In this document: positions 1 through 64,000 of the stretch, in pieces
Numbering within the stretch: position 1 is the first letter of the stretch
How the letters are laid out: every line of letters starts with the position of its first letter
NCBI GenBank assembly: GCA_029782145.1
Contig: JAKOVH010000030.1
Span: forward strand, 434,001 to 498,000
DNA length: 64,000 bases
Source: Actinomycetes bacterium
GTDB taxonomy: Bacteria; Actinomycetota; Acidimicrobiia; Acidimicrobiales; Acidimicrobilacustridaceae
Reading direction: 5' to 3'
The notes under the pieces: generated by a model
The model's database searches: none
What the model was told of the DNA's origin: nothing
Seen by the model: only the letters and a program-made list of their open reading frames with translations
Program-made: the position numbers and the translations under genes

Positions 1-1213
1 CCCAGCCGGCGACGAGGCCACCGATGGGCACGGTGCCGCCGAACGACATCACCCACACCGCGCTGGCCCGGCCCCGCACGCGGTCGTCGAGGTTGGACTG
101 GAACACGGTGGCGAGGGAGGTGACCGCGGCGAAGTAGAAGAAGCCGAGGACGAAGCCGACGGGGAAGGCCGGGGCCGCCGAGCGCAGCATGGCGAACGTC
201 GCCAGGCACACCGCGAAGCCGACCAGGCTCAGCCGGACGATCTTCTCGAGCGACCGCCCGGCGAGGAAGGTGCCGATCGACAGCGCCCCCGCCACCGCCC
301 CCAGGCCGAACACGGCGTACAGGAAGCCGTAGGTGGTGCTCTTCGAGGGCACGTCGAGGTTGGTGGAGGTGAGCACGGGCATCAGGGTGATGAAGCCCAT
401 GCAGAAGAAGGAGAACACGAACACCGTGGTGACGGCCCGACGCACCACCGGCGAGTGGCGGATGTAGGAGAACCCGCCGAGGAAGCGGCGCAGCGGCCCC
501 TCGTCGCCCGTTGTGCGTGGCACCGGCGGCACCGTCACCCGGGTGATGGCGACCATGATGGCGACGTAGGTGACGGCGTTGCCGAGGAACACCCACGAGG
601 GCCCCACCAGCGCGTACAGCACGCCGCCGATGGCGGGCCCGATCACCCGGGAGGCGTTCATGCTCACGGAGTTGAGCGAGACCGCGCCGGCGAGGTCGCG
701 CTTGGGCACGAGGTTGGGGGTGAGCGACAGGAACACCGGCGACTGCAGGGCGGCCCCGGTGCCGATGAAGGCGACAGCGAAGAGCAGGCCGGGTCTCGAC
801 GGGTTCGGGCTCGCCGCGATCCAGGCCAGGAGCAACGAGCCGACCAGCTGCTCGACGTTGAGCCAGAGGATGAGCTTCTTGCGGTCGAAGGCGTCGGCGA
901 TGGCGCCGCCCACGAGGGCGAGCAGCAGCTGGGGACCGAGGTTGGCGAAGCTGACGAGGCTCACGAACCAGGCGCTGCGGGTGATGTCGTAGGCCATCGC
1001 GGCGACGATGACGTTCTGCATCCACGTGCCGATGTTCGACGCGAACATGCCGAGGAACATCGTGCGGAAGTCGCGGTGGCGCAGGGCGGTGCGGATGGTG
1101 CCGAACTCGGCGGTGCGGTCGGCGTCGACCACCGCCTCCTCGGCCTCCTCGAGGACGAAGCTGCCTGCTCCGTCGTCGTCTGCCGGGCCCTGCCCGCTGC
1201 GCGCCACGTCCAT
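1..1213 (-). CDS. MFS transporter (MFS_3/EntS-like), 3' end outside window
   Basis: The reverse strand reads from an ATG at 1213 through the window edge without a stop, giving 404 residues of an incomplete protein. After a hydrophilic, acidic N-terminus of about 40 residues it shows repeated hydrophobic helices and the MFS-type inter-helix loop DAFDRKKL between TM2 and TM3. The texture (GTWMQNV, SLNSVSMNASRVIGPAIGG) matches the MFS_3 / transmembrane secretion effector family of drug or siderophore exporters. The substrate cannot be read from sequence. A TACCCT hexamer lies about 10 nt before the start. The next gene (1387) is divergent. Family is confident, function is inferred. Confidence 0.85.
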   Translation of the reverse strand, partial: MDVARSGQGPADDDGAGSFVLEEAEEAVVDADRTAEFGTIRTALRHRDFRTMFLGMFASNIGTWMQNVIVAAMAYDITRSAWFVSLVSFANLGPQLLLALVGGAIADAFDRKKLILWLNVEQLVGSLLLAWIAASPNPSRPGLLFAVAFIGTGAALQSPVFLSLTPNLVPKRDLAGAVSLNSVSMNASRVIGPAIGGVLYALVGPSWVFLGNAVTYVAIMVAITRVTVPPVPRTTGDEGPLRRFLGGFSYIRHSPVVRRAVTTVFVFSFFCMGFITLMPVLTSTNLDVPSKSTTYGFLYAVFGLGAVAGALSIGTFLAGRSLEKIVRLSLVGFAVCLATFAMLRSAAPAFPVGFVLGFFYFAAVTSLATVFQSNLDDRVRGRASAVWVMSFGGTVPIGGLVAGW

Positions 1214-1374
1214 GTCACCTTCGAGGGTACGGCGACCCGGGTGCCGAAGCGAAACGGAGATTCCGTTTACGAGGGGGCGGCGCGGCGGGACGGGCGGCCC
1301 CGGTCGGGTCGGGACCGACGCCCGGCCGGCCACCGGCTCTCCGCTTGTGTGGTCGAATGCGGTCTCGGTTCGAC

Positions 1375-1380
1375 AGGAGG
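1375..1380 (+). promoter_or_regulatory. Shine-Dalgarno that sets the hexapeptide-protein start
   Basis: AGGAGG lies 6 nt before GTG 1387. It selects this GTG over an in-frame upstream start at 1345, whose translated extension (MCGRMRSRFDRRSA) is not family-like. The rest of 1214-1386 shows nothing else I can support. Confidence 0.7.
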
Positions 1381-1386
1381 TCAGCG

Positions 1387-2001
1387 GTGGGCGTGTACGA
1401 GATCGAGGGGGTGGTGCCGGTCGTGCACCCCACGGCGTTCGTGCACCCCGAGGCGGTGCTGATCGGCGACGTGCACGTGGGTGCCGGCGCGTACGTCGGC
1501 CCGCTGGCCAGCCTCCGGGGCGACTTCGGCCGCATCGAGCTCGGGGCCGGCGCCAACCTGCAGGACTGCTGCGTGATGCACAGCTTCCCGGGGGCCGGCT
1601 GCACGGTGGAGCCCGAGGGTCACGTCGGCCACGGTGCCGTGCTCCACGGCTGCACGGTGCGCTCGGGGGCCATGGTCGGCATGAACGCCGTGGTGATGGA
1701 CGGCGCCGACGTGGGGGAGCGTGCGCTCGTCGGTGCCAACGCCTTCGTGCCGGCGGGGCTCGTGGTGCCCGCCGACCACCTGGCCGCGGGCAACCCGGCC
1801 AAGGTCGTGCGCGAGCTCGACGCCGACGCCCTGGCGTGGAAGGCGAACGGCATCCGGGTCTACCAGGAGCTGGCCCGTCGCTGCCTGGCCACCCTCCGGC
1901 CGGCCGAGCCGTTGGTCGAGGCGGAGCCCGATCGTCCGTCGCTCAGCACCACGAGCGCCACGTCCGTGCCCCTCCACGAGTTCCGCCGCCGAGACCGCTG
2001 A
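1387..2001 (+). CDS. Gamma-carbonic-anhydrase-like left-handed beta-helix protein (PaaY/CaiE type)
   Basis: A 204-residue protein built of hexapeptide repeats (for example VGHGAV-LHGCTV-RSGAMV-GMNAVV) that fold as a left-handed parallel beta-helix. Three histidines sit in the spacing used to bind metal in gamma-class carbonic anhydrases: VMHSF, GHVGHG and VLHG. PaaY and CaiE relatives are thioesterases or CoA-pathway accessory proteins, others are true anhydrases. No phenylacetate or carnitine genes are nearby, so I cannot choose. The start is GTG 1387, supported by an AGGAGG 6 nt upstream. The C-terminal 30 residues are charged and low-complexity. It stands alone and converges on the following minus-strand gene. 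Confidence 0.85.
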   Translation: MGVYEIEGVVPVVHPTAFVHPEAVLIGDVHVGAGAYVGPLASLRGDFGRIELGAGANLQDCCVMHSFPGAGCTVEPEGHVGHGAVLHGCTVRSGAMVGMNAVVMDGADVGERALVGANAFVPAGLVVPADHLAAGNPAKVVRELDADALAWKANGIRVYQELARRCLATLRPAEPLVEAEPDRPSLSTTSATSVPLHEFRRRDR

Positions 2002-2095
2002 CCCGTTCCCGGTCCGCCCGGCTCACCCCGCGCCGCCACGGCGACGTGCGGAGAGCCGGACGGGACGGCCCGGGTGCTCGGCGTGCGATCTCAGC

Positions 2096-2734
2096 TCACG
2101 CGACGCGCCGGTACACGGCCTGCATGGAGGCCATGGGCACGTCGGTGTACACCCCGCCGACCCGCGCGTCGACGAACGACGCCCATCCCGGGTCGGCGAG
2201 CAGCGCCTGCTGGGCGGCATCCACCGAGTCGATGCCCGGATGGCTCGACATCCAGGTGATCGAGCCGTAGGGGCCGGTGATGCCCATGCCCACCATCGTC
2301 GGTGCGCCGGTGAGCTCGGTCGCCCGGTCGGCGAGCTCGACGGCGTTGCCGAGCCCCTGTTCGAGGTGGCCGGCGAGGCAGAGGGTGCTGATGGTGGTGG
2401 TGTACGAGCCGAGCTCGGCGGGCGTGAGCTCGCCGTGGACGACCTGTTGGACGATGTCGGTCGGCGGCCCGACCATGAAGGCGGTGGCTCGGTCCTGTTC
2501 GGCGACGTAGAAGTCGTCGACGAGCAGCTTGTCGAAGACGGCCTCCAACGTCCCCAGGTCGGGCACGGCGGCCGCCCAGGCGAGCTCGCCCGCCTCGGAC
2601 GAGAACACCTGGGTGTGCAGGGTGCAACCGACATCGGTCACCTCGTTCACCCTCTGGGTGATCTCGGTGGCCCACATCATCGCCGCGCGTGTCTGCCCAC
2701 CAGCCATCCGGCCGCGCCGAACGAAGAGGTACAT
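2096..2734 (-). CDS. Conserved hypothetical protein (possible ferredoxin-like/ABM-type repeats)
   Basis: A 212-residue soluble protein starting MYLFVRRG. I do not recognise a named family. The protein reads as two similar halves (an N-terminal part with VFDKLLVDDFYVAEQ and a C-terminal part with GITGPYGSITWMSSHPGIDSVD), consistent with a duplicated alpha/beta dimeric-barrel fold in which each half has a beta strand, two helices and a further strand. No signal peptide, metal motif or transmembrane segment is seen. It may be co-oriented with the GNAT gene 130 nt upstream, but a hairpin at 2819-2854 separates them, so it is probably a separate transcription unit. Confidence 0.6.
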   Translation of the reverse strand: MYLFVRRGRMAGGQTRAAMMWATEITQRVNEVTDVGCTLHTQVFSSEAGELAWAAAVPDLGTLEAVFDKLLVDDFYVAEQDRATAFMVGPPTDIVQQVVHGELTPAELGSYTTTISTLCLAGHLEQGLGNAVELADRATELTGAPTMVGMGITGPYGSITWMSSHPGIDSVDAAQQALLADPGWASFVDARVGGVYTDVPMASMQAVYRRVA

Positions 2735-2818
2735 GGCTCTCCCCCCTCTCTCTCCGAGGCCACCGCGGTGCGGTCCCCCGAGGCACTCTGCGCCGCGCGT
2801 CGACGGGCGTCAACCGTC

Positions 2819-2854
2819 GTGGCCGACCGTCGCGCTCCGGCGCCGGTCGGCCAC
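2819..2854 (-). terminator. Inverted repeat after the GNAT gene
   Basis: Perfect 11-bp arms GTGGCCGACCG / CGGTCGGCCAC enclose a 14-nt loop. It lies 11 nt beyond the stop of the minus-strand GNAT gene. There is no T tract, as is usual in very GC-rich actinobacteria, so the terminator role is inferred from position. Confidence 0.55.
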
Positions 2855-2865
2855 CAAGGGTCGGC

Positions 2866-3156
2866 TCAGGCCCCGACCAGGTCGACGGTGACGCCCTGCA
2901 CCCGGTCGGGGTGCTTCTCGATCCAGCTGCGGGCGTAGGGGCACTCGGGCACGACGGTGAGGCCCTCGTGACGGGCGGCCTCGATCGCGGCGGCCACGAG
3001 CCGGCCGCCGTAGCCGTTGCCCTCGAGCTCCTCGGGCACGCCGGTGTGCACGAGGACCAGGCGGTCGCCTCGTCGCCGGTAGTCGAGCACGGCGACGCCG
3101 GCGTCCTCGACGATCTCGAAGCGACGCTCGTCGCGGTTGTCCCTCACGTCGGCCAT
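2866..3156 (-). CDS. Small GNAT-fold N-acetyltransferase (YidJ/NATD1-like)
   Basis: A 96-residue single-domain protein. It has the short GNAT core of the YjdJ/YidJ (NATD1) family: an N-terminal strand pair (RRFEIVED, AVLDYRRRGDRLVLVHTGVP), then the acetyl-CoA binding loop PEELEGNGYGGRLV in place of the usual Q/RxxGxG/A, a helix (VAAAIEAARHEG) and VVPECPYARSWIEKHPD, where Cys and Tyr are family-conserved. Members are proposed to acetylate small molecules or proteins; the substrate is unknown. The ATG at 3156 is the only reasonable start. A hairpin at 2819-2854 follows. Confidence 0.85.
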   Translation of the reverse strand: MADVRDNRDERRFEIVEDAGVAVLDYRRRGDRLVLVHTGVPEELEGNGYGGRLVAAAIEAARHEGLTVVPECPYARSWIEKHPDRVQGVTVDLVGA

Positions 3157-3267
3157 CGGTCCCTCCGGTCTGGGTGCTGGCGGATCTGGCCCTCGCGCTC
3201 TACCCCGTCGACCCCTCGTCCGACCTCGATCCTCGCGCCGCCGTCACCGCCCGTCGTGGCCGCCGGG

Positions 3268-3753
3268 TCAGCGGCGCTCGACGCGGGCGGCGACGGTGGC
3301 ACGCACGTCCACGTCGTCCGGCGCTCCGGGGAGGGCCTTGGCGAACAGGTGGGGGACCCGGCGCACCAGGCGGACCTCCACGCCGCCGTCGCCGGTGACG
3401 GTCACCGACGGCGGCTCGGACAGCTCGTCGAGCAGGCCCTTGGCGGCCAGCGCCTCGAGGACCGCCTGCTCGGCCCGAGTGGCGTCGAGGCGGTAGCCGT
3501 CGCCGCGCCGCAGCGCCGCCTCGTCGAGGCCGACCGTGACGGCGTCGTTGGCGGCGTCTCCCGCGGCGGCGACGAGCTCGCGCTGGCCGAGCCGCACGGC
3601 GGTGAGGTCCACGGCGATGGCACCCAGGACCATGACCACCAGGACGGCGGCCGGCATCAGCATGAGCACGCTGCCCGCGTCTGAGCGGCCCGCCCGGCCC
3701 GGCCCGCGGGCGGAGGAGGGCGGAGCCGATCGGGCCCGGCGGCAGCTCAGCAC
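3268..3753 (-). CDS. TadE/TadG-like pilus assembly protein, last gene of the Tad operon
   Basis: The GTG start at 3753 overlaps the stop of the upstream TadE-like gene by a few bases, giving 161 residues. An Arg/Pro-rich cytoplasmic leader is followed by the typical DAGS motif and one hydrophobic helix (VLMLMPAAVLVVMVLGAIAVDLTA). A helical exposed domain then ends in VEVRLVRRVPHLFAKALPG and RATVAARVERR. Minor pilins of the TadE/TadG group have this single N-terminal membrane helix after an acidic residue. It is the eighth overlapping gene of the pilus operon and presumably contributes to pilus initiation or anchoring. The start is chosen by translational coupling. Confidence 0.75.
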   Translation of the reverse strand: MLSCRRARSAPPSSARGPGRAGRSDAGSVLMLMPAAVLVVMVLGAIAVDLTAVRLGQRELVAAAGDAANDAVTVGLDEAALRRGDGYRLDATRAEQAVLEALAAKGLLDELSEPPSVTVTGDGGVEVRLVRRVPHLFAKALPGAPDDVDVRATVAARVERR

Positions 3754-4226
3754 GTCGCCTCCCCGGGCAGCCCGCTGCGGTAGGGGTCGACCACCTCGCT
3801 CTGGCGGGCGACCACGTCGAAGGCGTGGCCGTAGCCGCCGACGAAGGGAAGGCGCAGCGCCGGGACGGGGTGGTGCACCGTCACCGTGACCCGCGTGCAA
3901 CGGCCGAAGGCCCGACCGTCGGCGTGGCCCACCTGCACCGAGGAGTGCCGGGCGTCGCGCCCGTGGCCGGCGATGGCCTGGCGGGCGGCCGCGTCGGCCG
4001 ACGCGGTGGCGGTGTCGGCGTCGGGGGCCTCGACGTAGGCGCGCACCGCTTCGCGGGCGGCGCTGGTCGCGGCGAGCTTGGCGTCCACCACGCCCCAGGC
4101 GTTGACGACGAGCAGCGTCCCGACCACGAAGGTGAGCAGCCCGAAGGGCAGCACCTCCACGCCGGCGAGCTGGCCCGCGTCGTCCCGCCACCGGGGTCGG
4201 CGCGCCAAGATGATGAGCCGGCTCAT
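3747..4226 (-). CDS. TadE-like minor pilin
   Basis: 159 residues starting MSRLIILARR at 4226, overlapping the preceding gene by 4 nt. The motif DDAGQLAGVEVLPFGLLTFVVGTLLVV is the TadE_N pattern: an acidic-Ala-Gly start, a Glu early in the hydrophobic helix, and one membrane segment at about residues 21-43. The exposed C-terminal part has a Cys pair (residues 110 and 159) that could form a disulfide. TadE-type proteins are processed by a prepilin peptidase and needed for Flp pilus biogenesis. No peptidase gene lies in this window. Confidence 0.8.
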   Translation of the reverse strand: MSRLIILARRPRWRDDAGQLAGVEVLPFGLLTFVVGTLLVVNAWGVVDAKLAATSAAREAVRAYVEAPDADTATASADAAARQAIAGHGRDARHSSVQVGHADGRAFGRCTRVTVTVHHPVPALRLPFVGGYGHAFDVVARQSEVVDPYRSGLPGEATC

Positions 4227-4645
4227 CGAAGTGACTCCACCCGGACGGTGACGGTCCGGTCGACCAGCGCGGCACCGGGACCGCGCAGGGCGGCCCACAG
4301 GAAGCCCGGCGGCCGGGCCCTCACCCGCAGGCGGACGACCTCTCCGTCGCTTCCGGTCCAGTCGAGCTGGGTGCGGTCGCCGAAGCGCCCCAGGAGCCGC
4401 TTGACGCGCGCTTCGGCGTCGACCCGGGCGGCGGCGACCGACGAGGCGTCGTCGTGGTCGACGCGGGCGCCGGCCGCGGCTCGTGCGCCCTCGTACGCCG
4501 CGTCGGTGACCACCGAGCGGGTGTAGAGGGCGATCAGCGTCTGCACCGAGAAGAGCAGCAGCGCGAGGAACGCCAACAGCCCGGCCACGCTGCCGATGAG
4601 GCCGGTGCCGAGGTCGCCCCGGCACCGGCCCACGCCCGAGCTCAC
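4223..4645 (-). CDS. TadE-like minor pilin
   Basis: GTG 4645 gives 140 residues starting VSSGVGRCRGDLGTG, overlapping the upstream pilin-like gene stop by 4 nt. GDLGTGLIGSVAGLLAFLALLLFSVQTLIALY is a class III signal-like segment: charged leader, Gly, then one long hydrophobic helix. The rest is a helical region with charged repeats and a beta-rich tail ending in a canonical pattern (VDRTVTVRVESLR). It is placed with TadE-like proteins by this layout and its position in the operon. A longer reading of the same frame (to 4864) was rejected because it would overlap the whole pilin gene. Confidence 0.75.
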   Translation of the reverse strand: MSSGVGRCRGDLGTGLIGSVAGLLAFLALLLFSVQTLIALYTRSVVTDAAYEGARAAAGARVDHDDASSVAAARVDAEARVKRLLGRFGDRTQLDWTGSDGEVVRLRVRARPPGFLWAALRGPGAALVDRTVTVRVESLR

Positions 4646-4881
4646 TCCGAGCCGATCTGCGCGACCTTCTGGTTCGTGGTCGCCTCGGTCGACTTCCACA
4701 TCTTCTGGAAGCCGACCCACATGGCGGCCCCGAGGAAGGCCATGATCAACACGGCGATCGCGGCCGAGATGACGCCCTCGCCGAGGTCGCCGCGTGCTCG
4801 CCTGCGGACCGTCCCGCCCGGCCGCGAGGTGCGTCGGCGGGCCGTCATGGCCGCGCTGATCCAACCGATGGTCGTGGTCAT
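4642..4881 (-). CDS. Short Flp-pilin-like peptide
   Basis: 79 residues from ATG 4881, preceded by GGAGACGACG. A 32-residue Arg/Thr-rich leader ends in RGDLGEG, followed by a hydrophobic helix (VISAAIAVLIMAFLGAAMWVGF) and a short amphipathic tail. The size, the leader ending in Gly before a hydrophobic helix, and the position between tadC and the tadE genes fit a Flp-type pilin subunit or pseudopilin. The Glu of GEG is two residues before the helix rather than at the classical fifth position after cleavage, so the exact processing site is uncertain. Confidence 0.65.
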   Translation of the reverse strand: MTTTIGWISAAMTARRRTSRPGGTVRRRARGDLGEGVISAAIAVLIMAFLGAAMWVGFQKMWKSTEATTNQKVAQIGSE

Positions 4882-4931
4882 CGTCGTCTCCTTGTGTCTG
4901 TGGGTTGGAAGGGATGGGGTCGGGGCCCTGC

Positions 4932-5840
4932 TCACCCCGAGGTGAAGAGGCGCATGGCCTCGATGAACGGCACGGCGAGGAACAGCACGCCGGGCACCAG
5001 GGTCGCCACCGTCACGGGGATCCAGACCTGCTGGCCGCGCCGCTCGATCGTCTCGATCAGCTCCCGGTGGACCTCGGCCCGCACGGAGCGGGCCTCCTCG
5101 GTGATGAGCCGGCCGAGGTCGCCGGCCTCCCGGTTCAGCGCCAGCACCGACACCAGCCGGTCCACCGACGGCACCGACGCCAGCGCCGCCCACTCGGCCA
5201 GCGCCCGCTCCTCGTCGATCCCCTGGCGGGTGCGCCCCACCACCCGGCGCAGGTCCTGGGCGACGGCGCCGTCGCTGCGACGCGACAGCCGGGCGAGGGC
5301 GGCCCCGAGCGAGTACCCGGCCGAGAGGAGCATGCCGAGCTGCTCGCTCACCACCGGTAGCTCGAGGAAGAGCCGTCGCTGCCACCGGGTCGACCGGCGG
5401 GCCAGGCCCTGCTCCACCAGGAGGAACGCGAGCAGCGGGAGGCCGACGACCACGAGGGCGGCCATCGGTGCTGGCGGTCCCGAGGCCACGACCGCGAGCA
5501 GCGCCGTGGCGCCGGCGGCCACCACCCAGCCCAGCTGGCGCAGGCGGAACGCGGTGACGTCGAGCGGCGAGTGCACCCGCTCGAGGCGGACCGCCAGCTC
5601 CTCTGACACCCCGAACAGGTGCGAGAGACGGGCGCCGGCGGATCGGGCGAGCGGGCCGAGCACCTCCCGGAACGCCTCGACCGACCAGCCGCTGGCCGTG
5701 GGTCCCTCCGTGCGGGCGCCGGTGAGGTAGGGACGCAGCCGATCGGCGAGAGCCGGCTGGCGGAACCACCGGAGCCGGCCCAACAGGAGGGTCGTGCCGG
5801 CCCAGCCGAGGAGGGCAGCGAGGAGCACGGCGCGGCTCAT
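4932..5840 (-). CDS. tadC: TadC-like type II secretion F-domain membrane protein
   Basis: 302 residues from ATG 5840 (MSRAVLLAALLGW), overlapping tadB by 4 nt. It has an N-terminal membrane helix, a cytoplasmic stretch, two helices near residues 110-155, then the T2SSF domain (FLELPVVSEQLGMLLSAGYSLGAALARLSRR, PSVDRLVSVLALNREAGDLGRLI) and a final pair of hydrophobic segments (VTVATLVPGVLFLAVPFIEAM). T2SSF proteins form the inner-membrane platform on which the TadA ATPase acts. TadB and TadC are adjacent paralogues in Tad systems, as here. Which of the pair is B or C is assigned by gene order. Confidence 0.85.
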   Translation of the reverse strand: MSRAVLLAALLGWAGTTLLLGRLRWFRQPALADRLRPYLTGARTEGPTASGWSVEAFREVLGPLARSAGARLSHLFGVSEELAVRLERVHSPLDVTAFRLRQLGWVVAAGATALLAVVASGPPAPMAALVVVGLPLLAFLLVEQGLARRSTRWQRRLFLELPVVSEQLGMLLSAGYSLGAALARLSRRSDGAVAQDLRRVVGRTRQGIDEERALAEWAALASVPSVDRLVSVLALNREAGDLGRLITEEARSVRAEVHRELIETIERRGQQVWIPVTVATLVPGVLFLAVPFIEAMRLFTSG

Positions 5841-6724
5841 CGGGCGAAGACCCGCTCTTCCTCGGGCAGCCGGAGCATCCGACCGGCCCACAGCCAGCAG
5901 GCGGCGACCATCGCCAGGGCGGCGAGCACCGCGGCCTGCCCCAAGGCCGTCTGGTAGGCGCTGCGGCCGTTGCCCACCGACAGCCCGGCCGCCGCCATGC
6001 CCAGGGGCACGAGCAGGACGAACCGCCGGGCGAAGCGGACGCCGGCCTGCCGGGCCCGGGCGTCCTTGCGGTAGCGGGCGTCCTCACGGCGGTCCTCGGC
6101 CAGGTCGGCGAGGCGGCGGTCCAGGTCCGTGCCGCCGAGCTCGTGGGCGATGAGCAACGTCTCGCACGTGGCGTCGCACGTGGGGTCGGCCAGCCGGTCA
6201 CGCAGCACGGTGAGGCTGCGCTCGAAGTCGGTCGTCAGCAGCCACTCCCGCTGGGCGGCGGCGAAGGCCGGGCGCAGCTCCTCGGGGCCCGAGGCGCCGA
6301 CCTGGAACAGCGCCTGGGGGATGGAGCGCCCGACCGAGGAGGTGAGGATGCGCAGCTCCTCGATGAGGCGGGGCCAGGCGTCCTGGGCCAGCGAGCGCCG
6401 AGCCCGTCGGCGCTGGCGGTGGGCGGCCACGGGGAACGACGCGGCGAAGGCGCCACCGACGACGGCGGGGAGCAGCGCGCCGAACAACAGCAGGCCCAGC
6501 GCCGCGCCGCCCACGAAGACCACGGTGAGCACAGCCGCGAACTCGCCGACGGCGACCGTGCCGAGCCCGGCCTGGGCCAGCCAGTCGGCCGGGCGCCAGC
6601 GCGCCCGGCGAGGCGCGGACGACGGGCTCGGCCCCGGGCCCAGCCCCCGCCAGCCCATGGCGATCGACGTGTAGAGCAGGTGGGCGCCGTAGGCCGCGGC
6701 GACCGCGGCGACGACGCCGATCAC
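5837..6724 (-). CDS. tadB: TadB-like type II secretion F-domain membrane protein
   Basis: 295 residues from GTG 6724, which overlaps the tadA stop in the sequence GTGA. The N-terminal helix (VIGVVAAVAAAYGAHLLYTSI) is followed by two membrane segments near residues 55-105. The T2SSF domain follows (WPRLIEELRILTSSVGRSIPQALFQVG, CETLLIAHELGGTDLDRRLADLAEDR) with C-terminal helices. It forms the membrane platform for pilus extrusion together with TadC. The long same-frame extension up to 8218 is only the shadow of tadA and cpaE. Confidence 0.85.
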   Translation of the reverse strand: MIGVVAAVAAAYGAHLLYTSIAMGWRGLGPGPSPSSAPRRARWRPADWLAQAGLGTVAVGEFAAVLTVVFVGGAALGLLLFGALLPAVVGGAFAASFPVAAHRQRRRARRSLAQDAWPRLIEELRILTSSVGRSIPQALFQVGASGPEELRPAFAAAQREWLLTTDFERSLTVLRDRLADPTCDATCETLLIAHELGGTDLDRRLADLAEDRREDARYRKDARARQAGVRFARRFVLLVPLGMAAAGLSVGNGRSAYQTALGQAAVLAALAMVAACWLWAGRMLRLPEEERVFAR

Positions 6725-8046
6725 CGGGCCACCTCCGAGTCGTCGCGCACCAGCCCGAGGAGGTCCTCGCCGGCGGTGGCGAAGGTCCCCGCCAGGCGAT
6801 GCGGGACGTTGCCGGTCCAGCGCAGGGCCCGGTCGGGGCCGGACCGACCGAAGACGTCGGTGACGGTGAAGGCGCCGCTCTCCGGGCTGCCCGCCAGGTC
6901 CTCGACCGCCAGGATCTCTGCCACTCGCGGGCCGTCGGGGGTGCGCTGGCTGAACACGACCAGGTCGACCGCCTCGGTGACCAACGTGGTGAGCGCCGAG
7001 TGCGGGAGGTTCTGTGCGGAGTCCGAGAGCTCGGCGAGGAAGCGGATCCTGGAGAGGGCGCCGCGGGCGTGGGCCGCGTGGATCGTCGTGAAGCCGTTGA
7101 CGCCCGAGGACAGCGTGAGCAGCAGCGGCAGCGCCTCGCGGTCGCGGACCTCGCCGACGATGGCCACGTCGGGCGCCATGCGCAGGAACCCCGCCACCAG
7201 CCGGCGCAGGTCGACGCCGGGCCGGTCCGGTCGGGCCGGTCGGGTCTGCATCGACGCCACGTTCGGCATGGGGGCGTCGATCTCGAAGACCTCCTCGGCG
7301 ATCACCACCCGCAGCGACGGGTCCAGCTCCCCGACGCAGCACGACAGCAGCGTGGTCTTGCCCGAGCCGGGAGCGCCGGCGAACACGATGGTGGCCCCGG
7401 CCCTGACGGCGGCGGCGAGGAACCGGCCGGCCGCCGGGCTGAGCGTCCCCCGCTCGACGAGCTCGTCGAGGCTGGTGAACGGCACGCCGGTGAAGCGCCG
7501 GATGTTGACCATGAGGTGGCCGCCCCGGGCGAGGTCGCCGTGGACGATGTGCACCCGGGAGCCGTCGTCGAGCTGGGCGTCCTGCAGGCCCTCGGTGGGG
7601 TCGAGCTTGCGGTGGCTCGTCGACGCGTCGTCGAGCAGCTTGGTGAGGGTGCGCACGACGTGGTCGTCGTCGTGGAAGGCCTCGTGGTGGTAGCCGCTCG
7701 GGCCGCTGTGGCGCTTCACGAACACCTCGGCCGGCGAGTTGATCTCGATCTCCCACACGTCGGGGTCGTCGAGGAGCTCGGTGAGGGGCCCGTACCCGGC
7801 CAGGTTGCGCCACGCCCGCTCGGCCACCATCGCCGGGTTGGTGAGCGGGATGGTCCGCCGGCCTCGCCGCACGTCGTCGTCCCAGCGGGCCAGCTCGTCG
7901 TCGATGAGCGCCCTCAGGGCGGCCCGGCCCTGCGGCGCCGCCATGTCGAGGGCGATGTCCTTCGCCCGGGACTGGACCGCCTGCTCGACCTCGACCAGCG
8001 GCGTGACCTCGCGGTCGCGCTCGTGCACCTCGCCCGGCGCGCTCAT
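6721..8046 (-). CDS. tadA: TadA/CpaF-type pilus secretion ATPase
   Basis: 441 residues, a hexameric VirB11/CpaF-family ATPase that powers pilus assembly from the cytoplasmic face. The Walker A is GAPGSGKT at residues 224-231. Downstream are the Asp box and Walker B-like region (RVVIAEEVFEI, MAPDVAIVGEVRDREALPLL) and a conserved His box (GFTTIHAAHARGAL). The N-terminal domain includes the CpaF signature NPAMVAERAWRNLAGYGPL and INSPAEVFVKR. The ATG at 8046 overlaps the cpaE stop (ATGA), showing translational coupling. Confidence 0.93.
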   Translation of the reverse strand: MSAPGEVHERDREVTPLVEVEQAVQSRAKDIALDMAAPQGRAALRALIDDELARWDDDVRRGRRTIPLTNPAMVAERAWRNLAGYGPLTELLDDPDVWEIEINSPAEVFVKRHSGPSGYHHEAFHDDDHVVRTLTKLLDDASTSHRKLDPTEGLQDAQLDDGSRVHIVHGDLARGGHLMVNIRRFTGVPFTSLDELVERGTLSPAAGRFLAAAVRAGATIVFAGAPGSGKTTLLSCCVGELDPSLRVVIAEEVFEIDAPMPNVASMQTRPARPDRPGVDLRRLVAGFLRMAPDVAIVGEVRDREALPLLLTLSSGVNGFTTIHAAHARGALSRIRFLAELSDSAQNLPHSALTTLVTEAVDLVVFSQRTPDGPRVAEILAVEDLAGSPESGAFTVTDVFGRSGPDRALRWTGNVPHRLAGTFATAGEDLLGLVRDDSEVAR

Positions 8047-9335
8047 GCCGTCGCTCCCAGACCGAGCGAGCCGGGCCGGACCGGGACGGGTTCGGCCTCG
8101 GGGCCCACGTCCATGCGCTGCCCCGCTCGTTCGAGCACGGCGGCGACCGCAGCGCCGAGCGGGGACGACAGCGCCCGGGGGAGCGGGGAGCCGTCGAGCT
8201 GGACCGCCTCGAGATCACGACGGGGTGGGACCATCAGCGGGCTGGCGACGGCCGCGCCGGGGACCAGCTCGGCGAGCAGCTGGGCGACGGTGCGGGCGAC
8301 CTCGGCTCGCCGTCGGGGCGAGCGGGGCGCCCGGTTCAGCACCGGCAGCACCCGCTCGGCGGCGACGCCGCGACCCAGCAGGTCAGCGAGGGTGCGCACC
8401 AGGCGGTGCACGCCGACCACGCCCTCGGCGCCGGTGACCACCACCACGTCGGCGGTGGCGGTCAGGTGCCGGGCGCAGCAGTTGCGGTCCTCCACGTCGA
8501 TCGAGCCGGTGTCGTCCTCGCCCTCGAGGTCGGCGTCGGCGTCCGCGACGACCGTGGAGTAGGTGCGGCGCAGCGAGGCGAAGGCCGCCTCGACCGCCCG
8601 GGGGCGCAGCGCCGTCCAGTCCCGGTGCCGGCGCAGCCCGGGCAGCAGGTCGTAGCCCCGGTCGGGGCACGACCACAGCATCGCTCGCACCTGCTCGGTG
8701 TCGGGCCGTCCGCTGCGGTGCGCCTCCACCAGCTCCTGCAGGCCGGGCACGACGTCGCCGTTGTCGTGGAGCAGGGCCAGGCTGGCGTCGAGCGACGCAT
8801 CCACCAGCGCCACCCGGCCGCCGTTGGTCGGGTCGGCGCCGGCCGCCTGGGCGACGGCCATGGCGATGGTGGAGGTGCCGGTGCCGCCGGCGCCCACCAC
8901 CGTGACCAGTCGGCCCGCCCACGTGAGGTCGGGGTCGGCGTCGGCGCTCGCCGCACCGGCTGCGCGCTCCACCGGGCTGGCGTGCTCGCGCAGCACCGCC
9001 AGGACCGACTCACGGTCGACGGGCTCGGGGAGCACGTCGACGGCGCCCAGCTCGAGCCACCGGCTCCGGCCGGTGCTCGCGCCGACCACGACCGGGGCGC
9101 AGCCGGCCCGGCGGGCGGCGTCGAGCAGGTCCCGGTCGAGACCGCTGCAGCCCTCGTCGACCAACAGGGCGGAGAAGGGCCGTCCCGCGGCGAGCCGAGC
9201 GCGCAGCTCCTCGGTCGACACGCACTTCACGAACTCGACCGGCAGCGCCGCCGAGGTCGCCCACCGGCCCAGCTCGGAGAACCAGGCCGCCCGGGGGCGA
9301 GCGGCGCCCAGCACGACGTAGTGCTCGGCGGTCAC
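8043..9335 (-). CDS. CpaE/TadZ-like ParA-type ATPase of the pilus system
   Basis: 430 residues from GTG 9335, coupled to the SAF-protein stop. Residues 1-130 form a receiver-like domain (LLVDEGCSGLDRDLLDAARRAGCAPVVVGAS, LGAVDVLPEPVD). A P-loop ATPase domain follows, with a deviant Walker A GAGGTGTST near residue 150, VALVDASLD and the later VVVVTGAEGVVGVHRL. This receiver-plus-MinD/ParA arrangement is that of CpaE/TadZ, which localises Tad pilus machinery, usually to a pole. The deviant Walker A has Gly where ParA proteins have the signature Lys, while the second (Lys/Thr) position is also altered to Thr-Ser. Whether ATP is hydrolysed is therefore uncertain, as for several TadZ proteins. Confidence 0.85.
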   Translation of the reverse strand: MTAEHYVVLGAARPRAAWFSELGRWATSAALPVEFVKCVSTEELRARLAAGRPFSALLVDEGCSGLDRDLLDAARRAGCAPVVVGASTGRSRWLELGAVDVLPEPVDRESVLAVLREHASPVERAAGAASADADPDLTWAGRLVTVVGAGGTGTSTIAMAVAQAAGADPTNGGRVALVDASLDASLALLHDNGDVVPGLQELVEAHRSGRPDTEQVRAMLWSCPDRGYDLLPGLRRHRDWTALRPRAVEAAFASLRRTYSTVVADADADLEGEDDTGSIDVEDRNCCARHLTATADVVVVTGAEGVVGVHRLVRTLADLLGRGVAAERVLPVLNRAPRSPRRRAEVARTVAQLLAELVPGAAVASPLMVPPRRDLEAVQLDGSPLPRALSSPLGAAVAAVLERAGQRMDVGPEAEPVPVRPGSLGLGATA

Positions 9336-10084
9336 GACCGTCGCCCCGTCGTCTCGGCGCCCGTGGCGCTGGGCGAGCTCGTGCGGTCTCGGCCGGCCGG
9401 CCCGACCACACCGGTCGAGCGCACCACCGTGATCACGCCGACCTGTGAGGCGTGGGCGACGTCGAGCACCTGGTCGTTCGAGGCCAGCCCGACGGTGAGC
9501 ACCAAGCGGCCCGAGGCGCCCAGGCCGCCGGAGCGAGCCTCCTGCACCCCGAGCACACGTGCGTCACGGGCCAGCACCGTCGTGTAGGCGTCCTCGCCCG
9601 ATCCGAACGTGGCGAGGAGCTCGACGGTCTCCCCGGCACGGATGTCGCCGTCGAGCGCCCGGTCACGGTCGACCGGGAAGGAGAACTCGGGACCGGTCGT
9701 GGTGGCCGACGCCCGGCGCACGGCGCTGGCCTGCACCAGCTCGCCACCCGAGAGGGGAGCGAGGGTGACCGCCCCCACGAGGTCCTCGACGGCGGTGAAG
9801 GCCCGCCCGGCGACGTCCGCCGGCAGGTCGACCGCCCGCAGCTCGAGGTCGTCCGCCGTGAGCCGCTGCCCGGGGTCGACCTGGTGGCGGGCCAGCACCA
9901 CCGTGGCCGAAGGCCCGTCCTGGGCCCCGGCGTAGGCGGCGAACACCACCACGGCCGCCACCGTGACCAGCAGCCCGCCCACCAGCGCCCGCCCGGTCGG
10001 GAGGCCCCGCCTCGCTCCTCCCGACCGGCTCCGCCTGGTGCTGTGCTCCGCCGTGCCCGCCGGCACGGAACCCGCCCCGTGCAT
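9332..10084 (-). CDS. SAF-domain pilus protein (CpaB/RcpC-like), first gene of Tad operon
   Basis: 250 residues from ATG 10084, preceded by GGAGGCGG. One membrane helix (ALVGGLLVTVAAVVVFAAYAGA) follows a basic N-terminal tail. The SAF domain comes next (VVLARHQVDPGQRLTADDLELRAVDLPADVAGRAFTAVEDLVG), then an extended beta-rich domain. This is the usual layout of CpaB/RcpC proteins, which sit outside the membrane and interact with the pilus. The last 30 residues are Ser/Thr-rich. It heads the eight-gene operon, and the 178 nt before it separates it from a divergent DNA-binding gene. Confidence 0.85.
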   Translation of the reverse strand: MHGAGSVPAGTAEHSTRRSRSGGARRGLPTGRALVGGLLVTVAAVVVFAAYAGAQDGPSATVVLARHQVDPGQRLTADDLELRAVDLPADVAGRAFTAVEDLVGAVTLAPLSGGELVQASAVRRASATTTGPEFSFPVDRDRALDGDIRAGETVELLATFGSGEDAYTTVLARDARVLGVQEARSGGLGASGRLVLTVGLASNDQVLDVAHASQVGVITVVRSTGVVGPAGRDRTSSPSATGAETTGRRS

Positions 10085-10250
10085 GTCCGCCTCCGCTTCC
10101 GCCGTCCGCCTGACGGCTTCGGTTCGCCACCCCGCCGGTGGCGACAGCGGTCAACGTAGGAGCCACTCTCCGTGGTCACAAGGAGGTCCAACGGCTCATT
10201 TCCAGGGTGCCGGGGGACATCGAGATGGACCAACAGGGCACGAACTGGCG

Positions 10251-10256
10251 TAGTGT
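10251..10256 (+). promoter_or_regulatory. Probable -10 box (TAGTGT) of a leaderless transcript
   Basis: TAGTGT ends 6 nt before the ATG at 10263 and there is no Shine-Dalgarno between them, as expected for a leaderless mRNA. Confidence 0.5.
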
Positions 10257-10262
10257 CGGGGG

Positions 10263-10499
10263 ATGGCCGATGCCCCGATCGAGTGGATGAGCAGCGGTGA
10301 GGCGGCCGACTACCTGGGGGTCGGCACGCGCACGCTCTACAAGTTCATCGACGACGGAAAGTTGCCCGGCTACAAGTTCGGGCGCGTCATCCGGCTGAAG
10401 CGCTCCGACGTCGATGCCTTCATCGAGGCGAGCCGCATCGAGCCGGGCACCCTCGAGCACCTCCGCTCCGACCCGGCCACGCCCGTCGACGTCGATTGA
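10263..10499 (+). CDS. Small excisionase-family (HTH_17) DNA-binding protein
   Basis: 78 residues with one winged helix-turn-helix of the MerR/excisionase type: MSSGEAADYLGVGTRTLYKFIDDGKLPGYKFGRVIRLKRSDVDAFIEA. Here SGEAADYLGVGTRTLYKFI forms the HTH and KFGRVIRLKR the wing. Stand-alone proteins like this (BldC-like in size) act as regulators in actinobacteria. Its gene is divergent from the Tad pilus operon, so control of that operon is a reasonable inference but not shown. A strong inverted repeat (10510-10538) follows the stop codon. Confidence 0.85.
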   Translation: MADAPIEWMSSGEAADYLGVGTRTLYKFIDDGKLPGYKFGRVIRLKRSDVDAFIEASRIEPGTLEHLRSDPATPVDVD

Positions 10500-10509
10500 A
10501 CGTCCCGTC

Positions 10510-10538
10510 GGTGCCGGCCGAGGACCTCGGCCGGCACC
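10510..10538. terminator. Strong bidirectional inverted repeat
   Basis: The arms GGTGCCGGCCG / CGGCCGGCACC continue into AGG-A-CCT, an almost uninterrupted palindrome. It lies between the convergent HTH gene (stop 10499) and the secreted-protein gene (stop 10550) and probably terminates both. Confidence 0.75.
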
Positions 10539-10549
10539 GGGGCACGACG

Positions 10550-11014
10550 TCAGCCGCCGCCGAGCAGCGCCACCCCCGCGGCGTGGAGGGTGAACAGGAT
10601 CCGGGAGCACTCGGCCCGGTTCGAGCCCTTGAACAGCGGCAGTCCGAGCTCCGGGGGCTCCTCGAACACGAAGGGGTACGTCAGGCCGAACGACCGCTCG
10701 AGCTCGGCGCACTGGGCGGTGGCGTCGCCGCCGAAGCCGTCCGGTTCGTTCACCTCGTCGAGCACGACCGGCGTGCCCTTGGCGAACGTCCTCACGCACC
10801 CGCTGAACGTGTCGATGCCGTAGCCGGCGTACGCGGTCCGGATGTAGGCCTGCACGGCCGGGGTGCCCGTGAGGTAGGCGCACACCTGCGCCGGGGTCCC
10901 GGGTGTGGGCCGAGGGCCGTTGGGTGGCGCCGGTCGGGGCGCAGCCGACGCGGGAAGCGCCAGCACCACTGCGGCCACGGCGGCGATCGCTGCCGTGGCG
11001 ATGGTCTTCTTCAT
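10550..11014 (-). CDS. Secreted cysteine-containing hypothetical protein
   Basis: 154 residues from ATG 11014, preceded by GAGGAGGAG at good spacing. A Sec signal peptide is evident (MKKTIATAAIAAVAAVVLALPASAA, cleavage near residue 25), then a Pro-rich linker. The mature domain has four cysteines (CAYL, SGCVRTF, AQCAELE, RAECSRI), likely two disulfides, and ends in LLGGG. I do not recognise the family. It follows a second small secreted protein gene by 53 nt on the same strand, so the two may be co-expressed. No anchor or sorting motif is seen. Confidence 0.7.
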   Translation of the reverse strand: MKKTIATAAIAAVAAVVLALPASAAPRPAPPNGPRPTPGTPAQVCAYLTGTPAVQAYIRTAYAGYGIDTFSGCVRTFAKGTPVVLDEVNEPDGFGGDATAQCAELERSFGLTYPFVFEEPPELGLPLFKGSNRAECSRILFTLHAAGVALLGGG

Positions 11015-11067
11015 GGGGTTCTCCTCCTCGTGGTCACGGATCCGACGGCGCCGGCTGCGCCGCGGTC

Positions 11068-11382
11068 TCAACCCTGGCCACCGCCAGGCAGCTGGCGCGG
11101 CGTGCACTCCTGGGGCGCCGGGCCGTTCACGTGCTGGTGGGCGCGCACGCGGTAGAGATCGCCCGGAGAGGCCAGGCCGAGGACGTCGCCGAAGTCCTTG
11201 ATCACCTGGTTCACCTCGGCCCGCACGTTGCCGACGCCCGGGACCTCGAGGCGGGCCAGGTACGACGAGCAGTAGCCCATGTTCGAGGCGCTCGACGGCG
11301 GAGCCGCCCCGGCCACCGAGCCGAGGCACCCCACCGAGCCCGCGACGACGAACGCGAACGTTGCAGCCTTCAGCCGCATCAC
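11068..11382 (-). CDS. Small secreted hypothetical protein
   Basis: 104 residues. GTG 11382 and ATG 11379 are both possible starts behind GGAGGGAG; the ATG has the better spacing. The signal peptide (RLKAATFAFVVAGSVGCLGSVAGAA) is followed by about 75 residues with only two cysteines (GYCSSYL, QECTPRQ) and a conserved-looking helical core (VRAEVNQVIKDFGDVLGLASPG). The signal sequence also contains a GSVGC stretch that could be a lipobox, but the downstream AGA-A site fits signal peptidase I better. Function is unknown. Confidence 0.6.
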   Translation of the reverse strand: MMRLKAATFAFVVAGSVGCLGSVAGAAPPSSASNMGYCSSYLARLEVPGVGNVRAEVNQVIKDFGDVLGLASPGDLYRVRAHQHVNGPAPQECTPRQLPGGGQG

Positions 11383-11514
11383 GGTTCTCCCTCCCGGCCG
11401 GGACGCGCCCCCGCCCGTCGCCGACGAGGCCCCCCCACGCCGGCACCAGCCCTCCGAACGCTGCGCCCACCGTGGGTCGATGTCAAGGGCGTGACCCGGG
11501 CGCAGGGGGATCGC

Positions 11515-12090
11515 TCAGCTCGCCGCTCGCAGCGAGACCTCCTCGACCGCCCCGAGGTTCACGTAGCAGACGTCGCCACCGTCGAGGTTCAGCACCGCCA
11601 CCTCGGCGCTGATCGAGACCACCGTCCCCCCGATCGCCTCACCCCCCACCACGACCCGGAGGCGGTCGCCCGGCGCGGCCGCTCGGGCGAGGATGCGGCC
11701 GAACCGGGCGGTGGTCGTCACCGAGCCCTCGCCGTGCACCGGCTCGCCGCCGACCATGCGCACCGAGGCCACCGCCGCCAGCCGGACCACCAGCCACTCG
11801 TCCGGCCCGACCTCCACCACCACGGCGTCGGCGCCCACGACGACCACCCGCCCGCGGTGGCGACGGGCCGAGGTGGTCGTGAGCACCGCTGTCGCAGCCC
11901 GCTCGGCCAGGTCGGCGAGCACGCCGATGACGGTGGCGTCCTCGGAGGCGTGGCTCCGCAACGCCCCGACCCGCGCGCGTGAGCGGGCCGCCTCCTCGAC
12001 GCGCACCTCGCCCAGCCACCGGTCGAGGGAGAGGTCGCCGTCGGGCAGGGCGTGGTCGCGGTCGGGCGGGGTGTGGTCGTCTCCGGTCAC
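11515..12090 (-). CDS. Conserved hypothetical with LSm/PRC-barrel-like beta domain
   Basis: About 191 residues if started at GTG 12090; the start is uncertain because there is no clear Shine-Dalgarno. After a charged helical N-terminus (DRWLGEVRVEEAARSRARVGAL, VIGVLADLAERAATA) the protein is a string of short beta strands (RGRVVVVGADAVVVEVGPDEWLVVRLAAVASVRM, VVGGEAIGGTVVSISAEVAVLNLDGGDVCYVNLGAVEEVSLR). This resembles a duplicated small barrel of the LSm or PRC type. It is divergent from phoH, with about 60 nt between. I cannot assign a function. Confidence 0.6.
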   Translation of the reverse strand: MTGDDHTPPDRDHALPDGDLSLDRWLGEVRVEEAARSRARVGALRSHASEDATVIGVLADLAERAATAVLTTTSARRHRGRVVVVGADAVVVEVGPDEWLVVRLAAVASVRMVGGEPVHGEGSVTTTARFGRILARAAAPGDRLRVVVGGEAIGGTVVSISAEVAVLNLDGGDVCYVNLGAVEEVSLRAAS

Positions 12091-12153
12091 GGCGGAGGTG
12101 TCGGCAGCCGGCCCGCCGGGCTGAACCGCCGGGCCTCTAGGCTGGAGGGCCAG

Positions 12154-13161
12154 ATGCCAGACACCAAGGTCAACATCCACGTGCCGGGGAACCACCTCAT
12201 GGCGGGGCTGCTCGGTCCTCGGGACGAGCTGCTGCGCCTGGTCGAGGCCGCCTTCCCCGACGCCGACGTGCACGTGCGGGGCAACGAGATCACCGTCGCC
12301 GGCCCGCAGGCCGAGCAGGTCGGCAAGCTGTTCGAAGAGCTCGTGGTGCTGCTCCAGCAGGGCCAGGTGCTCGAGCCGGCGGCGGTGCGGCGCAGCATCG
12401 ACATGGTGAAGGCCGACGAGCGACCCTCCGAGGTGCTCTCCACCGACGTGCTGCGGGGCGCCCGGGGCCGCATGGTCCGGCCGAAGACCAGCGGCCAGAA
12501 GCGCTACGTGGAGGCCATCCGGCACAACATCGTCACCTTCGGCGTGGGTCCGGCCGGCACCGGGAAGAGCTGGTTGGCCGTCGCCATGGCCGTGCACGCG
12601 CTGCAGGCCAAGGAGGTCGACCGCATCATCCTCACCCGGCCGGCGGTGGAGGCCGGCGAGCGGCTCGGGTTCCTGCCCGGTGACCTGATGGCCAAGGTCG
12701 ACCCCTACCTGCGGCCGCTGTACGACGCCCTCTACGACATGGTCGAGCCCGACGGCGCCCAGCGCCTGCTGGAGCGGGGCACGGTCGAGGTCGCCCCGCT
12801 GGCGTTCATGCGGGGCCGCACGCTGAACGGCAGCTTCATCATCCTCGACGAGGCCCAGAACACCACGCCCGAGCAGATGAAGATGTTCCTGACCCGCATC
12901 GGCTTCGGGTCCAAGGCCGTGATCACCGGCGACACGACCCAGGTCGACGTGCCCGGCGGCCGCAGCGGCCTGCTGGGCCTGGAGCCGGTGCTGTCGGGCA
13001 TCGACGGGCTGGCCTGGGTGAGGCTCGGCAGCGGCGACGTCGTGCGCCACCGCATCGTGCAGGACATCGTGAACGCCTACGAGGCGGCCGCCGAGCGCAC
13101 GGCCACGGGCCGCGCCGGGCGGTCCGCCGCTGCGCCCGCCGAGGAGGAGGCGCGGGAGTGA
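12154..13161 (+). CDS. phoH: PhoH-like ATPase (PhoL)
   Basis: 335 residues from ATG 12154, with GGAGGG 4 nt upstream. The N-terminal KH-like region ([41 protein letters not shown]) precedes the P-loop domain: Walker A GPAGTGKS near residue 137, [19 protein letters not shown], Walker [24 protein letters not shown] and the sensor [10 protein letters not shown]. PhoL proteins are RNA-associated ATPases encoded with YbeY. The ybeY start overlaps this stop, so the pair is an operon involved in rRNA maturation and RNA quality control. Confidence 0.93.
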
Positions 13162-13745
13162 GCGAGCCCCCGAGGTCCCGCCGGCCCCGCCGGCGTGGTC
13201 CGGCCGACGGCGAGGTCACCGTCTTCGTCGCCGACGAGCAGGGCGCCCTCCCGGTCGACACCGAGCGCTGGCAGGCGTTGGCCCTGTCGGTGCTCGACGA
13301 CGAGGGCGTCAGGGGCGAGTGCGAGCTGTCGGTGCTCTTCGTCGACGAGGGCACCATGGCCGGGCTCAACGAGCGCTTCATGGGCCAGGAAGGGCCCACC
13401 GACGTGCTGAGCTTCCCGATCGACGGGGAGGCCAACCCGCCGGGGAGGTGGCCCGACAGCGGCGGGCCGGGCCCCGACCGCCTCGACGACGACCTCGAGG
13501 ACCTGCCGCTGCTGCTGGGCGACGTCGTGGTGTGCCCCGCGGTGGCCGACCGCAACGCGCCCGGGCACGCCGGCTGCTACGACGACGAGGTGGCGCTGCT
13601 CGTGGTCCACGGCGTCTTGCACCTGCTCGGCATGGACCACGCCGACGACGCCGGCCGCACGGCGATGCAACAGCGCGAGCGCGAGCTGCTGGCCGCCCAC
13701 CACGGCCCGCTGGCGGCCGATCCGTGGGCCGGGGAGCAGCCGTGA
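13158..13745 (+). CDS. ybeY: Endoribonuclease YbeY
   Basis: 195 residues, overlapping phoH by 4 nt. The zinc motif [11 protein letters not shown] (His-x3-His-x5-His) lies near residue 155, and the upstream family motifs [17 protein letters not shown] and [12 protein letters not shown] are present. YbeY is a metal-dependent RNase for 16S rRNA 3'-end processing and ribosome quality control. Between the two halves is a Gly/Pro/Asp-rich insert ([22 protein letters not shown]), which is longer than in E. coli. The N-terminus is Arg-rich. The start is set by overlap with phoH. Confidence 0.93.
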
Positions 13746-15070
13746 CCTCCTCGCAGACGGCGATGCTCGTCGTCATCATCGTGATGCTCGTGCTGTCGGG
13801 CGGCCTGGCGTTCTCCGAGACGGCCCTCACCCGCATGTCGAGGGCCAAGGCGCAGGCGCTGGCCGAGGAGGGCCGGCCCGGCGGGGCTCGGCTGGTCCGG
13901 CTCGTCGAGCGCCCCGAGCGGTTCCTCAACGTGGTGCTGCTGGTGCTGCTGGTGTGCCAGCTCGTGCAGTCGACCCTCACCGGCCTGCTCGCCAACGACC
14001 TCTTCGGCGGCTGGGGCGTGGCCGTCGGCACGTTCGTCAACGTGGTCGTGGTGTTCGTGCTGGCCGAGGCGGCCCCCAAGACCTGGGCCATCGAGCACCC
14101 GGAGCGAGCCGCCCTGCTCTCGGCGCCGCCGGTCGCCGCCCTGGTGCGCTTGTGGCCGCTGCGGCTCCTGTCGCGCGGCCTGATCGGCCTCACCAACGTC
14201 ATCCTTCCCGGCAAGGGCCTCAAGGAGGGGCCGTTCGTCTCGGAGGAGGAGCTGCTCGCCATCGTGGAGGCGGCGGCCGAGGAGGACGTGATCGAGCAGG
14301 AGGAGCGCGAGCTCATCAGCCAGATCATCGAGTTCGGCGACACCATCGTGCGCGAGGTCATGGTGCCCCGCCCCGACATGGTCACGGTCGACTCGGACTT
14401 CCGGGTGGCCGACGTCATGGAGGTGGTGCTGCTGAACGGGCGCAGCCGCATCCCCGTCTGCGGCGAGGGCATCGACGACATCGTGGGCGTGGTGACCGCC
14501 AAGGACCTCATGCGGGCCGAGCGCGACGGGCGCGCCGAGGGGCCGGTCACCGACGTCATGCGCGAGGTGCACTTCGTGCCCGAGAGCAAGCGGGTGGCGG
14601 CGTTGCTGCCCGAGATGCAGGCGCAGAAGTTCCACCTGGCCGTCGTGGTCGACGAGTACGGCGGCACGGCCGGGCTGGTCACCATGGAGGACCTCATCGA
14701 GGAGCTGGTGGGGGAGATCGTCGACGAGTTCGACCGCGAGGAGCCCATGGTCGAGCCGCTGGCCGACGGCACGTTCCGGGTGCAGGCCGGCATGGCCGTC
14801 GACGAGGTCAACGAGCTGCTGCACGTCGAGCTGCCCGAGGGCGACTGGGACACCCTCGGCGGGCTGGTGTTCCACCTCGCCGGCCACGTGCCCCACGAGG
14901 GCGAGGAGGTCGTCTGCGACGGTCACCGCCTGCTCGTCGAGCGGGTCCAGGGCCGGCGCATCGCCAAGGTCCGCGTCGAGCTGGCGGGCTCACCCACCGA
15001 CGACGGGGCCGGCCTGGCCGGTCGGCCCGTGCCCGGCGCGGTGCCCGCCGCCGACAGGGCACCGTCGTGA
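13742..15070 (+). CDS. CNNM (DUF21)/CBS-domain membrane protein, CorC/HlyC-type
   Basis: 442 residues from GTG 13742, overlapping ybeY (GTGA). An N-terminal DUF21 region with about four membrane segments (residues 1-150) is followed by a linker. Two CBS domains follow ([34 protein letters not shown] and [25 protein letters not shown]), then a C-terminal CorC_HlyC domain ([25 protein letters not shown]). These proteins are proposed magnesium/cobalt exporters or transport regulators, although often annotated as hemolysins. Location in the phoH-ybeY-era cluster is standard in actinobacteria. Confidence 0.92.
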
Positions 15071-15906
15071 GGTCCGGCTTCGTCTCGCTCGTCGGGCGCC
15101 CCAACGTGGGCAAGTCGACGCTGCTCAACCGGGTCCTCGGCACCAAGGTGGCCATCACCTCCGACAAGCCCCAGACCACCCGCTCGCAGGTCCGCGGAAT
15201 CCTCAACCGGCCCGACGCCCAGGTGGTGTTCGTCGACACCCCGGGCATCCACAAGCCGCGCACCCTGCTCGGCGAGCGCCTCAACGCCACGGCCACCGAG
15301 GCGGCGAGCGGCGTCGACGTGGTGTGCCTGGTGGTCGACGCCACCGCCCCCATCGGCCCGGGCGACCGGTTCGTCGCCGAGCGGGTGCCGCCCGACGCCG
15401 TCATCGTCGTCAACAAGACCGACGCCGCTTCGCCCGACGAGGTGCTGCTCCAGCTGGCCAAGGCCGCCGAGCAGCTCGACCGATCGGCGTACTTCCCGGT
15501 GTCGGCCAAGACGGGAGCGGGGGTCGACGCCCTGGTCGACGAGATCGTGAACCGGCTACCGGAAGGCCCGGCGTGGTACCCGGACGACACCGTCACCGAC
15601 GTGCCCGAGGCCTTCTGGGTGGCCGAGCTGGTGCGCGAACAGCTGCTGGCCGTCACCCACGACGAGCTGCCCCACTCGATCGCCACCCGGGTGGTGGAGT
15701 GGGAGTGGCCCCGCATCCGGGTCGAGATCCTGGTCGAGCGCGACTCCCAGAAGGGCATCGTGATCGGGAGGAAGGGCTCGGTGCTCAAGGCGGTGGGCAC
15801 CGCCGTGCGCCAGCAGCTCCCGGAGGGCGCCTACCTGGAGCTGTTCGTGAAGGTCGACAAGGACTGGCAGCGCCGGGCGCAGGCCCTCGACCGCCTCGGC
15901 TTCTGA
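15067..15906 (+). CDS. era: GTPase Era
   Basis: 279 residues from GTG 15067, overlapping the preceding stop (GTGA). G1 is GRPNVGKST, the switch region TSDKPQTTR, G3 DTPGIHKPR and G4 NKTD, with a C-terminal KH domain containing GIVIGRKGSVLKAVG. Era binds the 3' end of 16S rRNA and helps 30S assembly, and it is the functional partner of YbeY, encoded two genes upstream. The protein is of usual length. An inverted repeat 18 nt after the stop probably ends the phoH-ybeY-corC-era operon. Confidence 0.96.
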   Translation: MRSGFVSLVGRPNVGKSTLLNRVLGTKVAITSDKPQTTRSQVRGILNRPDAQVVFVDTPGIHKPRTLLGERLNATATEAASGVDVVCLVVDATAPIGPGDRFVAERVPPDAVIVVNKTDAASPDEVLLQLAKAAEQLDRSAYFPVSAKTGAGVDALVDEIVNRLPEGPAWYPDDTVTDVPEAFWVAELVREQLLAVTHDELPHSIATRVVEWEWPRIRVEILVERDSQKGIVIGRKGSVLKAVGTAVRQQLPEGAYLELFVKVDKDWQRRAQALDRLGF

Positions 15907-15924
15907 TCCCCCGAACGCACCAGT

Positions 15925-15944
15925 CGCCGTTGGTACGAACGGCG
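15925..15944 (+). terminator. Inverted repeat after era
   Basis: The arms CGCCGTT / AACGGCG with a 6-nt loop (GGTACG) sit 18 nt after the era stop. No T tract follows. It is the only plausible end signal for the four-gene operon. Confidence 0.55.
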
Positions 15945-15983
15945 CAGACCAGAGGGCCGATGGGGTCCCCAGGGCTCGTCCAA

Positions 15984-16017
15984 ACTGATGGTTCTTGGGT
16001 GAACAAGCTGGTTCTTG
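15984..16017. repeat. Imperfect direct repeat CTGRTGGTTCTTG, related to the hairpins after glyS
   Basis: ACTGATGGTTCTTG (15984-15997) and AAGCTGGTTCTTG (16005-16017) form a short direct repeat. AAGCTGGTTCT also begins each of the two palindromes at 24480-24589, so this may be a degraded copy of the same repeat family. Confidence 0.5.
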
Positions 16018-16065
16018 ATGGGTTCCGCTGAGACAGCGAGGTGCGCCCGCCTTAGGTTTGCTCGC

Positions 16066-16302
16066 ATGGCAGACGAGCGACGAGCGATCCACGCGTACCT
16101 GACGGCCGAGAGCCACGAGGTCTGGCACCGCGTGTCGGAGGACGCCGGGGTGAGCCTCTCGGGCTTCCTCGAGGCCCTGGCCATGGACATGGGCGACAAC
16201 CCGCCCGACGAGGGTGGCCTGCCGCGGTGGACCGAGATCGTCAAGGTCGCTCGTCGCATCGACGCCCAGCGCCGCCGGCGCGGCGCCGTCGCCGTCGCCT
16301 GA
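16066..16302 (+). CDS. Small hypothetical protein, possible CopG-like DNA binder
   Basis: 78 residues from ATG 16066. A TAGGTT hexamer ends 7 nt before the ATG, so it may be translated from a leaderless mRNA. The sequence HAYLTAESHEVWHRVSEDAGVSLSGFLEALAMDM resembles a ribbon-helix-helix unit: a strand, helix, GVSLSG turn and second helix. It ends in a basic stretch (RRIDAQRRRRGAV). The CopG-like assignment is suggestive only. The gene converges with the dinG-like gene, 44 nt away. Confidence 0.6.
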   Translation: MADERRAIHAYLTAESHEVWHRVSEDAGVSLSGFLEALAMDMGDNPPDEGGLPRWTEIVKVARRIDAQRRRRGAVAVA

Positions 16303-16346
16303 GCTGCGTCGGCTGAGCTGCGTCACCTGAGCTGGCGCCGGCCCGT

Positions 16347-18251
16347 TCAGCGGACGGCCGGCGCCCGCAACGACCGCAGGAACGCCTCTGCCTCGGCCCG
16401 GTCGCGGGTGCGACGCATCGGCGGGAGGGCGTTGACGACGTCCCACCGGTAGCGGGCGCTGGTGGCGAGGCGAGGATCGAGCACGGCCACGACCCCCCGG
16501 TCGGTGGCGGTGCGGATCAGGCGCCCGGCGCCCTGGGCGAGCAACGTGGTGGCGCGGGGGAGGTCGACCAGCCGGAAGGCGTCGGCGCGGGCCCGTTCCC
16601 GGCGGGCCTGGAAGAGCGGGTCGTCGGGCCGGGGGAACGGCAGCCGGTCGATGGTGACCAGCGTGAGCGTGTCGCCCGGGACGTCGACGCCCTGCCAGAA
16701 CCCCATGGTGGCGAACAGGCACGTCTCCGGCTCGGCGGAGAAGCGGGCCACCAGCGCCGGCTTGGGCAGCTCGTCCTGGGCCAGCACCTCCACCCGGAGC
16801 CGGGGCCGGAGCGCCTCGACCGCCGCCTGCAGGGCCCGGTAGCTGGTGAACAGCGCCATGGTGCGGCCACCGGCGGCCTCGATGAGCGCGGCCAGCTCGT
16901 CGTGCACCGCGGCGTCGAAGGCCGCCGAGCGCGGGTCGGGGAGGTGCGCCGCGCAGTAGAGCACCGCCTGGCTCTGGTAGTCGAACGGGCTGCCGACGTC
17001 GAGGCGGTCGAACCCGTCCTCGGGCAGGCCCACCCGCTCGGGCAGCGCCGCGGGCAGCGTGGCGCTGGTGAGCACGGCGGTGCACCGTGGCCACAACGAC
17101 TCGGCGAGCAGCTCGCCCACGTCGATGGGCGCCAGCCGCAGGACCGGGTGCTCGGCCGTGCCCTCCACCCACGAAACCTCGCCGGGGCGGACCTCCTGCA
17201 CGGCGTCGACGTCGTCGATCAACGACGTCGCCGCCTGCAGGGCCCGCACCTTGCGCGCCGCCACGTCGCCCGGGCCGTCGTCGGGCACCTGTCGCAGGGC
17301 GGCCATGACCTGCTCGAGGCGCGCCCGGGCCAGGCCGAGCACCCGCGCCGGCTCCCCGTCGAGGCGCCCGCGCAGGCGACGGCCGCGCTCCTCGGCCAGG
17401 GCGGCGCGCCAGGCCCCGGCCAGCTCGTCGACGCCCTCCACCAGCTCGGCGTCGTCGACGATGGCCGCCAGCGACCGTGCCATCGCGGTGAACCGACCGC
17501 CGGTGAGCTCCACCCCGGCGGTGGCGGCCACGGTGTCCTCGAGCTGGTGGGCCTCGTCGACCACGACGATGTCGTGCTCGGGCAGCACCGCCCCGCCGGT
17601 CGCCAGGTGCATGCCGTAGAGGTGGGTGTTGACGACCACCACGTCGGCCTCGGCGGCCGCCCGCCGGGCCTTCTCGGCGAAGCACACGTCGCCCTTGGGG
17701 CACTTGCCGGCCCCGGGGCACTCACGCGGCCCGACGCTCACCGCCGCCCACGCCCGGGGCGAGGGCTCCCGGTCGAGCTCGCTACGGTCGCCGGTCTCCG
17801 ACGACTCCGCCCAGCGCGACAGCGCGGCGATCTCCTCGGCCGGCGGGCGGGGACCGACGTCGAGGGCGAGCTGGTCGCCCGCGCCCAGCTCGCGGACCCG
17901 CTGCAGGCACACGTAGTTCGACCGGCCCTTCAGCACGGCGAACTCGAACGGCAGCTCCAGGTGCTCGGCCAGGTAGGGCAGGTCCTTGCCGGCCAGCTGG
18001 TCCTGCAACGCCTTGGTGGCGGTGGCCACCACCACCTTGCGGCCCGACAGGATCACCGGGACCAGGTAGGCGAAGGTCTTGCCGGTCCCCGTGCCGGCCT
18101 GCACGACCAGGTGACGACCGCCGGCGACGGCGCCGGCCACCGCCTCGGCCATGTCGAGCTGGCCGGTGCGGGCCTCGCCGGCGGGCAGCGAGGCGGTGAT
18201 GGCCTCCAGGGCCTTCCGCGCGTTGGCGGCGAGGCGGTCGGAGGGGCCCAT
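16347..18251 (-). CDS. dinG: DinG/XPD-family iron-sulfur DNA helicase
   Basis: 634 residues from ATG 18251, which carries a GGAGG 5 nt upstream. It is a superfamily 2 helicase: Walker A AGTGTGKT near residue 50, DEAH box VVVDEAHQLED, motif VI-like GAGRLIRT. The four cysteines of the 4Fe-4S domain are visible as NYVCLQRV followed by CPGAGKCPKGDVCF. DinG helicases unwind DNA forks, D-loops and R-loops in repair. A longer reading of the frame to 19073 would run through uppS on the other strand and is rejected. It is divergent from uppS by 51 nt. Confidence 0.92.
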   Translation of the reverse strand: MGPSDRLAANARKALEAITASLPAGEARTGQLDMAEAVAGAVAGGRHLVVQAGTGTGKTFAYLVPVILSGRKVVVATATKALQDQLAGKDLPYLAEHLELPFEFAVLKGRSNYVCLQRVRELGAGDQLALDVGPRPPAEEIAALSRWAESSETGDRSELDREPSPRAWAAVSVGPRECPGAGKCPKGDVCFAEKARRAAAEADVVVVNTHLYGMHLATGGAVLPEHDIVVVDEAHQLEDTVAATAGVELTGGRFTAMARSLAAIVDDAELVEGVDELAGAWRAALAEERGRRLRGRLDGEPARVLGLARARLEQVMAALRQVPDDGPGDVAARKVRALQAATSLIDDVDAVQEVRPGEVSWVEGTAEHPVLRLAPIDVGELLAESLWPRCTAVLTSATLPAALPERVGLPEDGFDRLDVGSPFDYQSQAVLYCAAHLPDPRSAAFDAAVHDELAALIEAAGGRTMALFTSYRALQAAVEALRPRLRVEVLAQDELPKPALVARFSAEPETCLFATMGFWQGVDVPGDTLTLVTIDRLPFPRPDDPLFQARRERARADAFRLVDLPRATTLLAQGAGRLIRTATDRGVVAVLDPRLATSARYRWDVVNALPPMRRTRDRAEAEAFLRSLRAPAVR

Positions 18252-18290
18252 GAGGCCTCCGAGCGTACCGGCGGCCGCCGGGCCCGGCGG

Positions 18291-18296
18291 TAACCT
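18291..18296 (+). promoter_or_regulatory. Probable -10 box (TAACCT) before uppS
   Basis: TAACCT ends 6 nt before GTG 18303 with no Shine-Dalgarno between, suggesting a leaderless uppS-recO transcript. Confidence 0.45.
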
Positions 18297-18302
18297 CCCG
18301 CC

Positions 18303-19022
18303 GTGGACGTCCCCGGCATCGACCCTGGCCGCATCCCCGTGCACGTGGCGGCGGTGATGGACGGCAACGGCCGGTGGGCGCAGCGCCGGGGGCTCAAGCG
18401 CACCGAAGGGCACGCCGCCGGCGAGGAGGCCCTGATGGACGCCGTCGAGGGGGCGCTCGACCTGGGCGTGAGGTGGCTCACCGTCTACGCCTTCTCCACC
18501 GAGAACTGGCGGCGGCCCACCGACGAGGTGCGGTTCCTGATGGGGTTCAACGAGTCGCTGCTGGTGCGCCGGCGCGACGAGCTGAACGACAAGGGCGTGC
18601 GCATCCGCTTCATCGGCCGGCGCGACTGGCGGGTGCCCAAGCGGCTGATCCGGCGGATCGACGAGTCGGTGGCGCTCACGCAGGCCAACCGCACCCTCAC
18701 CCTCACCATCGCCTTCAACTACGGCGGCAAGGCGGAGATCATCGACGCCGTGCGGCGCCTGGTCGACGAAGGGGTGCCGGCCGCGAAGATCGACGAGAAG
18801 GCCATCGCCCGCCGCCTCTACGACCCCGAGATGCCCGACCCCGACCTCCTGGTGCGCACCTCCGGCGAGTACCGCCTGTCGAACTTCCTGCTCTGGGAGG
18901 CGGCCTACAGCGAGCTGGTGTTCACCGAGGTGCTGTGGCCCGACTTCCGGCGCGAGCACCTCTTCGACGCGGTCCGCGAGTACCAGGCGCGCGACCGGCG
19001 CTTCGGCGGCCTGAGCGGGTGA
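18303..19022 (+). CDS. uppS: Isoprenyl transferase (undecaprenyl diphosphate synthase)
   Basis: 239 residues from GTG 18303. Family motifs are intact: HVAAVMDGNGRWAQRRGLKRTEGHAAG near the N-terminus (catalytic Asp and Arg), YAFSTENWRRP, and DLLVRTSGEYRLSNFLLWEAAYSELVFTEVLWPDF. The enzyme condenses isopentenyl diphosphate onto an allylic primer to make the cis-polyprenyl carrier lipid of cell-wall synthesis, at the membrane face. In the common motif RTSGExRLSNFL all key residues are present. The recO gene starts 4 nt after its stop, so the two are co-transcribed. Confidence 0.95.
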   Translation: MDVPGIDPGRIPVHVAAVMDGNGRWAQRRGLKRTEGHAAGEEALMDAVEGALDLGVRWLTVYAFSTENWRRPTDEVRFLMGFNESLLVRRRDELNDKGVRIRFIGRRDWRVPKRLIRRIDESVALTQANRTLTLTIAFNYGGKAEIIDAVRRLVDEGVPAAKIDEKAIARRLYDPEMPDPDLLVRTSGEYRLSNFLLWEAAYSELVFTEVLWPDFRREHLFDAVREYQARDRRFGGLSG

Positions 19023-19026
19023 CGCG

Positions 19027-19752
19027 GTGAGCCGCGGCACCCTCCACCGCGACGAGGCCGTGGTGCTGCGCACCTACAAGCTGGGCGAGGCCGACCGCAT
19101 CGTGGTGCTGCTCACCCGGGGGCGAGGCAAGGTGCGCGCCGTCGCCAAGGGCGTGCGCAAGACGAAGTCGAAGTTCGGCGGCCGGCTGGAGCCGACCAGC
19201 CACGTCGCGGTGCAGCTCTACGAGGGCCGCGAGCTCGACATCGTCACCCAGGCCGAGACCATCGACCGGTTCCGCGCCGTGCGCGAGGACCTCGACCGCT
19301 TCGCCCGGGCCTCGGCCATGCTCGAGACGGCCGACCAGCTGGCCCAGGAGGGCGAGGTCAACCCCCGCCTCCACCAGATGCTGGTGGGCGCCCTGCGCAC
19401 CCTCGACGCCTCCGACTCACCGCTCGTGGTGCCGGCGTTCTTCTGGAAGGTGCTGGCGCTGGAGGGCTACCGGCCCGAGGTCGACGCCTGCGTGCAGTGC
19501 GGCGCCGACGACGTGTCCCTCGTGGCGTTCGACCTCGACGCGGGCGGCCTGCTGTGCCGCACCTGCCGCCGGGGCCAGTCGGTGTCACCCGAGGCGGTGG
19601 CGCTGTTGCAGATGATCCTCGGCGGCCGGCTCAACGAGGCCCTGGCGGTGCCGCCGTCGCCCGCCACCCACGAGGTCGACCACCTCGCCACCCGGGCCGT
19701 CGAGCACCACCTCGAGCGCCGCCTGCGCTCGGTCACCGTCCTCGACCACTGA
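19027..19752 (+). CDS. recO: DNA repair protein RecO
   Basis: 241 residues from GTG 19027, 4 nt after the uppS stop. The N-terminal OB fold (LHRDEAVVLRTYKLGEADRIVVLLTRGRGKVRAVAKGVRKTKSKFGGRLEP) is typical of RecO, and a C-terminal zinc-binding motif with CVQC and CRTC follows. RecO acts with RecR to load RecA onto SSB-coated single-stranded DNA. The uppS-recO pairing is common in actinobacteria. The length is normal. Confidence 0.93.
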   Translation: MSRGTLHRDEAVVLRTYKLGEADRIVVLLTRGRGKVRAVAKGVRKTKSKFGGRLEPTSHVAVQLYEGRELDIVTQAETIDRFRAVREDLDRFARASAMLETADQLAQEGEVNPRLHQMLVGALRTLDASDSPLVVPAFFWKVLALEGYRPEVDACVQCGADDVSLVAFDLDAGGLLCRTCRRGQSVSPEAVALLQMILGGRLNEALAVPPSPATHEVDHLATRAVEHHLERRLRSVTVLDH

Positions 19753-19842
19753 TCGACCGGTTCCGAGCGGAGCCGTCCCGGAGCGGCTGGTACGTTCGGC
19801 CGTCCGAGCGCCGGCTGGGCGACATGCGACACAGGGGGAACG

Positions 19843-22236
19843 ATGACCGACGGACGGGTGCTGCCCCTCGCCGGGCTGCGGGTGGTCGACGCGACGGTCG
19901 AGCACGCCGAACTGGCGTCCCGGCTGCTCGGCGACCTGGGCGCCGAGGTGGTCAAGGTCGAGCCGCCGGAGGGCTCGCCGGCCCGCTCCCTGGCGCCGGT
20001 GCGCCGGGGCGTCTCGCTGGCCTTCGCCGTGCGCAACGCCGGCAAGCTGGGCGTGGCCCTCGACCTCACCGACGGGGCCGACGTCGAGCGCTTCCACGAG
20101 CTCTTGCGCCACGCCGACGTGCTGGTCACGTCGGCAGCCGGCCTGGGCGAGGGCCTCACGGTCGACGGGATCGCCGCCGCCCACCCGCACCTGGTCGTGG
20201 CCGCCGCCACCCCCTACGGCCTCACCGGCCCGTGGTCGGGCCGGGCCGCCACCGACCAGGTCCTCTCCGCCACCGGCGGCATGACGTTCAAGGCCGGCGT
20301 CACCACCAGGGAGCCGCTGCCCGCGCCGGGCCAGTTCTGCAACGACGTGGCCAGCTCGCTCGTGGCGTGGGCCATCCTGTGCGCCCTGTGGCAGCGCGAG
20401 CAGAGCGGCGCCGGCCAGCTGCTCGACATCTCGGTCAACGAAGCCCTCGCCCAGACCGCCGACTGGTCGCTGCCCAACTTCTCGGTCCGCCAGGCCATGG
20501 GCTTCGAGGGCACCGACGTGCGCAACGGCTCGGGGCCCGTCTACCCGATCTTCCGCTGCCGCGACGGCTACGTCCGGCTCATCGTGCTCAGCCCGGTGCA
20601 GTGGCGGGCGATGCGGGCCTGGCTGGGCGAGCCCGAGTACCTCCAGGACGAGGAGTACGACAGCTTCCCGGGGCGCTTCGCCATCGCCGAGGCCGTGCTC
20701 AACCCCCTCTACGAGGAGCTCTTCGCCGACATGAGCGTGGAGACGGTGTCGGAGGAGGCGCAGAAGCGCGGCATCGTCTGCACGCCGGTGCTCGACCCGC
20801 CTCGGGTGCTCACCAACGAGCACTTCGCGTCCCGAGGCACGTTCACGGACCTCGAGGTGGCGCCGGGTGTGGTCGCTCGCGCGTCGTCGGGGTTCTTCGA
20901 GCTGGACGGCGAGCGGGCCGGCCCCACCGCGCCGCCGCCGGCGGTCGGCCAGCACACCGAGCAGGTCTTCTCGTCGCTGGGCGAGGCTCGCACGGCCGCA
21001 CCGCTCTCCGAGCCGTCCCTGCCGCTCGCCGGGCTGCGGGTCATGGACTTCGGCCAGGGCGCGGTGGGCGTCGAGGCGGGCCGGCTGTTCGCCGAGTACG
21101 GCGCCGACGTGCTGAAGATCGAGAGCCGGTCGCACTACGACTTCATCCGTGTCATCACCGGCATCGAGATGGGCCCGTCGTTCGCGTCGTCGAGCCGGTC
21201 CAAGCGTGGGTTCGGGGTGAACGCCCGCACCCCGGAGGGCCGCGACATCCTGCGCCAGCTCGCCAAGGTGTCCGACGTGGTGATCGAGAACGGCACCACC
21301 GGGGTGATGGACGACCTGGGCGTCGGCTACCGCGACCTGTCGGCGGTGAACCCGGGCATCGCCATGGCCGCCAGCCAGCTCATGGGGTCGCGGGGCCTGT
21401 GGGCCGACTGGCGCGGCTACGGGCCGAGCACCCAGGCGCCCGGCGGGCTGTCGTACCTGTGGAGCTACGAGGACGAGGAGGAGCCGGCCGGCACGGCGTC
21501 GATCTTCCCCGACCACTTCGTCGGTCGGCTGTGCGCGGTCGGCGCGCTGGCCACCCTGCTCGGCCGTCGACGGGGCACGGTGAGCGGCGGGTTCGTCGAG
21601 ATCGCCCAGGTCGAGGCGGTGACCGGGGTGCTCTCCGACCTGCTGGCCGCCGAGTCGCTCGAGCCCGCCTCGGTGCGGCCCCGCGGCGTGCACACCGAGC
21701 GGGGCACGCCGGGCGCGAACTACCGCTGCGCCGGCGACGACGACTGGGTGGCCATCACCTGCCGCGACGACGCCGACTGGGCCGCCCTGGCCCGGGTGAT
21801 GGGCCGGCCCGAGCTGGCCGACGACCCCCGGTTCGCCACGCTGGAGGGCCGCCGGGCCAACGTGGCCGAGCTCGACGCCCTGGTGGGGAAGTGGACCGCC
21901 GGGCTCGACCGCTTCGAGGTCGCCGACCGCTGCCAAGCGGCGGGCGTGCCGGCTGGGGCCATGCTCCACAGCCGGGACCTGGCCACCAACGAGCACCTCG
22001 TCGCCCGGGGGTTCCCCGTGCCCGTCGACCAGCCGGCCGTGGGCACCATCCTGCTCGAGGGCCCGGCGTTCTTCGGGCCGGCCATCGCCCCGCCGGTGGA
22101 GGCGCCGGCGCCGTGGCTGGGCGAGCACACCGAGGTCGTCTGCACCGAGCTGCTCGGCATGGACCGCGCCGAGGTGCAGCGGCTGGTCGACGCCGGAGTG
22201 CTCGAGATCACGCCTGTCGACCAGCGGCCCGGCTGA
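19843..22236 (+). CDS. Tandem-domain CaiB/BaiF family CoA-transferase
   Basis: 797 residues from ATG 19843 (GGGGGAAC upstream), about twice the length of an ordinary family III CoA-transferase. Both halves begin with the diagnostic pattern: PLAGLRVVDATVEHAELASRLLGDLGAEVVKVEPP and, near residue 392, PLAGLRVMDFGQGAVGVEAGRLFAEYGADVLKIES. Family III enzymes move CoA between carboxylic acids by a covalent Asp intermediate. At the place where formyl-CoA transferase has a QDA motif I read NEA in the first half and VEA in the second, so catalysis needs checking. The gene stands alone between recO and a convergent RDD gene only 6 nt away. The substrate is unknown; fatty, bile or aromatic acids are possible. 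Confidence 0.88.
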   Translation: MTDGRVLPLAGLRVVDATVEHAELASRLLGDLGAEVVKVEPPEGSPARSLAPVRRGVSLAFAVRNAGKLGVALDLTDGADVERFHELLRHADVLVTSAAGLGEGLTVDGIAAAHPHLVVAAATPYGLTGPWSGRAATDQVLSATGGMTFKAGVTTREPLPAPGQFCNDVASSLVAWAILCALWQREQSGAGQLLDISVNEALAQTADWSLPNFSVRQAMGFEGTDVRNGSGPVYPIFRCRDGYVRLIVLSPVQWRAMRAWLGEPEYLQDEEYDSFPGRFAIAEAVLNPLYEELFADMSVETVSEEAQKRGIVCTPVLDPPRVLTNEHFASRGTFTDLEVAPGVVARASSGFFELDGERAGPTAPPPAVGQHTEQVFSSLGEARTAAPLSEPSLPLAGLRVMDFGQGAVGVEAGRLFAEYGADVLKIESRSHYDFIRVITGIEMGPSFASSSRSKRGFGVNARTPEGRDILRQLAKVSDVVIENGTTGVMDDLGVGYRDLSAVNPGIAMAASQLMGSRGLWADWRGYGPSTQAPGGLSYLWSYEDEEEPAGTASIFPDHFVGRLCAVGALATLLGRRRGTVSGGFVEIAQVEAVTGVLSDLLAAESLEPASVRPRGVHTERGTPGANYRCAGDDDWVAITCRDDADWAALARVMGRPELADDPRFATLEGRRANVAELDALVGKWTAGLDRFEVADRCQAAGVPAGAMLHSRDLATNEHLVARGFPVPVDQPAVGTILLEGPAFFGPAIAPPVEAPAPWLGEHTEVVCTELLGMDRAEVQRLVDAGVLEITPVDQRPG

Positions 22237-22242
22237 GGCCGC

Positions 22243-23046
22243 TCAGCGGTCGAGCGGTCGCCAGCGGCCGGTCGGCTCGTCGTAGCGCTGCCACTCCTGG
22301 GTGGCCTGGTCGAACAGGAGCCACTGCCGGCGGGCCGGGTCCCACTGGATGTAGGCCCGCCGCTGCGGATCCCACACCGGCCCGGCCTGCGCGCCCGGAG
22401 GCGTCGCCGGTGCCACCGGTGCCATCGGTGGCGTGGCGATCGGTGGCGTCGGGGGCAGTGACGGGTAGGCGCTGGCGGTGAGGTCGACGGGCGCCGGCGG
22501 CGGCGACGGCCGCAGCTCCAGGCGCCGGCCGAACCACTCGTGGTCGACGACGTAGCTGCTCGCCGCCATGTCGCCCACCCGCCGGTGGTCCGGTGTCGCC
22601 GCCACCGTGACGATGCCGACCAGCGGCACGCAGCAGGGGACGTAGTCGACGACACCGGCGACGCTGCGCACGAGCGCCCGGCCGACCCCGAGCGGATGCC
22701 CGTCGCCGTCGACGGTGACGAGGCCGGTGAGCATGGTGCCCACGGTGCGACCGGTGAGCCCCCGTTGCACCACGAACACCCCGACGAGGTAGGCGGCCCA
22801 CACGAGGGCGAGCAGCGCCATGGGCCAACCCTCCACGTAGCGGTCGTCGATGTTCGAGCACAGGGCCTTGCCGCTGCAGGGCTCGATGCCCAGGCGGGTG
22901 ACCGCCGCCGGGACCTGCTGGGAGGCGAGCAGCCAGAAGCTCACCGTGAAGACCCAGAGGATGCCGACGTCGATGGCGGCGGCGAGGAACCGCCGGCCCA
23001 CCACCGCCGTCGGGTCGGTCGCGGGAGTCGTGTCCACGGTGTGCAC
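22243..23046 (-). CDS. RDD-family membrane protein with Trp-rich tail
   Basis: About 267 residues if started at GTG 23046; an ATG at 23100 is possible but would crowd the divergent glyS promoter. Residues 10-170 are an RDD domain (Arg in VVGRRFLAAAIDVGILWVF, Asp in the helix, three to four membrane segments, VGTMLTGLVTVDGDGHPLGVGRALVRS). The C-terminal 95 residues carry a Pro-rich spacer and a short repeated pattern with Trp and Tyr (DPQRRAYIQWDP, RRQWLLFDQATQEWQRYDEPTGRWRPL), resembling DUF2510-type surface-interaction modules. Function is unknown; RDD proteins may be transporters. Confidence 0.8.
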   Translation of the reverse strand: MHTVDTTPATDPTAVVGRRFLAAAIDVGILWVFTVSFWLLASQQVPAAVTRLGIEPCSGKALCSNIDDRYVEGWPMALLALVWAAYLVGVFVVQRGLTGRTVGTMLTGLVTVDGDGHPLGVGRALVRSVAGVVDYVPCCVPLVGIVTVAATPDHRRVGDMAASSYVVDHEWFGRRLELRPSPPPAPVDLTASAYPSLPPTPPIATPPMAPVAPATPPGAQAGPVWDPQRRAYIQWDPARRQWLLFDQATQEWQRYDEPTGRWRPLDR

Positions 23047-23100
23047 GGGGCCATTGTGACCCACGCCGGATCGGCTGCCGGAGCGGCGGAGGGTGCCCAC

Positions 23101-23106
23101 TACGCT
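23101..23106 (+). promoter_or_regulatory. Probable -10 box (TACGCT) before glyS
   Basis: TACGCT ends 8 nt before the ATG at 23115 with no ribosome binding site between, consistent with a leaderless mRNA. Confidence 0.5.
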
Positions 23107-23114
23107 GGCTCGCC

Positions 23115-24470
23115 ATGCCCGACGCCGCCGACACCGATCTCCCCACGCCCATCGAGGTGCCCAACGACGCCTCCCTGATGGAGAAGATCGTCAACCTCTC
23201 CAAGCGGCGCGGCTTCGTCTTCCCGTCGGCGGAGATCTACGGCGGCTTCCGCTCCACCTACGACTACGGCCCCATCGGCGTGCAGCTGCTGCGCAACGTC
23301 AAGGACGCCTGGTGGCGCTCGATGGTGCAGATGCGCGACGACGTCGTCGGCCTCGACGCCTCCATCCTGTCGCCCCCGGCCATCTGGGAGGCCTCGGGCC
23401 ACCTCAAGAACTTCACCGACCCGCTGGTCGACTGCAAGGCCTGCCACGAGCGCTTCCGCGAGGACCAGCTCGAGGATCCCCGCACCTGCCCGAACTGCGG
23501 GGCCACCGACAGCTTCACCGAAGCCCGGCAGTTCAACCTCATGTTCAAGACCCACGCCGGGCCGGTCGAGCACGAGGGCGCCGTCGCCTACCTGCGCCCC
23601 GAGACGGCCCAGGGCATGTTCATCAACTTCTCGAACGTGCTGCAGTCGAGCCGCAAGAAGCCGCCGTTCGGCATCGCCCAGATCGGCAAGTCGTTCCGCA
23701 ACGAGATCACGCCCGGCAACTTCGTGTTCCGCACCCGCGAGTTCGAGCAGATGGAGCTCGAGTTCTTCGTGCCGCCCGACGAGGCCGACCGGTGGTACGA
23801 GTACTGGGTCGACGCCCGCTACCAGTGGTACGTCGAGCTCGGCATCCCCACCGAGAAGCTGCGCATCCGCCCCCACGACCCCGACGAGCTGAGCCACTAC
23901 TCCTCGGGCACCGCCGACGTGGAGTTCTTGTTCCCGTGGGGCTGGGGGGAGCTCGAGGGCATCGCCAACCGCGGCGACTACGACCTCACCCAGCACGCCA
24001 CCCACTCGGGCGAGAAGCTCGACTACTTCGACCAGGCCACCAACACCCGCTACGTCCCCCACGTCATCGAGCCGGCCGCCGGCGCCACCCGCACGATGAT
24101 GGCGTTCCTGCTCGCTGCCTACGACGAGGAGGAGGTCAGGGGGGAGGTCCGCACGGTGTTGCGCCTGCACCCGCGCCTGGCGCCCTACAAGGTGGCGGTG
24201 CTGCCGCTGTCGAAGAAGGACACGCTCACGCCGCTGGCCCGCGAGGTGCTCCAGCTGCTGCAGCCGCACCTGATGTGCGACTACGACGAGACCCAGGCCA
24301 TCGGCCGGCGCTACCGCCGCCAGGACGAGCTGGGCACCCCGTACTGCGTCACCGTCGACTTCGACAGCCTGGAGGACCGGGCCGTCACCGTGCGCGAGCG
24401 CGACTCCATGGCCCAGGACCGCGTGGCCGTCGACGACCTGCTGGGGCACCTCCTGCCCAAGCTCGCCTGA
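23115..24470 (+). CDS. glyS: Glycyl-tRNA synthetase (dimeric alpha2 type)
   Basis: 451 residues, a class II aminoacyl-tRNA synthetase. Visible are the N-terminal KRRGFVFPSAEIYGGFRSTYDYGPIG, the zinc-like insert CKACHERF plus CPNCGA, motif 2 FRNEITPGNFVFRTREFEQMELEFF, GTADVEFLFPWGWGELEGIANRGDYDL and motif 3 EPAAGATRTMMAFL, then the anticodon-binding domain APYKVAVLPLSKKDTLTPLAREV. The single-chain form is the one used by actinobacteria. The two palindromic repeats that follow the stop may act as terminators. Confidence 0.97.
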   Translation: MPDAADTDLPTPIEVPNDASLMEKIVNLSKRRGFVFPSAEIYGGFRSTYDYGPIGVQLLRNVKDAWWRSMVQMRDDVVGLDASILSPPAIWEASGHLKNFTDPLVDCKACHERFREDQLEDPRTCPNCGATDSFTEARQFNLMFKTHAGPVEHEGAVAYLRPETAQGMFINFSNVLQSSRKKPPFGIAQIGKSFRNEITPGNFVFRTREFEQMELEFFVPPDEADRWYEYWVDARYQWYVELGIPTEKLRIRPHDPDELSHYSSGTADVEFLFPWGWGELEGIANRGDYDLTQHATHSGEKLDYFDQATNTRYVPHVIEPAAGATRTMMAFLLAAYDEEEVRGEVRTVLRLHPRLAPYKVAVLPLSKKDTLTPLAREVLQLLQPHLMCDYDETQAIGRRYRRQDELGTPYCVTVDFDSLEDRAVTVRERDSMAQDRVAVDDLLGHLLPKLA

Positions 24471-24479
24471 CCCTCACCC

Positions 24480-24526
24480 AAGCTGGTTCTGCCTGTTCCG
24501 GTTCCCGGAACGTCCGGAACCAGCTT
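24480..24526. repeat. Palindromic element, copy 1 (REP-like, probable terminator)
   Basis: 47 bp with outer arms AAGCTGGTTC / GAACCAGCTT and an inner perfect stem GTTCCGG / CCGGAAC. It starts 10 nt after the glyS stop. It is followed 16 nt later by a near-identical second copy, which suggests a mobile or repeated element rather than a simple terminator. Confidence 0.75.
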
Positions 24527-24542
24527 CGCTCAGCCTCGCCCG

Positions 24543-24589
24543 AAGCTGGTTCTGCGTGTTCCGGTTCCCGGAACGTTCAGAACCAGCTT
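24543..24589. repeat. Palindromic element, copy 2
   Basis: Second copy of the 47-bp palindrome, with arms AAGCTGGTTCTG / CAGAACCAGCTT (one pair longer than copy 1) and the same inner stem. The two copies differ at only a few positions, mostly as compensated changes that preserve pairing. The tandem array lies between glyS and ppdK. Confidence 0.75.
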
Positions 24590-24743
24590 TCGGGGGAGGA
24601 AGGGGTGGGGAAGGAGCGGGCGCCGGGTGGTCGGCGCGGTTCGGGACCGACGGCCCACCGGTCGCGGTCGGACGGGCCTTCCCACGCGGCGCCACCTCGG
24701 TAGCGTCGGGGAGCGACCACCCCTGACGCGAAGCGAGGTCGGC

Positions 24744-27386
24744 ATGAACTGGGTCTACGGGTTCGCCCACCGCCACAGCCGTGCACCGAAGGACCTGAAG
24801 GCGCTGCTGGGAGGCAAGGGGGCCAACCTCGCCGAGATGACCTCGGTGCTCGCCCTCCCCGTCCCGCCGGGCTTCACCATCACCACCGAGGCGTGCCGGG
24901 CGTTCATGGCGACGGGCTGGCCGGGCGACCTCGACGCCGAGATCGACCACCACATCGTCAGCCTCGAGCGCTTCATGGGCCGGCGCCTCGGCGACCCCGC
25001 CGACCCGCTGCTGGTCAGCGTCCGCTCCGGCGCCGCCTTCTCCATGCCCGGGATGATGGACACCGTCCTCGACCTGGGCCTGAACGACGCCTCGGTGCGA
25101 GGCCTGGCCGCCGGCACCGACGAGCGGTTCGCCCTGGACTCCTACCGCCGGTTCCTCGCCATGTACGGCCGCATCGTGCTCGACGTGCCCGGCGAGGGGT
25201 TCGACCAGCGCCTCGAGGACGCCAAGCGCGAGGCCGGGGTGGCGACCGACGCGGAGCTGTCGTCCGACGCCCTCCAGCACCTCGTCGACGAGTACCAGGC
25301 GCTGGTCGAGGCCGAGACGGGCGCACCGTTCCCGCAGGACCCGCGCCAACAGCTGAAGGGCGCGGTCGAGGCGGTGTTCCGCTCCTGGCGGTCGCCGCGC
25401 GCCCAGGCCTACCGACGCCGGGAGCGCATCCCCGACGACCTCGGCACCGCCGTGAACGTCCAGGCCATGGTGTTCGGCAACCGTGACGACCGCTCCGGCA
25501 CCGGCGTGGCCTTCACGCGCAACCCCTCGACCGGCTCGGCGGGCGCCTACGGCGACTTCCTCGTCAACGCCCAGGGCGAGGACGTGGTGGCCGGCATCCG
25601 CACGACCCTGCCGCTCGAGGCCATGGCCGACTCGTTCCCCGCCTGCTACACGGAGCTGACGTTCATCCTCGAACGGCTCGAGGCGCACTACCGCGACATG
25701 CTCGACTGCGAGTTCACCATCGAGCACGACCGGCTGTGGATGCTCCAGACGCGGGTGGGCAAGCGCACCGGCGCGGCCGCGCTGCGCATCGCGGTGGCCC
25801 TCACCGAGGACCCCAAGATCCGCCTCAACCGGGCCGAGGCGGTGCAGCGGGTGCGCCCCGAGCACCTCGACCAGGTCCTGCACCCGCAGCTCGGCGACGT
25901 GAAGGTGCCGTTGCTCGCCACCGGCCTGGCCGCCTCGCCGGGCGCGGCGGTCGGGCGCGCCTACTTCGACGCCGACCGGGCGGTCGAGGCCGTGCAGCGC
26001 GGCGAGCGCGTGGTGCTCGTCCGGCCCGAGACCTCGCCCGACGACGTGCACGGCATCGCTGCCGCCGACGGTGTGCTCACGTCGCGAGGTGGCCTGGTGA
26101 GCCACGCCGCCGTCGTGGCCCGCGGCTGGGGCAAGCCGGCGGTGTGCGGCGCGGAGAGCCTGTCGGTGCGGGCCGACTCCTTGGAGACCGACAGCGGCGT
26201 GGTGGTCGCCGAGGGGGAGTGGATCTCCATCGACGGCAGCAGCGGGCGGGTGTACGGCGGTGAGGTCGCGCTGGCCGAGGGCCACGTGCCCGCCGAGTTC
26301 GCCATCCTGCTCGGGTGGGCCGACGAGATCCGCTCGGGCCGCCTCGGCGTGCGCGCCAACGCCGACACGGGCGTCGACGCCGCCCGGGCGCGCGAGCTCG
26401 GCGCCGAGGGCATCGGGCTGTGCCGCACCGAGCACATGTTCCTCGACGAGGCCCGGCTGCCCATCGTGCGGCGCATGATCCTGGCCACCGACCCCCACGA
26501 GGAGCAGGCCGCCCTGGCGGAGCTGCTCGAGGTCCAGCGGGCCGACTTCGAGGAGGTGCTCGAGGCCATGGACGGCCTGCCGGTCACCGTCCGGCTGCTC
26601 GACCCGCCCCTGCACGAGTTCCTGCCCTCCATCGAGGAGCTGGTGGTGCTCGAGGCGCGCGGCCAGCTGCCCGACGGCGGCAGGGAGCTGCTCGACGCGG
26701 CCCGGCACTGGCAGGAGCAGAACCCGATGCTCGGCCTGCGCGGCGTCCGCCTCGGCATCGTGAAGGACGGCCTGTACCGCATGCAGGTGCGGGCGCTGGT
26801 GGAGGCGGCCGTGCGGCGCCAGGGCCAGGGTGGCCGACCGGTCGTGGAGGTGATGATCCCCCTGGTCATCAACCTGCCCGAGCTGGACCTCACCCGGCAG
26901 TGGGTGCAGGAGGAGGTGGCGGCGGTGCTGGCCGAGCACGACGCCCGCCTCGACGTGAAGGTCGGCACCATGATCGAGACCCCGAGAGCTGCGCTGCGGG
27001 CCGACGAGATCGCCGAGGCCGCCGACTTCTTCTCGTTCGGCACCAACGACCTCACCCAGATGACGCTCGGGTTCAGCCGCGACGACGTCGCCCCCATCCT
27101 CGAGCGCTACCTCGAGCTGGGGCTGCTCTCGATCGATCCGTTCGAGTCGATCGACCAGAGCGGCGTGGGCGAGCTGGTGCACCTCGCCGTCGAGCGGGGC
27201 CGGGCGACCCGCCCGACGTTGAAGCTCGGCGTCTGCGGCGAGCACGGCGGCGACCCCAGCTCCATCGCCTTCTTCCAGTCCGTCGGCGTCGACTACGTCT
27301 CCTGCTCGCCGTTCCGCGTGCCGGTCGCCCGGCTGGCCGCCGCCCAGGCCGTGCTCGGCCAGGGAGGGCCGGGCGCCGACGTGTGA
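24744..27386 (+). CDS. ppdK: Pyruvate, phosphate dikinase
   Basis: 880 residues from ATG 24744, a normal PPDK length. The N-terminal ATP-grasp domain shows KDLKALLGGKGANLAEMTSVLALPVPPGFTIT. The phosphohistidine domain has the catalytic His in LTSRGGLVSHAAVVARGWGKPAVCG near residue 454. The C-terminal PEP/pyruvate TIM barrel ends with FFSFGTNDLTQMTLGFSRDD and LKLGVCGEHGGDPSSIAFF, with the conserved Cys. The enzyme interconverts pyruvate + ATP + phosphate and PEP + AMP + pyrophosphate. The next gene follows by 13 nt, so they may be co-transcribed. Confidence 0.96.
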   Translation: MNWVYGFAHRHSRAPKDLKALLGGKGANLAEMTSVLALPVPPGFTITTEACRAFMATGWPGDLDAEIDHHIVSLERFMGRRLGDPADPLLVSVRSGAAFSMPGMMDTVLDLGLNDASVRGLAAGTDERFALDSYRRFLAMYGRIVLDVPGEGFDQRLEDAKREAGVATDAELSSDALQHLVDEYQALVEAETGAPFPQDPRQQLKGAVEAVFRSWRSPRAQAYRRRERIPDDLGTAVNVQAMVFGNRDDRSGTGVAFTRNPSTGSAGAYGDFLVNAQGEDVVAGIRTTLPLEAMADSFPACYTELTFILERLEAHYRDMLDCEFTIEHDRLWMLQTRVGKRTGAAALRIAVALTEDPKIRLNRAEAVQRVRPEHLDQVLHPQLGDVKVPLLATGLAASPGAAVGRAYFDADRAVEAVQRGERVVLVRPETSPDDVHGIAAADGVLTSRGGLVSHAAVVARGWGKPAVCGAESLSVRADSLETDSGVVVAEGEWISIDGSSGRVYGGEVALAEGHVPAEFAILLGWADEIRSGRLGVRANADTGVDAARARELGAEGIGLCRTEHMFLDEARLPIVRRMILATDPHEEQAALAELLEVQRADFEEVLEAMDGLPVTVRLLDPPLHEFLPSIEELVVLEARGQLPDGGRELLDAARHWQEQNPMLGLRGVRLGIVKDGLYRMQVRALVEAAVRRQGQGGRPVVEVMIPLVINLPELDLTRQWVQEEVAAVLAEHDARLDVKVGTMIETPRAALRADEIAEAADFFSFGTNDLTQMTLGFSRDDVAPILERYLELGLLSIDPFESIDQSGVGELVHLAVERGRATRPTLKLGVCGEHGGDPSSIAFFQSVGVDYVSCSPFRVPVARLAAAQAVLGQGGPGADV

Positions 27387-27399
27387 GCCGGAGGACGCC

Positions 27400-28167
27400 A
27401 TGAGCCAGCCCACCGAGCGCCTCGCCGGCCTCATCGACCGGGGCGGCTACGCCGCGGTGCTGTTCGACCTCGACGGGGTGCTCACCGAGACCGCCACCGT
27501 CCACGCCGCGGCGTGGCAGCAGATGTTCGACGAGTTCCTGCGCTCGTGGGCCGACGAGCACGGTGAGCCCTTCGTGCCCTTCGACCTCGCCCGCGACTAC
27601 CCCGAGCACCTCGACGGCAAGCCGCGCTACGACGGTGTGCGGGCCTTCCTCGCCTCCCGCTCGATCACCCTGCCGGAGGGCACGCCCGACGACCCGCCCG
27701 ACGTCCGCACCGTCGACGGCCTCGGGAACCGCAAGAACGAGCTGGTCCAGCACCTGCTCGAGACCGGCTCGGTCACGCCCTACCCGGGGTCGGTCAGGTT
27801 CGTGCGCCACGTGCGCGACCTCGGGCTGCGCACCGCGGTGGTGTCGTCGAGCAAGAACTGCGCCGCGGTGCTCGCCGCGGCCGGCATCGCCGAGCACTTC
27901 GACGCCCGGGTCGACGGGTGGGACGTCGAGGAGGGCGGCATCCCCGGCAAGCCGGCGCCCGACACGTTCCTCGAGGGCGCCCGCCGGCTCGGCGTGGCCC
28001 CGGATCGGTCCGTCGTGTTCGAAGACGCCCTGGCCGGCGTGCAGGCCGGGCGGGCCGGAGGGTTCGGGCTGGTGGTCGGGGTCGACCGGGCGCACCAGGC
28101 CGAGCAGCTGCGCCAGCACGGCGCCGACGTCGTGGTCGAGGACCTCGAGGAGCTCATGCCGGCGTGA
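27400..28167 (+). CDS. HAD-family beta-phosphoglucomutase-like enzyme
   Basis: 255 residues from ATG 27400, with CGGAGGAC upstream. It has HAD motif I LFDLDGVLTET (nucleophile Asp and acid/base Asp), a helical cap with YDGVRAFLASRSI, motif II VVSSSK, the substrate-linked GKPAPDTFLEGARRLGV, and the acidic motif VVFEDALAGVQAGRAGGFG. These match beta-phosphoglucomutases, which convert beta-glucose 1-phosphate to glucose 6-phosphate. A GH65 phosphorylase that could supply beta-glucose 1-phosphate is encoded at 59873-62278. The functional link is inferred from chemistry, not from adjacency. Confidence 0.85.
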   Translation: MSQPTERLAGLIDRGGYAAVLFDLDGVLTETATVHAAAWQQMFDEFLRSWADEHGEPFVPFDLARDYPEHLDGKPRYDGVRAFLASRSITLPEGTPDDPPDVRTVDGLGNRKNELVQHLLETGSVTPYPGSVRFVRHVRDLGLRTAVVSSSKNCAAVLAAAGIAEHFDARVDGWDVEEGGIPGKPAPDTFLEGARRLGVAPDRSVVFEDALAGVQAGRAGGFGLVVGVDRAHQAEQLRQHGADVVVEDLEELMPA

Positions 28168-28276
28168 GCGAGCCGCTCGAGTGGGCACGACGGGGGCCGC
28201 TCACATCGAGGCGTGAGGGTGCCGCGGCCGGCCGGAACGGCGGGACCCACTGCTACCGTCCCGTGCGGAGGCGGAC

Positions 28277-30134
28277 GTGGGCATCCAGGACGACGACATC
28301 GCGAGCGTGCGGGCCGCCACCGATATCGTCGCGGTCATCAGCGAGCACGTCGCGCTGAAGCGGGTCGGTCGCCGGTGGGTCGGCCTCTGCCCCTTCCACA
28401 ACGAGAAGTCCGGGTCGTTCTCGGTCAACGCCGAGGAGAAGCTCTACTACTGCTTCGGCTGCGGCGCGAAGGGCGACGTCATCACCTTCGTGCGCGAGGT
28501 CGAGCACCTCGACTTCGTCGGCGCGGTCGAGAAGCTGGCCGCCAAGGCCGGCATCACCCTGCGCTACACCGACGAGAGCCAGACCGAGGGCCGCAAGCGC
28601 CGCGCCCAGCTGCTCGAGGCGGTGGCCCGGGCGGTCGACTGGTACCACGCGCGCCTGCTCTCGGCGGCCGACGCCGCGACGGCACGCAGCTACCTGCGCA
28701 GCCGGGGCCTCGACGGCGACGACGTGCGGGCCTACAAGATCGGCTGGGCCCCGAGCGGGTGGGACGAGCTGGCGCGGGCGCTCCGCCTGCCCGACGACGT
28801 GTTCGTGGAGGCCGGCCTCGGCTTCCTCAACCGGCGAGGCCGACCCACCGACGCCTTCCGGGGCCGGGTGCTGTTCCCGATCTTCGACGTGGCCGGCGCC
28901 CCCGTCGGCTTCGGCGGCCGGGTGCTGCCCGGCCAGGACGGCGCCAAGTACAAGAACTCCAGCCAGAGCACGATCTACGACAAGTCCCGCCTGCTCTACG
29001 GGCTCAACTGGTCGAAGGCCGACATCGTGCGGGCCGACGAGGCGATCGTCTGCGAGGGCTACACCGACGTCATCGGCTTCGCCAAGGCCGGCGTGCCACG
29101 TGCGGTGGCCACGTGCGGCACGGCCCTCACCGAGGAGCACGTGAAGCTGCTGCGGAGCTTCGCCCGCCGGCTCGTGCTGGCCTTCGACGCCGACGCCGCC
29201 GGGCAGAACGCGGCCGAGCGGGTCTACGCGTGGGAGCGCCAGCACGACATCGACGTGGCGGTGGCCGCCCTGCCGCACGGCGTCGACCCGGCCGAGCTGG
29301 CCCTGTCCGATCCCGGGGCGCTCGCCGACGCGGTGGCGCAGGCCCAGCCGTTCCTCAAGTTCCGGCTCGACCGGGTCCTGGGTGCGGCGGCGCTCGACAC
29401 GCCCGAGCAGCGGGCCCGGGCGGCGGAGGCCGCCATGGCAGTGGTGCAGGAGCACCCGTCGGACCTGGTGCGCGACCAGTACCTCATGGAGGTGGCCGCC
29501 CGCTGCCGGGTCGATCCCGACCAGCTGCGCAACCGGCGCTTCGCCCCGCCCCGTGGCGCCGAGCCGCACAAGGGCCGCGCCGGTCGCCAGGGACGTCCGC
29601 CGAGCGACGACGGTGACGAGCGGTGGGACGACGACGAGCCGCCACCTCGGGGCACCCTGGTGCGCCCCGAGCGGGCCCGCCCCCGGCCCGCGCCCCGCGA
29701 CACCGCGGAGACCGAGGCGCTGCGGATGCTGGTGTGGCGCCGCGACGAGATCGGCCCGTGGCTCCACGAGGCGCTGTTCCGCGAGCCCGTGGCCGCCAGC
29801 GCCTACCGGGCCCTGGTGTCGACCCCGACGGTCGCCGACGCCGTGGCCGCGGCCGGGTCCGACGACCCGGCAGCCGGCGACCTGGTGCAGCGGCTGGCGG
29901 TCGAGGAGACCGAGGCCGACGCCCACGACGTGCTGAGCCGACTCGTCGACGAGGCGGCCACCGCGGCGCTGTCGTCGCTCAAGGCCGAGGCCCGCGTCGC
30001 CGACGACCCGTTCGCGGTCGGTGAGGCCATCGCCTGGCTCAACCTCCGGATCATGGAGCTGCGCGAACCATCCACCAATGAGCAAGCGCTCGACCAGTTG
30101 CTAGGGTGGCTGACCGGACGTCCGGAGGAGGAAC

Positions 30135-30142
<8 letters not shown>
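28277..30142 (+). CDS. dnaG: DNA primase
   Basis: 621 residues from GTG 28277; TACCGT at 28254-28259 and GGAGGCGG precede it. The N-terminal CHC2 zinc finger is intact ([31 protein letters not shown]). The catalytic core contains the Toprim signature [16 protein letters not shown] and the acidic pair [11 protein letters not shown] basic linker ([11 protein letters not shown]) leads into a C-terminal helicase-binding domain. Primase makes RNA primers for replication in the cytoplasm. The rpoD start overlaps its last codons by 8 nt, a classical macromolecular-synthesis pair without rpsU. Confidence 0.97.
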
Positions 30143-31463
<1,321 letters not shown>

Positions 31464-31510
31464 CCCTCGGCGGTCCTCGCGAGGCGCGCACACGACGGAC
31501 CCTCGGCGGG

Positions 31511-31516
31511 TAGACC
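31511..31516 (+). promoter_or_regulatory. Probable -10 box (TAGACC) of a leaderless transcript
   Basis: TAGACC ends 6 nt before ATG 31523. The last base differs from the usual T, so the evidence is weaker than for the other sites. Confidence 0.35.
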
Positions 31517-31522
31517 TTCGGC

Positions 31523-31861
31523 ATGAAGTTCCGAACGGGTCTCATCATCGGCGGTGCCATCGGCTACTACTACGGCGCCAAGGCGGGCCGAGAGCGCTAC
31601 GAGCAGATCGACGCCGTGCTCGAGAGGGTGCGGGCCCGCCCGCAGTACCAGCGGGCCCGCTCGCAGCTGGTCGGCGCGCTGGGCGGGGCGGCCGACACCG
31701 CCAAGCAGAAGGCGAGCCGAGCCGTCGACACCGCGGTGTCGTCGGTGCTGCCGAGCGAGCCCGAGCCCACCTACGAGCCGGGCCTCGAGTTCAACCCCGA
31801 CTTCTCCCCGACGCCCGAAGAGATCATGGCCGACATGCGCGGCGAGGCCCCCTCGGCCTGA
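31523..31861 (+). CDS. YtxH-like small membrane-associated protein
   Basis: 112 residues from ATG 31523. A glycine-rich hydrophobic stretch FRTGLIIGGAIGYYYGAKAGRERYEQI resembles the start of YtxH-domain proteins, which have one short glycine-zipper helix followed by a charged coiled helix (ALGGAADTAKQKASRAVDTAVSS). The acidic C-terminus holds FNPDFSPTPEEIMADM. Function is unknown; such proteins are often linked to envelope stress. It is a separate small unit 59 nt after rpoD. Confidence 0.65.
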   Translation: MKFRTGLIIGGAIGYYYGAKAGRERYEQIDAVLERVRARPQYQRARSQLVGALGGAADTAKQKASRAVDTAVSSVLPSEPEPTYEPGLEFNPDFSPTPEEIMADMRGEAPSA

Positions 31862-31956
31862 GCGCGGGCACCGGCTCGGCGCACGGGCACGGGCGCCGGT
31901 GCCGACGTCGGTCGCTGGGCGGGCGCTGTCGCACCCCATCGCCACACTGTGCGGGC

Positions 31957-32622
31957 ATGGGGTATCGAGGCAAGGTCGGCGAGCAGGAACGGGCACGCGA
32001 GCTGCGGGCCCAGTCGTGGACCCTCGAGCAGATCGCCGCCGAGCTCGGGGTATCGAGGTCGGCGGTGTCGCTGTGGGTGCGTGAGGTGGAGTTCGAGCCC
32101 AAGCCGCGGCAGTGGTCGAGCGCCGTGGCCCGCCGTCGTGGTGCAAACGCCCTGCAGGAGCGCAAGGCCGCCCAGATCGAGGCGCTTCGCGAGGAAGGCC
32201 GCCGACGAGTCGATCGGCTGAGCACACGCGAGTTCCTCGTTGCCGGTGTCGCTCTCTACGCCGGTGAAGGCGCCAAGCGGGATGGATCCGTCGTGTTCGC
32301 GAACAGCGATCCGCGGATGATCCTCTTCTTCTGCTCCTGGCTGCGAGCGTTCTTCGACATCGACGAGAGCCGGCTGCGCATGCGCGTCTACCTCCACGAG
32401 GGTCTCGACATCGAGGAGGTCACCGCCTTCTGGGCCGATCTCACGGGAATCCCGGAGTCGCAGTTCACGCGACCACACCGACCGATCGCCGACCCCTCGA
32501 TTCGCAACAGCAAGCACCCTCAGGGTTGTCCGTCGGTGCGCTACTCCTGCTCGACCACGCATCGGGCGGTGATGGGCCTCGTCGACGCGCTGCTAGAGTT
32601 ACCGCTCGCCCTTCCGGGGTAG
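31957..32622 (+). CDS. HTH protein with C-terminal LAGLIDADG-like region, running into tRNA-Asn
   Basis: 221 residues. Residues 10-45 form a resolvase-type helix-turn-helix (ERARELRAQSWTLEQIAAELGVSRSAVSLWVREVEF). The C-terminal part, FLVAGVALYAGEGAKRDGSVVFANSDPRMILFFCSWLRAFF, has the GLY.GEG and 'NSDP.MI..F..WLR' texture of single-motif LAGLIDADG-type domains seen in homing endonucleases and WhiA-like regulators. That relationship is an inference. Its TAG stop is made of bases 8-10 of the tRNA-Asn gene, so the CDS and tRNA overlap by 10 nt. It may be a regulator or a former endonuclease. Confidence 0.65.
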   Translation: MGYRGKVGEQERARELRAQSWTLEQIAAELGVSRSAVSLWVREVEFEPKPRQWSSAVARRRGANALQERKAAQIEALREEGRRRVDRLSTREFLVAGVALYAGEGAKRDGSVVFANSDPRMILFFCSWLRAFFDIDESRLRMRVYLHEGLDIEEVTAFWADLTGIPESQFTRPHRPIADPSIRNSKHPQGCPSVRYSCSTTHRAVMGLVDALLELPLALPG

Positions 32623-32685
32623 CTCAGTTGGCAGAGCGGCGGCCTGTTAAGCCGTTTGTCGTGGGTTCGAGCCCCACCCCCGGAG
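32613..32685 (+). tRNA. tRNA-Asn (GTT)
   Basis: 73 nt forming a full cloverleaf: acceptor TCCGGGG / CCCCGGA, D stem GCTC / GAGC, anticodon stem GCGGC / GCCGT with loop CTGTTAA (anticodon GTT), T stem GTGGG / CCCAC with TTCGAGC, and discriminator G. CCA is not encoded as such (GCCCC follows). It overlaps the last 10 nt of the upstream CDS. Confidence 0.95.
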
Positions 32686-32691
32686 CCCCAT

Positions 32692-32720
32692 GACGCCCCA
32701 GCCTCCGCGGCCGGGGCGTC
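32692..32720 (+). terminator. Hairpin after tRNA-Asn
   Basis: The arms GACGCCCC / GGGGCGTC with a 13-nt loop lie 6 nt beyond the tRNA and probably end its transcript. Confidence 0.6.
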
Positions 32721-32765
32721 GTCGCGTCCGGTGTCGGTGGCGCCGTTGCGTAGCCTGGCCGCCTC

Positions 32766-32841
<76 letters not shown>

Positions 32842-32896
32842 TCTGACCTGGACTTTTGTACTCGAACGAACGGAAGCACACCAGCCAGACGGGGAA

Positions 32897-32917
32897 ATCC
32901 AACATCCATCCAACATT
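32897..32917. other. Candidate integrase arm sites, left end
   Basis: ATCCAACAT (32897-32905) and CATCCAACATT (32907-32917) form a tandem pair between the tRNA and the integrase gene. CATCCAACATT recurs at 48577-48587, 115 nt inside the right repeat. Short repeats at both ends are typical of integrase arm-type sites; this is inferred. Confidence 0.45.
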
Positions 32918-32933
32918 TTGGCCGGGCGAGGGA

Positions 32934-32939
32934 TACCGT
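32934..32939 (+). promoter_or_regulatory. Probable -10 box (TACCGT) before the integrase
   Basis: TACCGT ends 7 nt before ATG 32947, matching the leaderless pattern seen in the host genes. Confidence 0.45.
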
Positions 32940-32946
32940 CCGACGG

Positions 32947-34110
32947 ATGCCACTTCGCACCGCCCCCGGCATGCGAGAGCGCTCCCCGAACGTGTGGGAG
33001 CTCATCGTGGAGGCCGGCAGAGACCCGCTGACCGGCCGACGTCGCCAGGTGAGCCGCACCTTCCGGGGGAACCTCAGCGAGGCCAAGAAGGCACGGGCCG
33101 CGCTGCTCACCGAGGTCACCAAGGGCCGTCACACCGGCACGAGGGCCACCCTCGACGATCTTTTCTCGGAGTGGATCATCGAGCTGAAGCGGAAGGGCCG
33201 CTCGCCGAACACGATCCGGGGCTACGAGCTCGTGTATCGGCGCAGCATCCAGCCGACGCTCGGCAAGGCGCAGGTCACGAAGGTCACGACCAAGGCGCTC
33301 ACGGACCTCTATGGCGCCCACCAGGATCGAGGGCTGTCGCCTCGGAGCGTGTACCAGATCCACGCCTGTCTCTCTTCGATGTTCACCCAGGCCTGCCGCT
33401 GGGGGTGGCGGGAGTCGAGCCCTGCTCAGTGGGCCGAGCCTCCGGCGATCCCGAACTCGACACCGATCGTGCCGACGCCCGAGGAGGTGCGGAAGCTCAT
33501 CGACGAGGCCGAGCGGGGCAAGCGGCCGGAGATGGCGCGCCTCATCCTGGTCGCAGCGACCACCGGGCTCCGGCGGGCCGAGCTGTGCGGTCTACGGCGA
33601 GATCGGGACGTCGATCTCGAAGGCTGCCTGCTGAGGGTGTCGTCGTCTGTCGTGAAGATCCCCGGCGAGGAGCTGGCCGAGATCCCGACCAAGAACCGAC
33701 GTGAGCGGGTGCTTGCGCTCGATCCGATGACCGCTGGGGTTCTGCGGACCCAGCTCGACGTGGTCGCGTCGCGAGCTGCCACTGCCGGCGTGGGGCTGGT
33801 GGAGGACCCGTACGTCTTCACCGACGCCGTTGATGCGTCGGAGCCGTGGAAGCCGGACAACGTGTCGCAGTACTTCGATCGGATGCGGAAGCGGGTCGAC
33901 CTCGACCACGTGAAGTTCCACCACCTGCGGAAGTTCATGGAGACCTACGGCCAGGAGGCCGGGTACAGCGTGACCCAGGTGGCGATGCGCGCCGGTCACG
34001 ACCCAAGCGTCGCCGCCAAGCACTACAGCGGACGGATTGCCGAGACCGACCGAGCGCTCGCAACCGCCGTCGCCTCGCTCCTGGTGAGAGCTGACGACGA
34101 GCCTGCCTAG
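32947..34110 (+). CDS. Tyrosine recombinase (phage-type integrase)
   Basis: 387 residues from ATG 32947. The N-terminal AP2-like arm-binding region (SPNVWELIVEAGRDPLTGRRRQVSRTFRGN) is followed by a SAM-like core-binding domain (TLDDLFSEWIIELKRKGRSPNTIRGYELVYRRSIQPTLGK). The catalytic domain has Arg in ATTGLRRAELCGL, HxxR in FHHLRKFMETYGQ, a second His in RAGHDPS and the nucleophile Tyr in KHYSG. It would insert and excise the element at the tRNA-Met 45-bp core. It lies next to the intact tRNA. Confidence 0.95.
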   Translation: MPLRTAPGMRERSPNVWELIVEAGRDPLTGRRRQVSRTFRGNLSEAKKARAALLTEVTKGRHTGTRATLDDLFSEWIIELKRKGRSPNTIRGYELVYRRSIQPTLGKAQVTKVTTKALTDLYGAHQDRGLSPRSVYQIHACLSSMFTQACRWGWRESSPAQWAEPPAIPNSTPIVPTPEEVRKLIDEAERGKRPEMARLILVAATTGLRRAELCGLRRDRDVDLEGCLLRVSSSVVKIPGEELAEIPTKNRRERVLALDPMTAGVLRTQLDVVASRAATAGVGLVEDPYVFTDAVDASEPWKPDNVSQYFDRMRKRVDLDHVKFHHLRKFMETYGQEAGYSVTQVAMRAGHDPSVAAKHYSGRIAETDRALATAVASLLVRADDEPA

Positions 34111-34210
34111 CGGTGTGGCCTCGGCGCGCCGGCTCGGCATCGTTCGTCGATGCTGAGGGACGTTGAGGCACTGTGCATCAGTCGGGCGGGTATGGCGCGC
34201 CGGGCAGGAA

Positions 34211-34229
34211 CTACTACACTGCGTCGGAT
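34211..34229. promoter_or_regulatory. Candidate BlaI-type operator A (weak copy), overlapping the copCD -10 box
   Basis: The window CTACTACACTGCGTCGGAT matches 13 of 19 positions of the perfect dyad at 37779-37797. It covers TACACT (34215-34220), which is the likely -10 box 7 nt before ATG 34228. It is the least conserved of three sites. Confidence 0.4.
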
Positions 34230-35763
34230 GTCGTGCTCGCTCCCGGTGTCTCGTCGAGCCTGGTGTGCTCGAGGTCTCGGCCGGCTGTTGGTCCCCGCGG
34301 CGGTGTTCGTGGTCGTGATCCTCGGGTCCTCCTCGGCTGCGTGGGCGCATGTGTCGCTCGTGTCGAGCGAGCCGCAGAACGTCTCGACGGTTGCCGGCCC
34401 GGTCGACGAGATTCGCCTGACGTTCTCCGCTCAGGCTGACCCGGTGGCTGATGAGTTCTCGCTCGTCTCATCCTCCGGCGCTGAGGTTCCGATCGACAGC
34501 GTGACCAATGACGGGGGAGAGGTTCTTGTCGTCTCGCTCGCCGAGGCGCCGCCGGTGGGTCGGACGCGCCTCACGTGGGCGATCCGTTCGGGTGACTCTC
34601 ACACGATGACCGGCTCGGTGTCCTTCACTGTCACCGAGCCGAGCCCCGGGGCAGTCGGCGTGCCAGACACCTCTGCCGTAGTCGGTGCCGATCAGGCCGT
34701 CGACGCCGCACTGGAAGGCAATCCGGAGACGGAGACGGATTGGTCGGCCACCGGCTCCGCTCCATCGAGAACCCTTGCTGACCACCTGGCCACAGCTGCT
34801 CGCTGGCTCGTCTACGGCGCCGCGTTCATCTGCATCGGCGGTCTTGCCTACCTCGGGTTCGTACATCGAGGCACGCCAGCCGAGTGTCGACGACTGGTGT
34901 TCTACGCGCGGCGTGCCGCAGTCGTGGTTGTCGCTGCGTCGGTTGCCGAGTGGTTGGCCGAGGTCGTCGCCTACTCCAGAGGAGCGGTGTGGGACCTCGT
35001 CTCCCCAAGCGCCTGGAATGACCTTCTGGGCACCGGATTCGCCAAGGGAACCGCTCTGCGTCTTGTCGGCGCCGGGCTCGTCCTCGTTTTCACCCGCAAC
35101 GAGGTTGATCGCTGGGACAGCGGCGGCGATTGGCCGGAGGACCCCCTTGACCGCATCCTCGACGATCCCGTCGCCCAGGGCGGCGTTGCGGTCGTGGACC
35201 GCGCTCCGGCGCTTGCCCGTGCCCGGGTCGAGGCCTCGGCCGGTGCGCTCATTGGAGCGGCGCTTCTCGTGATCTCGGAGGCGTTCATCGGCCACACTGC
35301 GACCGTCACCCCCAGGCTGGCTGTGCTCGTCTCCGACGCCGGCCATCTGGTCGCCGGGGCTGCGTGGTCGTCGGGCGCGCTGATGCTCGCGGTGACGCTC
35401 ACCAGCCGACGCCGTAGTGGCCGCCCTCTCGATGCTCGGCTGCTCGCCACCCGGTTCTCCGTGATGGCGACCTGGTGCCTCGTCCTCGTCGCGGTGACTG
35501 GCACAGCCATGGCCTGGTCGATCCTCGGCGGGCCCTCCGCGCTGTTCTCGACCGAGTTCGGGCGGGTCCTGCTCCTCAAGTTGGTGCTCGTCGCCGGCCT
35601 TGTCGCCGTAGGGGGGTACAACCACCTGAGGCTCGTGCCCGGGCTCGAGGCAGGCGACCACGATGTTGAGGGTCGCTTCGCATCCACCATCACGGTCGAG
35701 GTTGCCCTCTTCACGGCGGTACTCGCCGTCACTGCTCTGCTGGTGACGGCGAGTCCGACCTGA
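34228..35763 (+). CDS. CopC-CopD fusion copper-handling membrane protein
   Basis: 511 residues from ATG 34228 (an upstream frame extension to 34150 has no support). The signal sequence (LGRLLVPAAVFVVVILGSSSAAWA) places the CopC domain outside the membrane. The mature N-terminus starts HVSLVSSEPQNVSTV, whose first His is the classical CopC Cu(II) ligand, and DSHTM supplies another His. From residue 190 a CopD domain spans about eight membrane helices, with FIGHTATV, GHLVAGAAWSSGALML and YNHLR. CopC binds periplasmic or exoplasmic copper and CopD is thought to import or relay it. This is the first gene of the copper cargo. Confidence 0.88.
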   Translation: MSCSLPVSRRAWCARGLGRLLVPAAVFVVVILGSSSAAWAHVSLVSSEPQNVSTVAGPVDEIRLTFSAQADPVADEFSLVSSSGAEVPIDSVTNDGGEVLVVSLAEAPPVGRTRLTWAIRSGDSHTMTGSVSFTVTEPSPGAVGVPDTSAVVGADQAVDAALEGNPETETDWSATGSAPSRTLADHLATAARWLVYGAAFICIGGLAYLGFVHRGTPAECRRLVFYARRAAVVVVAASVAEWLAEVVAYSRGAVWDLVSPSAWNDLLGTGFAKGTALRLVGAGLVLVFTRNEVDRWDSGGDWPEDPLDRILDDPVAQGGVAVVDRAPALARARVEASAGALIGAALLVISEAFIGHTATVTPRLAVLVSDAGHLVAGAAWSSGALMLAVTLTSRRRSGRPLDARLLATRFSVMATWCLVLVAVTGTAMAWSILGGPSALFSTEFGRVLLLKLVLVAGLVAVGGYNHLRLVPGLEAGDHDVEGRFASTITVEVALFTAVLAVTALLVTASPT

Positions 35764-35786
35764 CGAGGGGGCCGCGTGCCGGTAGT

Positions 35787-35805
35787 CTCCTACACACTGT
35801 CGTAG
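35787..35805. promoter_or_regulatory. Candidate BlaI-type operator B, before the DUF305-blaI-M56 operon
   Basis: CTCCTACACACTGTCGTAG matches 16 of 19 positions of the dyad at 37779-37797. It lies 18 nt before ATG 35824. It would give autoregulation of the BlaI-type repressor encoded two positions downstream. Confidence 0.6.
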
Positions 35806-35823
35806 AACTACTGGAGGCCGCCC

Positions 35824-36465
35824 ATGAAGACCCGCCTGCCCCTCGCGTTCGGAGTTCCCGCGCTCCTTGCCGGCCTGGTCCTCGGCGCGTGCGGATCATC
35901 GTCGGACCACGGCTCGATGAACATGAGCTCCACGACGGTCACGACCGCAGCTGGCTCGGCGATCCCGGCCGACGCCGAGTTCAACGCGACCGACGTCGCC
36001 TTCGCCCAGGGGATGATCCCGCACCATGCCCAGGCCATCGAGATGGCCGACATGGCGCTGGCAGGGACCGCCAATTCTGAGGTGAAGGCGCTGGCAACGG
36101 CCATCAAGGGAGCTCAGCAGCCCGAGATCGACCAGCTCAGCGGCTGGCTCAAGGCTTGGGGTCAGCCGGTTCCGGACACGTCGATGGGCATGGACCACTC
36201 GATGGACGGCATGGAGGGGATGATGATGTCCGGGATGATGTCGGATGCCGACATGGCCCGGCTCGAGAACTCCGCCGGGGCCGACTTCGACCGGCTCTGG
36301 CTCGAGATGATGATCCAGCACCACGCCGGTGCGATCTCGATGGCGCAGGACGAGCTCTCGGGTGGCAAGTACCCGGCCGCGAAGCAGGTGGCGCAGAACA
36401 TCGTCGCCAGCCAGCAGGACGAGATCAACAAGATGGACTCCATGCTCGCAGCCATGCCCGCCTAA
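35824..36465 (+). CDS. DUF305-family lipoprotein, Met/His-rich
   Basis: 213 residues from ATG 35824 with CTGGAGG upstream. A lipoprotein signal ends in the lipobox LGAC (Cys near residue 21). Two ferritin-like helical repeats of DUF305 follow: FAQGMIPHHAQAIEMADMAL and WLEMMIQHHAGAISMAQDEL, each with an HH pair, separated by a Met-rich loop (MGMDHSMDGMEGMMMSGMMSDADM). DUF305 proteins are common in copper-resistance loci and may bind copper; direct biochemical evidence is limited. It heads an operon with the BlaI-type repressor 35 nt downstream. Confidence 0.88.
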   Translation: MKTRLPLAFGVPALLAGLVLGACGSSSDHGSMNMSSTTVTTAAGSAIPADAEFNATDVAFAQGMIPHHAQAIEMADMALAGTANSEVKALATAIKGAQQPEIDQLSGWLKAWGQPVPDTSMGMDHSMDGMEGMMMSGMMSDADMARLENSAGADFDRLWLEMMIQHHAGAISMAQDELSGGKYPAAKQVAQNIVASQQDEINKMDSMLAAMPA

Positions 36466-36500
36466 CCCCGTAGCCTCACGGATCAGAAGGAGTGTGAGCG

Positions 36501-36860
36501 GTGGCTGAGCGACGTCCGATGGGAGCCCTCGAGGCCCAGGTGCTCGAGGTGCTGTGGAGCACCGACGAAGCGCGCACGCCGGCGCAGGTCCTCGCCTCGC
36601 TCGACACCGAATTGGCCTACACCACGGTGATGACCATCCTCACCCGGCTGTGGGAGAAGGGCCTTGCCACCCGAGTCAAGCAGGGACGCGCCTACGCCTA
36701 CGAGGCGACGGTATCGGAGGCCGATCTGGCAGCGGCCCGCATGTCGCGGGAGCTAGAGCGCAGCTCGGACCGGATGGCGACGATGGGCCGCTTCGTCGAC
36801 GGCCTCGACGCCGACGAAGCCCGACAGCTGTTGGCCCTCCTCAGGCAGATGGAGCAATGA
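36501..36860 (+). CDS. BlaI/MecI/CopY-family transcriptional repressor
   Basis: 119 residues from GTG 36501 with AGAAGGAG upstream. The winged-helix domain is complete (MGALEAQVLEVLWSTDEARTPAQVLASL, LAYTTVMTILTRLWEKGLATRVKQGRAYAYEATVSEADL), then the dimerisation helices. The C-terminus has no CopY-type CxC metal site, so copper cannot be sensed directly as in enterococcal CopY; control by the adjacent M56 protease is more likely. The stop overlaps the protease start (ATGA). Related dyads before three copper transcription units are its likely targets. Confidence 0.9.
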   Translation: MAERRPMGALEAQVLEVLWSTDEARTPAQVLASLDTELAYTTVMTILTRLWEKGLATRVKQGRAYAYEATVSEADLAAARMSRELERSSDRMATMGRFVDGLDADEARQLLALLRQMEQ

Positions 36861-37738
36861 ACGTCGTGGCGTTGGTTCCGGTGCTCGCCGCGATCGTCGG
36901 CCTGGCCGCCGGGTGGTTCCTCCCGCGCTACCTGTCCCCGATGCGAGCCACCCAGGTGCTCACCGCCTCGATCGTCGTCACCGCCGCCGCCATCGTCGCC
37001 GCCCTCGTGCAGATCTCCATTGCCGGCGCCTCCGAGATCCCGGCCGTGTCCGATGCCGTCGGCTGGTGTCGGGCGCTGTACCACGGCCAACACGGCGCCT
37101 CCCCGCTCGTCGGCGCCCTCGCCGCCGTAGCTCTCGGCCTCGTCACCGCCGGCGTCGCCCGCCAGGGCCGCAGAGTGCGCCGCGACCGCAGGGCCTTCGC
37201 TGATGTGGATGGTCTGCAGCTCATCGATGCAGAAGGCCCGGTGGCGTTCGCCGTTCCCGGTCGCCCCGGCGGCGTGGTGCTCGGCAACGGGTTGCTTCGA
37301 CACCTCGACCGCCACGAACGCTCAGCAGTGCTCGCCCACGAGACCGCCCACCTGACCCTGAACCACCACCGCTACGTTGGCGCTGCCGAGCTGTGCGCGG
37401 CCGGCCTGCCGTTCCTGCGGCCGCTGGCCCGACGCGTGCGGTTCATGACCGAACGATGGGCCGACGAGGTGGCCGCCGACCGGATCGGATCCCGTCAGCT
37501 GCTGGCCCGCACCATCGCCCGCGTCGCCCTGATGCCTCACGGAAGCGGCCCGAGCATCGGCCTTGCCTTCCGAGGTCACAACACCATCTCCCGGGTGGAG
37601 GCGCTGCTCGACCCTCGGCCGCAGAGGTGGCTCACCTCGCTGCCGCTCACGTGCCTGGTGCTCGGCCTCGTCGTGCTCGGCTCAACGCTCCAGGTTCACC
37701 ACCTCGCCGAGTTCTTCGCCCACATCTGCCCGATGTGA
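36857..37738 (+). CDS. M56-family (BlaR1/MecR1-type) membrane metalloprotease
   Basis: 293 residues from ATG 36857, overlapping the repressor gene by 4 nt. Several membrane helices surround the zinc motif HETAH (residues 161-165), and the downstream ERWADEVAAD supplies the third ligand region. BlaR1 proteins cleave the BlaI repressor after a signal. Here the C-terminal penicillin-binding sensor domain is absent; the protein ends after one more helix (LTCLVLGLVVLGSTL) and the tail HHLAEFFAHICPM, which has His and Cys. The signal is therefore something other than a beta-lactam. Copper is an inference from the neighbours. Confidence 0.82.
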   Translation: MNVVALVPVLAAIVGLAAGWFLPRYLSPMRATQVLTASIVVTAAAIVAALVQISIAGASEIPAVSDAVGWCRALYHGQHGASPLVGALAAVALGLVTAGVARQGRRVRRDRRAFADVDGLQLIDAEGPVAFAVPGRPGGVVLGNGLLRHLDRHERSAVLAHETAHLTLNHHRYVGAAELCAAGLPFLRPLARRVRFMTERWADEVAADRIGSRQLLARTIARVALMPHGSGPSIGLAFRGHNTISRVEALLDPRPQRWLTSLPLTCLVLGLVVLGSTLQVHHLAEFFAHICPM

Positions 37739-37778
37739 CCTTCGCGCCTAACCCAAGCAGCAGCGGCGGCGTAGCGTA

Positions 37779-37797
37779 CTACGACACACAGTCGTAG
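37779..37797. promoter_or_regulatory. Candidate BlaI-type operator C, before multicopper oxidase (perfect dyad)
   Basis: CTACGACACACAGTCGTAG is a perfect inverted repeat with 7-bp arms (CTACGAC / GTCGTAG) and a 5-nt centre. It lies 12 nt before ATG 37810. The TAC...GTA outer bases fit operators known for the BlaI/MecI/CopY family. Confidence 0.65.
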
Positions 37798-37809
37798 GAA
37801 GGTGGCATC

Positions 37810-39357
37810 ATGGGTGGCCAACCGATCAGCCGACGGTCGTTCCTCGTCCTCGGCGCAGGAGGTCTGGCTGCGATGGCCGCGTGTTCGTCGTCGAGCGGGA
37901 AGTCCAGCCCCGTGACGATCGGAGCCGATGACTCGCGTATCGCCGACGCCGAACAGGCGAGGCAAGTGGCCGGGTCCGCCACGGCCAGGCACGCCCTCGT
38001 CGCCGCCCCGATGAGCCTCGAACTCGGGCCCCGGACGGTCCAGACCTGGGGATACGACTCGATCGTGCCGGGCACAGCGTTGCGCCTCACCGAAGGTGAC
38101 ACGCTCGAGGTGGCACTTCGGAACGACCTGCCCGAGGAGACCACCATCCACTGGCACGGGCTCGCGCTGCGCAACGACATGGACGGGGTGCACGACCTGA
38201 CCCAGCCGGCCATCGCCGCCGGAGACTCGTTCACATACCGCTTCGTCGCCGCCGATCCCGGCACCTACTGGTTCCACCCCCACATGGGGCTCCAGCTCGA
38301 CCGAGGTCTCTACGCCCCACTCGTGATCATGGAGCGCAATGACCCCGGTGGCTACGACGTCGACGAGGTGCTCGTCCTCGACGACTGGCTCGACGGGATC
38401 GGCACCACCCCCGAGCAGACCTTCGAGGGGCTCACCTCGATGGGCTCCATGGGCTCGATGGGCGGGATGGACCACGGCGGGATGGGTGGGATGGGCGACA
38501 TGAGCTCGATGGGCGGATCGGGCGGAATGTCGATGTTCCAGTCCGCCGCTCTCGGCGGTGACGCCGGCGATGTCGCCTACCCGCTGCACCTGATCAATGG
38601 CCGACCACAGTCCGACCGCTTCACCATCATCGTGCCCAGCGGCGGAAGAGCGCGGCTGAGAATCATCAATGCCGGGTCCGACACCGCCTACCGCGTCGCC
38701 CTCGGCGGGCACACCATGACCGTGACCCACACCGACGGGTTCCCCGTCGAACCGGTCGAGACCGACACCCTCATCATCGGCATGGGCGAGCGCTACGACG
38801 TCCTCGTGACCCCTCGTTCCGGTGCGTGGCCCCTGGTCGCGTCCGCTGAGGGCAAGGACGCCATCGTCTCCGCCGTCGTCCGCACCAGCGACGCCTCCCA
38901 GACGACGGCCCCCAACGCCTCGACCCGGCCGGCCGAGCTCGAAGGCCGCATGCTCAGCTACGCCCAACTCCGGGCCACCGACGCCGTGCGTCTCGATGGG
39001 CGCCCACCCGACGTCGAGCACCGCATCTCGCTGCAGGGCTCGATGATGCCGTACCAGTGGTCCCTCGACGGGGCCACCATTGCCGATCACCCTCCGCTGC
39101 TCGTCGAGCACGGGCAGCGGGTGCGGCTCACCTTCACCAACGACTCGGCGATGTGGCATCCCGTGCACCTTCACGGCCACACGTTCCGGCTCGGCGCCGA
39201 TGCAACCGGTCCTCGCAAGGACACCTTCAACCTGTTGCCCGGCCAGACCGTGAGTGTGGACTTCGAGGCCGACAACCCGGGCCAGTGGATGCTGCACTGC
39301 CACAACACGTATCACCTCGAGCAGGGCATGGCGGCGGTGATCGCGTACAAAGACTAG
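37810..39357 (+). CDS. Multicopper oxidase (CueO/CotA-type), Tat-exported lipoprotein
   Basis: 515 residues from ATG 37810 with AGGAAGGTGG upstream. The signal has twin arginines (ISRRSFLVLGAGGLAAMAACSSS) and a lipobox-like AAMAAC, so export is by Tat with probable lipid anchoring. All four copper motifs are present: HWHG (residues 114-117), WFHPHM (154-159), HPVHLHGHTF near residue 455 and LHCHNTYHLEQGM near 498, with an axial Met. A Met-rich insert (211-243) resembles that of CueO. It likely oxidises Cu(I) to Cu(II) outside the cell. Its promoter carries dyad C. Confidence 0.95.
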   Translation: MGGQPISRRSFLVLGAGGLAAMAACSSSSGKSSPVTIGADDSRIADAEQARQVAGSATARHALVAAPMSLELGPRTVQTWGYDSIVPGTALRLTEGDTLEVALRNDLPEETTIHWHGLALRNDMDGVHDLTQPAIAAGDSFTYRFVAADPGTYWFHPHMGLQLDRGLYAPLVIMERNDPGGYDVDEVLVLDDWLDGIGTTPEQTFEGLTSMGSMGSMGGMDHGGMGGMGDMSSMGGSGGMSMFQSAALGGDAGDVAYPLHLINGRPQSDRFTIIVPSGGRARLRIINAGSDTAYRVALGGHTMTVTHTDGFPVEPVETDTLIIGMGERYDVLVTPRSGAWPLVASAEGKDAIVSAVVRTSDASQTTAPNASTRPAELEGRMLSYAQLRATDAVRLDGRPPDVEHRISLQGSMMPYQWSLDGATIADHPPLLVEHGQRVRLTFTNDSAMWHPVHLHGHTFRLGADATGPRKDTFNLLPGQTVSVDFEADNPGQWMLHCHNTYHLEQGMAAVIAYKD

Positions 39358-39370
39358 CTGTTGTACCCCC

Positions 39371-39385
39371 TACCCCTATGGGGTA
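39371..39385. promoter_or_regulatory. CsoR-type operator (TACCCCTATGGGGTA)
   Basis: A perfect palindrome with arms TACCCC / GGGGTA and a 3-nt centre, matching the G-tract operator style of the copper sensor CsoR. It lies 23 nt before ATG 39408. No csoR gene is in the element, so a host CsoR would have to bind. Confidence 0.6.
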
Positions 39386-39407
39386 TACAGGTGATGAGGG
39401 AGGCACC

Positions 39408-39636
39408 ATGAGCACTTCACCGTCACAGACCACCAACGACCGAGTTGGGCTGTTCGCGCTCCTGGCTCTGGTCGCCTGCTGCGCCATCCCGATGCTGATG
39501 ATCCTCGGCGCCACCGCGGTGCTGGGCATGTCGCTCGGCTGGGGCGCCGCGGTGGTGCTCGCGCTGGTCGCTGGGTTCGGCTGCGTCGCCATGATGCGGC
39601 GGGGCCACCGCGGACACCACGGCACCGGAGGCCGCC

Positions 39637-39644
<8 letters not shown>
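39408..39644 (+). CDS. Small two-helix membrane protein with CC-x-x-P motif (MerT/MerF-like)
   Basis: 78 residues from ATG 39408 with GAGGGAGG upstream. A start at ATG 39378 is possible but would lie inside the palindromic operator. Two hydrophobic segments contain FALLALVACCAIPMLMILGATAVLG and WGAAVVLALVAGFGCVAMM, followed by a basic His-rich tail (RRGHRGHHGTGGRHG). The paired Cys before Ala-Ile-Pro recalls mercury transport proteins MerF/MerT and could relay Cu(I) or another soft metal. Its end overlaps the ATPase start, so the two are coupled. Function is inferred. Confidence 0.6.
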
Positions 39645-42075
<2,431 letters not shown>

Positions 42076-42183
42076 CCAGCTGACGCCTGGTTCTTCCCCA
42101 ACTCTCACGCAGCCGGCGCACACTCCAGGTGAGGTGCTCCGATGCAGCGAGACACCCAGCAGAGTCACCCGAGGAGGTGCCAC

Positions 42184-42480
42184 ATGTTGATCGCAGCAAC
42201 GCCGCTCGCTCAGCAGATGATGGGAGGCGGCGGCCACATGGACTGGGACAAGGGAACCTCGTGGGGGATGGTAAGTGCCATGATCGTCGTCACCGTGCTC
42301 ATCGTCGGCGTCATCGTGTGGGCCGTCGTCTACGCGACCCGCAGGACGACGACACCTTCGACGCCAATGGCTGGCGTGCCCATGAGCGGCCCGACAGCCA
42401 GGGATCTCCTCGACCAGCGCTACGCCCGGGGCGAGATCGACACCGCCGACTACGAGGAACGCCGGTCCAAGCTGGGCTGA
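42184..42480 (+). CDS. SHOCT-domain small membrane protein
   Basis: 98 residues from ATG 42184, with GAGGAGGTGCC upstream; the longer reading from 42142 ignores it. One membrane helix (GMVSAMIVVTVLIVGVIVWAVVYA) follows a Met/Gly/His-rich segment (QQMMGGGGHMDWDKG). The C-terminus is a SHOCT motif (TARDLLDQRYARGEIDTADYEERRSKL). Such short proteins are often found next to metal-efflux ATPases; the function is not known. It closes the copper cargo. Confidence 0.8.
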   Translation: MLIAATPLAQQMMGGGGHMDWDKGTSWGMVSAMIVVTVLIVGVIVWAVVYATRRTTTPSTPMAGVPMSGPTARDLLDQRYARGEIDTADYEERRSKLG

Positions 42481-42751
42481 GAGCGGGACGCAATCGCGCA
42501 GTTGAGTCGTGTGGGGCATTTCCGGCTCGAGCCTCGGGTCGGCACCGGCTGATCGTCCCACCCGGCACATTGAGGTGTCGGCACCGCGACGGGTTCCCGT
42601 TCCGTGGGTGGGTGTCTTCGGGCGGCGCACGCCATCCCCGCTGCCCTCCTGTGCCCGGGTCTTGCCGCACGTCGGTGAGTCCGAGCAACGGGCGGCTCGG
42701 TGGATGCCGGCGTGTCGCGCCGGCGACGCCCTGTCGCCTGCACCCACGGAG

Positions 42752-42976
42752 GTGGTCATAGACCTGGAGAACCTGCCCGACATGCTGCGCGTCGAGGAGG
42801 CCGCGAAGGTGCTTCGCATAAGTCGCAGCCGTGCCTACGACGAGGTGGCGATCTTCCAGCACACCCGCGGCGCCTCAGGTCTCCCGTCGATCCGGATCGG
42901 TCGCTGCCTTCGGGTGCCGAAGCGGGCGTTGTTGGCGTGGATCGACGCACAACTCGGTGACTTCGATGCCGCCTGA
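42752..42976 (+). CDS. Excisionase-type (HTH_17) small DNA-binding protein
   Basis: About 74 residues if started at GTG 42752; ATG 42782 is an alternative, so the start is uncertain. The region MLRVEEAAKVLRISRSRAYDEVAIFQHTRGASGLPSIRIGRCLRVPKRALLAWIDAQL is a MerR/Xis-like winged helix-turn-helix with the RIGRCLRVPK wing. In integrated elements such proteins serve as recombination directionality factors or regulators. The 270 nt upstream (42481-42751) shows no gene. The next CDS starts inside its last codons. Confidence 0.75.
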   Translation: MVIDLENLPDMLRVEEAAKVLRISRSRAYDEVAIFQHTRGASGLPSIRIGRCLRVPKRALLAWIDAQLGDFDAA

Positions 42977-43370
42977 ACGGTGGCACCTCGTGATCGACGT
43001 CGAGAAGGCGGCGGTAGCTCGTCGCCAGCTAGGACCTGTCACGTGGGTGGTGCTCGAGGCGATCGCCTCGAGCACCACCGACGGCAGGGGGCGGGAGGCC
43101 GCATGCAGTTCGAGATCTTTGGCCGAGCTCGTCGGCGTCTCCAAGGATGCTGTGGCCCGCTCGATCCGCACACTGATCGAGCAGGGACTGGTGGTTCGGT
43201 CCGAGCAACGAGACGAGGTCACCGGTCGCTTCGGCCCGGTGAGGTATCAGCTCGACTTCGCCGCTGTCGGCATCACCGTCGTCGCCGACCGGCCAACGAG
43301 CACGGATCAGCCGAACAGCATTAGTCGCCCCATCGCGTCCTTCGACCGCCAGCTCACCCTCCTCTCGTGA
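42966..43370 (+). CDS. Winged-helix DNA-binding protein of the mobile element
   Basis: 134 residues from ATG 42966, overlapping the preceding stop by 11 nt. A winged helix-turn-helix is visible (GPVTWVVLEAIASST, SSRSLAELVGVSKDAVARSIRTLIEQGLVVRSEQRDEVTGRFGPVRYQLDF), similar to MarR/IclR-type or replication-initiator wHTH folds. Related small genes often sit beside relaxase genes in actinobacterial integrative elements. It probably controls transfer genes; this is inferred from position. It ends 120 nt before the relaxase. Confidence 0.6.
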   Translation: MPPERWHLVIDVEKAAVARRQLGPVTWVVLEAIASSTTDGRGREAACSSRSLAELVGVSKDAVARSIRTLIEQGLVVRSEQRDEVTGRFGPVRYQLDFAAVGITVVADRPTSTDQPNSISRPIASFDRQLTLLS

Positions 43371-43491
43371 TCGCCACGAGCCCGTGCCAAACCCGCCGTG
43401 AGGACCCCTCTGCTCTTCTCTCCTGTCTCCCCCCAGCAACCTCAAGAACATCCACGAACTTGCACTTGGAGTGCGGGAGTCGGTCCCGGCC

Positions 43492-46131
43492 ATGTCGTCC
43501 CAGCCCGGACCTGGTGGAGTGCGACACGGCGCACTGTGGCCGGTGCTGAGCATCGGCAAGGTCCGCTTATCGGGTGAGGGCTACTACCTGGCGGCGGTCG
43601 CTGACGGGGTGGACGAGTACTACCGGGGCGTCGGCGAAGCGCCGGGCCGATGGGTCGGCGATGCCGCTGGACCCCTTGGACTGGAGGGCGAGGTAGCGGC
43701 GGAGGAGCTGCATGCAGTGTGGGCCGGCCAGCACCCGGAGACAGGGGAGGGGCTGGGGCGCTTCCGGGGCCGCCAGATCGCCGGATACGACCTGACGTTC
43801 CGGGCCCCGAAGTCCGTGTCCCTGCTCGCCGGCCTCGGCGACACCGACACGGTCCGCGCCGTGACAGCGGCGCACGAAGCGGCGGTGGACGCGGCGTTCG
43901 GCTACATCCAGCGAAGTGCCGCCCGCTCCCGCACCGGAGCGGGCGGGGCGGAGCAGATCGAGGTGAAAGGCCTGGTCGCCGCCGCGTTCCGGCACCGCAC
44001 GAGCCGAGCGGGAGATCCGCATCTCCACACCCATGTCCTTGTCGCCAACATGGCTCAAGGCGCCGATGGGCGGTGGCGCACGTTGGATGGCCGCTGGCTG
44101 TACCTGCACGCCAAGACCGCCGGCTACCTCTACGAAGCCCACCTCCGCCATGAGCTCACCCGCCGCCTCGGCGTGGAGTGGGGCCCGGTCCGCAACGGGA
44201 TCGCGGATGTTGCCGGGATCGACCGTCGTGTGCTCGAGCACTTCTCCGACCGCCGCCGTCAGATCGAAGAACACCTCGACGAGCTCGGCTTCCGCTCCGC
44301 CCGTGCCGCGGAGCTGGCTGCGCTCGACACCCGCACCGCCAAGGACCTGTCGGCCGATGCCGGGTCGATGCGCGAGGCGTGGGAAGCGAAGGCGGCCGAG
44401 GTCGGGTTCAGTCCCGAGCACCTCGGGCTGGTCCTGGATCGGGTCCCGACAATGGTCCCGGAAGAGGTCCCAACCCCAGGTCACAGCGCTCTCGCAGCCG
44501 ACCTGCTGAGCCCCTCGGGGCTGACAGCGAAGGCGTCCACCTTCGATCGTCGGGACCTCCTCCGAGCCGTCGCCGAGCGCATGCCCGCCGGAGCGACCGT
44601 GGCCCAGATCGAAGCCACGGCCGACCAGGTGCTCACCCACCCCGAGGTCGTCACGCTGATCGCCCCATCCGAGACAATCGGAGCGCTGGGGTCGACGGTC
44701 ATCCGCCGCGACGACGGCAAGGTCATCTCCACCGTCAACCTCGACGAAGGCCGCTGGTCCACCATCGAACTCGTCAACCTCGAACGACGCCTCGTCCACC
44801 ACGCCCTCAGCCGCATCGGGGAAGGCGCCGGCATCGCCCCGCCAGAGCTGCTCGACGCCGCCCTACGACGACGACGAAACCTGGCCTACGAGCAGTCCTT
44901 GATGGTCCAGCACCTCACCTCGTCAGGCAACGGCGTCGACGTCGTGTCCGCCGCCGCCGGGACCGGCAAGACCTACACCCTCGAATGCACCCGCGAAGTC
45001 TGGGAAGCCGCCGGCTACCGGGTCATCGGCGCCGCCCTCGCCGGCATCGCCGCCAGAGAGCTCGAGACCAACGCCGGCATCCCCTCATGGACACTCGCCG
45101 CCCTACGCATGGACCTCGACGCCGGCCGGCAACACCTCGACCACCGCACCGTCCTCGTGATCGATGAAGCCGGGATGGCCGGCACCCGCACCCTCGCCCC
45201 ACTCCTCGACCTCGCTGCCCGCAGCGGCGCCAAGGTCGTCCTCGTCGGCGACCCCCGCCAGCTCCCCGAGATCGACGCCGGCGGTGTCCTCAACGGGCTC
45301 GCTCACCGCGTCGGCGCCGTCGAGCTCACCGAGAACCGCCGCCAACGCTCACACTGGGAACGAGACGCCCTCAGAGAGCTGCGCGCTGGCGACCTCGACA
45401 CCGCTCTGGACGCCTACGCCGCCCACGGTCGCCTCGTCACCGCCCCCACCGCGCTCGACGTCCGCCGACAGATGGTCGCCGACTGGTGGACCCACCACAG
45501 CGCCGGTGAGACCACCGCCATGGCCGCCTACCGCCGCAGCGACGTCGACGACCTCAACGGCCGAGCCCGCGCCTACATGCAAGAAGCAGGCCTCCTCACA
45601 GGTCCTGAGCTCGAGATCAACGGACGGCCCTTCCAAGCCGGCGACCACATCGTCTGTCTCCGCAACAACCGACGCCTCGGCATCAACAACGGCACCCGAG
45701 CCACCGCCACCAACGTCGACCCCGACCAGCACACCATCGAGATCCACACCACCCGAGGCTCGGTGCGACTCCCCGCCGATTACATCGACGGCGGCCACCT
45801 CGCTCACGGCTACGCCACCACCATCCACAAGACCCAAGGCGCCACCGTCGACCACGGCCTTCTGCTCGGCACTGACGAGCTCTTCCGCGAACGCGGCTAC
45901 GTCGGCATGAGCCGCGGCCGACTCACCAACCACCTCTACCTCGTCGGCGTCACCGAACCCGACGACACCGCTGGCCACCGACTGCCGGAAGCCGAGGCCA
46001 CACCGGCGGAGACCGTTCGACGAGCGCTGGAGCGACTCGACCAAAGGCATCTCGCCATCGACAGCGGTGACATCGATCGCAAGTCGGTCCGGCAGGATGC
46101 TGATCTCGAGGTGGAGCTCGATCTGTTCTGA
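43492..46131 (+). CDS. MobF-family relaxase with SF1 helicase domain (TrwC/TraI-like)
   Basis: 879 residues if started at ATG 43492; GTG 43471 is also possible. The relaxase domain has N-terminal tyrosines (Y31 Y32, and Y43 Y44), YDLTFRAPKSVSLL, and the three-His metal motif in DPHLHTHVLVAN (residues 177-181). The helicase domain has Walker A AAAGTGKT (487-494), Walker B VIDEAGMAGT, VGDPRQLPEI and the late motif GYATTIHKTQGATVDHGLL. It would nick oriT and unwind DNA for transfer. No coupling protein is encoded here, so it must use another element's secretion system. Confidence 0.93.
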   Translation: MSSQPGPGGVRHGALWPVLSIGKVRLSGEGYYLAAVADGVDEYYRGVGEAPGRWVGDAAGPLGLEGEVAAEELHAVWAGQHPETGEGLGRFRGRQIAGYDLTFRAPKSVSLLAGLGDTDTVRAVTAAHEAAVDAAFGYIQRSAARSRTGAGGAEQIEVKGLVAAAFRHRTSRAGDPHLHTHVLVANMAQGADGRWRTLDGRWLYLHAKTAGYLYEAHLRHELTRRLGVEWGPVRNGIADVAGIDRRVLEHFSDRRRQIEEHLDELGFRSARAAELAALDTRTAKDLSADAGSMREAWEAKAAEVGFSPEHLGLVLDRVPTMVPEEVPTPGHSALAADLLSPSGLTAKASTFDRRDLLRAVAERMPAGATVAQIEATADQVLTHPEVVTLIAPSETIGALGSTVIRRDDGKVISTVNLDEGRWSTIELVNLERRLVHHALSRIGEGAGIAPPELLDAALRRRRNLAYEQSLMVQHLTSSGNGVDVVSAAAGTGKTYTLECTREVWEAAGYRVIGAALAGIAARELETNAGIPSWTLAALRMDLDAGRQHLDHRTVLVIDEAGMAGTRTLAPLLDLAARSGAKVVLVGDPRQLPEIDAGGVLNGLAHRVGAVELTENRRQRSHWERDALRELRAGDLDTALDAYAAHGRLVTAPTALDVRRQMVADWWTHHSAGETTAMAAYRRSDVDDLNGRARAYMQEAGLLTGPELEINGRPFQAGDHIVCLRNNRRLGINNGTRATATNVDPDQHTIEIHTTRGSVRLPADYIDGGHLAHGYATTIHKTQGATVDHGLLLGTDELFRERGYVGMSRGRLTNHLYLVGVTEPDDTAGHRLPEAEATPAETVRRALERLDQRHLAIDSGDIDRKSVRQDADLEVELDLF

Positions 46132-46303
46132 GGGAGCGGTGGGGTCTGCTCTCGAAAGCTTCACGAACTGGGACGTGGGAGAAGGCATCATCGGACCTCA
46201 TGACAACGGAGGCTTTGATCGCGCACGCTGCTGCGATGCGCCCGTGGATCGGGAGTCGTGCTCGACAGCGCCGTTGCTGCCATCAGGTGAGGAGCGCCAG
46301 CCC

Positions 46304-47281
46304 GTGAGTGCCATGCCCATTCCGTACGTCTTTGCGGTGGCCGAGCGTCCCTTCTGCTGTTGGGAACACGATTTGCTTGCGAGGAATCTGGAGTTCCTCC
46401 GAGGCATCGACCCGGATCACTTCGATTCGGTCGCAGGTCTTCTCTTCGCACACCTGGACGGGGATGCCGCGATGTCTGCGTCCATCGCACTTCGATCGCT
46501 CTACCACCAGACGGTCGAGGCGCTGCTGTCCCTGCTAGGTGCTGCGGCGCAGGCACCGGAGGCGGTGCAGGCATGGATCGCGAAATGCAGCACTCACGAC
46601 CTCGAGGAGGTCGTGAGGGCACTCCTTGATGGGAAGCCGCTACTCACCCAATCCGGTCGTCGTGCGGTGGACTTCGACCAACTCTCCCTTGTGGTCCACC
46701 AAGCGGCGTGGCCGGATGACGGTGAGGGCGCTCCCACCGCTGCGCACTTCAGTCGACTCTGGCAGCGCTTCGCTCGCGAGTTTCTCGATGAGACTGCGCG
46801 GGCCGAGTACAACGCGATCAAACACGGAAACCGGGTCATTCCCGGCGGCTTCGACCTCGCCCTCGGAGTCGAAGAGTCCGTAGGCGTGCCGGCACGACCA
46901 GAGTCGATGGTCTCCATGGGTGGAAGTCGGTTCGGGTCGACGTTCTTTCAACCCGAGAAGGTCCGGGACTCCAAGCTGCACCTCCGGACACGACGGGTCT
47001 CTGTCAACTGGTCTCCCAAGAGCATGGGCCAGCGCATCGTGCTCGCCTCGCTTTCAATCTCGAACGTCATCGCTGGGCTCCAGGTCTTTCTCGGTGTGGA
47101 CCCCCGATCGCTGGTATTCCGCCGGCCGGCGTCAGCGTCTGCGTTTGATGAGGCTTGGAGCGAGGCAATCGGACCACGCATGACCGGCATCGATACCGTG
47201 GTTCGAATCGAGGCGGTCGACGAGCTGGGGCGCTCAGATCTGCTCGCTGAGTTGGAGGGGCGCAACAGCGCCGCTGACTGA
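46304..47281 (+). CDS. Hypothetical protein upstream of ApeA-like gene
   Basis: 325 residues from GTG 46304 with GAGGAG 9 nt upstream; ATG 46313 is an alternative. I do not recognise the family. It is mostly helical (AMSASIALRSLYHQTVEALLSLLGAAAQ), with ETARAEYNAIKHGNRVIPGGFDL near residues 170-190. The EYNAIKHG segment resembles the conserved helix of several HEPN-type proteins, but the spacing of Arg and His is not the standard Rx4-6H. Base and codon use is less GC-rich than in neighbours. The ApeA-like gene begins 17 nt later, so the two probably form one cassette. Confidence 0.65.
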   Translation: MSAMPIPYVFAVAERPFCCWEHDLLARNLEFLRGIDPDHFDSVAGLLFAHLDGDAAMSASIALRSLYHQTVEALLSLLGAAAQAPEAVQAWIAKCSTHDLEEVVRALLDGKPLLTQSGRRAVDFDQLSLVVHQAAWPDDGEGAPTAAHFSRLWQRFAREFLDETARAEYNAIKHGNRVIPGGFDLALGVEESVGVPARPESMVSMGGSRFGSTFFQPEKVRDSKLHLRTRRVSVNWSPKSMGQRIVLASLSISNVIAGLQVFLGVDPRSLVFRRPASASAFDEAWSEAIGPRMTGIDTVVRIEAVDELGRSDLLAELEGRNSAAD

Positions 47282-47298
47282 CTCCGTATTGTGACGCT

Positions 47299-48558
47299 GT
47301 GGACGACCCCGGTGAGATCGGTGAGTGGTGGCTTCCGTCGACTCCAGATGCGAAGGCACCGGGCTGGCTGCGGCAGACGCAGGAGCATCGGACTTCCCTA
47401 CTACTCGCCGGGAGCCTGTCGGATCCTTTCACAACGACCGGCACTTACCGCCGCATACACGGTCGGATCGGTAACCAAGCGGTGACTTGCGAGGACTGCT
47501 TTCGCAGCAGGACCGGCGGCAACCTGCTCGGCGGGCTAAATGCAGAGGTGGTCGAGGTCAATCAGGCCTATCGAGGCGTCTGGTTCGATGACGGTGAGGA
47601 ACCTGGCGGAACCGGATTGGCGGCCGACCTGCCGCTTCTGCGCGATTGGGTCGCACCACATTCGCTCACCGTTGATTGGACCGCCGGGGACGGGTCGTCA
47701 TCGGACGCAGTGATCCTGAGGGCGGAGAGGCTCGAGCCGATTGTGCTGAGGTGCTCGTTGGGGGATCTTCGGCTGATCCAAACGCTTCAAACCAGCGGCG
47801 ACGGCGTTTCGTCTCGCACTATCGAGCAATCGCTGATTGCACAGATCGATGTTGAGGAGGTCATTCCCGCCGCCACCTTCCTGGATGAGATAGCGGTACT
47901 CGCTGACGCTGTGTCGCTTGCCTCTGAGAGGTATGTCGCGACGAGATCGGTGCAGCTTCTACATCCCGATGTTGTGCACCGAGAGGGAAGTCCGGTGCGC
48001 CGTCCGATCGAGATGCTGGCGCAATGGACGCCTGGAAGTGACTTACCGCTCAAGCGGGAGCGGGTCTTGGCGGAGTACCAGGCCATCGGCGTGCCGGGTC
48101 TCCAGCGACTGCTTCACGCCGTGTCTGCAATCCGGATTCCGGTTCGCAGGGCCGTGGTCACCCGACACCAGGAGGGTGCGTTCAATTCCGACCGACTGAT
48201 CAATGTCTGTGCTGCGTTAGAGGCTCTCGATCGACTGGCGGCACCAGAACGGCGATCGTTCACACAGCGGATTCGACAATGTGTGGATCTGGCAGGACCA
48301 CCAGCAACGGAGCTCCTCGGGAACCGCGATCGATGGATCGGCTGGTTGAGGCGCCGGCGGGACCACGTTGCTCACCACCTCCTTCCGACTGACAACCGTG
48401 ACGGGCTCGAAGACCTGGCGCTTGCGGAGAGCGCGTATCTGGTCTTTGTGCTCTGCGTCTTCCGGCTAGCCGACCTACCTGACGAAGTGTTCGTTCGAAT
48501 CGGCGAAGGCCCTTGGCTCCAGTGGCTCCGCAACTTGCTCGCTGAGGTGCATCCTTGA
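47299..48558 (+). CDS. ApeA-like HEPN-domain protein, probable anti-phage defence
   Basis: 419 residues from GTG 47299. The N-terminus GEWWLPSTPDAKAPGWLRQTQEHRTSLLLAGSL matches the GxWWLP start of the ApeA N-terminal domain as I remember it. A CxxC (TCEDC, residues 64-67) and a long beta-rich region follow. The C-terminal HEPN domain has RRRRDHVAHHL near residue 355, with R354 and H359 giving the catalytic Rx4H motif with Asp after Arg. HEPN proteins of this type are RNases used in abortive defence. Codon use is AT-shifted relative to the host. It is the last gene before the right repeat. Confidence 0.75.
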   Translation: MDDPGEIGEWWLPSTPDAKAPGWLRQTQEHRTSLLLAGSLSDPFTTTGTYRRIHGRIGNQAVTCEDCFRSRTGGNLLGGLNAEVVEVNQAYRGVWFDDGEEPGGTGLAADLPLLRDWVAPHSLTVDWTAGDGSSSDAVILRAERLEPIVLRCSLGDLRLIQTLQTSGDGVSSRTIEQSLIAQIDVEEVIPAATFLDEIAVLADAVSLASERYVATRSVQLLHPDVVHREGSPVRRPIEMLAQWTPGSDLPLKRERVLAEYQAIGVPGLQRLLHAVSAIRIPVRRAVVTRHQEGAFNSDRLINVCAALEALDRLAAPERRSFTQRIRQCVDLAGPPATELLGNRDRWIGWLRRRRDHVAHHLLPTDNRDGLEDLALAESAYLVFVLCVFRLADLPDEVFVRIGEGPWLQWLRNLLAEVHP

Positions 48559-48576
48559 GCAGCGTCCTGCCATGGT

Positions 48577-48587
48577 CATCCAACATT
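48577..48587. other. Candidate integrase arm site, right end
   Basis: CATCCAACATT is identical to 32907-32917 near the other end of the element. It lies in the 48559-48701 non-coding stretch, which otherwise shows no gene. Confidence 0.4.
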
Positions 48588-48701
48588 CCGTCCAAGAAAC
48601 TCGGCGAGACTGGCCGAATCTTGGAGGTACGGGGCGGATGAGGGGCCGGAGAAGTTCCTGCTAGAAGGCACAATCAGGGACAAGCTGGACGCTACTTAGC
48701 C

Positions 48702-48746
48702 GACTCATAATCCCTTGGTCGTGGGTTCGATCCCCACCCGCCCCAC
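48702..48746 (+). other. Right attachment core (duplicate of tRNA-Met 3' end)
   Basis: 45 bp identical to 32795-32839. The tRNA 5' half is missing, so it is not a tRNA gene. It marks the right boundary of the element. Confidence 0.93.
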
Positions 48747-48748
48747 TC

Positions 48749-48803
48749 GACGGGCGGCTCGTCACGGCTCCCACCGCGCTCGACGTTCGCCACCAGGTCG
48801 TCA
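48749..48803 (+). pseudogene. Relaxase gene fragment outside the right boundary
   Basis: About 55 nt starting 3 nt after the right repeat encode GRLVTAPTALDVR, identical over 13 residues to part of the element's own relaxase (HGRLVTAPTALDVR, coded near 45427-45465). The nucleotide sequence differs at many third positions, so it is not a recent copy of the resident gene. It looks like a scar of a related element that was deleted. Confidence 0.7.
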
Positions 48804-48944
48804 CCGGCCTCACCCTAAAGGCTCCGATCTGGCCGCGGCGGGTAGGTGCCGTCACGGAGACGCTCGCCCGACCCTCGCCGCGGTGGCGGATCCGTCGAGA
48901 ACGAGGACGAGCTCGAAGGGGCTGTCGGACGGTCGGAGGTCGCC

Positions 48945-49214
48945 ATGGCGACGACCAAGCAGGTACGAGCAGCGAAGCGGAACATCAAGAAGGCACAGGC
49001 CGGGGCGGAGAAGAAGCGGTCCATCGCCCACATGCCGGCCGCGACCCGTTCGGCACTCGGCAAGCAGGGCGCAGCGGTCGCTCAGCGCAAGCGGACCGGT
49101 GCCGCGGCGCCGAGGACTCGCCGGGAGCTCTACGAGGAGGCCAAGCGGCGCAACGTCCCGGGACGCTCGAAGATGGGCCGAGACGAGCTGGCCCGAGCCC
49201 TAGGCCACGAGTGA
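48945..49214 (+). CDS. Small basic protein with Rho-N/SAP-like C-terminus
   Basis: 89 residues from ATG 48945, with GGAGG 5 nt upstream; an ORF start at 48846 is less likely. The Lys/Arg/Ala-rich N-terminus (TTKQVRAAKRNIKKAQAGAEKKRSIAH) is followed by TRRELYEEAKRRNVPGRSKMGRDELARALGHE, a short helix-extended-helix motif like SAP or Rho-N domains that bind nucleic acid. Similar proteins are sometimes labelled plasmid stabilisation proteins. Function is unknown; nucleoid binding is plausible. Confidence 0.65.
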   Translation: MATTKQVRAAKRNIKKAQAGAEKKRSIAHMPAATRSALGKQGAAVAQRKRTGAAAPRTRRELYEEAKRRNVPGRSKMGRDELARALGHE

Positions 49215-49283
49215 TGCACCAGCAGTCCGGGCGCTGGCGTCTCGAGGGCGATGCGGGAGGCCGGCTGAGAAGGAGACGACACC

Positions 49284-49793
49284 ATGCGTGAGGACCTACG
49301 GGTCGGGCAGCCCTTCCCGGACCTCGAGCTGCCTGACCACACCGGCGCCACGCGTCGCCTCTCCGAGCTCGTCGCCGACCAACCGACCGTCGCCAACTTC
49401 TACCGAGGATGGTGGTGCCCCAAGGAGCAGCGGTTCCTGCGCAACCTGGTGGACCTGCAGGACGAGATGGAGGTCGCCTACACGCGCATCGTCTCCATCA
49501 CGGTCGACCCGCCCGAGATCACCGCTCCCCTCCGTGCGGGCCTCGGCGCTCGCTGGACGTTCCTGTCCGACGCCGACCGGGTGGTCCAGCGCGAGCTCGA
49601 CCTCGAGGAGACGGCTGATCGGGTCCACCGCCCCTTCCTCCCGTACACGTTCGTGCTCGACACCGACCTCACGATCGGGGCGGTCTTCAACGGCTACTGG
49701 TACTGGGGACGCCCCACCAACGAGGAGCTCCGGCTGGCACTGCGCGACCTCCTCCGTGCCGGTCGGCCCGACTGGGACGCCCAGGCGACGTGA
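49284..49793 (+). CDS. Peroxiredoxin-like thioredoxin-fold protein (AhpC/TSA type)
   Basis: 169 residues from ATG 49284, with GAAGGAGACG upstream. The family start VGQPFPDLELPDHTGATRRLSEL and the active-site segment VANFYRGWWCPKEQRFL carry the peroxidatic Cys near residue 47, with Arg-Gly-Trp-Trp before it instead of the classical TPVC. A second Cys is not seen, so it would be a one-Cys type. The fold continues with SITVDPPEITAPLRAGLGARWTFLSDADRVVQRELDL. It likely reduces peroxides or is a thiol-disulfide enzyme. The next gene overlaps by 4 nt. Confidence 0.8.
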   Translation: MREDLRVGQPFPDLELPDHTGATRRLSELVADQPTVANFYRGWWCPKEQRFLRNLVDLQDEMEVAYTRIVSITVDPPEITAPLRAGLGARWTFLSDADRVVQRELDLEETADRVHRPFLPYTFVLDTDLTIGAVFNGYWYWGRPTNEELRLALRDLLRAGRPDWDAQAT

Positions 49794-49795
49794 CG

Positions 49796-50473
49796 ATGGC
49801 CGAGAGCTGCTGTCTCCTCTTCACCATCGTGGACGACACGTCGACCGACACCCAGATCACCCACCACCTCGAGCTGGGGCACACGCTGCTCGGCGACGAC
49901 GCACCGGTGGTCGAGCTCGAGGCGCCGGATGGCACGGGATCGGTCATGCTGGCCGCTGCCCGGGATCGCGATGCGCTCGCCGAGCTACGCGGCCGAACGC
50001 CGCTGGCTGCGGAGCGCCACGTGATGTGCGGCGTCGATCCGAGCGCCATCGCTGACGGGGTCTCACGCTCCCCGGGCGGCTACGTGGACCTCGTCCTCGA
50101 TCCCGCCGAGCCACCGATCCCGTTCGACGACCCGACGGTCCTCGGCGTCTTCCGCGACTACCACCGCTCCTACCTCCCGCTCCTTGGAAGGCGCCACCTC
50201 CGCTGTGAGTCCCTCTGGCGAGACGGCGTTCGGGCCGCGGGGTCCTTCGTCGCCTTCGCCGCGACCGACGACGGCGAGGCCTTCTCGCTCGCTGCCGCCA
50301 ACCCGTGGCGACGTGTCGCCCACGGCCGGCTGCTCCTCCTCCCTCCGGACGTCCTCAGGGCCGCACCCTCGCCACCCGGTCCCGGAACGCAACGCAGCGC
50401 GCACTTCCCCTGTGGCCATTCAGGTTCGGTCGCCGAACCCGGCGTCGACCGTCAGGCCGCGAACCGCGGCTGA
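49796..50473 (+). CDS. Hypothetical protein
   Basis: 225 residues from ATG 49796; GTG 49790 overlaps the previous stop and is an equal possibility. I do not recognise a family. The protein starts AESCCLLFTIVDDTSTDTQITHHLELGHTLL, contains ERHVMCGVDPSAI and a segment DYHRSYLPLLGRRHLRCESLWRDGVRAAGSF, and ends in a low-complexity tail (PSPPGPGTQRSAHFPCGHSG) unlike a folded domain. The tail might reflect a frameshift near the C-terminus. It is coupled to the peroxiredoxin gene. Confidence 0.45.
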   Translation: MAESCCLLFTIVDDTSTDTQITHHLELGHTLLGDDAPVVELEAPDGTGSVMLAAARDRDALAELRGRTPLAAERHVMCGVDPSAIADGVSRSPGGYVDLVLDPAEPPIPFDDPTVLGVFRDYHRSYLPLLGRRHLRCESLWRDGVRAAGSFVAFAATDDGEAFSLAAANPWRRVAHGRLLLLPPDVLRAAPSPPGPGTQRSAHFPCGHSGSVAEPGVDRQAANRG

Positions 50474-50546
50474 CCTCGAAGGGGTGGAGTCGTCCCCGAT
50501 CGTGCAGCGGTCCATGCCGGTCGCGCCGACCCGACGAGGACCCCGG

Positions 50547-51740
50547 TCAGTGGGCGGTCGCTGGCCCTACCGGTTCCAGCCGTGACCTCGAGGCGAAGAT
50601 GACGATGGCGATGCCGGCGGTGGCTGCTCCGGACACGAGGAGCGGTACACGACCGTTGCCGCCCCAGGCGAGCCCGGCCCAGACGCCTGCGACCAGCAGG
50701 CCGATGCCGGTGACCGCGGCGTGGATGCCGAGCGCGGTGCCGCGGTTGTCCGGCGGGGCGAGATCCGCGACCCAGGCGCGGCTGACGCCGTCGGTGAGAG
50801 CGGTGTAGCCGCCGTAGAGCGGGAAGAGCAGCCACAGCCAGGCGCTCGAGTCGGCGAGCCCGAAGCCCAGGTAGGCGACGGCGAACACCGCGAGGCCGGC
50901 AGCGAACACGACCCGGCGGCTGCGTCGGTCCGAGACCACACCGGCGGGATAGGACAGCACGGCGTAGGCCAGGTTGTAGAGCACGTAGAGGGCGACGACG
51001 CCGGCGAAGTCGTAGCCGAGGTCGGTGGCCCGCAGCAGCAGCAGGGTGTCGGGGAAGTTCACGAGGGCGAACAGGCCGACGACGGCGATGAGGCGCCAGT
51101 ACCGGCGCGGGAGCCCGTCGAGCGACCACGCCCGGCGGTGGCTCAGACCGGGGTGGGGTCGTTCGCGCACCAGGAAGACCAGGGCGACGCTGATCGTCGC
51201 CGGGATGACGGCGATCCACAGCAGCGGCCCGAACTCCTGGCCGACGAGCTCGTAGAGGGCGAGGCCGATCAGGGGGCCGACGACGGCGCCGGCGGTGTCG
51301 GCCGCCCGGTGGAACCCGAAGGCCCGGCCCCGGTTCGTGGGAGTCGTCTCGTCGGCGATGATGGCGTCGCGGGGCGGCCCCCGCAGGCCCTTGCCGACCC
51401 GGTCGGTGAAGCGGGCGGCGAGCACCATCGGCCAGGCACCGGCGAGGGCGAGCAGGGCCTTGCCGAGGGCGGAGATGCCGTAGCCGCCGGCCACGAGGGG
51501 ACGGCGGTGGCGGAGGTCGGCGAGGCGGCCGGACGCGGCCTTCATGACCGACGCGGTGCCGTCGGCGAGGCCCTCGATGAGCCCGAGCACGGCCGGTGGG
51601 GCACCCAGGACGCCGGTGACGAAGAACGGCAGGACGGGATAGAGGATCTCCGACGCCGTGTCCTGGAAGAACGACACCAACGACACCACGTAGACGTTGC
51701 GGCTCAACCGCTCGCGCTGCGGTGCCGCCTCGGTGGCCAT
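50547..51740 (-). CDS. MFS transporter
   Basis: 397 residues from ATG 51740. It has twelve hydrophobic helices and the MFS loop pattern between helices 2 and 3 (GRLADLRHRRPLV) and RFTDRVGKGLRGPPRDAIIAD between 4 and 5. The motif SFFQDTASEILYPVLPFFVTGVLGAPPAVLGLIEGLADG at the N-terminus is typical of a widespread bacterial subfamily of drug or nitrate-unrelated MFS_1 proteins. The substrate is unknown. A long upstream extension to 52598 is the shadow of the DUF1214 gene. Confidence 0.85.
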   Translation of the reverse strand: MATEAAPQRERLSRNVYVVSLVSFFQDTASEILYPVLPFFVTGVLGAPPAVLGLIEGLADGTASVMKAASGRLADLRHRRPLVAGGYGISALGKALLALAGAWPMVLAARFTDRVGKGLRGPPRDAIIADETTPTNRGRAFGFHRAADTAGAVVGPLIGLALYELVGQEFGPLLWIAVIPATISVALVFLVRERPHPGLSHRRAWSLDGLPRRYWRLIAVVGLFALVNFPDTLLLLRATDLGYDFAGVVALYVLYNLAYAVLSYPAGVVSDRRSRRVVFAAGLAVFAVAYLGFGLADSSAWLWLLFPLYGGYTALTDGVSRAWVADLAPPDNRGTALGIHAAVTGIGLLVAGVWAGLAWGGNGRVPLLVSGAATAGIAIVIFASRSRLEPVGPATAH

Positions 51741-51789
51741 CGGACGAACGTAGTGGCGGTGGCGGGCCTGCCGCGGTGCCGACCCCGTC

Positions 51790-52968
51790 TCAGGTGCGGA
51801 AGCGCCAGGCGACGTGCGCGGCCCTCGCCGCCCGTTCGGAGCGCCGCGCCGCCTGGTCGACCTGCCGGGTGCCTTCGGGAAGGTGCCGGTCGAGTTCGGC
51901 CAGGGGCACCCGGCGGGCCCGCACCGCCGGCGACCCGGCGGGCCGGAACCACCGGAGGGTGACGACGAGCTCGGACCGGTCCTCGGTGTCGAGCCAGTTG
52001 GCCACGCCAGGGTCGGTGCCGGACAGCACGAGCCAGACCGTGCCGTCGGCCGACGGGTGGGTCTGGCGGTGGTTGAGGCTGGTCGTGCGGTCGCCGTACC
52101 GGAGCGGCTCGTACCACGCCCGGTTGTAGAGCCCGACGTCCCACATGGGGGCCCCGCCGTCGTGGACCTCGAGCACCATGGCGTCGTCGGGCTCGAGGGC
52201 CACCACGGCGTGGCTGTAGAGGATGTCCTGCACGCCCCGGCCCTCCGGCTTCGGGTCGTTGAAGGTGTTGTGGCCGCGCTCGTCGAGCAGCCGCTGCTGG
52301 TAGTCGCGCCAGAACACGACGGAGTGCTCCACCTCGCGCACCGCGGTGTCGAGCATCGACGCCACCCGGCCGGGGTCGAGGGGTGGGCCGGGCTCGCCGA
52401 GGGTGTCGAGGCGCTCGATGACGAACGTCGCCGGCTCGGCCGGCTGCCAGTCGAAGTAGTAGTCGCGCACGTGGAGGAAGCTGGCGTCGGGGTCGAGCGG
52501 GAACCAGTGCCCCGGCCGCGGCGGGCCACCGAAGACCAGCTCGAAGGCATCACCGGGCCCGAGGCCGAGCTGCGAGGCGAAGACCTCGGTGGCCACACCG
52601 GCCCCGCCGCTCTGGGTCGCCCCGACCTTCACCTGCAGGGCGAACTCCTCGCAGCTGCCCATCCGGCCCGACACGCGGTACACGCCGTCGCCGACGATGG
52701 CGGCCCGCCGAGCGACCTGGTCGACGTTGGCCCCGCCCCACCGGTACACGGGGTCGGCGCTGCGGAAGAACGTGGGCCGGTGCACGTCCGAACAGCCCGT
52801 GGCGAAGGTCAGCCAGCAGGCCAGCTGCGTGGCGAGGTGGTGCACCCCTTCGGCCCGCTCGCGGGCGTCGCCGGGGAAGTCGGCCTCGAGGATGCGGTCG
52901 CCGACGGCCTGCAGGCGGGCGCAGACCTCGCGCCAGGCCGCGCCGGTGACCACGTCGTCGGCGTCCAT
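51790..52968 (-). CDS. DUF1214-type domain protein
   Basis: 392 residues from ATG 52968; GTG 52971 overlaps the upstream thioesterase stop. The C-terminal half has the DUF1214 pattern: MWDVGLYNRAWYEPLRYGDRTTSLNHRQTHPSADGTVWLVLSGTDPGVANWLDTEDRSELVVTLRWFRP. The N-terminal part is helical with WREVCARLQAVGDRILEADFPGDARERAEGVHHL. DUF1214 proteins are widespread in Acidimicrobiia and mycobacteria, and their role is unknown. Coupling to the thioesterase suggests a link with acyl or steroid metabolism, which I only infer. Confidence 0.75.
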   Translation of the reverse strand: MDADDVVTGAAWREVCARLQAVGDRILEADFPGDARERAEGVHHLATQLACWLTFATGCSDVHRPTFFRSADPVYRWGGANVDQVARRAAIVGDGVYRVSGRMGSCEEFALQVKVGATQSGGAGVATEVFASQLGLGPGDAFELVFGGPPRPGHWFPLDPDASFLHVRDYYFDWQPAEPATFVIERLDTLGEPGPPLDPGRVASMLDTAVREVEHSVVFWRDYQQRLLDERGHNTFNDPKPEGRGVQDILYSHAVVALEPDDAMVLEVHDGGAPMWDVGLYNRAWYEPLRYGDRTTSLNHRQTHPSADGTVWLVLSGTDPGVANWLDTEDRSELVVTLRWFRPAGSPAVRARRVPLAELDRHLPEGTRQVDQAARRSERAARAAHVAWRFRT

Positions 52969-53651
52969 CACGCGCTCCGCTCGGCCACGCACAAGATGGT
53001 GGCGTCCGCGACGGTGGTGCCCCCGTCGAGCATCTCTCCGGCCACCCACGTCTTGCGGCCCTCGACCTCGGTCACCCGGGCGCGGATCTCCACCGGCCGA
53101 CCGAGGGGCGCGGCGGCCCGCAGGTTCACGTGCAGTGCCACCGTCATGCCGCTCGCCCCCGCGGCGCGTGCGGCGACCCCCAGGCACTCGTCGAGGACGG
53201 CGGCGACCATGCCGCCGTGGGCCCGCCCCGGGGAGCCGGCGTGCGCCGCGCCGAAGGCGCAGGTGGCGACGCACTCGACCGGGCGAGGTGGGCTCCCGGG
53301 CGGCGGCTCGGTGGGGCGCACGGTCCAGCGGACGGGCGCGGCCTGCGGGTTGAGCCGGCCCGAGCCGGCCTGGAGGAGGCTCTCGACCCGCCCGTCGGGG
53401 TGGCGGACCAGCCGCAGCGGGGCGTCGCGGCGGCGGCTGCGCAGCGCCTCGGTCACCGCTGCGACCTCCTCGGCGGCCCGCCCGAGCGCGTCCTCGTCGA
53501 GGTCGGTCATCACCACCGCCTCCACCAGCTCGCGCACCCGCTCGACGAGGGTGAACGCGACAGCAGGGACGGTGTCGATCGCGGGCAGGGCGTCACCGAG
53601 CAGGTCGGCCAGGCGGCCGGCCGACACGGGCGTCGCGTCAGGGCTCCCCAT
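52968..53651 (-). CDS. PaaI-family hotdog thioesterase
   Basis: 227 residues from ATG 53651. Residues 1-100 are helical with no known motif. The C-terminal half is a hotdog fold of the 4HBT/PaaI type: GRAHGGMVAAVLDECLGVAARAAGASGMTVALHVNLRAAAPLGRPVEIRARVTEVEGRKTWVAGEMLDGGTTVADATILCV, where HGG and the following Asp match the active-site helix. Such enzymes hydrolyse acyl-CoA thioesters. A longer start at 53732 would overlap the divergent gene's promoter. The next gene starts at its stop. Confidence 0.85.
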   Translation of the reverse strand: MGSPDATPVSAGRLADLLGDALPAIDTVPAVAFTLVERVRELVEAVVMTDLDEDALGRAAEEVAAVTEALRSRRRDAPLRLVRHPDGRVESLLQAGSGRLNPQAAPVRWTVRPTEPPPGSPPRPVECVATCAFGAAHAGSPGRAHGGMVAAVLDECLGVAARAAGASGMTVALHVNLRAAAPLGRPVEIRARVTEVEGRKTWVAGEMLDGGTTVADATILCVAERSA

Positions 53652-53722
53652 GGCGCCGACGCTACCGGGGCATGGCTCCTCGGGGGTGTGCCCGCCACCC
53701 CGGGCGTGAGGGCGGCACCCAC

Positions 53723-53728
53723 TATGGT
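53723..53728 (+). promoter_or_regulatory. Probable -10 box (TATGGT) of a leaderless transcript
   Basis: TATGGT ends 7 nt before ATG 53736, which favours this start over the ATG at 53724 that lies within the hexamer. Confidence 0.5.
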
Positions 53729-53735
53729 GCACGCC

Positions 53736-55607
53736 ATGGCCCGTCCCGACGTCGTGCCCGACGGCGCGGGCGGCCTCGACCTCCGTGCGGCGTCAGCGGG
53801 GGAGCGGGCGACTGCCCGAGTGACCGAGGGCCCGTGGCACGGCGCCGCTCCCGTCCCCGCCGATGCCCGGGCCGACCGGGTGACGTCGTGGCTGCTGATC
53901 GCCGCAGGTGTGCTCGGCCTGGTGCTCGTCGCCGTCCTGGCCGTGCGCATGGCCACCTGGGACTGGTTGGCGGCGGGCGACTACGGGACCATCCGGCTCC
54001 ACACCCTCGACGTCGGCACGTCGCGCACGCCGCTGGTCGGCGTGTACTCCCGTTGGGGCTGGAACCACCCGGGACCGATGCTCTTCTACGCGCTCGCCCC
54101 GTTCCTTCGCGCCAGCGGGGGCGACGGGCACGGGCTGCTGCTCGGCGCCCTCGCCGTCAACGCCGCGGCGGTGGCCGCCGCCCTGTGGGTGGCCGGGCGC
54201 GCCGGGCGGCGGGCCCTCGCCCTGACCGCGCTGACCGTCGTGCTGCTGACGGTCGGGCTCGATCCCGCAGGCCTGGTCGACGCCTGGAACCCCTACCTGC
54301 TGGTGCTGCCGCTGCTGGCCGCCGCGCTGGCGGCATGGCGCGCCGCGCTCGGCGACCGCGTCGCGGCCGTGGTGCTCGTGGTGGCGGGGAGCTTCGCCGT
54401 GCAGAGCCACGTGCTGGCCGGACCACCGGTCGTCGCTCTGCTGCTGGTCGGGGCCGTGGGGCTGGGGTGGCGGTGCGGCCGCGGCCCCGACCGTCGCCAC
54501 GACCGCTGGACGGCCGGCCTGGCCGCCGTGGTCGGTCTGGCGTGCTGGGTGCCGGCGATCGTCCAGCAGCTCACCGGCTCACCCGGCAACCTCGGCGAGA
54601 TCGTCGACTTCGTGCTGCACGGCGACGAGACGCCGCTCGGTTGGGCGTTCGGGGCCCGAGTGGTCGGTCGGGCGCTGTCGCTGCCGCCGACGTGGATCAC
54701 CGGTGGGCTGTCGCGCGAGCAGCACCCGGTCCCGTGGGCGCTGTTCGCCCTGGTGGTCGCCACCGCGTGGGCGTGGCGGCGGCGCTGGACCAGCGAGCTG
54801 GTGCTGTGCCTGACCAGCCTGGCGCTCGTCGCCGCCGCCTTCGTCGGGTCGGCGCGGGTCACGGGGGTGGCCTACCCCTACCTGTTCCAGTGGGTGTGGG
54901 TCGTGGCGGCCATGGCCTGGCTGTCGGTCGCGGCGGTGGTGGTGGCCGAGCTCGGCGTGCGGTGGTCGTGGGCCCGGTTCGTGCCGGCGGCCCTCGCGGG
55001 TGGCACCGTCGCGGTGTTGCTGGTGCTGCTCGTCTCGGGCCCCGACCTCTCCGGCCTCCGGCGTTCTGACACCCCGTTGCGCCACGTGTCCGACCTGGTC
55101 GACCCGGTGCTGGCCGCGGTCAGGGAGGCGCCGGCGCCGACCCTCATGACGCCGACCGCGTACGGCATCGACACCACCCTCGGCATCGAGCTGGCCGGGC
55201 GCGCCGAGGAGCAGGGGATCCGCCTCGGGTTCCCGTCGGAGCTGGGCTACGTCTACGGCTCGTCGCGCACGGTCGACCCGGCCGACGCCCGCAGCGAGCT
55301 GGTGCTCGCCGCCGGACCGGCCCGGGCGCAGTACGCGCAGGACCCTCGCTTCCGCAAGGTCGCGGAGCACGACCCCCTCACGCCGCAGGAGTGGTCGGAG
55401 TTCGACCGGCTCAGCGCCGTCGACTGGGACAGCCGGCCCGACGGCCCGACCGCTCCGGGCCCCGAGTACCGGCGGTTCCAGGAGCTGTCCGACCGGGCCT
55501 TCGAGGCGGTGACCGTCTACCTGTCCGACCAGCCACCGTCGACACCGCAACCAGCGGACCCGCCCGCGTCGAGCGAGCCGGCGGGGGAGCAGGCACCACC
55601 GGGCTGA
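53736..55607 (+). CDS. Polytopic membrane protein (possible GT-C-like)
   Basis: 623 residues with about eleven membrane helices. A large first outside loop contains DYGTIRLHTLDVGTSRTPLVGVYSRWGWNHPGPMLFYALAPFLR, a pattern with Asp, Arg, Trp and HPGP reminiscent of GT-C glycosyltransferases and related arabinosyl/mannosyl transferases, but I cannot assign a donor or acceptor. The C-terminal soluble domain (DLSGLRRSDTPLRHVSDLVDPVLAAVREAPAPTLMTPTAYGIDTT) is outside, and a Pro/Ser tail ends it. The thioesterase gene is divergent. Confidence 0.6.
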   Translation: MARPDVVPDGAGGLDLRAASAGERATARVTEGPWHGAAPVPADARADRVTSWLLIAAGVLGLVLVAVLAVRMATWDWLAAGDYGTIRLHTLDVGTSRTPLVGVYSRWGWNHPGPMLFYALAPFLRASGGDGHGLLLGALAVNAAAVAAALWVAGRAGRRALALTALTVVLLTVGLDPAGLVDAWNPYLLVLPLLAAALAAWRAALGDRVAAVVLVVAGSFAVQSHVLAGPPVVALLLVGAVGLGWRCGRGPDRRHDRWTAGLAAVVGLACWVPAIVQQLTGSPGNLGEIVDFVLHGDETPLGWAFGARVVGRALSLPPTWITGGLSREQHPVPWALFALVVATAWAWRRRWTSELVLCLTSLALVAAAFVGSARVTGVAYPYLFQWVWVVAAMAWLSVAAVVVAELGVRWSWARFVPAALAGGTVAVLLVLLVSGPDLSGLRRSDTPLRHVSDLVDPVLAAVREAPAPTLMTPTAYGIDTTLGIELAGRAEEQGIRLGFPSELGYVYGSSRTVDPADARSELVLAAGPARAQYAQDPRFRKVAEHDPLTPQEWSEFDRLSAVDWDSRPDGPTAPGPEYRRFQELSDRAFEAVTVYLSDQPPSTPQPADPPASSEPAGEQAPPG

Positions 55608-55634
55608 GCCGTCGGGCTCCGGCGGCGCCGTCGC

Positions 55635-56129
55635 TCAGCGGCCGCCGCGCCGGTGGACGACGGCCACCCACGTGTCGGGCGGGGGCCGGGGCGCCAGCTC
55701 GTCGCTGGCCGCGAAGAGCCACTCGAGCACGGCCCGCGGGGCGGTGCCGGGGGCGAGGCGCACCACGAGGCCGCGGCGAGGGTGGTCCGACAGCAGCGAC
55801 GACCCCTCGGGTGGTTCGACCCCGGCCGCCAGCAGGCGGCGCAGGGCCCGGGGGCCGGCGGCGTGCTGGATGCCCACCGAGTCGGCCTCGGTGCCCTTGG
55901 CCGTCCGCTCACCGGGCACCCACGTGGACACCGGCAGCTGCGGCCCTCGGGCCGTGATCAGGCCGAACATCCCCGACCGTGCCGGCGGCGCGTCGGGGTC
56001 GGCGTCGGGGTCGTCGTAGGGCTGCAGGTTCACCCAGCCGTCGCGCCGCTCGGCCAGATCCTCGAGCACGGCGAGCAGGGCGGCCGGATCGTTTCGCAGG
56101 AAACGGATGACCTCGCCGGGCCGGCTCAT
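55635..56129 (-). CDS. Hypothetical protein
   Basis: 164 residues from ATG 56129. I recognise no family. It reads as an alpha/beta protein (EVIRFLRNDPAALLAVLEDLAERRDGWVNLQPY, GLVVRLAPGTAPRAVLEWLFAASDEL) with a central acidic linker (DDPDADPDAPPARSG). It follows the upstream gene closely (its start is 20 nt after that gene's stop), so the two are likely an operon. No membrane helix or metal motif is seen. Confidence 0.6.
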   Translation of the reverse strand: MSRPGEVIRFLRNDPAALLAVLEDLAERRDGWVNLQPYDDPDADPDAPPARSGMFGLITARGPQLPVSTWVPGERTAKGTEADSVGIQHAAGPRALRRLLAAGVEPPEGSSLLSDHPRRGLVVRLAPGTAPRAVLEWLFAASDELAPRPPPDTWVAVVHRRGGR

Positions 56130-56148
56130 CTCGGCGACCGCCCGCCGC

Positions 56149-56712
56149 TCAGAGCTCGCCCAGCCAGAGCGGGGCCCGGTCGAGCAGGAAGGTGCTGACC
56201 TCGTGGCAGGTGTCGAGCACCTCGCACAGCTGCTCCTGGCCCAGGTAGATGCGGTCGAGCCCGACCTCGACGCGCGACACGATGGTGAGGCTGCGCTCGG
56301 GGGCGTCGGTGACGGCGGCAAATGAGTCGATGGCCGACACCTCGAGGGGCAGGTCGACACCGCCCAGCCCGGCCAGGTCGGTGGCCAGCACCAGCAGATC
56401 GGGGGCGTTGCGCAGGGGAGGCAGGGCCCAGGTGAAGATCAGCGGGAAGGAGTACCCGGTGATGGGCTCGGCGCCGTCGGGCTGCTCGAGCATCCGGTCC
56501 TCGAAGCTGAGCAGCACCCGAGGCTCGACCTCGAGCGCGAGGTGCAGGTCGAGCGGGCCGCCGCACGCGTCCTCGGGGTGCAGGTCGATCTCCCACGCCT
56601 GGCGCAGCGAGTACGTCTCGACGTAGTGCCGCTCGTCGTGGACGTGGAAGGCGTGGTCGACTGCGTGGTCCTTCAGGTCGGCGACGAAGCCGGGGACGTC
56701 GATGATGGCCAC
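56149..56712 (-). CDS. Hypothetical protein
   Basis: 187 residues from GTG 56712 (VAIIDVPGFVADLKDHAVDHAFHVHDERHYVETY). The family is unknown. It contains a His-rich N-terminal segment (HAVDHAFHVHDERHYVET) and beta-rich blocks (LDLHLALEVEPRVLLSFEDRML, SLTIVSRVEVGLDRIYLGQEQLCEVLDTCHEVSTFLLDRAPLWLGEL). The product is soluble. It is divergent from the inositol monophosphatase gene with about 75 nt between. Confidence 0.6.
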   Translation of the reverse strand: MAIIDVPGFVADLKDHAVDHAFHVHDERHYVETYSLRQAWEIDLHPEDACGGPLDLHLALEVEPRVLLSFEDRMLEQPDGAEPITGYSFPLIFTWALPPLRNAPDLLVLATDLAGLGGVDLPLEVSAIDSFAAVTDAPERSLTIVSRVEVGLDRIYLGQEQLCEVLDTCHEVSTFLLDRAPLWLGEL

Positions 56713-56774
56713 AGGCCGGTTGCTCCCTGCTGGAGACGGACCCGTCAAGCCTGCCACGGTCCACAGGGGGCGGC

Positions 56775-56780
56775 TACCGT
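56775..56780 (+). promoter_or_regulatory. Probable -10 box (TACCGT) before the inositol-monophosphatase gene
   Basis: TACCGT ends 7 nt before GTG 56788, without a Shine-Dalgarno between them. Confidence 0.45.
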
Positions 56781-56787
56781 CGCCCCG

Positions 56788-57534
56788 GTGGACGACGCCG
56801 CCCTGCTCGAGGTGCTCGACGACACGTCGGCGGCGATCCGCGCCGTGCTCGGCGACCTCGACGACTGGGGCCTCGCCGGCACCCGGGCGGGCCAGTACCA
56901 CTCCGACCTCGCCGCCGACGCGGTCGCGCTGGAGGTGCTCGAGCGGGCCGGGTTGGGCGTGCTGTCCGAGGAGTCGGGCCGGCACCGGCCCGACGCCGAG
57001 ATCACGGTGGTGATGGACCCCCTTGACGGGTCGACCAACGCCAGCCGCGGCATCCCGTGGTTCGCCACCAGCCTGTGCGCGGTCGACCGCGAAGGGCCGC
57101 GGGCGGCGCTCGTGGTCAACCTCGCGTCGGGGCAGCGCTTCGAAGCCGTCCGCGGGGGTGGAGCGACCTGCGACGGCCGCCCGCTGCGGACGTCGGGGGC
57201 CACCGTGCTGCGCCAATCGATCGTGGCGCTCTCGGGGTTTCCGCCTCGCTGGCTGGGCTGGAAGCAGTACCGGGCGCTCGGCGCGTGCGCGCTCGACCTG
57301 TGCGCCGTGGCCGGCGGCGTGGTCGACGGCTACGTCGACTGCTCCTGGAACGCCCACGGCTCGTGGGACTACCTCGGCGGGCTGCTGGTGTGCCAGGAGG
57401 CCGGCGCGCACGTCGTCGACCTCGAGGGCCGTGACCTGGTGACCTTCGAGCACACCGACCGCCGCACGCCCGTCGCCGCCGCCACCCCTGAGCTGCTGGC
57501 GGAGCTGCTCGAGGCCCGCCGCTCCGTAGGATGA
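56788..57534 (+). CDS. Inositol monophosphatase-family phosphatase
   Basis: 248 residues from GTG 56788. The metal-binding signature VVMDPLDGSTNASRG (two Asp and Ser/Thr) near residue 77 and the C-terminal WDYLGGLLVCQEAGAHVVD are the IMPase motifs, and GACALDLCAVAGGVVDGYVD is also typical. Substrates in this family include inositol phosphates, histidinol phosphate, PAP and fructose 1,6-bisphosphate, so the exact one is uncertain. The nudix gene follows 4 nt later. Confidence 0.85.
   Translation: MDDAALLEVLDDTSAAIRAVLGDLDDWGLAGTRAGQYHSDLAADAVALEVLERAGLGVLSEESGRHRPDAEITVVMDPLDGSTNASRGIPWFATSLCAVDREGPRAALVVNLASGQRFEAVRGGGATCDGRPLRTSGATVLRQSIVALSGFPPRWLGWKQYRALGACALDLCAVAGGVVDGYVDCSWNAHGSWDYLGGLLVCQEAGAHVVDLEGRDLVTFEHTDRRTPVAAATPELLAELLEARRSVG
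57527..57532 (+). promoter_or_regulatory. Probable -10 box (TAGGAT) inside the preceding gene end
   Basis: TAGGAT ends 6 nt before ATG 57539, so the nudix gene may also have its own leaderless transcript although it is 4 nt downstream of the previous stop. Confidence 0.35.
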
Positions 57535-57538
57535 ACCG

Positions 57539-58045
57539 ATGGCACTCGACTCGATCACCGCGCGCGCCCACCGGGGCGTGCTGCGCGTCTACCGGGTGCT
57601 GCCGCGCCTGCTGCGGCTCTGGGTCGTGCGCCTGCTGGCCCCGTCCTACACCGTCGGCGCCATCTGCGTGATCGAGCGCCCCGACGGCCACGTGCTGCTC
57701 GTGCGCCAGGCGTACCGCAAGCGCTGGGGCCTGCCCGGTGGGCACCTCAAGCGGGGCGAGGACCCCACCGCGGGAGCGCGCCGCGAGGTGTTCGAGGAGG
57801 TCGGCATCGTCGTGGAGCTGCTCGGCCCGCCGGCGGTGGTGGTCGACGCCGGCCCGCAACGGGTCGACGTGATCTACCGCGCCCGGCCGGTGACCCTGGC
57901 CGAGGTCGGAGAGGCGCGCCCGGGCTCACCGGAGATCGTCGAGGTGGGGTGGTTCGCCCCCCACGCCCTGCCCGAGCTGCAGGCCGAGACGGCCGAGGCG
58001 TTCGTGGCGCTGGCCCGCCACCGGGCCTCAGTGCCGACCGACTGA
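57539..58045 (+). CDS. NUDIX hydrolase
   Basis: 168 residues from ATG 57539. The nudix box is complete: GGHLKRGEDPTAGARREVFEEVGI, near residues 67-90 (Gx5Ex7REUxEExGU). The preceding strand VGAICVIERPDGHVLLVRQAYRKRWGLP is standard. An N-terminal basic helix (RVYRVLPRLLRLWVVRLLAP) may touch the membrane. It hydrolyses a nucleoside diphosphate-X compound, the substrate unknown. Its end overlaps the convergent alpha/beta hydrolase by 18 nt. Confidence 0.92.
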   Translation: MALDSITARAHRGVLRVYRVLPRLLRLWVVRLLAPSYTVGAICVIERPDGHVLLVRQAYRKRWGLPGGHLKRGEDPTAGARREVFEEVGIVVELLGPPAVVVDAGPQRVDVIYRARPVTLAEVGEARPGSPEIVEVGWFAPHALPELQAETAEAFVALARHRASVPTD

Positions 58046-59035
58046 GCCCTCGGTCTTCGGCCGCAGCACCCGGTCGAGGGCACCCCGCTCGAGCGTCGGC
58101 ACGCCGGTTCCCGGGCCGGCGATGCTGCGCACGGCCTCGGTGGTGATCGTCCCGAAGCCGGGCCGCAGGCAGCCCACGTGGCCGAAGGGGAAGGCGAACA
58201 CCTGGGCGCCGATGAGGTTCGCCAGCTCGCGCTGGGAGGCCACCGGCACGGCCCGGTCGACCAGGGTGATCACCGACGCCGCCGGCGCCCGTACGCCCGC
58301 CACCCACCGCCGGGAGTCGAAGCGGGCCAGCTCGCCCGCGGCCTCCAGCAGGGCCCGCTTGGAGCTCGACCGCAGCATCCAGCTGGCGTGGGCGCCCATG
58401 TCGTGCTCGGGGCCGTCCGACGGCCCGCCGCTACGGAACCGGGAGACGAAGTTGAGCGTGGCGCCGGCGGCCTCGGCCAGGCTGGCCGTGTGGGAGACCA
58501 CCCCGAGAACGCGGCGGTTGACGTTGCTCGGGATGATGTGGGCCGCGGTGGCGATCTGCACGATGCCGTGGACCAGGTCCGGGCGCTGGAAGGCGAGGGT
58601 CTGGGAGACGGGCCCGCCCATCGAGTAGCCGACGGCCACGGTCGGCACGCGCAGGTCGAGCTCGCTCAGCACGTCGGCGAGGGCCGTGGCGCAGCGGCCG
58701 ATGGAGAACCGGCCGCGCAGCGGGCTCCCGCCGTGGCCGGGCATGTCCACAGCGATCGGCCGGTAGCCGGCGTCGGCGAGCGGTTCGAAGGCGCGCAGCC
58801 AGTTGCTCAGCCCGTCGGCCGACCAGCCGTGCACGAGCAGCACGACCGTGCCCGGACCACCGGCGTCGCGCACGACGACCGGCCCGACGGAGGTGTCCCG
58901 CAGGCGGGGGCCGGGCACCGCGAAGCGTCCGATGCCGCGGGCGCTCACCACCTGGTCCAGACCGATCGTCGGAACCGAACGACTCGTGCTGCTGGCCACC
59001 CTGACCCCCCGGTCCGACCGTCTCCGGTCTGCCAT
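58028..59035 (-). CDS. Alpha/beta hydrolase
   Basis: 335 residues from ATG 59035; the start is uncertain and GTG codons further in are possible. The fold core is VVLLVHGWSADGLSNWLRAFEPLADAGYRPIAVDMPGHGGSP, the nucleophile elbow VGYSMGG (Ser), an Asp after the late strand (ASVITLVDRAVPV) and the catalytic His in FAFPFGHVGCL. No signal peptide is apparent. It may be a lipase or epoxide or ester hydrolase of unknown specificity. It overlaps the nudix gene tail-to-tail. Confidence 0.85.
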   Translation of the reverse strand: MADRRRSDRGVRVASSTSRSVPTIGLDQVVSARGIGRFAVPGPRLRDTSVGPVVVRDAGGPGTVVLLVHGWSADGLSNWLRAFEPLADAGYRPIAVDMPGHGGSPLRGRFSIGRCATALADVLSELDLRVPTVAVGYSMGGPVSQTLAFQRPDLVHGIVQIATAAHIIPSNVNRRVLGVVSHTASLAEAAGATLNFVSRFRSGGPSDGPEHDMGAHASWMLRSSSKRALLEAAGELARFDSRRWVAGVRAPAASVITLVDRAVPVASQRELANLIGAQVFAFPFGHVGCLRPGFGTITTEAVRSIAGPGTGVPTLERGALDRVLRPKTEGSVGRH

Positions 59036-59273
59036 GCCGCGTCGGGCGACTGCCCCGAGGGGGAGGGCCCGGAGGGCCCACACGACCCGGCACACGTCAC
59101 GTTACGCGCGCCGCGCGCCCGGCGCCGGGTTATGTCACGGCAAAGTCCACGTTCGCGCTCGGCCAACTCTGGGTCGTTCGGCTCATGACCGGGCGCCTGC
59201 CCGCCGACACCGACAGCCGGAAGGTCGCAGGGCGAGCCAGGGCCAGGGCGAGCGAGCGAGGGACGGAGGGGAC

Positions 59274-59837
59274 GTGGAGCGCAGGGTGGCGTTGGTCGCG
59301 TCGGGCACCGCGGCGATGGTGCTGGTCGCTGGAGTCGTGATGGTGAGCGCGCTGGTGCAGGGGACGCACCCGGCGACGAGGCCGCCGTCGGAGGTCGCCG
59401 GACCGCCGGCGTCGAGCGCCGCCGGGGACCCGCAGGTCGTCGAGCAGGCCGGCGTCGAGCCGGTGTCGGCGGCCGGCTCGGCTGCGGCATCCGATGCCGG
59501 GCCGGCACCGTGGCCCGAGGCACCGGCCGGCGGCCTCGACGGCGCCGCACCGTCGGGTGCGGTCGCGCCGATGGCGGCCTCCGCCGGCCCGTCGGCGCCG
59601 GCCGCGTCGCCGTCGGGTCAGGGCTCGGCGCAACCGGTGGCGTCCTCGACGGGGCCGTCGCCGACCACGACACCGACGACGGCGCTCGTCACCACCACGT
59701 CGACCACCTCGGTGACGTCGAGCCGGCCGCCCGGCGTGCCGAGCGACTGGCCGGCGAACAGGCCGATCCCGCCGGTGCCGCCCGGTTGTCGGCAGCCCCA
59801 GCTCGAGGACGACGGCGTCTGGAACTGCCAGCACTAG
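59274..59837 (+). CDS. Membrane-anchored Pro/Ser/Thr-rich protein
   Basis: 187 residues from GTG 59274, with GGAGGGG 4 nt upstream. An N-terminal hydrophobic segment (VALVASGTAAMVLVAGVVMVSALV) is followed by about 130 low-complexity residues of Ala, Ser, Pro and Thr and then a compact end (GVPSDWPANRPIPPVPPGCRQPQLEDDGVWNCQH) with two Cys. The layout suggests a cell-surface stalk with a small disulfide-closed tip. I do not recognise a family. Low complexity lowers confidence that the whole frame is conserved. Confidence 0.55.
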   Translation: MERRVALVASGTAAMVLVAGVVMVSALVQGTHPATRPPSEVAGPPASSAAGDPQVVEQAGVEPVSAAGSAAASDAGPAPWPEAPAGGLDGAAPSGAVAPMAASAGPSAPAASPSGQGSAQPVASSTGPSPTTTPTTALVTTTSTTSVTSSRPPGVPSDWPANRPIPPVPPGCRQPQLEDDGVWNCQH

Positions 59838-59872
59838 CTAGCCGCCGGGGCCTGGTCCCTGCCGGGGGGCCG

Positions 59873-62278
59873 TCACTCGGGCGGGTGCACGCCCAACGGC
59901 ACCTCGAGCGCGGTGCCCGGCTCGAGCACGTGGTGCACGCCTTCGATCTCGACGTGGAGGGCCGGCAGCTCGCTCATGGCGACGCGCACGGTCGCGGTCG
60001 TGGGCGTGATCTCGACGCCGACGACGTGGCGCCGGTAGCGCAGCTCGAAGCTCAACGAGCCGAGCTCGGCGGGGATGGCGGGGTGGAGCCGCAGCACGTC
60101 GTCACGCGTCTCGAGCCCGGCGTAGGCGCGCTGCAGCAGGTCCAGGGTGCCCGCCATCACCCCGAGGTGGATGCCCTCCTGGGTGGTGCCGTTGTGGGTG
60201 TCGAGGACGTCGACGTCGAGCACGCCGGTGAAGATCTTCCAGGACTCCTCGCGGTCGAGGCGGACGTGGAGCCACGCGTCGACGAGTCGGCTGAGGCTCG
60301 AGCCGTGGGCGTTGCGCTGGTCGTAGTAGGCGATGGTCCGGGGGATGAGGCCCGGGTCGTAGTCGTAGCCCAGGCGGGTGAGCAGCGACGCCAGCTCCTC
60401 GGCCGACAGGACGAAGAACAACATGGTGACGTCGGCCTGCTTGGCCAGCTTGTAGCGGTTCGGCGTGTCGCCCTCGGCTTCGAGGATGCGGTCGAGGCGG
60501 TTGATGTCGCCGTACTGCTGCCGGTACGCCGCCCAGTCGAGCTCCTCGAGCTGCTCGTAGCCCTCGAACTGGCTGATGACCCCGTCGTGGAAGCAGACCC
60601 GCATCTTGCGGCTGATGTCCTCCCATCGCTGGGTCTCGTCGTCGCTCAGCGAGATGCGCTCCCTGAGGTCCTGGGCGACGGCGGGCGGGAGGATCCCCAG
60701 GACGTCGAGGCCCCGGCACAGGCACCACACCGCCATGACGTTGGTGTAGGCGTTGTTGTCGATGCCCGGGGTGGGCCGGTCGGGATAGCCCTCGTGGTAC
60801 TCGTCGGGCCCGACGACGCCCTTGATCTCGTAGCGGTCGAGGACGCGGTTGTAGCTCGACGCGCTGGCCCAGAAGCGGGCGATCTCGAGGATCACCTCGG
60901 CGCCCACGAAGCGCAGGAACTCGTGGTCGCCGGTGGCCTGGAAGTACTGCCAGACGTTGAGGGCGACCGCCGCGCTGACGTGGCGCTGGAGGTGCGACGC
61001 GTCGGGCAGCCACCGCCCCGACACCGGGTTGAGGTGGACCTGCTGGGTCTCCTCGCTGCCGCTGCTCGCGCTCTGCCACGGGTACATGGCGCCGGCGAAC
61101 CCGGCGCGGGCAGCGGCCCGGCGCGCCGCGTCGAGGCGGCGGTGGCGGTACAGCAGCAGCGAGCGGGCGAGCTGCGGGAACCGGGTGCTGAGGAACGGGA
61201 AGACGAACACCTCGTCCCAGAAGATGTGGCCGCGGTAGGCCTCGCCGTGGAGCCCCCGGGCGGGCACCCCGACGTCGAGCCCCACGCTGTTGTTCGAGAT
61301 CGTCTGCAGGAGGTGGAACAGGTTGAGGTGCACGTTGCGGGCGATGTCGTGGTCGACGCCGACCTCGATGTCGCTGGTCCGCCACGTCTGGCGCCAGCTG
61401 ACCTGGTGACGGGCGCAGAGCTCGTCGAAGTCGCCTGCGATCTCGGCCACCCACTCACGGGCCTGCTCGCTCGGCTCGCTGATGGCGTGGTCCCGTGAGG
61501 TGAACAGGGCGGCGACCTTCTCGACGGTGACGGGCACGCCGGGGGCGAGCCGCACCTCGTAGTCGTGGGCGACGACGCGCTCACCGACCTCGACGGTGGG
61601 CTCGATGTCGAGGCGCTCGCCGCCAGCGGTCAGCTGGGTGCGGGTCGCCACGGCGATGCGGACGTGGGACTGGTTCGTCTCGGCCACGAGCCACATGAGC
61701 TCGTCGGAGCCGCTGCTCGCCTCCACCACGTCGAGGTGCAGGCCGTCGAGGTTCGCGTAGCGGGCCACCCCGGCGTTGCGCACGTCGCCGTCGATGGCGC
61801 TGCGGACCACGACCGTGCCCTCCCAGTCCTCGGCCACGATGGTGGTCTCGAGGGCGGCCAAGTGTGGGTCGCGCATGCTGACCAGGCGCCGCTGGGCCAG
61901 CGACAGGCGTCGGCCGGCGGGGTCCTCGAACGTCGTGCGGCGCAGCAGCAGGCCCCGCAGCGGGTCGAGCTCCAGGTGGTGGTCGACCACCCGGGCGTCG
62001 CGGTCGTCGAACCAGCCGTCGGGCCCCCGCACCGCCAACGGCAGCCAGTTCGGGAGGTTGACCATGCTCTCGTTGGTGACCTCCCGACCGTGGACGTCGT
62101 CCGAGCGGCGGTTGAAGATGCCGGCGGCGTAGGTGCCGGGGTAGTGGACGCCGTCGGCCTTCGACTCGGGAGCGGCGCCGCGGGTCGCGAAGTAGCCGTT
62201 GCCGAGCGTGCACAGCGCCTCGCGCAACCCCTCCCGGGCCGGGTCGAAGCCCTCGTAGATCAGTCGCCAGTCGCTCAT
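59873..62278 (-). CDS. Glycoside hydrolase family 65 disaccharide phosphorylase
   Basis: 801 residues from ATG 62278, a full-length GH65 protein. The N-terminal beta-sandwich begins WRLIYEGFDPAREGLREALCTLGNGYFATRGA. The (alpha/alpha)6 barrel includes FWDEVFVFPFLSTRFPQLARSLLLYRHRRLDAARRAA and the catalytic acid in GVVGPDEYHEGYPDRPTPGIDNNAYTNVMAVWCL. The phosphate-binding His/Ser loop is near TTQEGIHLGVMAGTLDLLQRAYAGL. Members phosphorolyse trehalose, maltose, kojibiose or nigerose to beta-glucose 1-phosphate. Which sugar is used cannot be told. Confidence 0.9.
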   Translation of the reverse strand: MSDWRLIYEGFDPAREGLREALCTLGNGYFATRGAAPESKADGVHYPGTYAAGIFNRRSDDVHGREVTNESMVNLPNWLPLAVRGPDGWFDDRDARVVDHHLELDPLRGLLLRRTTFEDPAGRRLSLAQRRLVSMRDPHLAALETTIVAEDWEGTVVVRSAIDGDVRNAGVARYANLDGLHLDVVEASSGSDELMWLVAETNQSHVRIAVATRTQLTAGGERLDIEPTVEVGERVVAHDYEVRLAPGVPVTVEKVAALFTSRDHAISEPSEQAREWVAEIAGDFDELCARHQVSWRQTWRTSDIEVGVDHDIARNVHLNLFHLLQTISNNSVGLDVGVPARGLHGEAYRGHIFWDEVFVFPFLSTRFPQLARSLLLYRHRRLDAARRAAARAGFAGAMYPWQSASSGSEETQQVHLNPVSGRWLPDASHLQRHVSAAVALNVWQYFQATGDHEFLRFVGAEVILEIARFWASASSYNRVLDRYEIKGVVGPDEYHEGYPDRPTPGIDNNAYTNVMAVWCLCRGLDVLGILPPAVAQDLRERISLSDDETQRWEDISRKMRVCFHDGVISQFEGYEQLEELDWAAYRQQYGDINRLDRILEAEGDTPNRYKLAKQADVTMLFFVLSAEELASLLTRLGYDYDPGLIPRTIAYYDQRNAHGSSLSRLVDAWLHVRLDREESWKIFTGVLDVDVLDTHNGTTQEGIHLGVMAGTLDLLQRAYAGLETRDDVLRLHPAIPAELGSLSFELRYRRHVVGVEITPTTATVRVAMSELPALHVEIEGVHHVLEPGTALEVPLGVHPPE

Positions 62279-62336
62279 GTGTCCCCTGCCTCGCAGTCAA
62301 GGCTTCCGTGGTCCGACGAGGACGTCCAGGGACCAT

Positions 62337-62399
62337 CGGCACGGTTCGACCGTCGTGCGGCACCGTTCGATCGTCGTGCGGCACCGTTCGCCGTCATCG
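62337..62399. repeat. Three tandem 21-bp repeats
   Basis: Three head-to-tail copies of a 21-bp unit starting CGGCACSGTTCGA; the first and second differ at 2 positions and the third diverges at its end. They lie 60 nt upstream of the GH65 start in a 243-nt non-coding gap (62279-62521). A regulatory role is possible but unproven. Confidence 0.65.
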
Positions 62400-62429
62400 G
62401 GTGCCCTCCGGGTCCTCGACCGGCAGCCC

Positions 62430-62480
62430 GTTCTGGTGGAGGTCTACCCCCGGAATCGGGGGACGATCCTCCACCAGAAC
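62430..62480. repeat. Large inverted repeat
   Basis: Perfect 13-bp arms GTTCTGGTGGAGG / CCTCCACCAGAAC surround an inner CCCCC-GGAATC-GGGGG stem, 51 bp in all. It lies 42 nt beyond the stop of the minus-strand vapC gene, so it may terminate the vapBC transcript. It could also be a REP-like element. Confidence 0.7.
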
Positions 62481-62521
62481 AAGCGCGTGTGCGGGCCGCA
62501 CCGGACCGCCTGTCCGTGTCG

Positions 62522-62944
62522 TCAGTGGTCCTGCGGGTTGGCGATGTGGAGCCCTCGTCGTTCGGCGGCGTCGCAGAGCGCGGTGTCAGCGCTGGTGAGG
62601 ATCTCGGCCTCCACCGTGAGGGCCGCCGCGAGGTGCACGGCGTCGCAGCCTCGCAGCTGCTCGTCCTCGGCGAGGTCGGCGGCCAACTCGACGAGGTCCT
62701 CGGTGATCGCGACCAAGCTCATCTCCTCGATGAGCCCGGCGAGGTCGACCTTCGCTCGCTTCAGCTGGGCTCGAGTGATGCGGCCGCTCCGGTGTGCGGC
62801 AGCCAACGCTGCTCGACCTTCGACGACGAGCAGGGCAGCCGACGTCAACGACTCGGCGGCGTCCCACATCAGCCCGGCTCCCTCCGAGCCGTCTTCCTCG
62901 ACGACCAGCTTGAGGAGCGTCGAGGTGTCGACGTAGGTGATCAC
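62522..62944 (-). CDS. vapC: PIN-domain toxin VapC
   Basis: 140 residues from ATG 62944, overlapping the antitoxin by 4 nt. The PIN fold starts MITYVDTSTLLKLVVEEDG with the first catalytic Asp; further acidic residues are in SAALLVVEGRAALAA (Glu), LRGCDAVHLAAAL (Asp) and LTSADTALCDAA (Asp). VapC toxins are RNases that cut tRNA or rRNA and are neutralised by the partner. The large inverted repeat at 62430-62480 lies downstream. Confidence 0.93.
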   Translation of the reverse strand: MITYVDTSTLLKLVVEEDGSEGAGLMWDAAESLTSAALLVVEGRAALAAAHRSGRITRAQLKRAKVDLAGLIEEMSLVAITEDLVELAADLAEDEQLRGCDAVHLAAALTVEAEILTSADTALCDAAERRGLHIANPQDH

Positions 62945-63222
62945 CGCCGCTGTTCGGCGACGAGGTCGCTCACCGAGCCCTTCGGTGCGATCCGGTTGGC
63001 CGGGCGGGTGCGCTTGGCCTGCGTGGCGGGGCGGACGAGGCCGGCTGCGATCAGCTCCGCCAGTCGATCGGTCGAGGCGTCGATCGCTGACAGCCGGGCA
63101 ACCGGCTTCCCCCGGTCGGTGACGATCACGTCCTCACCGTCCCGCACCCGTTCGAGGTACCGGCTCAGGTTGTTCTTCAGGTCCCGCACCCCGACCTCGA
63201 CCCGTGAAGTGGCCACATTCAT
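62941..63222 (-). CDS. vapB: Phd/YefM-type antitoxin (VapB)
   Basis: 93 residues from ATG 63222; a longer frame start at 63285 has no support. The DNA-binding N-terminus is a Phd/YefM fold (VEVGVRDLKNNLSRYLERVRDGEDVIVTDRGKPVARLSAID), followed by a basic linker (PATQAKRTRPANRIAPKG) that would wrap the VapC active site. TACACT at 63229-63234 ends 6 nt before the start, so the operon may be leaderless and autorepressed. Confidence 0.92.
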   Translation of the reverse strand: MNVATSRVEVGVRDLKNNLSRYLERVRDGEDVIVTDRGKPVARLSAIDASTDRLAELIAAGLVRPATQAKRTRPANRIAPKGSVSDLVAEQRR

Positions 63223-63228
63223 GCTCGC

Positions 63229-63234
63229 AGTGTA
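63229..63234 (-). promoter_or_regulatory. Probable -10 box (TACACT on minus strand) before vapBC
   Basis: On the reverse strand TACACT ends 6 nt before the vapB ATG at 63222. No Shine-Dalgarno intervenes. Confidence 0.45.
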
Positions 63235-63313
63235 GCTAGCTCTGGGCGCCACCTTGCTCGGAGCGAACTTCGCTCTCCTCGGCAACTGAATGGCCCGAAA
63301 AGCCTTGGCAGCG

Positions 63314-63390
63314 TGGTGGGCGCTGAGGGACTCGAACCCCCGACCCCCTCCTTGTAAGGGAGGTGCTCTCGCCAGCTGAGCTAAGCGCCC
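63314..63390 (-). tRNA. tRNA-Val (TAC)
   Basis: The reverse strand forms a cloverleaf: acceptor GGGCGCT / AGCGCCC, D arm GCTC / GAGC, anticodon loop CTTACAA (TAC), T arm CGGGG-TTCGAGT-CCCTC region, discriminator A and encoded CCA (63314-63316). Its 5' 10 nt overlap the upstream same-strand CDS. Confidence 0.95.
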
Positions 63391-63674
63391 GAAGGGCCTT
63401 CGGCCCGGCGCGGCAGCGTAGCCGTCGCTCCGGCGGGGCCGCTCCGCTGGCGCAGCTCGGCACCGGCCGGCACGGGGCAGAGCGGCCCCTCGTAGGTGGT
63501 GATGGTGGCGACGACCTCGTCGCCGGTGACCTCGACGGACTCGATGACCAGGGTGGCGATCCCGCCGGGAGCGCCGGGGCGCTCGACCCGGTGCACGAAC
63601 CCGGCCACCGGCAGCTCGTCGCCGAAGGGGCTCTGCGAGCGGTGGTAGGTGACGACGTCGGTGTGCCTGTGCAT
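63381..63674 (-). CDS. Hypothetical protein, stop codon inside tRNA-Val
   Basis: 97 residues from ATG 63674 (MHRHTDVVTYHRSQSPFGDELPVAGFVHRVERPG). It is mostly beta-rich (IATLVIESVEVTGDEVVATITTYEGPLCPVP) and ends in a basic Ala/Pro tail. The family is not recognised. Its TAG stop (63381-63383) is formed by bases 8-10 of tRNA-Val, so the CDS and the tRNA overlap by 10 nt on the same strand. Confidence 0.6.
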   Translation of the reverse strand: MHRHTDVVTYHRSQSPFGDELPVAGFVHRVERPGAPGGIATLVIESVEVTGDEVVATITTYEGPLCPVPAGAELRQRSGPAGATATLPRRAEGPSGA

Positions 63675-63720
63675 GCCCCCATCATGCGAAGGGGGTGTGA
63701 CAGTCGAGCCGCAGGGGCGG

Positions 63721-64000
63721 TCAGGCCCGCCGGCCGAGGAACGCCAGCATCCTGGTCTGCTCGTCGGCCCCATCGGGCGCCTCGAGCGCCGGTCCGCACA
63801 CGCCGTTCGAGCGCAGGGCGTCGCCGAACACCTTGGTGCCCTCCATCACGAAGCGCACGTCCTGTTCGGGGATGGTCGTGTCCAGCCCGGCCGCCTCGGC
63901 GAGATCCCACCGGTGCACGACCAGGTCGAAGCAGACGAAGCGGTCGACCGCGGTGGCGAACGAGGTGCGGCCGAAGAACCCGTCGAACTCGGCGGCCGCC
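63721..64000 (-). CDS. TIGR03086/mycothiol-isomerase-like protein, 5' end outside window
   Basis: The reverse strand is open from the window edge to a stop at 63721, giving the last 92 residues. FGRTSFATAVDRFVCFDLVVHRWDLAEAAGLDTTIPEQDVRFVMEGTKVFGDALRSNGVCGPALEAPDGADEQTRMLAFLGRRA matches the C-terminal part of TIGR03086-family proteins: the VHRWDLAxAxG segment and the final P-x-D-A-x-x-QxRLLAxxGR motif. These belong to the DinB/mycothiol-dependent maleylpyruvate isomerase superfamily. The metal-binding His residues are outside the window, so activity cannot be judged. Confidence 0.85.
   Translation of the reverse strand, partial: AAAEFDGFFGRTSFATAVDRFVCFDLVVHRWDLAEAAGLDTTIPEQDVRFVMEGTKVFGDALRSNGVCGPALEAPDGADEQTRMLAFLGRRA

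Follow-up and report, generated by a model that had tools for sequence, protein, structure and literature searches.

Within the window (the whole stretch of 64,000 nucleotides of contig JAKOVH010000030.1 analysed here, numbered from its first letter), we identified an element of 15.9 kb integrated in a tRNA-Met gene, the ends of which are a perfect 45-nt direct repeat. Two adjacent genes, called here gene 1 and gene 2, are placed between its relaxase gene and attR. The features of the locus are the following:

32766-32841, tRNA-Met gene (ARAGORN)
32795-32839, + strand, attL, the 3' part of the tRNA-Met gene, a perfect 45-nt repeat of 48702-48746
32947-34110, + strand, tyrosine integrase of the element (PF00589, E 2.9e-14)
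43471-46131, + strand, TrwC-type relaxase with a RecD-like helicase (PF08751, E 5e-86; PF13604, E 1.5e-55)
46285-46294, + strand, likely ribosome-binding site of gene 1, AGGTGAGGAG, from the sequence, 9 nt before the GTG at 46304
46304-47281, + strand, gene 1, GTG start, orphan protein of 325 aa
46805-46828, + strand, EYNAIKHG motif, residues 168-175 of gene 1 (alignment of the three known members)
47299-48558, + strand, gene 2, GTG start, ApeA-family protein of 419 aa (PF18862, E 1.8e-16; PADLOC PDC-S58, E 2e-13)
47317-47970, + strand, ApeA_NTD1 beta-rich domain of gene 2, residues 7-224, putative sensor (Pfam match; mostly strands in the AlphaFold model)
48220-48222, + strand, E308 of the gene-2 HEPN domain, in E308-x3-R312, an Ex3[KR] motif (invariant in alignments)
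48358-48375, + strand, RDHVAH, R354-H359, the Rx4H HEPN motif of gene 2 (R354 and H359 invariant; aligned by the family profile)
48702-48746, + strand, attR, perfect copy of attL

The element carries copper-resistance genes (CopC/CopD, DUF305, a BlaI-type repressor, a multicopper oxidase and a metal-transport ATPase) and is integrative and probably mobilizable. The relaxase gene immediately precedes the gene 1/gene 2 pair, and 143 nt separate the end of gene 2 from attR, so that the edge position proposed for the pair in an earlier note on this DNA is now bounded by the 45-nt repeat. Related relaxases were found in 36 of 248 genomes of the order. Neither gene 1 nor gene 2 was seen downstream of the relaxase in 13 related elements, some of whose contigs end within 1-4 kb, and the pair is therefore considered as cargo and not as part of the core.

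Directly outside attR, a stretch of 57 nt (48750-48806) is 82% identical to the relaxase gene of the element (45425-45481), and is probably what is left of a second, related element at the same tRNA site. Contigs 22 and 33 of the host genome hold two more related relaxase genes (72% and 41% identity), which points to further such elements or remnants in this genome. The metal-transport P-type ATPase (39637-42075) presents the sequence TCPDALGLATPT, an unusual CPD metal-site motif; CPC is the usual metal-site motif of copper ATPases.

Gene 1 and gene 2 are adjacent on the same strand, the GTG of gene 2 lying 17 nt past the stop of gene 1, and both reading frames are where the earlier note had drawn them, with GEWWLP and RDHVAH in the second protein and EYNAIKHG in the first. 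Both ORFs are taken as real coding frames, since 5-15 stops are found in the alternative frames of each gene. No obvious Shine-Dalgarno sequence was seen before the GTG of gene 2 at 47299. This absence, together with the 17-nt gap, suggests a possible translational coupling of gene 2 to gene 1. The GC content of the two genes is 62-63%, compared to 68-70% in the other genes of the element, and their GC3 is 0.68-0.73 compared to 0.78-0.89, which bears out the compositional distinctness noticed earlier. The low GC and GC3 common to both genes are consistent with a joint acquisition.

The N-terminal part of gene 2, which contains GEWWLP, matched ApeA_NTD1 (PF18862) with 60.9 bits, well over the Pfam cut-off of 25.5, and residues 1-263 matched PDC-S58, a phage defence candidate of PADLOC. 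The C-terminal HEPN domain remained sub-threshold against Pfam HEPN_Apea (PF18739, E 0.27). However, a family HEPN profile made from 7 relatives, with gene 2 left out, gave 12.0 bits to the C-terminus of gene 2 and placed its Rx4H in register; the best of 2000 shuffles reached 7.0 bits. Relatives were collected from plasmids, from eight viral contigs and from eight further genomes within the phylum. In 7- and 8-row alignments of gene 2 with its relatives, E308, R354 and H359 are invariant; G8 and W11 are also kept, and R312 is kept in the viral set. An Ex3[KR] motif and a polar residue after the R belong to the description of the HEPN superfamily (Anantharaman et al. 2013, PMC3710099), with which E308-x3-R312 and D355, after R354, agree. 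The gene-2 HEPN domain is without about 40 residues that its relatives have after the E308 helix and ahead of the N-E-x-x-L-x-x-R-L motif. As it also stays below the Pfam cut-off, this domain may be altered or inactive. Another ApeA_NTD1 protein, encoded at L024:3681-5063 and unrecognised by PADLOC, presents a HEPN-like motif, HTYNDIKHADRG, in place of RNYxxH.

Structure prediction of both proteins, proposed in the earlier note, gave a usable result for gene 2 only. Its AlphaFold model (mean pLDDT 72.7) consists mostly of strands up to about residue 190 and of helices past residue 253, the latter mostly at pLDDT 80-92, giving a beta N-terminus followed by a helical C-terminus, while the model of gene 1, built from 3 rows, reached a pLDDT of 34. 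Foldseek with the gene-2 model returned nothing at E < 0.001 in the PDB or viral libraries. With VIA-align, no HEPN structure was among the matches of this model, the HEPN domain not being queried alone; residues 1-95 came near the PilZ c-di-GMP receptors YcgR, MotI and MrkH (Z 6-7), with Hcp and phage tube proteins scoring similar Z values, which no more than hints at a small beta barrel at the start of the putative sensor.

Taken on its sequence, gene 2 is securely placed as a divergent member of the ApeA family, and the ApeA-like nature with Rx4H motif that the earlier note had attributed to it stands. By analogy with the family, RNase activity and a role in phage defence are likely.

The gene-1 protein, searched against Pfam, NCBIfam, PADLOC, PHROGs and solved structures, gave nothing significant. 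Two relatives were found. The first, 49% identical, lies in an Acidimicrobiia MAG, was the sole match in 84,980 species genomes scanned, and is frameshifted near L001:5183. The second, 33% identical, came from a plasmid search and lies on plasmid pRadio3 of Deinococcus radiophilus, two genes downstream of a MmeI/type IIG restriction-methyltransferase gene. The gene facing it on pRadio3 (L004:7011-8147) shows a weak match to PADLOC PDC-S65 (E 0.0004). In several hundred Actinomycetota genomes, 37 of them of the same family, the copy of the window was the only one found, and no relatives were found in viral contigs or, with the Deinococcus relative as query, in the phage collection.

All three known members of the gene-1 family share E[YH]N[AS]IKHG, a motif in which the earlier note had suspected a second HEPN-like helix. 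No Rx4-6H was found at this motif or conserved near it: R166 to H174 makes an Rx7H in which R166 is not conserved, and three other Rx4-6H strings of the protein all lie away from the motif. Profile comparisons of gene 1 with the ApeA HEPN domain, the L024 protein and gene 2 were null. A second HEPN identity for gene 1 is thus unproven. When the EYN.IKHG pattern was searched at the DNA level in viral contigs, it returned one unrelated, repetitive and probably beta-rich protein (EYNNIKHG), which was rejected as a chance match.

The co-occurrence check in other genomes, which the earlier note had put forward for its two-gene cassette, was then run. Gene 1 was not found in 11 other ApeA-bearing genomes or plasmids by whole-genome or whole-plasmid searches, which as a positive control recovered both known gene-1 relatives, nor was it found on either side of the ApeA gene in eight viral loci. 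Conversely, ApeA_NTD1 was not found in the L001 genome or in pRadio3, which hold the two gene-1 relatives, in a family search whose control found the copy in the genome of the window. Gene 1 therefore accompanies 0 of 19 other ApeA loci and ApeA accompanies 0 of 2 gene-1 relatives, a sample that is small on the gene-1 side, with two relatives of which one is frameshifted. The linkage is unique in this sample, no co-occurrence appearing in anything that could be searched, an outcome that the earlier note had named as refuting its cassette. These searches give no support to a new two-gene ApeA system.

Two stacked cargo genes are the best reading of these data; a dedicated partnership is possible and unsupported. 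The latter explanation would make gene 1 an inhibitor, sensor or second subunit of a two-gene ApeA-type defence or of a toxin-antitoxin-like operon, in line with the 17-nt spacing on one strand, the missing Shine-Dalgarno of gene 2, the matched low GC and the shared place at the edge of the element. However, besides the failure of the genes to co-occur in the 19 loci or in the records of the two relatives, the surroundings of the ApeA relatives on plasmids and of the gene-1 relative in Deinococcus vary and in each case lack the other gene of the pair, and we regard a partnership as unlikely. A more serious, though still doubtful, alternative is that gene 1 acts by itself in defence or as a toxin and contains a degenerate helical domain of HEPN-like type; the site would then hold two independent defence genes. 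The D. radiophilus relative is two genes from a restriction-methyltransferase gene, the conserved EYNAIKHG motif bears a superficial resemblance to HTYNDIKHADRG in the distant L024 ApeA-like protein, and HEPN families without the R are known (PMC3710099). Against it, the motif lacks Rx4-6H, the profile comparisons are null, the gene-1 model stays at pLDDT 34, and EYNNIKHG arises by chance in an unrelated viral protein.

Gene 2 could also be a decaying or inactive ApeA relic, as the residues missing from its HEPN domain and the sub-threshold Pfam score may suggest. This is very unlikely, since the frame is intact, the catalytic R and H, E308 and R312 are all retained and a confident helical domain is predicted. 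A bolder proposal, in which gene 1 founds either a new family of regulators or co-sensors, acting in a two-gene operon together with a trimmed ApeA-type HEPN RNase, or a new defence family that works alone and has an R-less HEPN-like active site, is quite unlikely as well.

We consider it rather probable that the locus is edge cargo in which gene 2 is a self-contained ApeA-family effector and gene 1 an unrelated neighbour that it does not require. In this arrangement, the beta-rich ApeA_NTD1 of gene 2 would detect a product of infection. A 2026 preprint, cited in PMC13405049, reports deoxydinucleotides as the activator in its title. A HEPN dimer (R354/H359 with E308) would then cleave cellular RNA, and the infected cell would stop before phage release, i.e. 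by abortive infection. Gene 2 most likely would work alone, as described for ApeA. Gene 1, with its own putative ribosome-binding site, would have come to sit upstream in the same cargo slot, and the two genes may be co-transcribed.

The result is ordinary but sound: a known family gains a new, divergent member, which lies beside an orphan gene. It extends the ApeA family by a divergent member in which the catalytic residues are kept and the HEPN domain is shortened, and gene 2 could help to define a minimal ApeA effector. Gene 1 belongs to a rare orphan family, one relative of which is near a restriction gene, and is a possible defence gene. If its linkage with gene 2 were functional, this would be, to our knowledge, the first two-gene ApeA.

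Compared with known systems, gene 2 shares with the ApeA/BMEI1217 family (PF18862 and PF18739) the N-terminal GxWWLP beta domain and the C-terminal HEPN domain with Rx4H, Ex3[KR] and a polar residue after the R. It differs from the members compared by an identity of about 12-20%, and from the family by a HEPN domain that is shorter by about 40 residues and stays under the Pfam cut-off, and by the unrelated gene directly upstream. Most other tested ApeA relatives match PDC-S58 over the whole length, whereas gene 2 matches it by its N-terminal 60% only. The PADLOC Cas13-ApeA models, which match 6 of 8 gene-2 relatives tested, gave no match to gene 2 at E up to 10; from the name of the model, we take it to represent the system of Gao et al. 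2020. The family is described in PMC3710099, and, like the ApeA anti-phage system (Gao et al. 2020), gene 2 has the organisation of an ApeA-type HEPN effector encoded by one gene.
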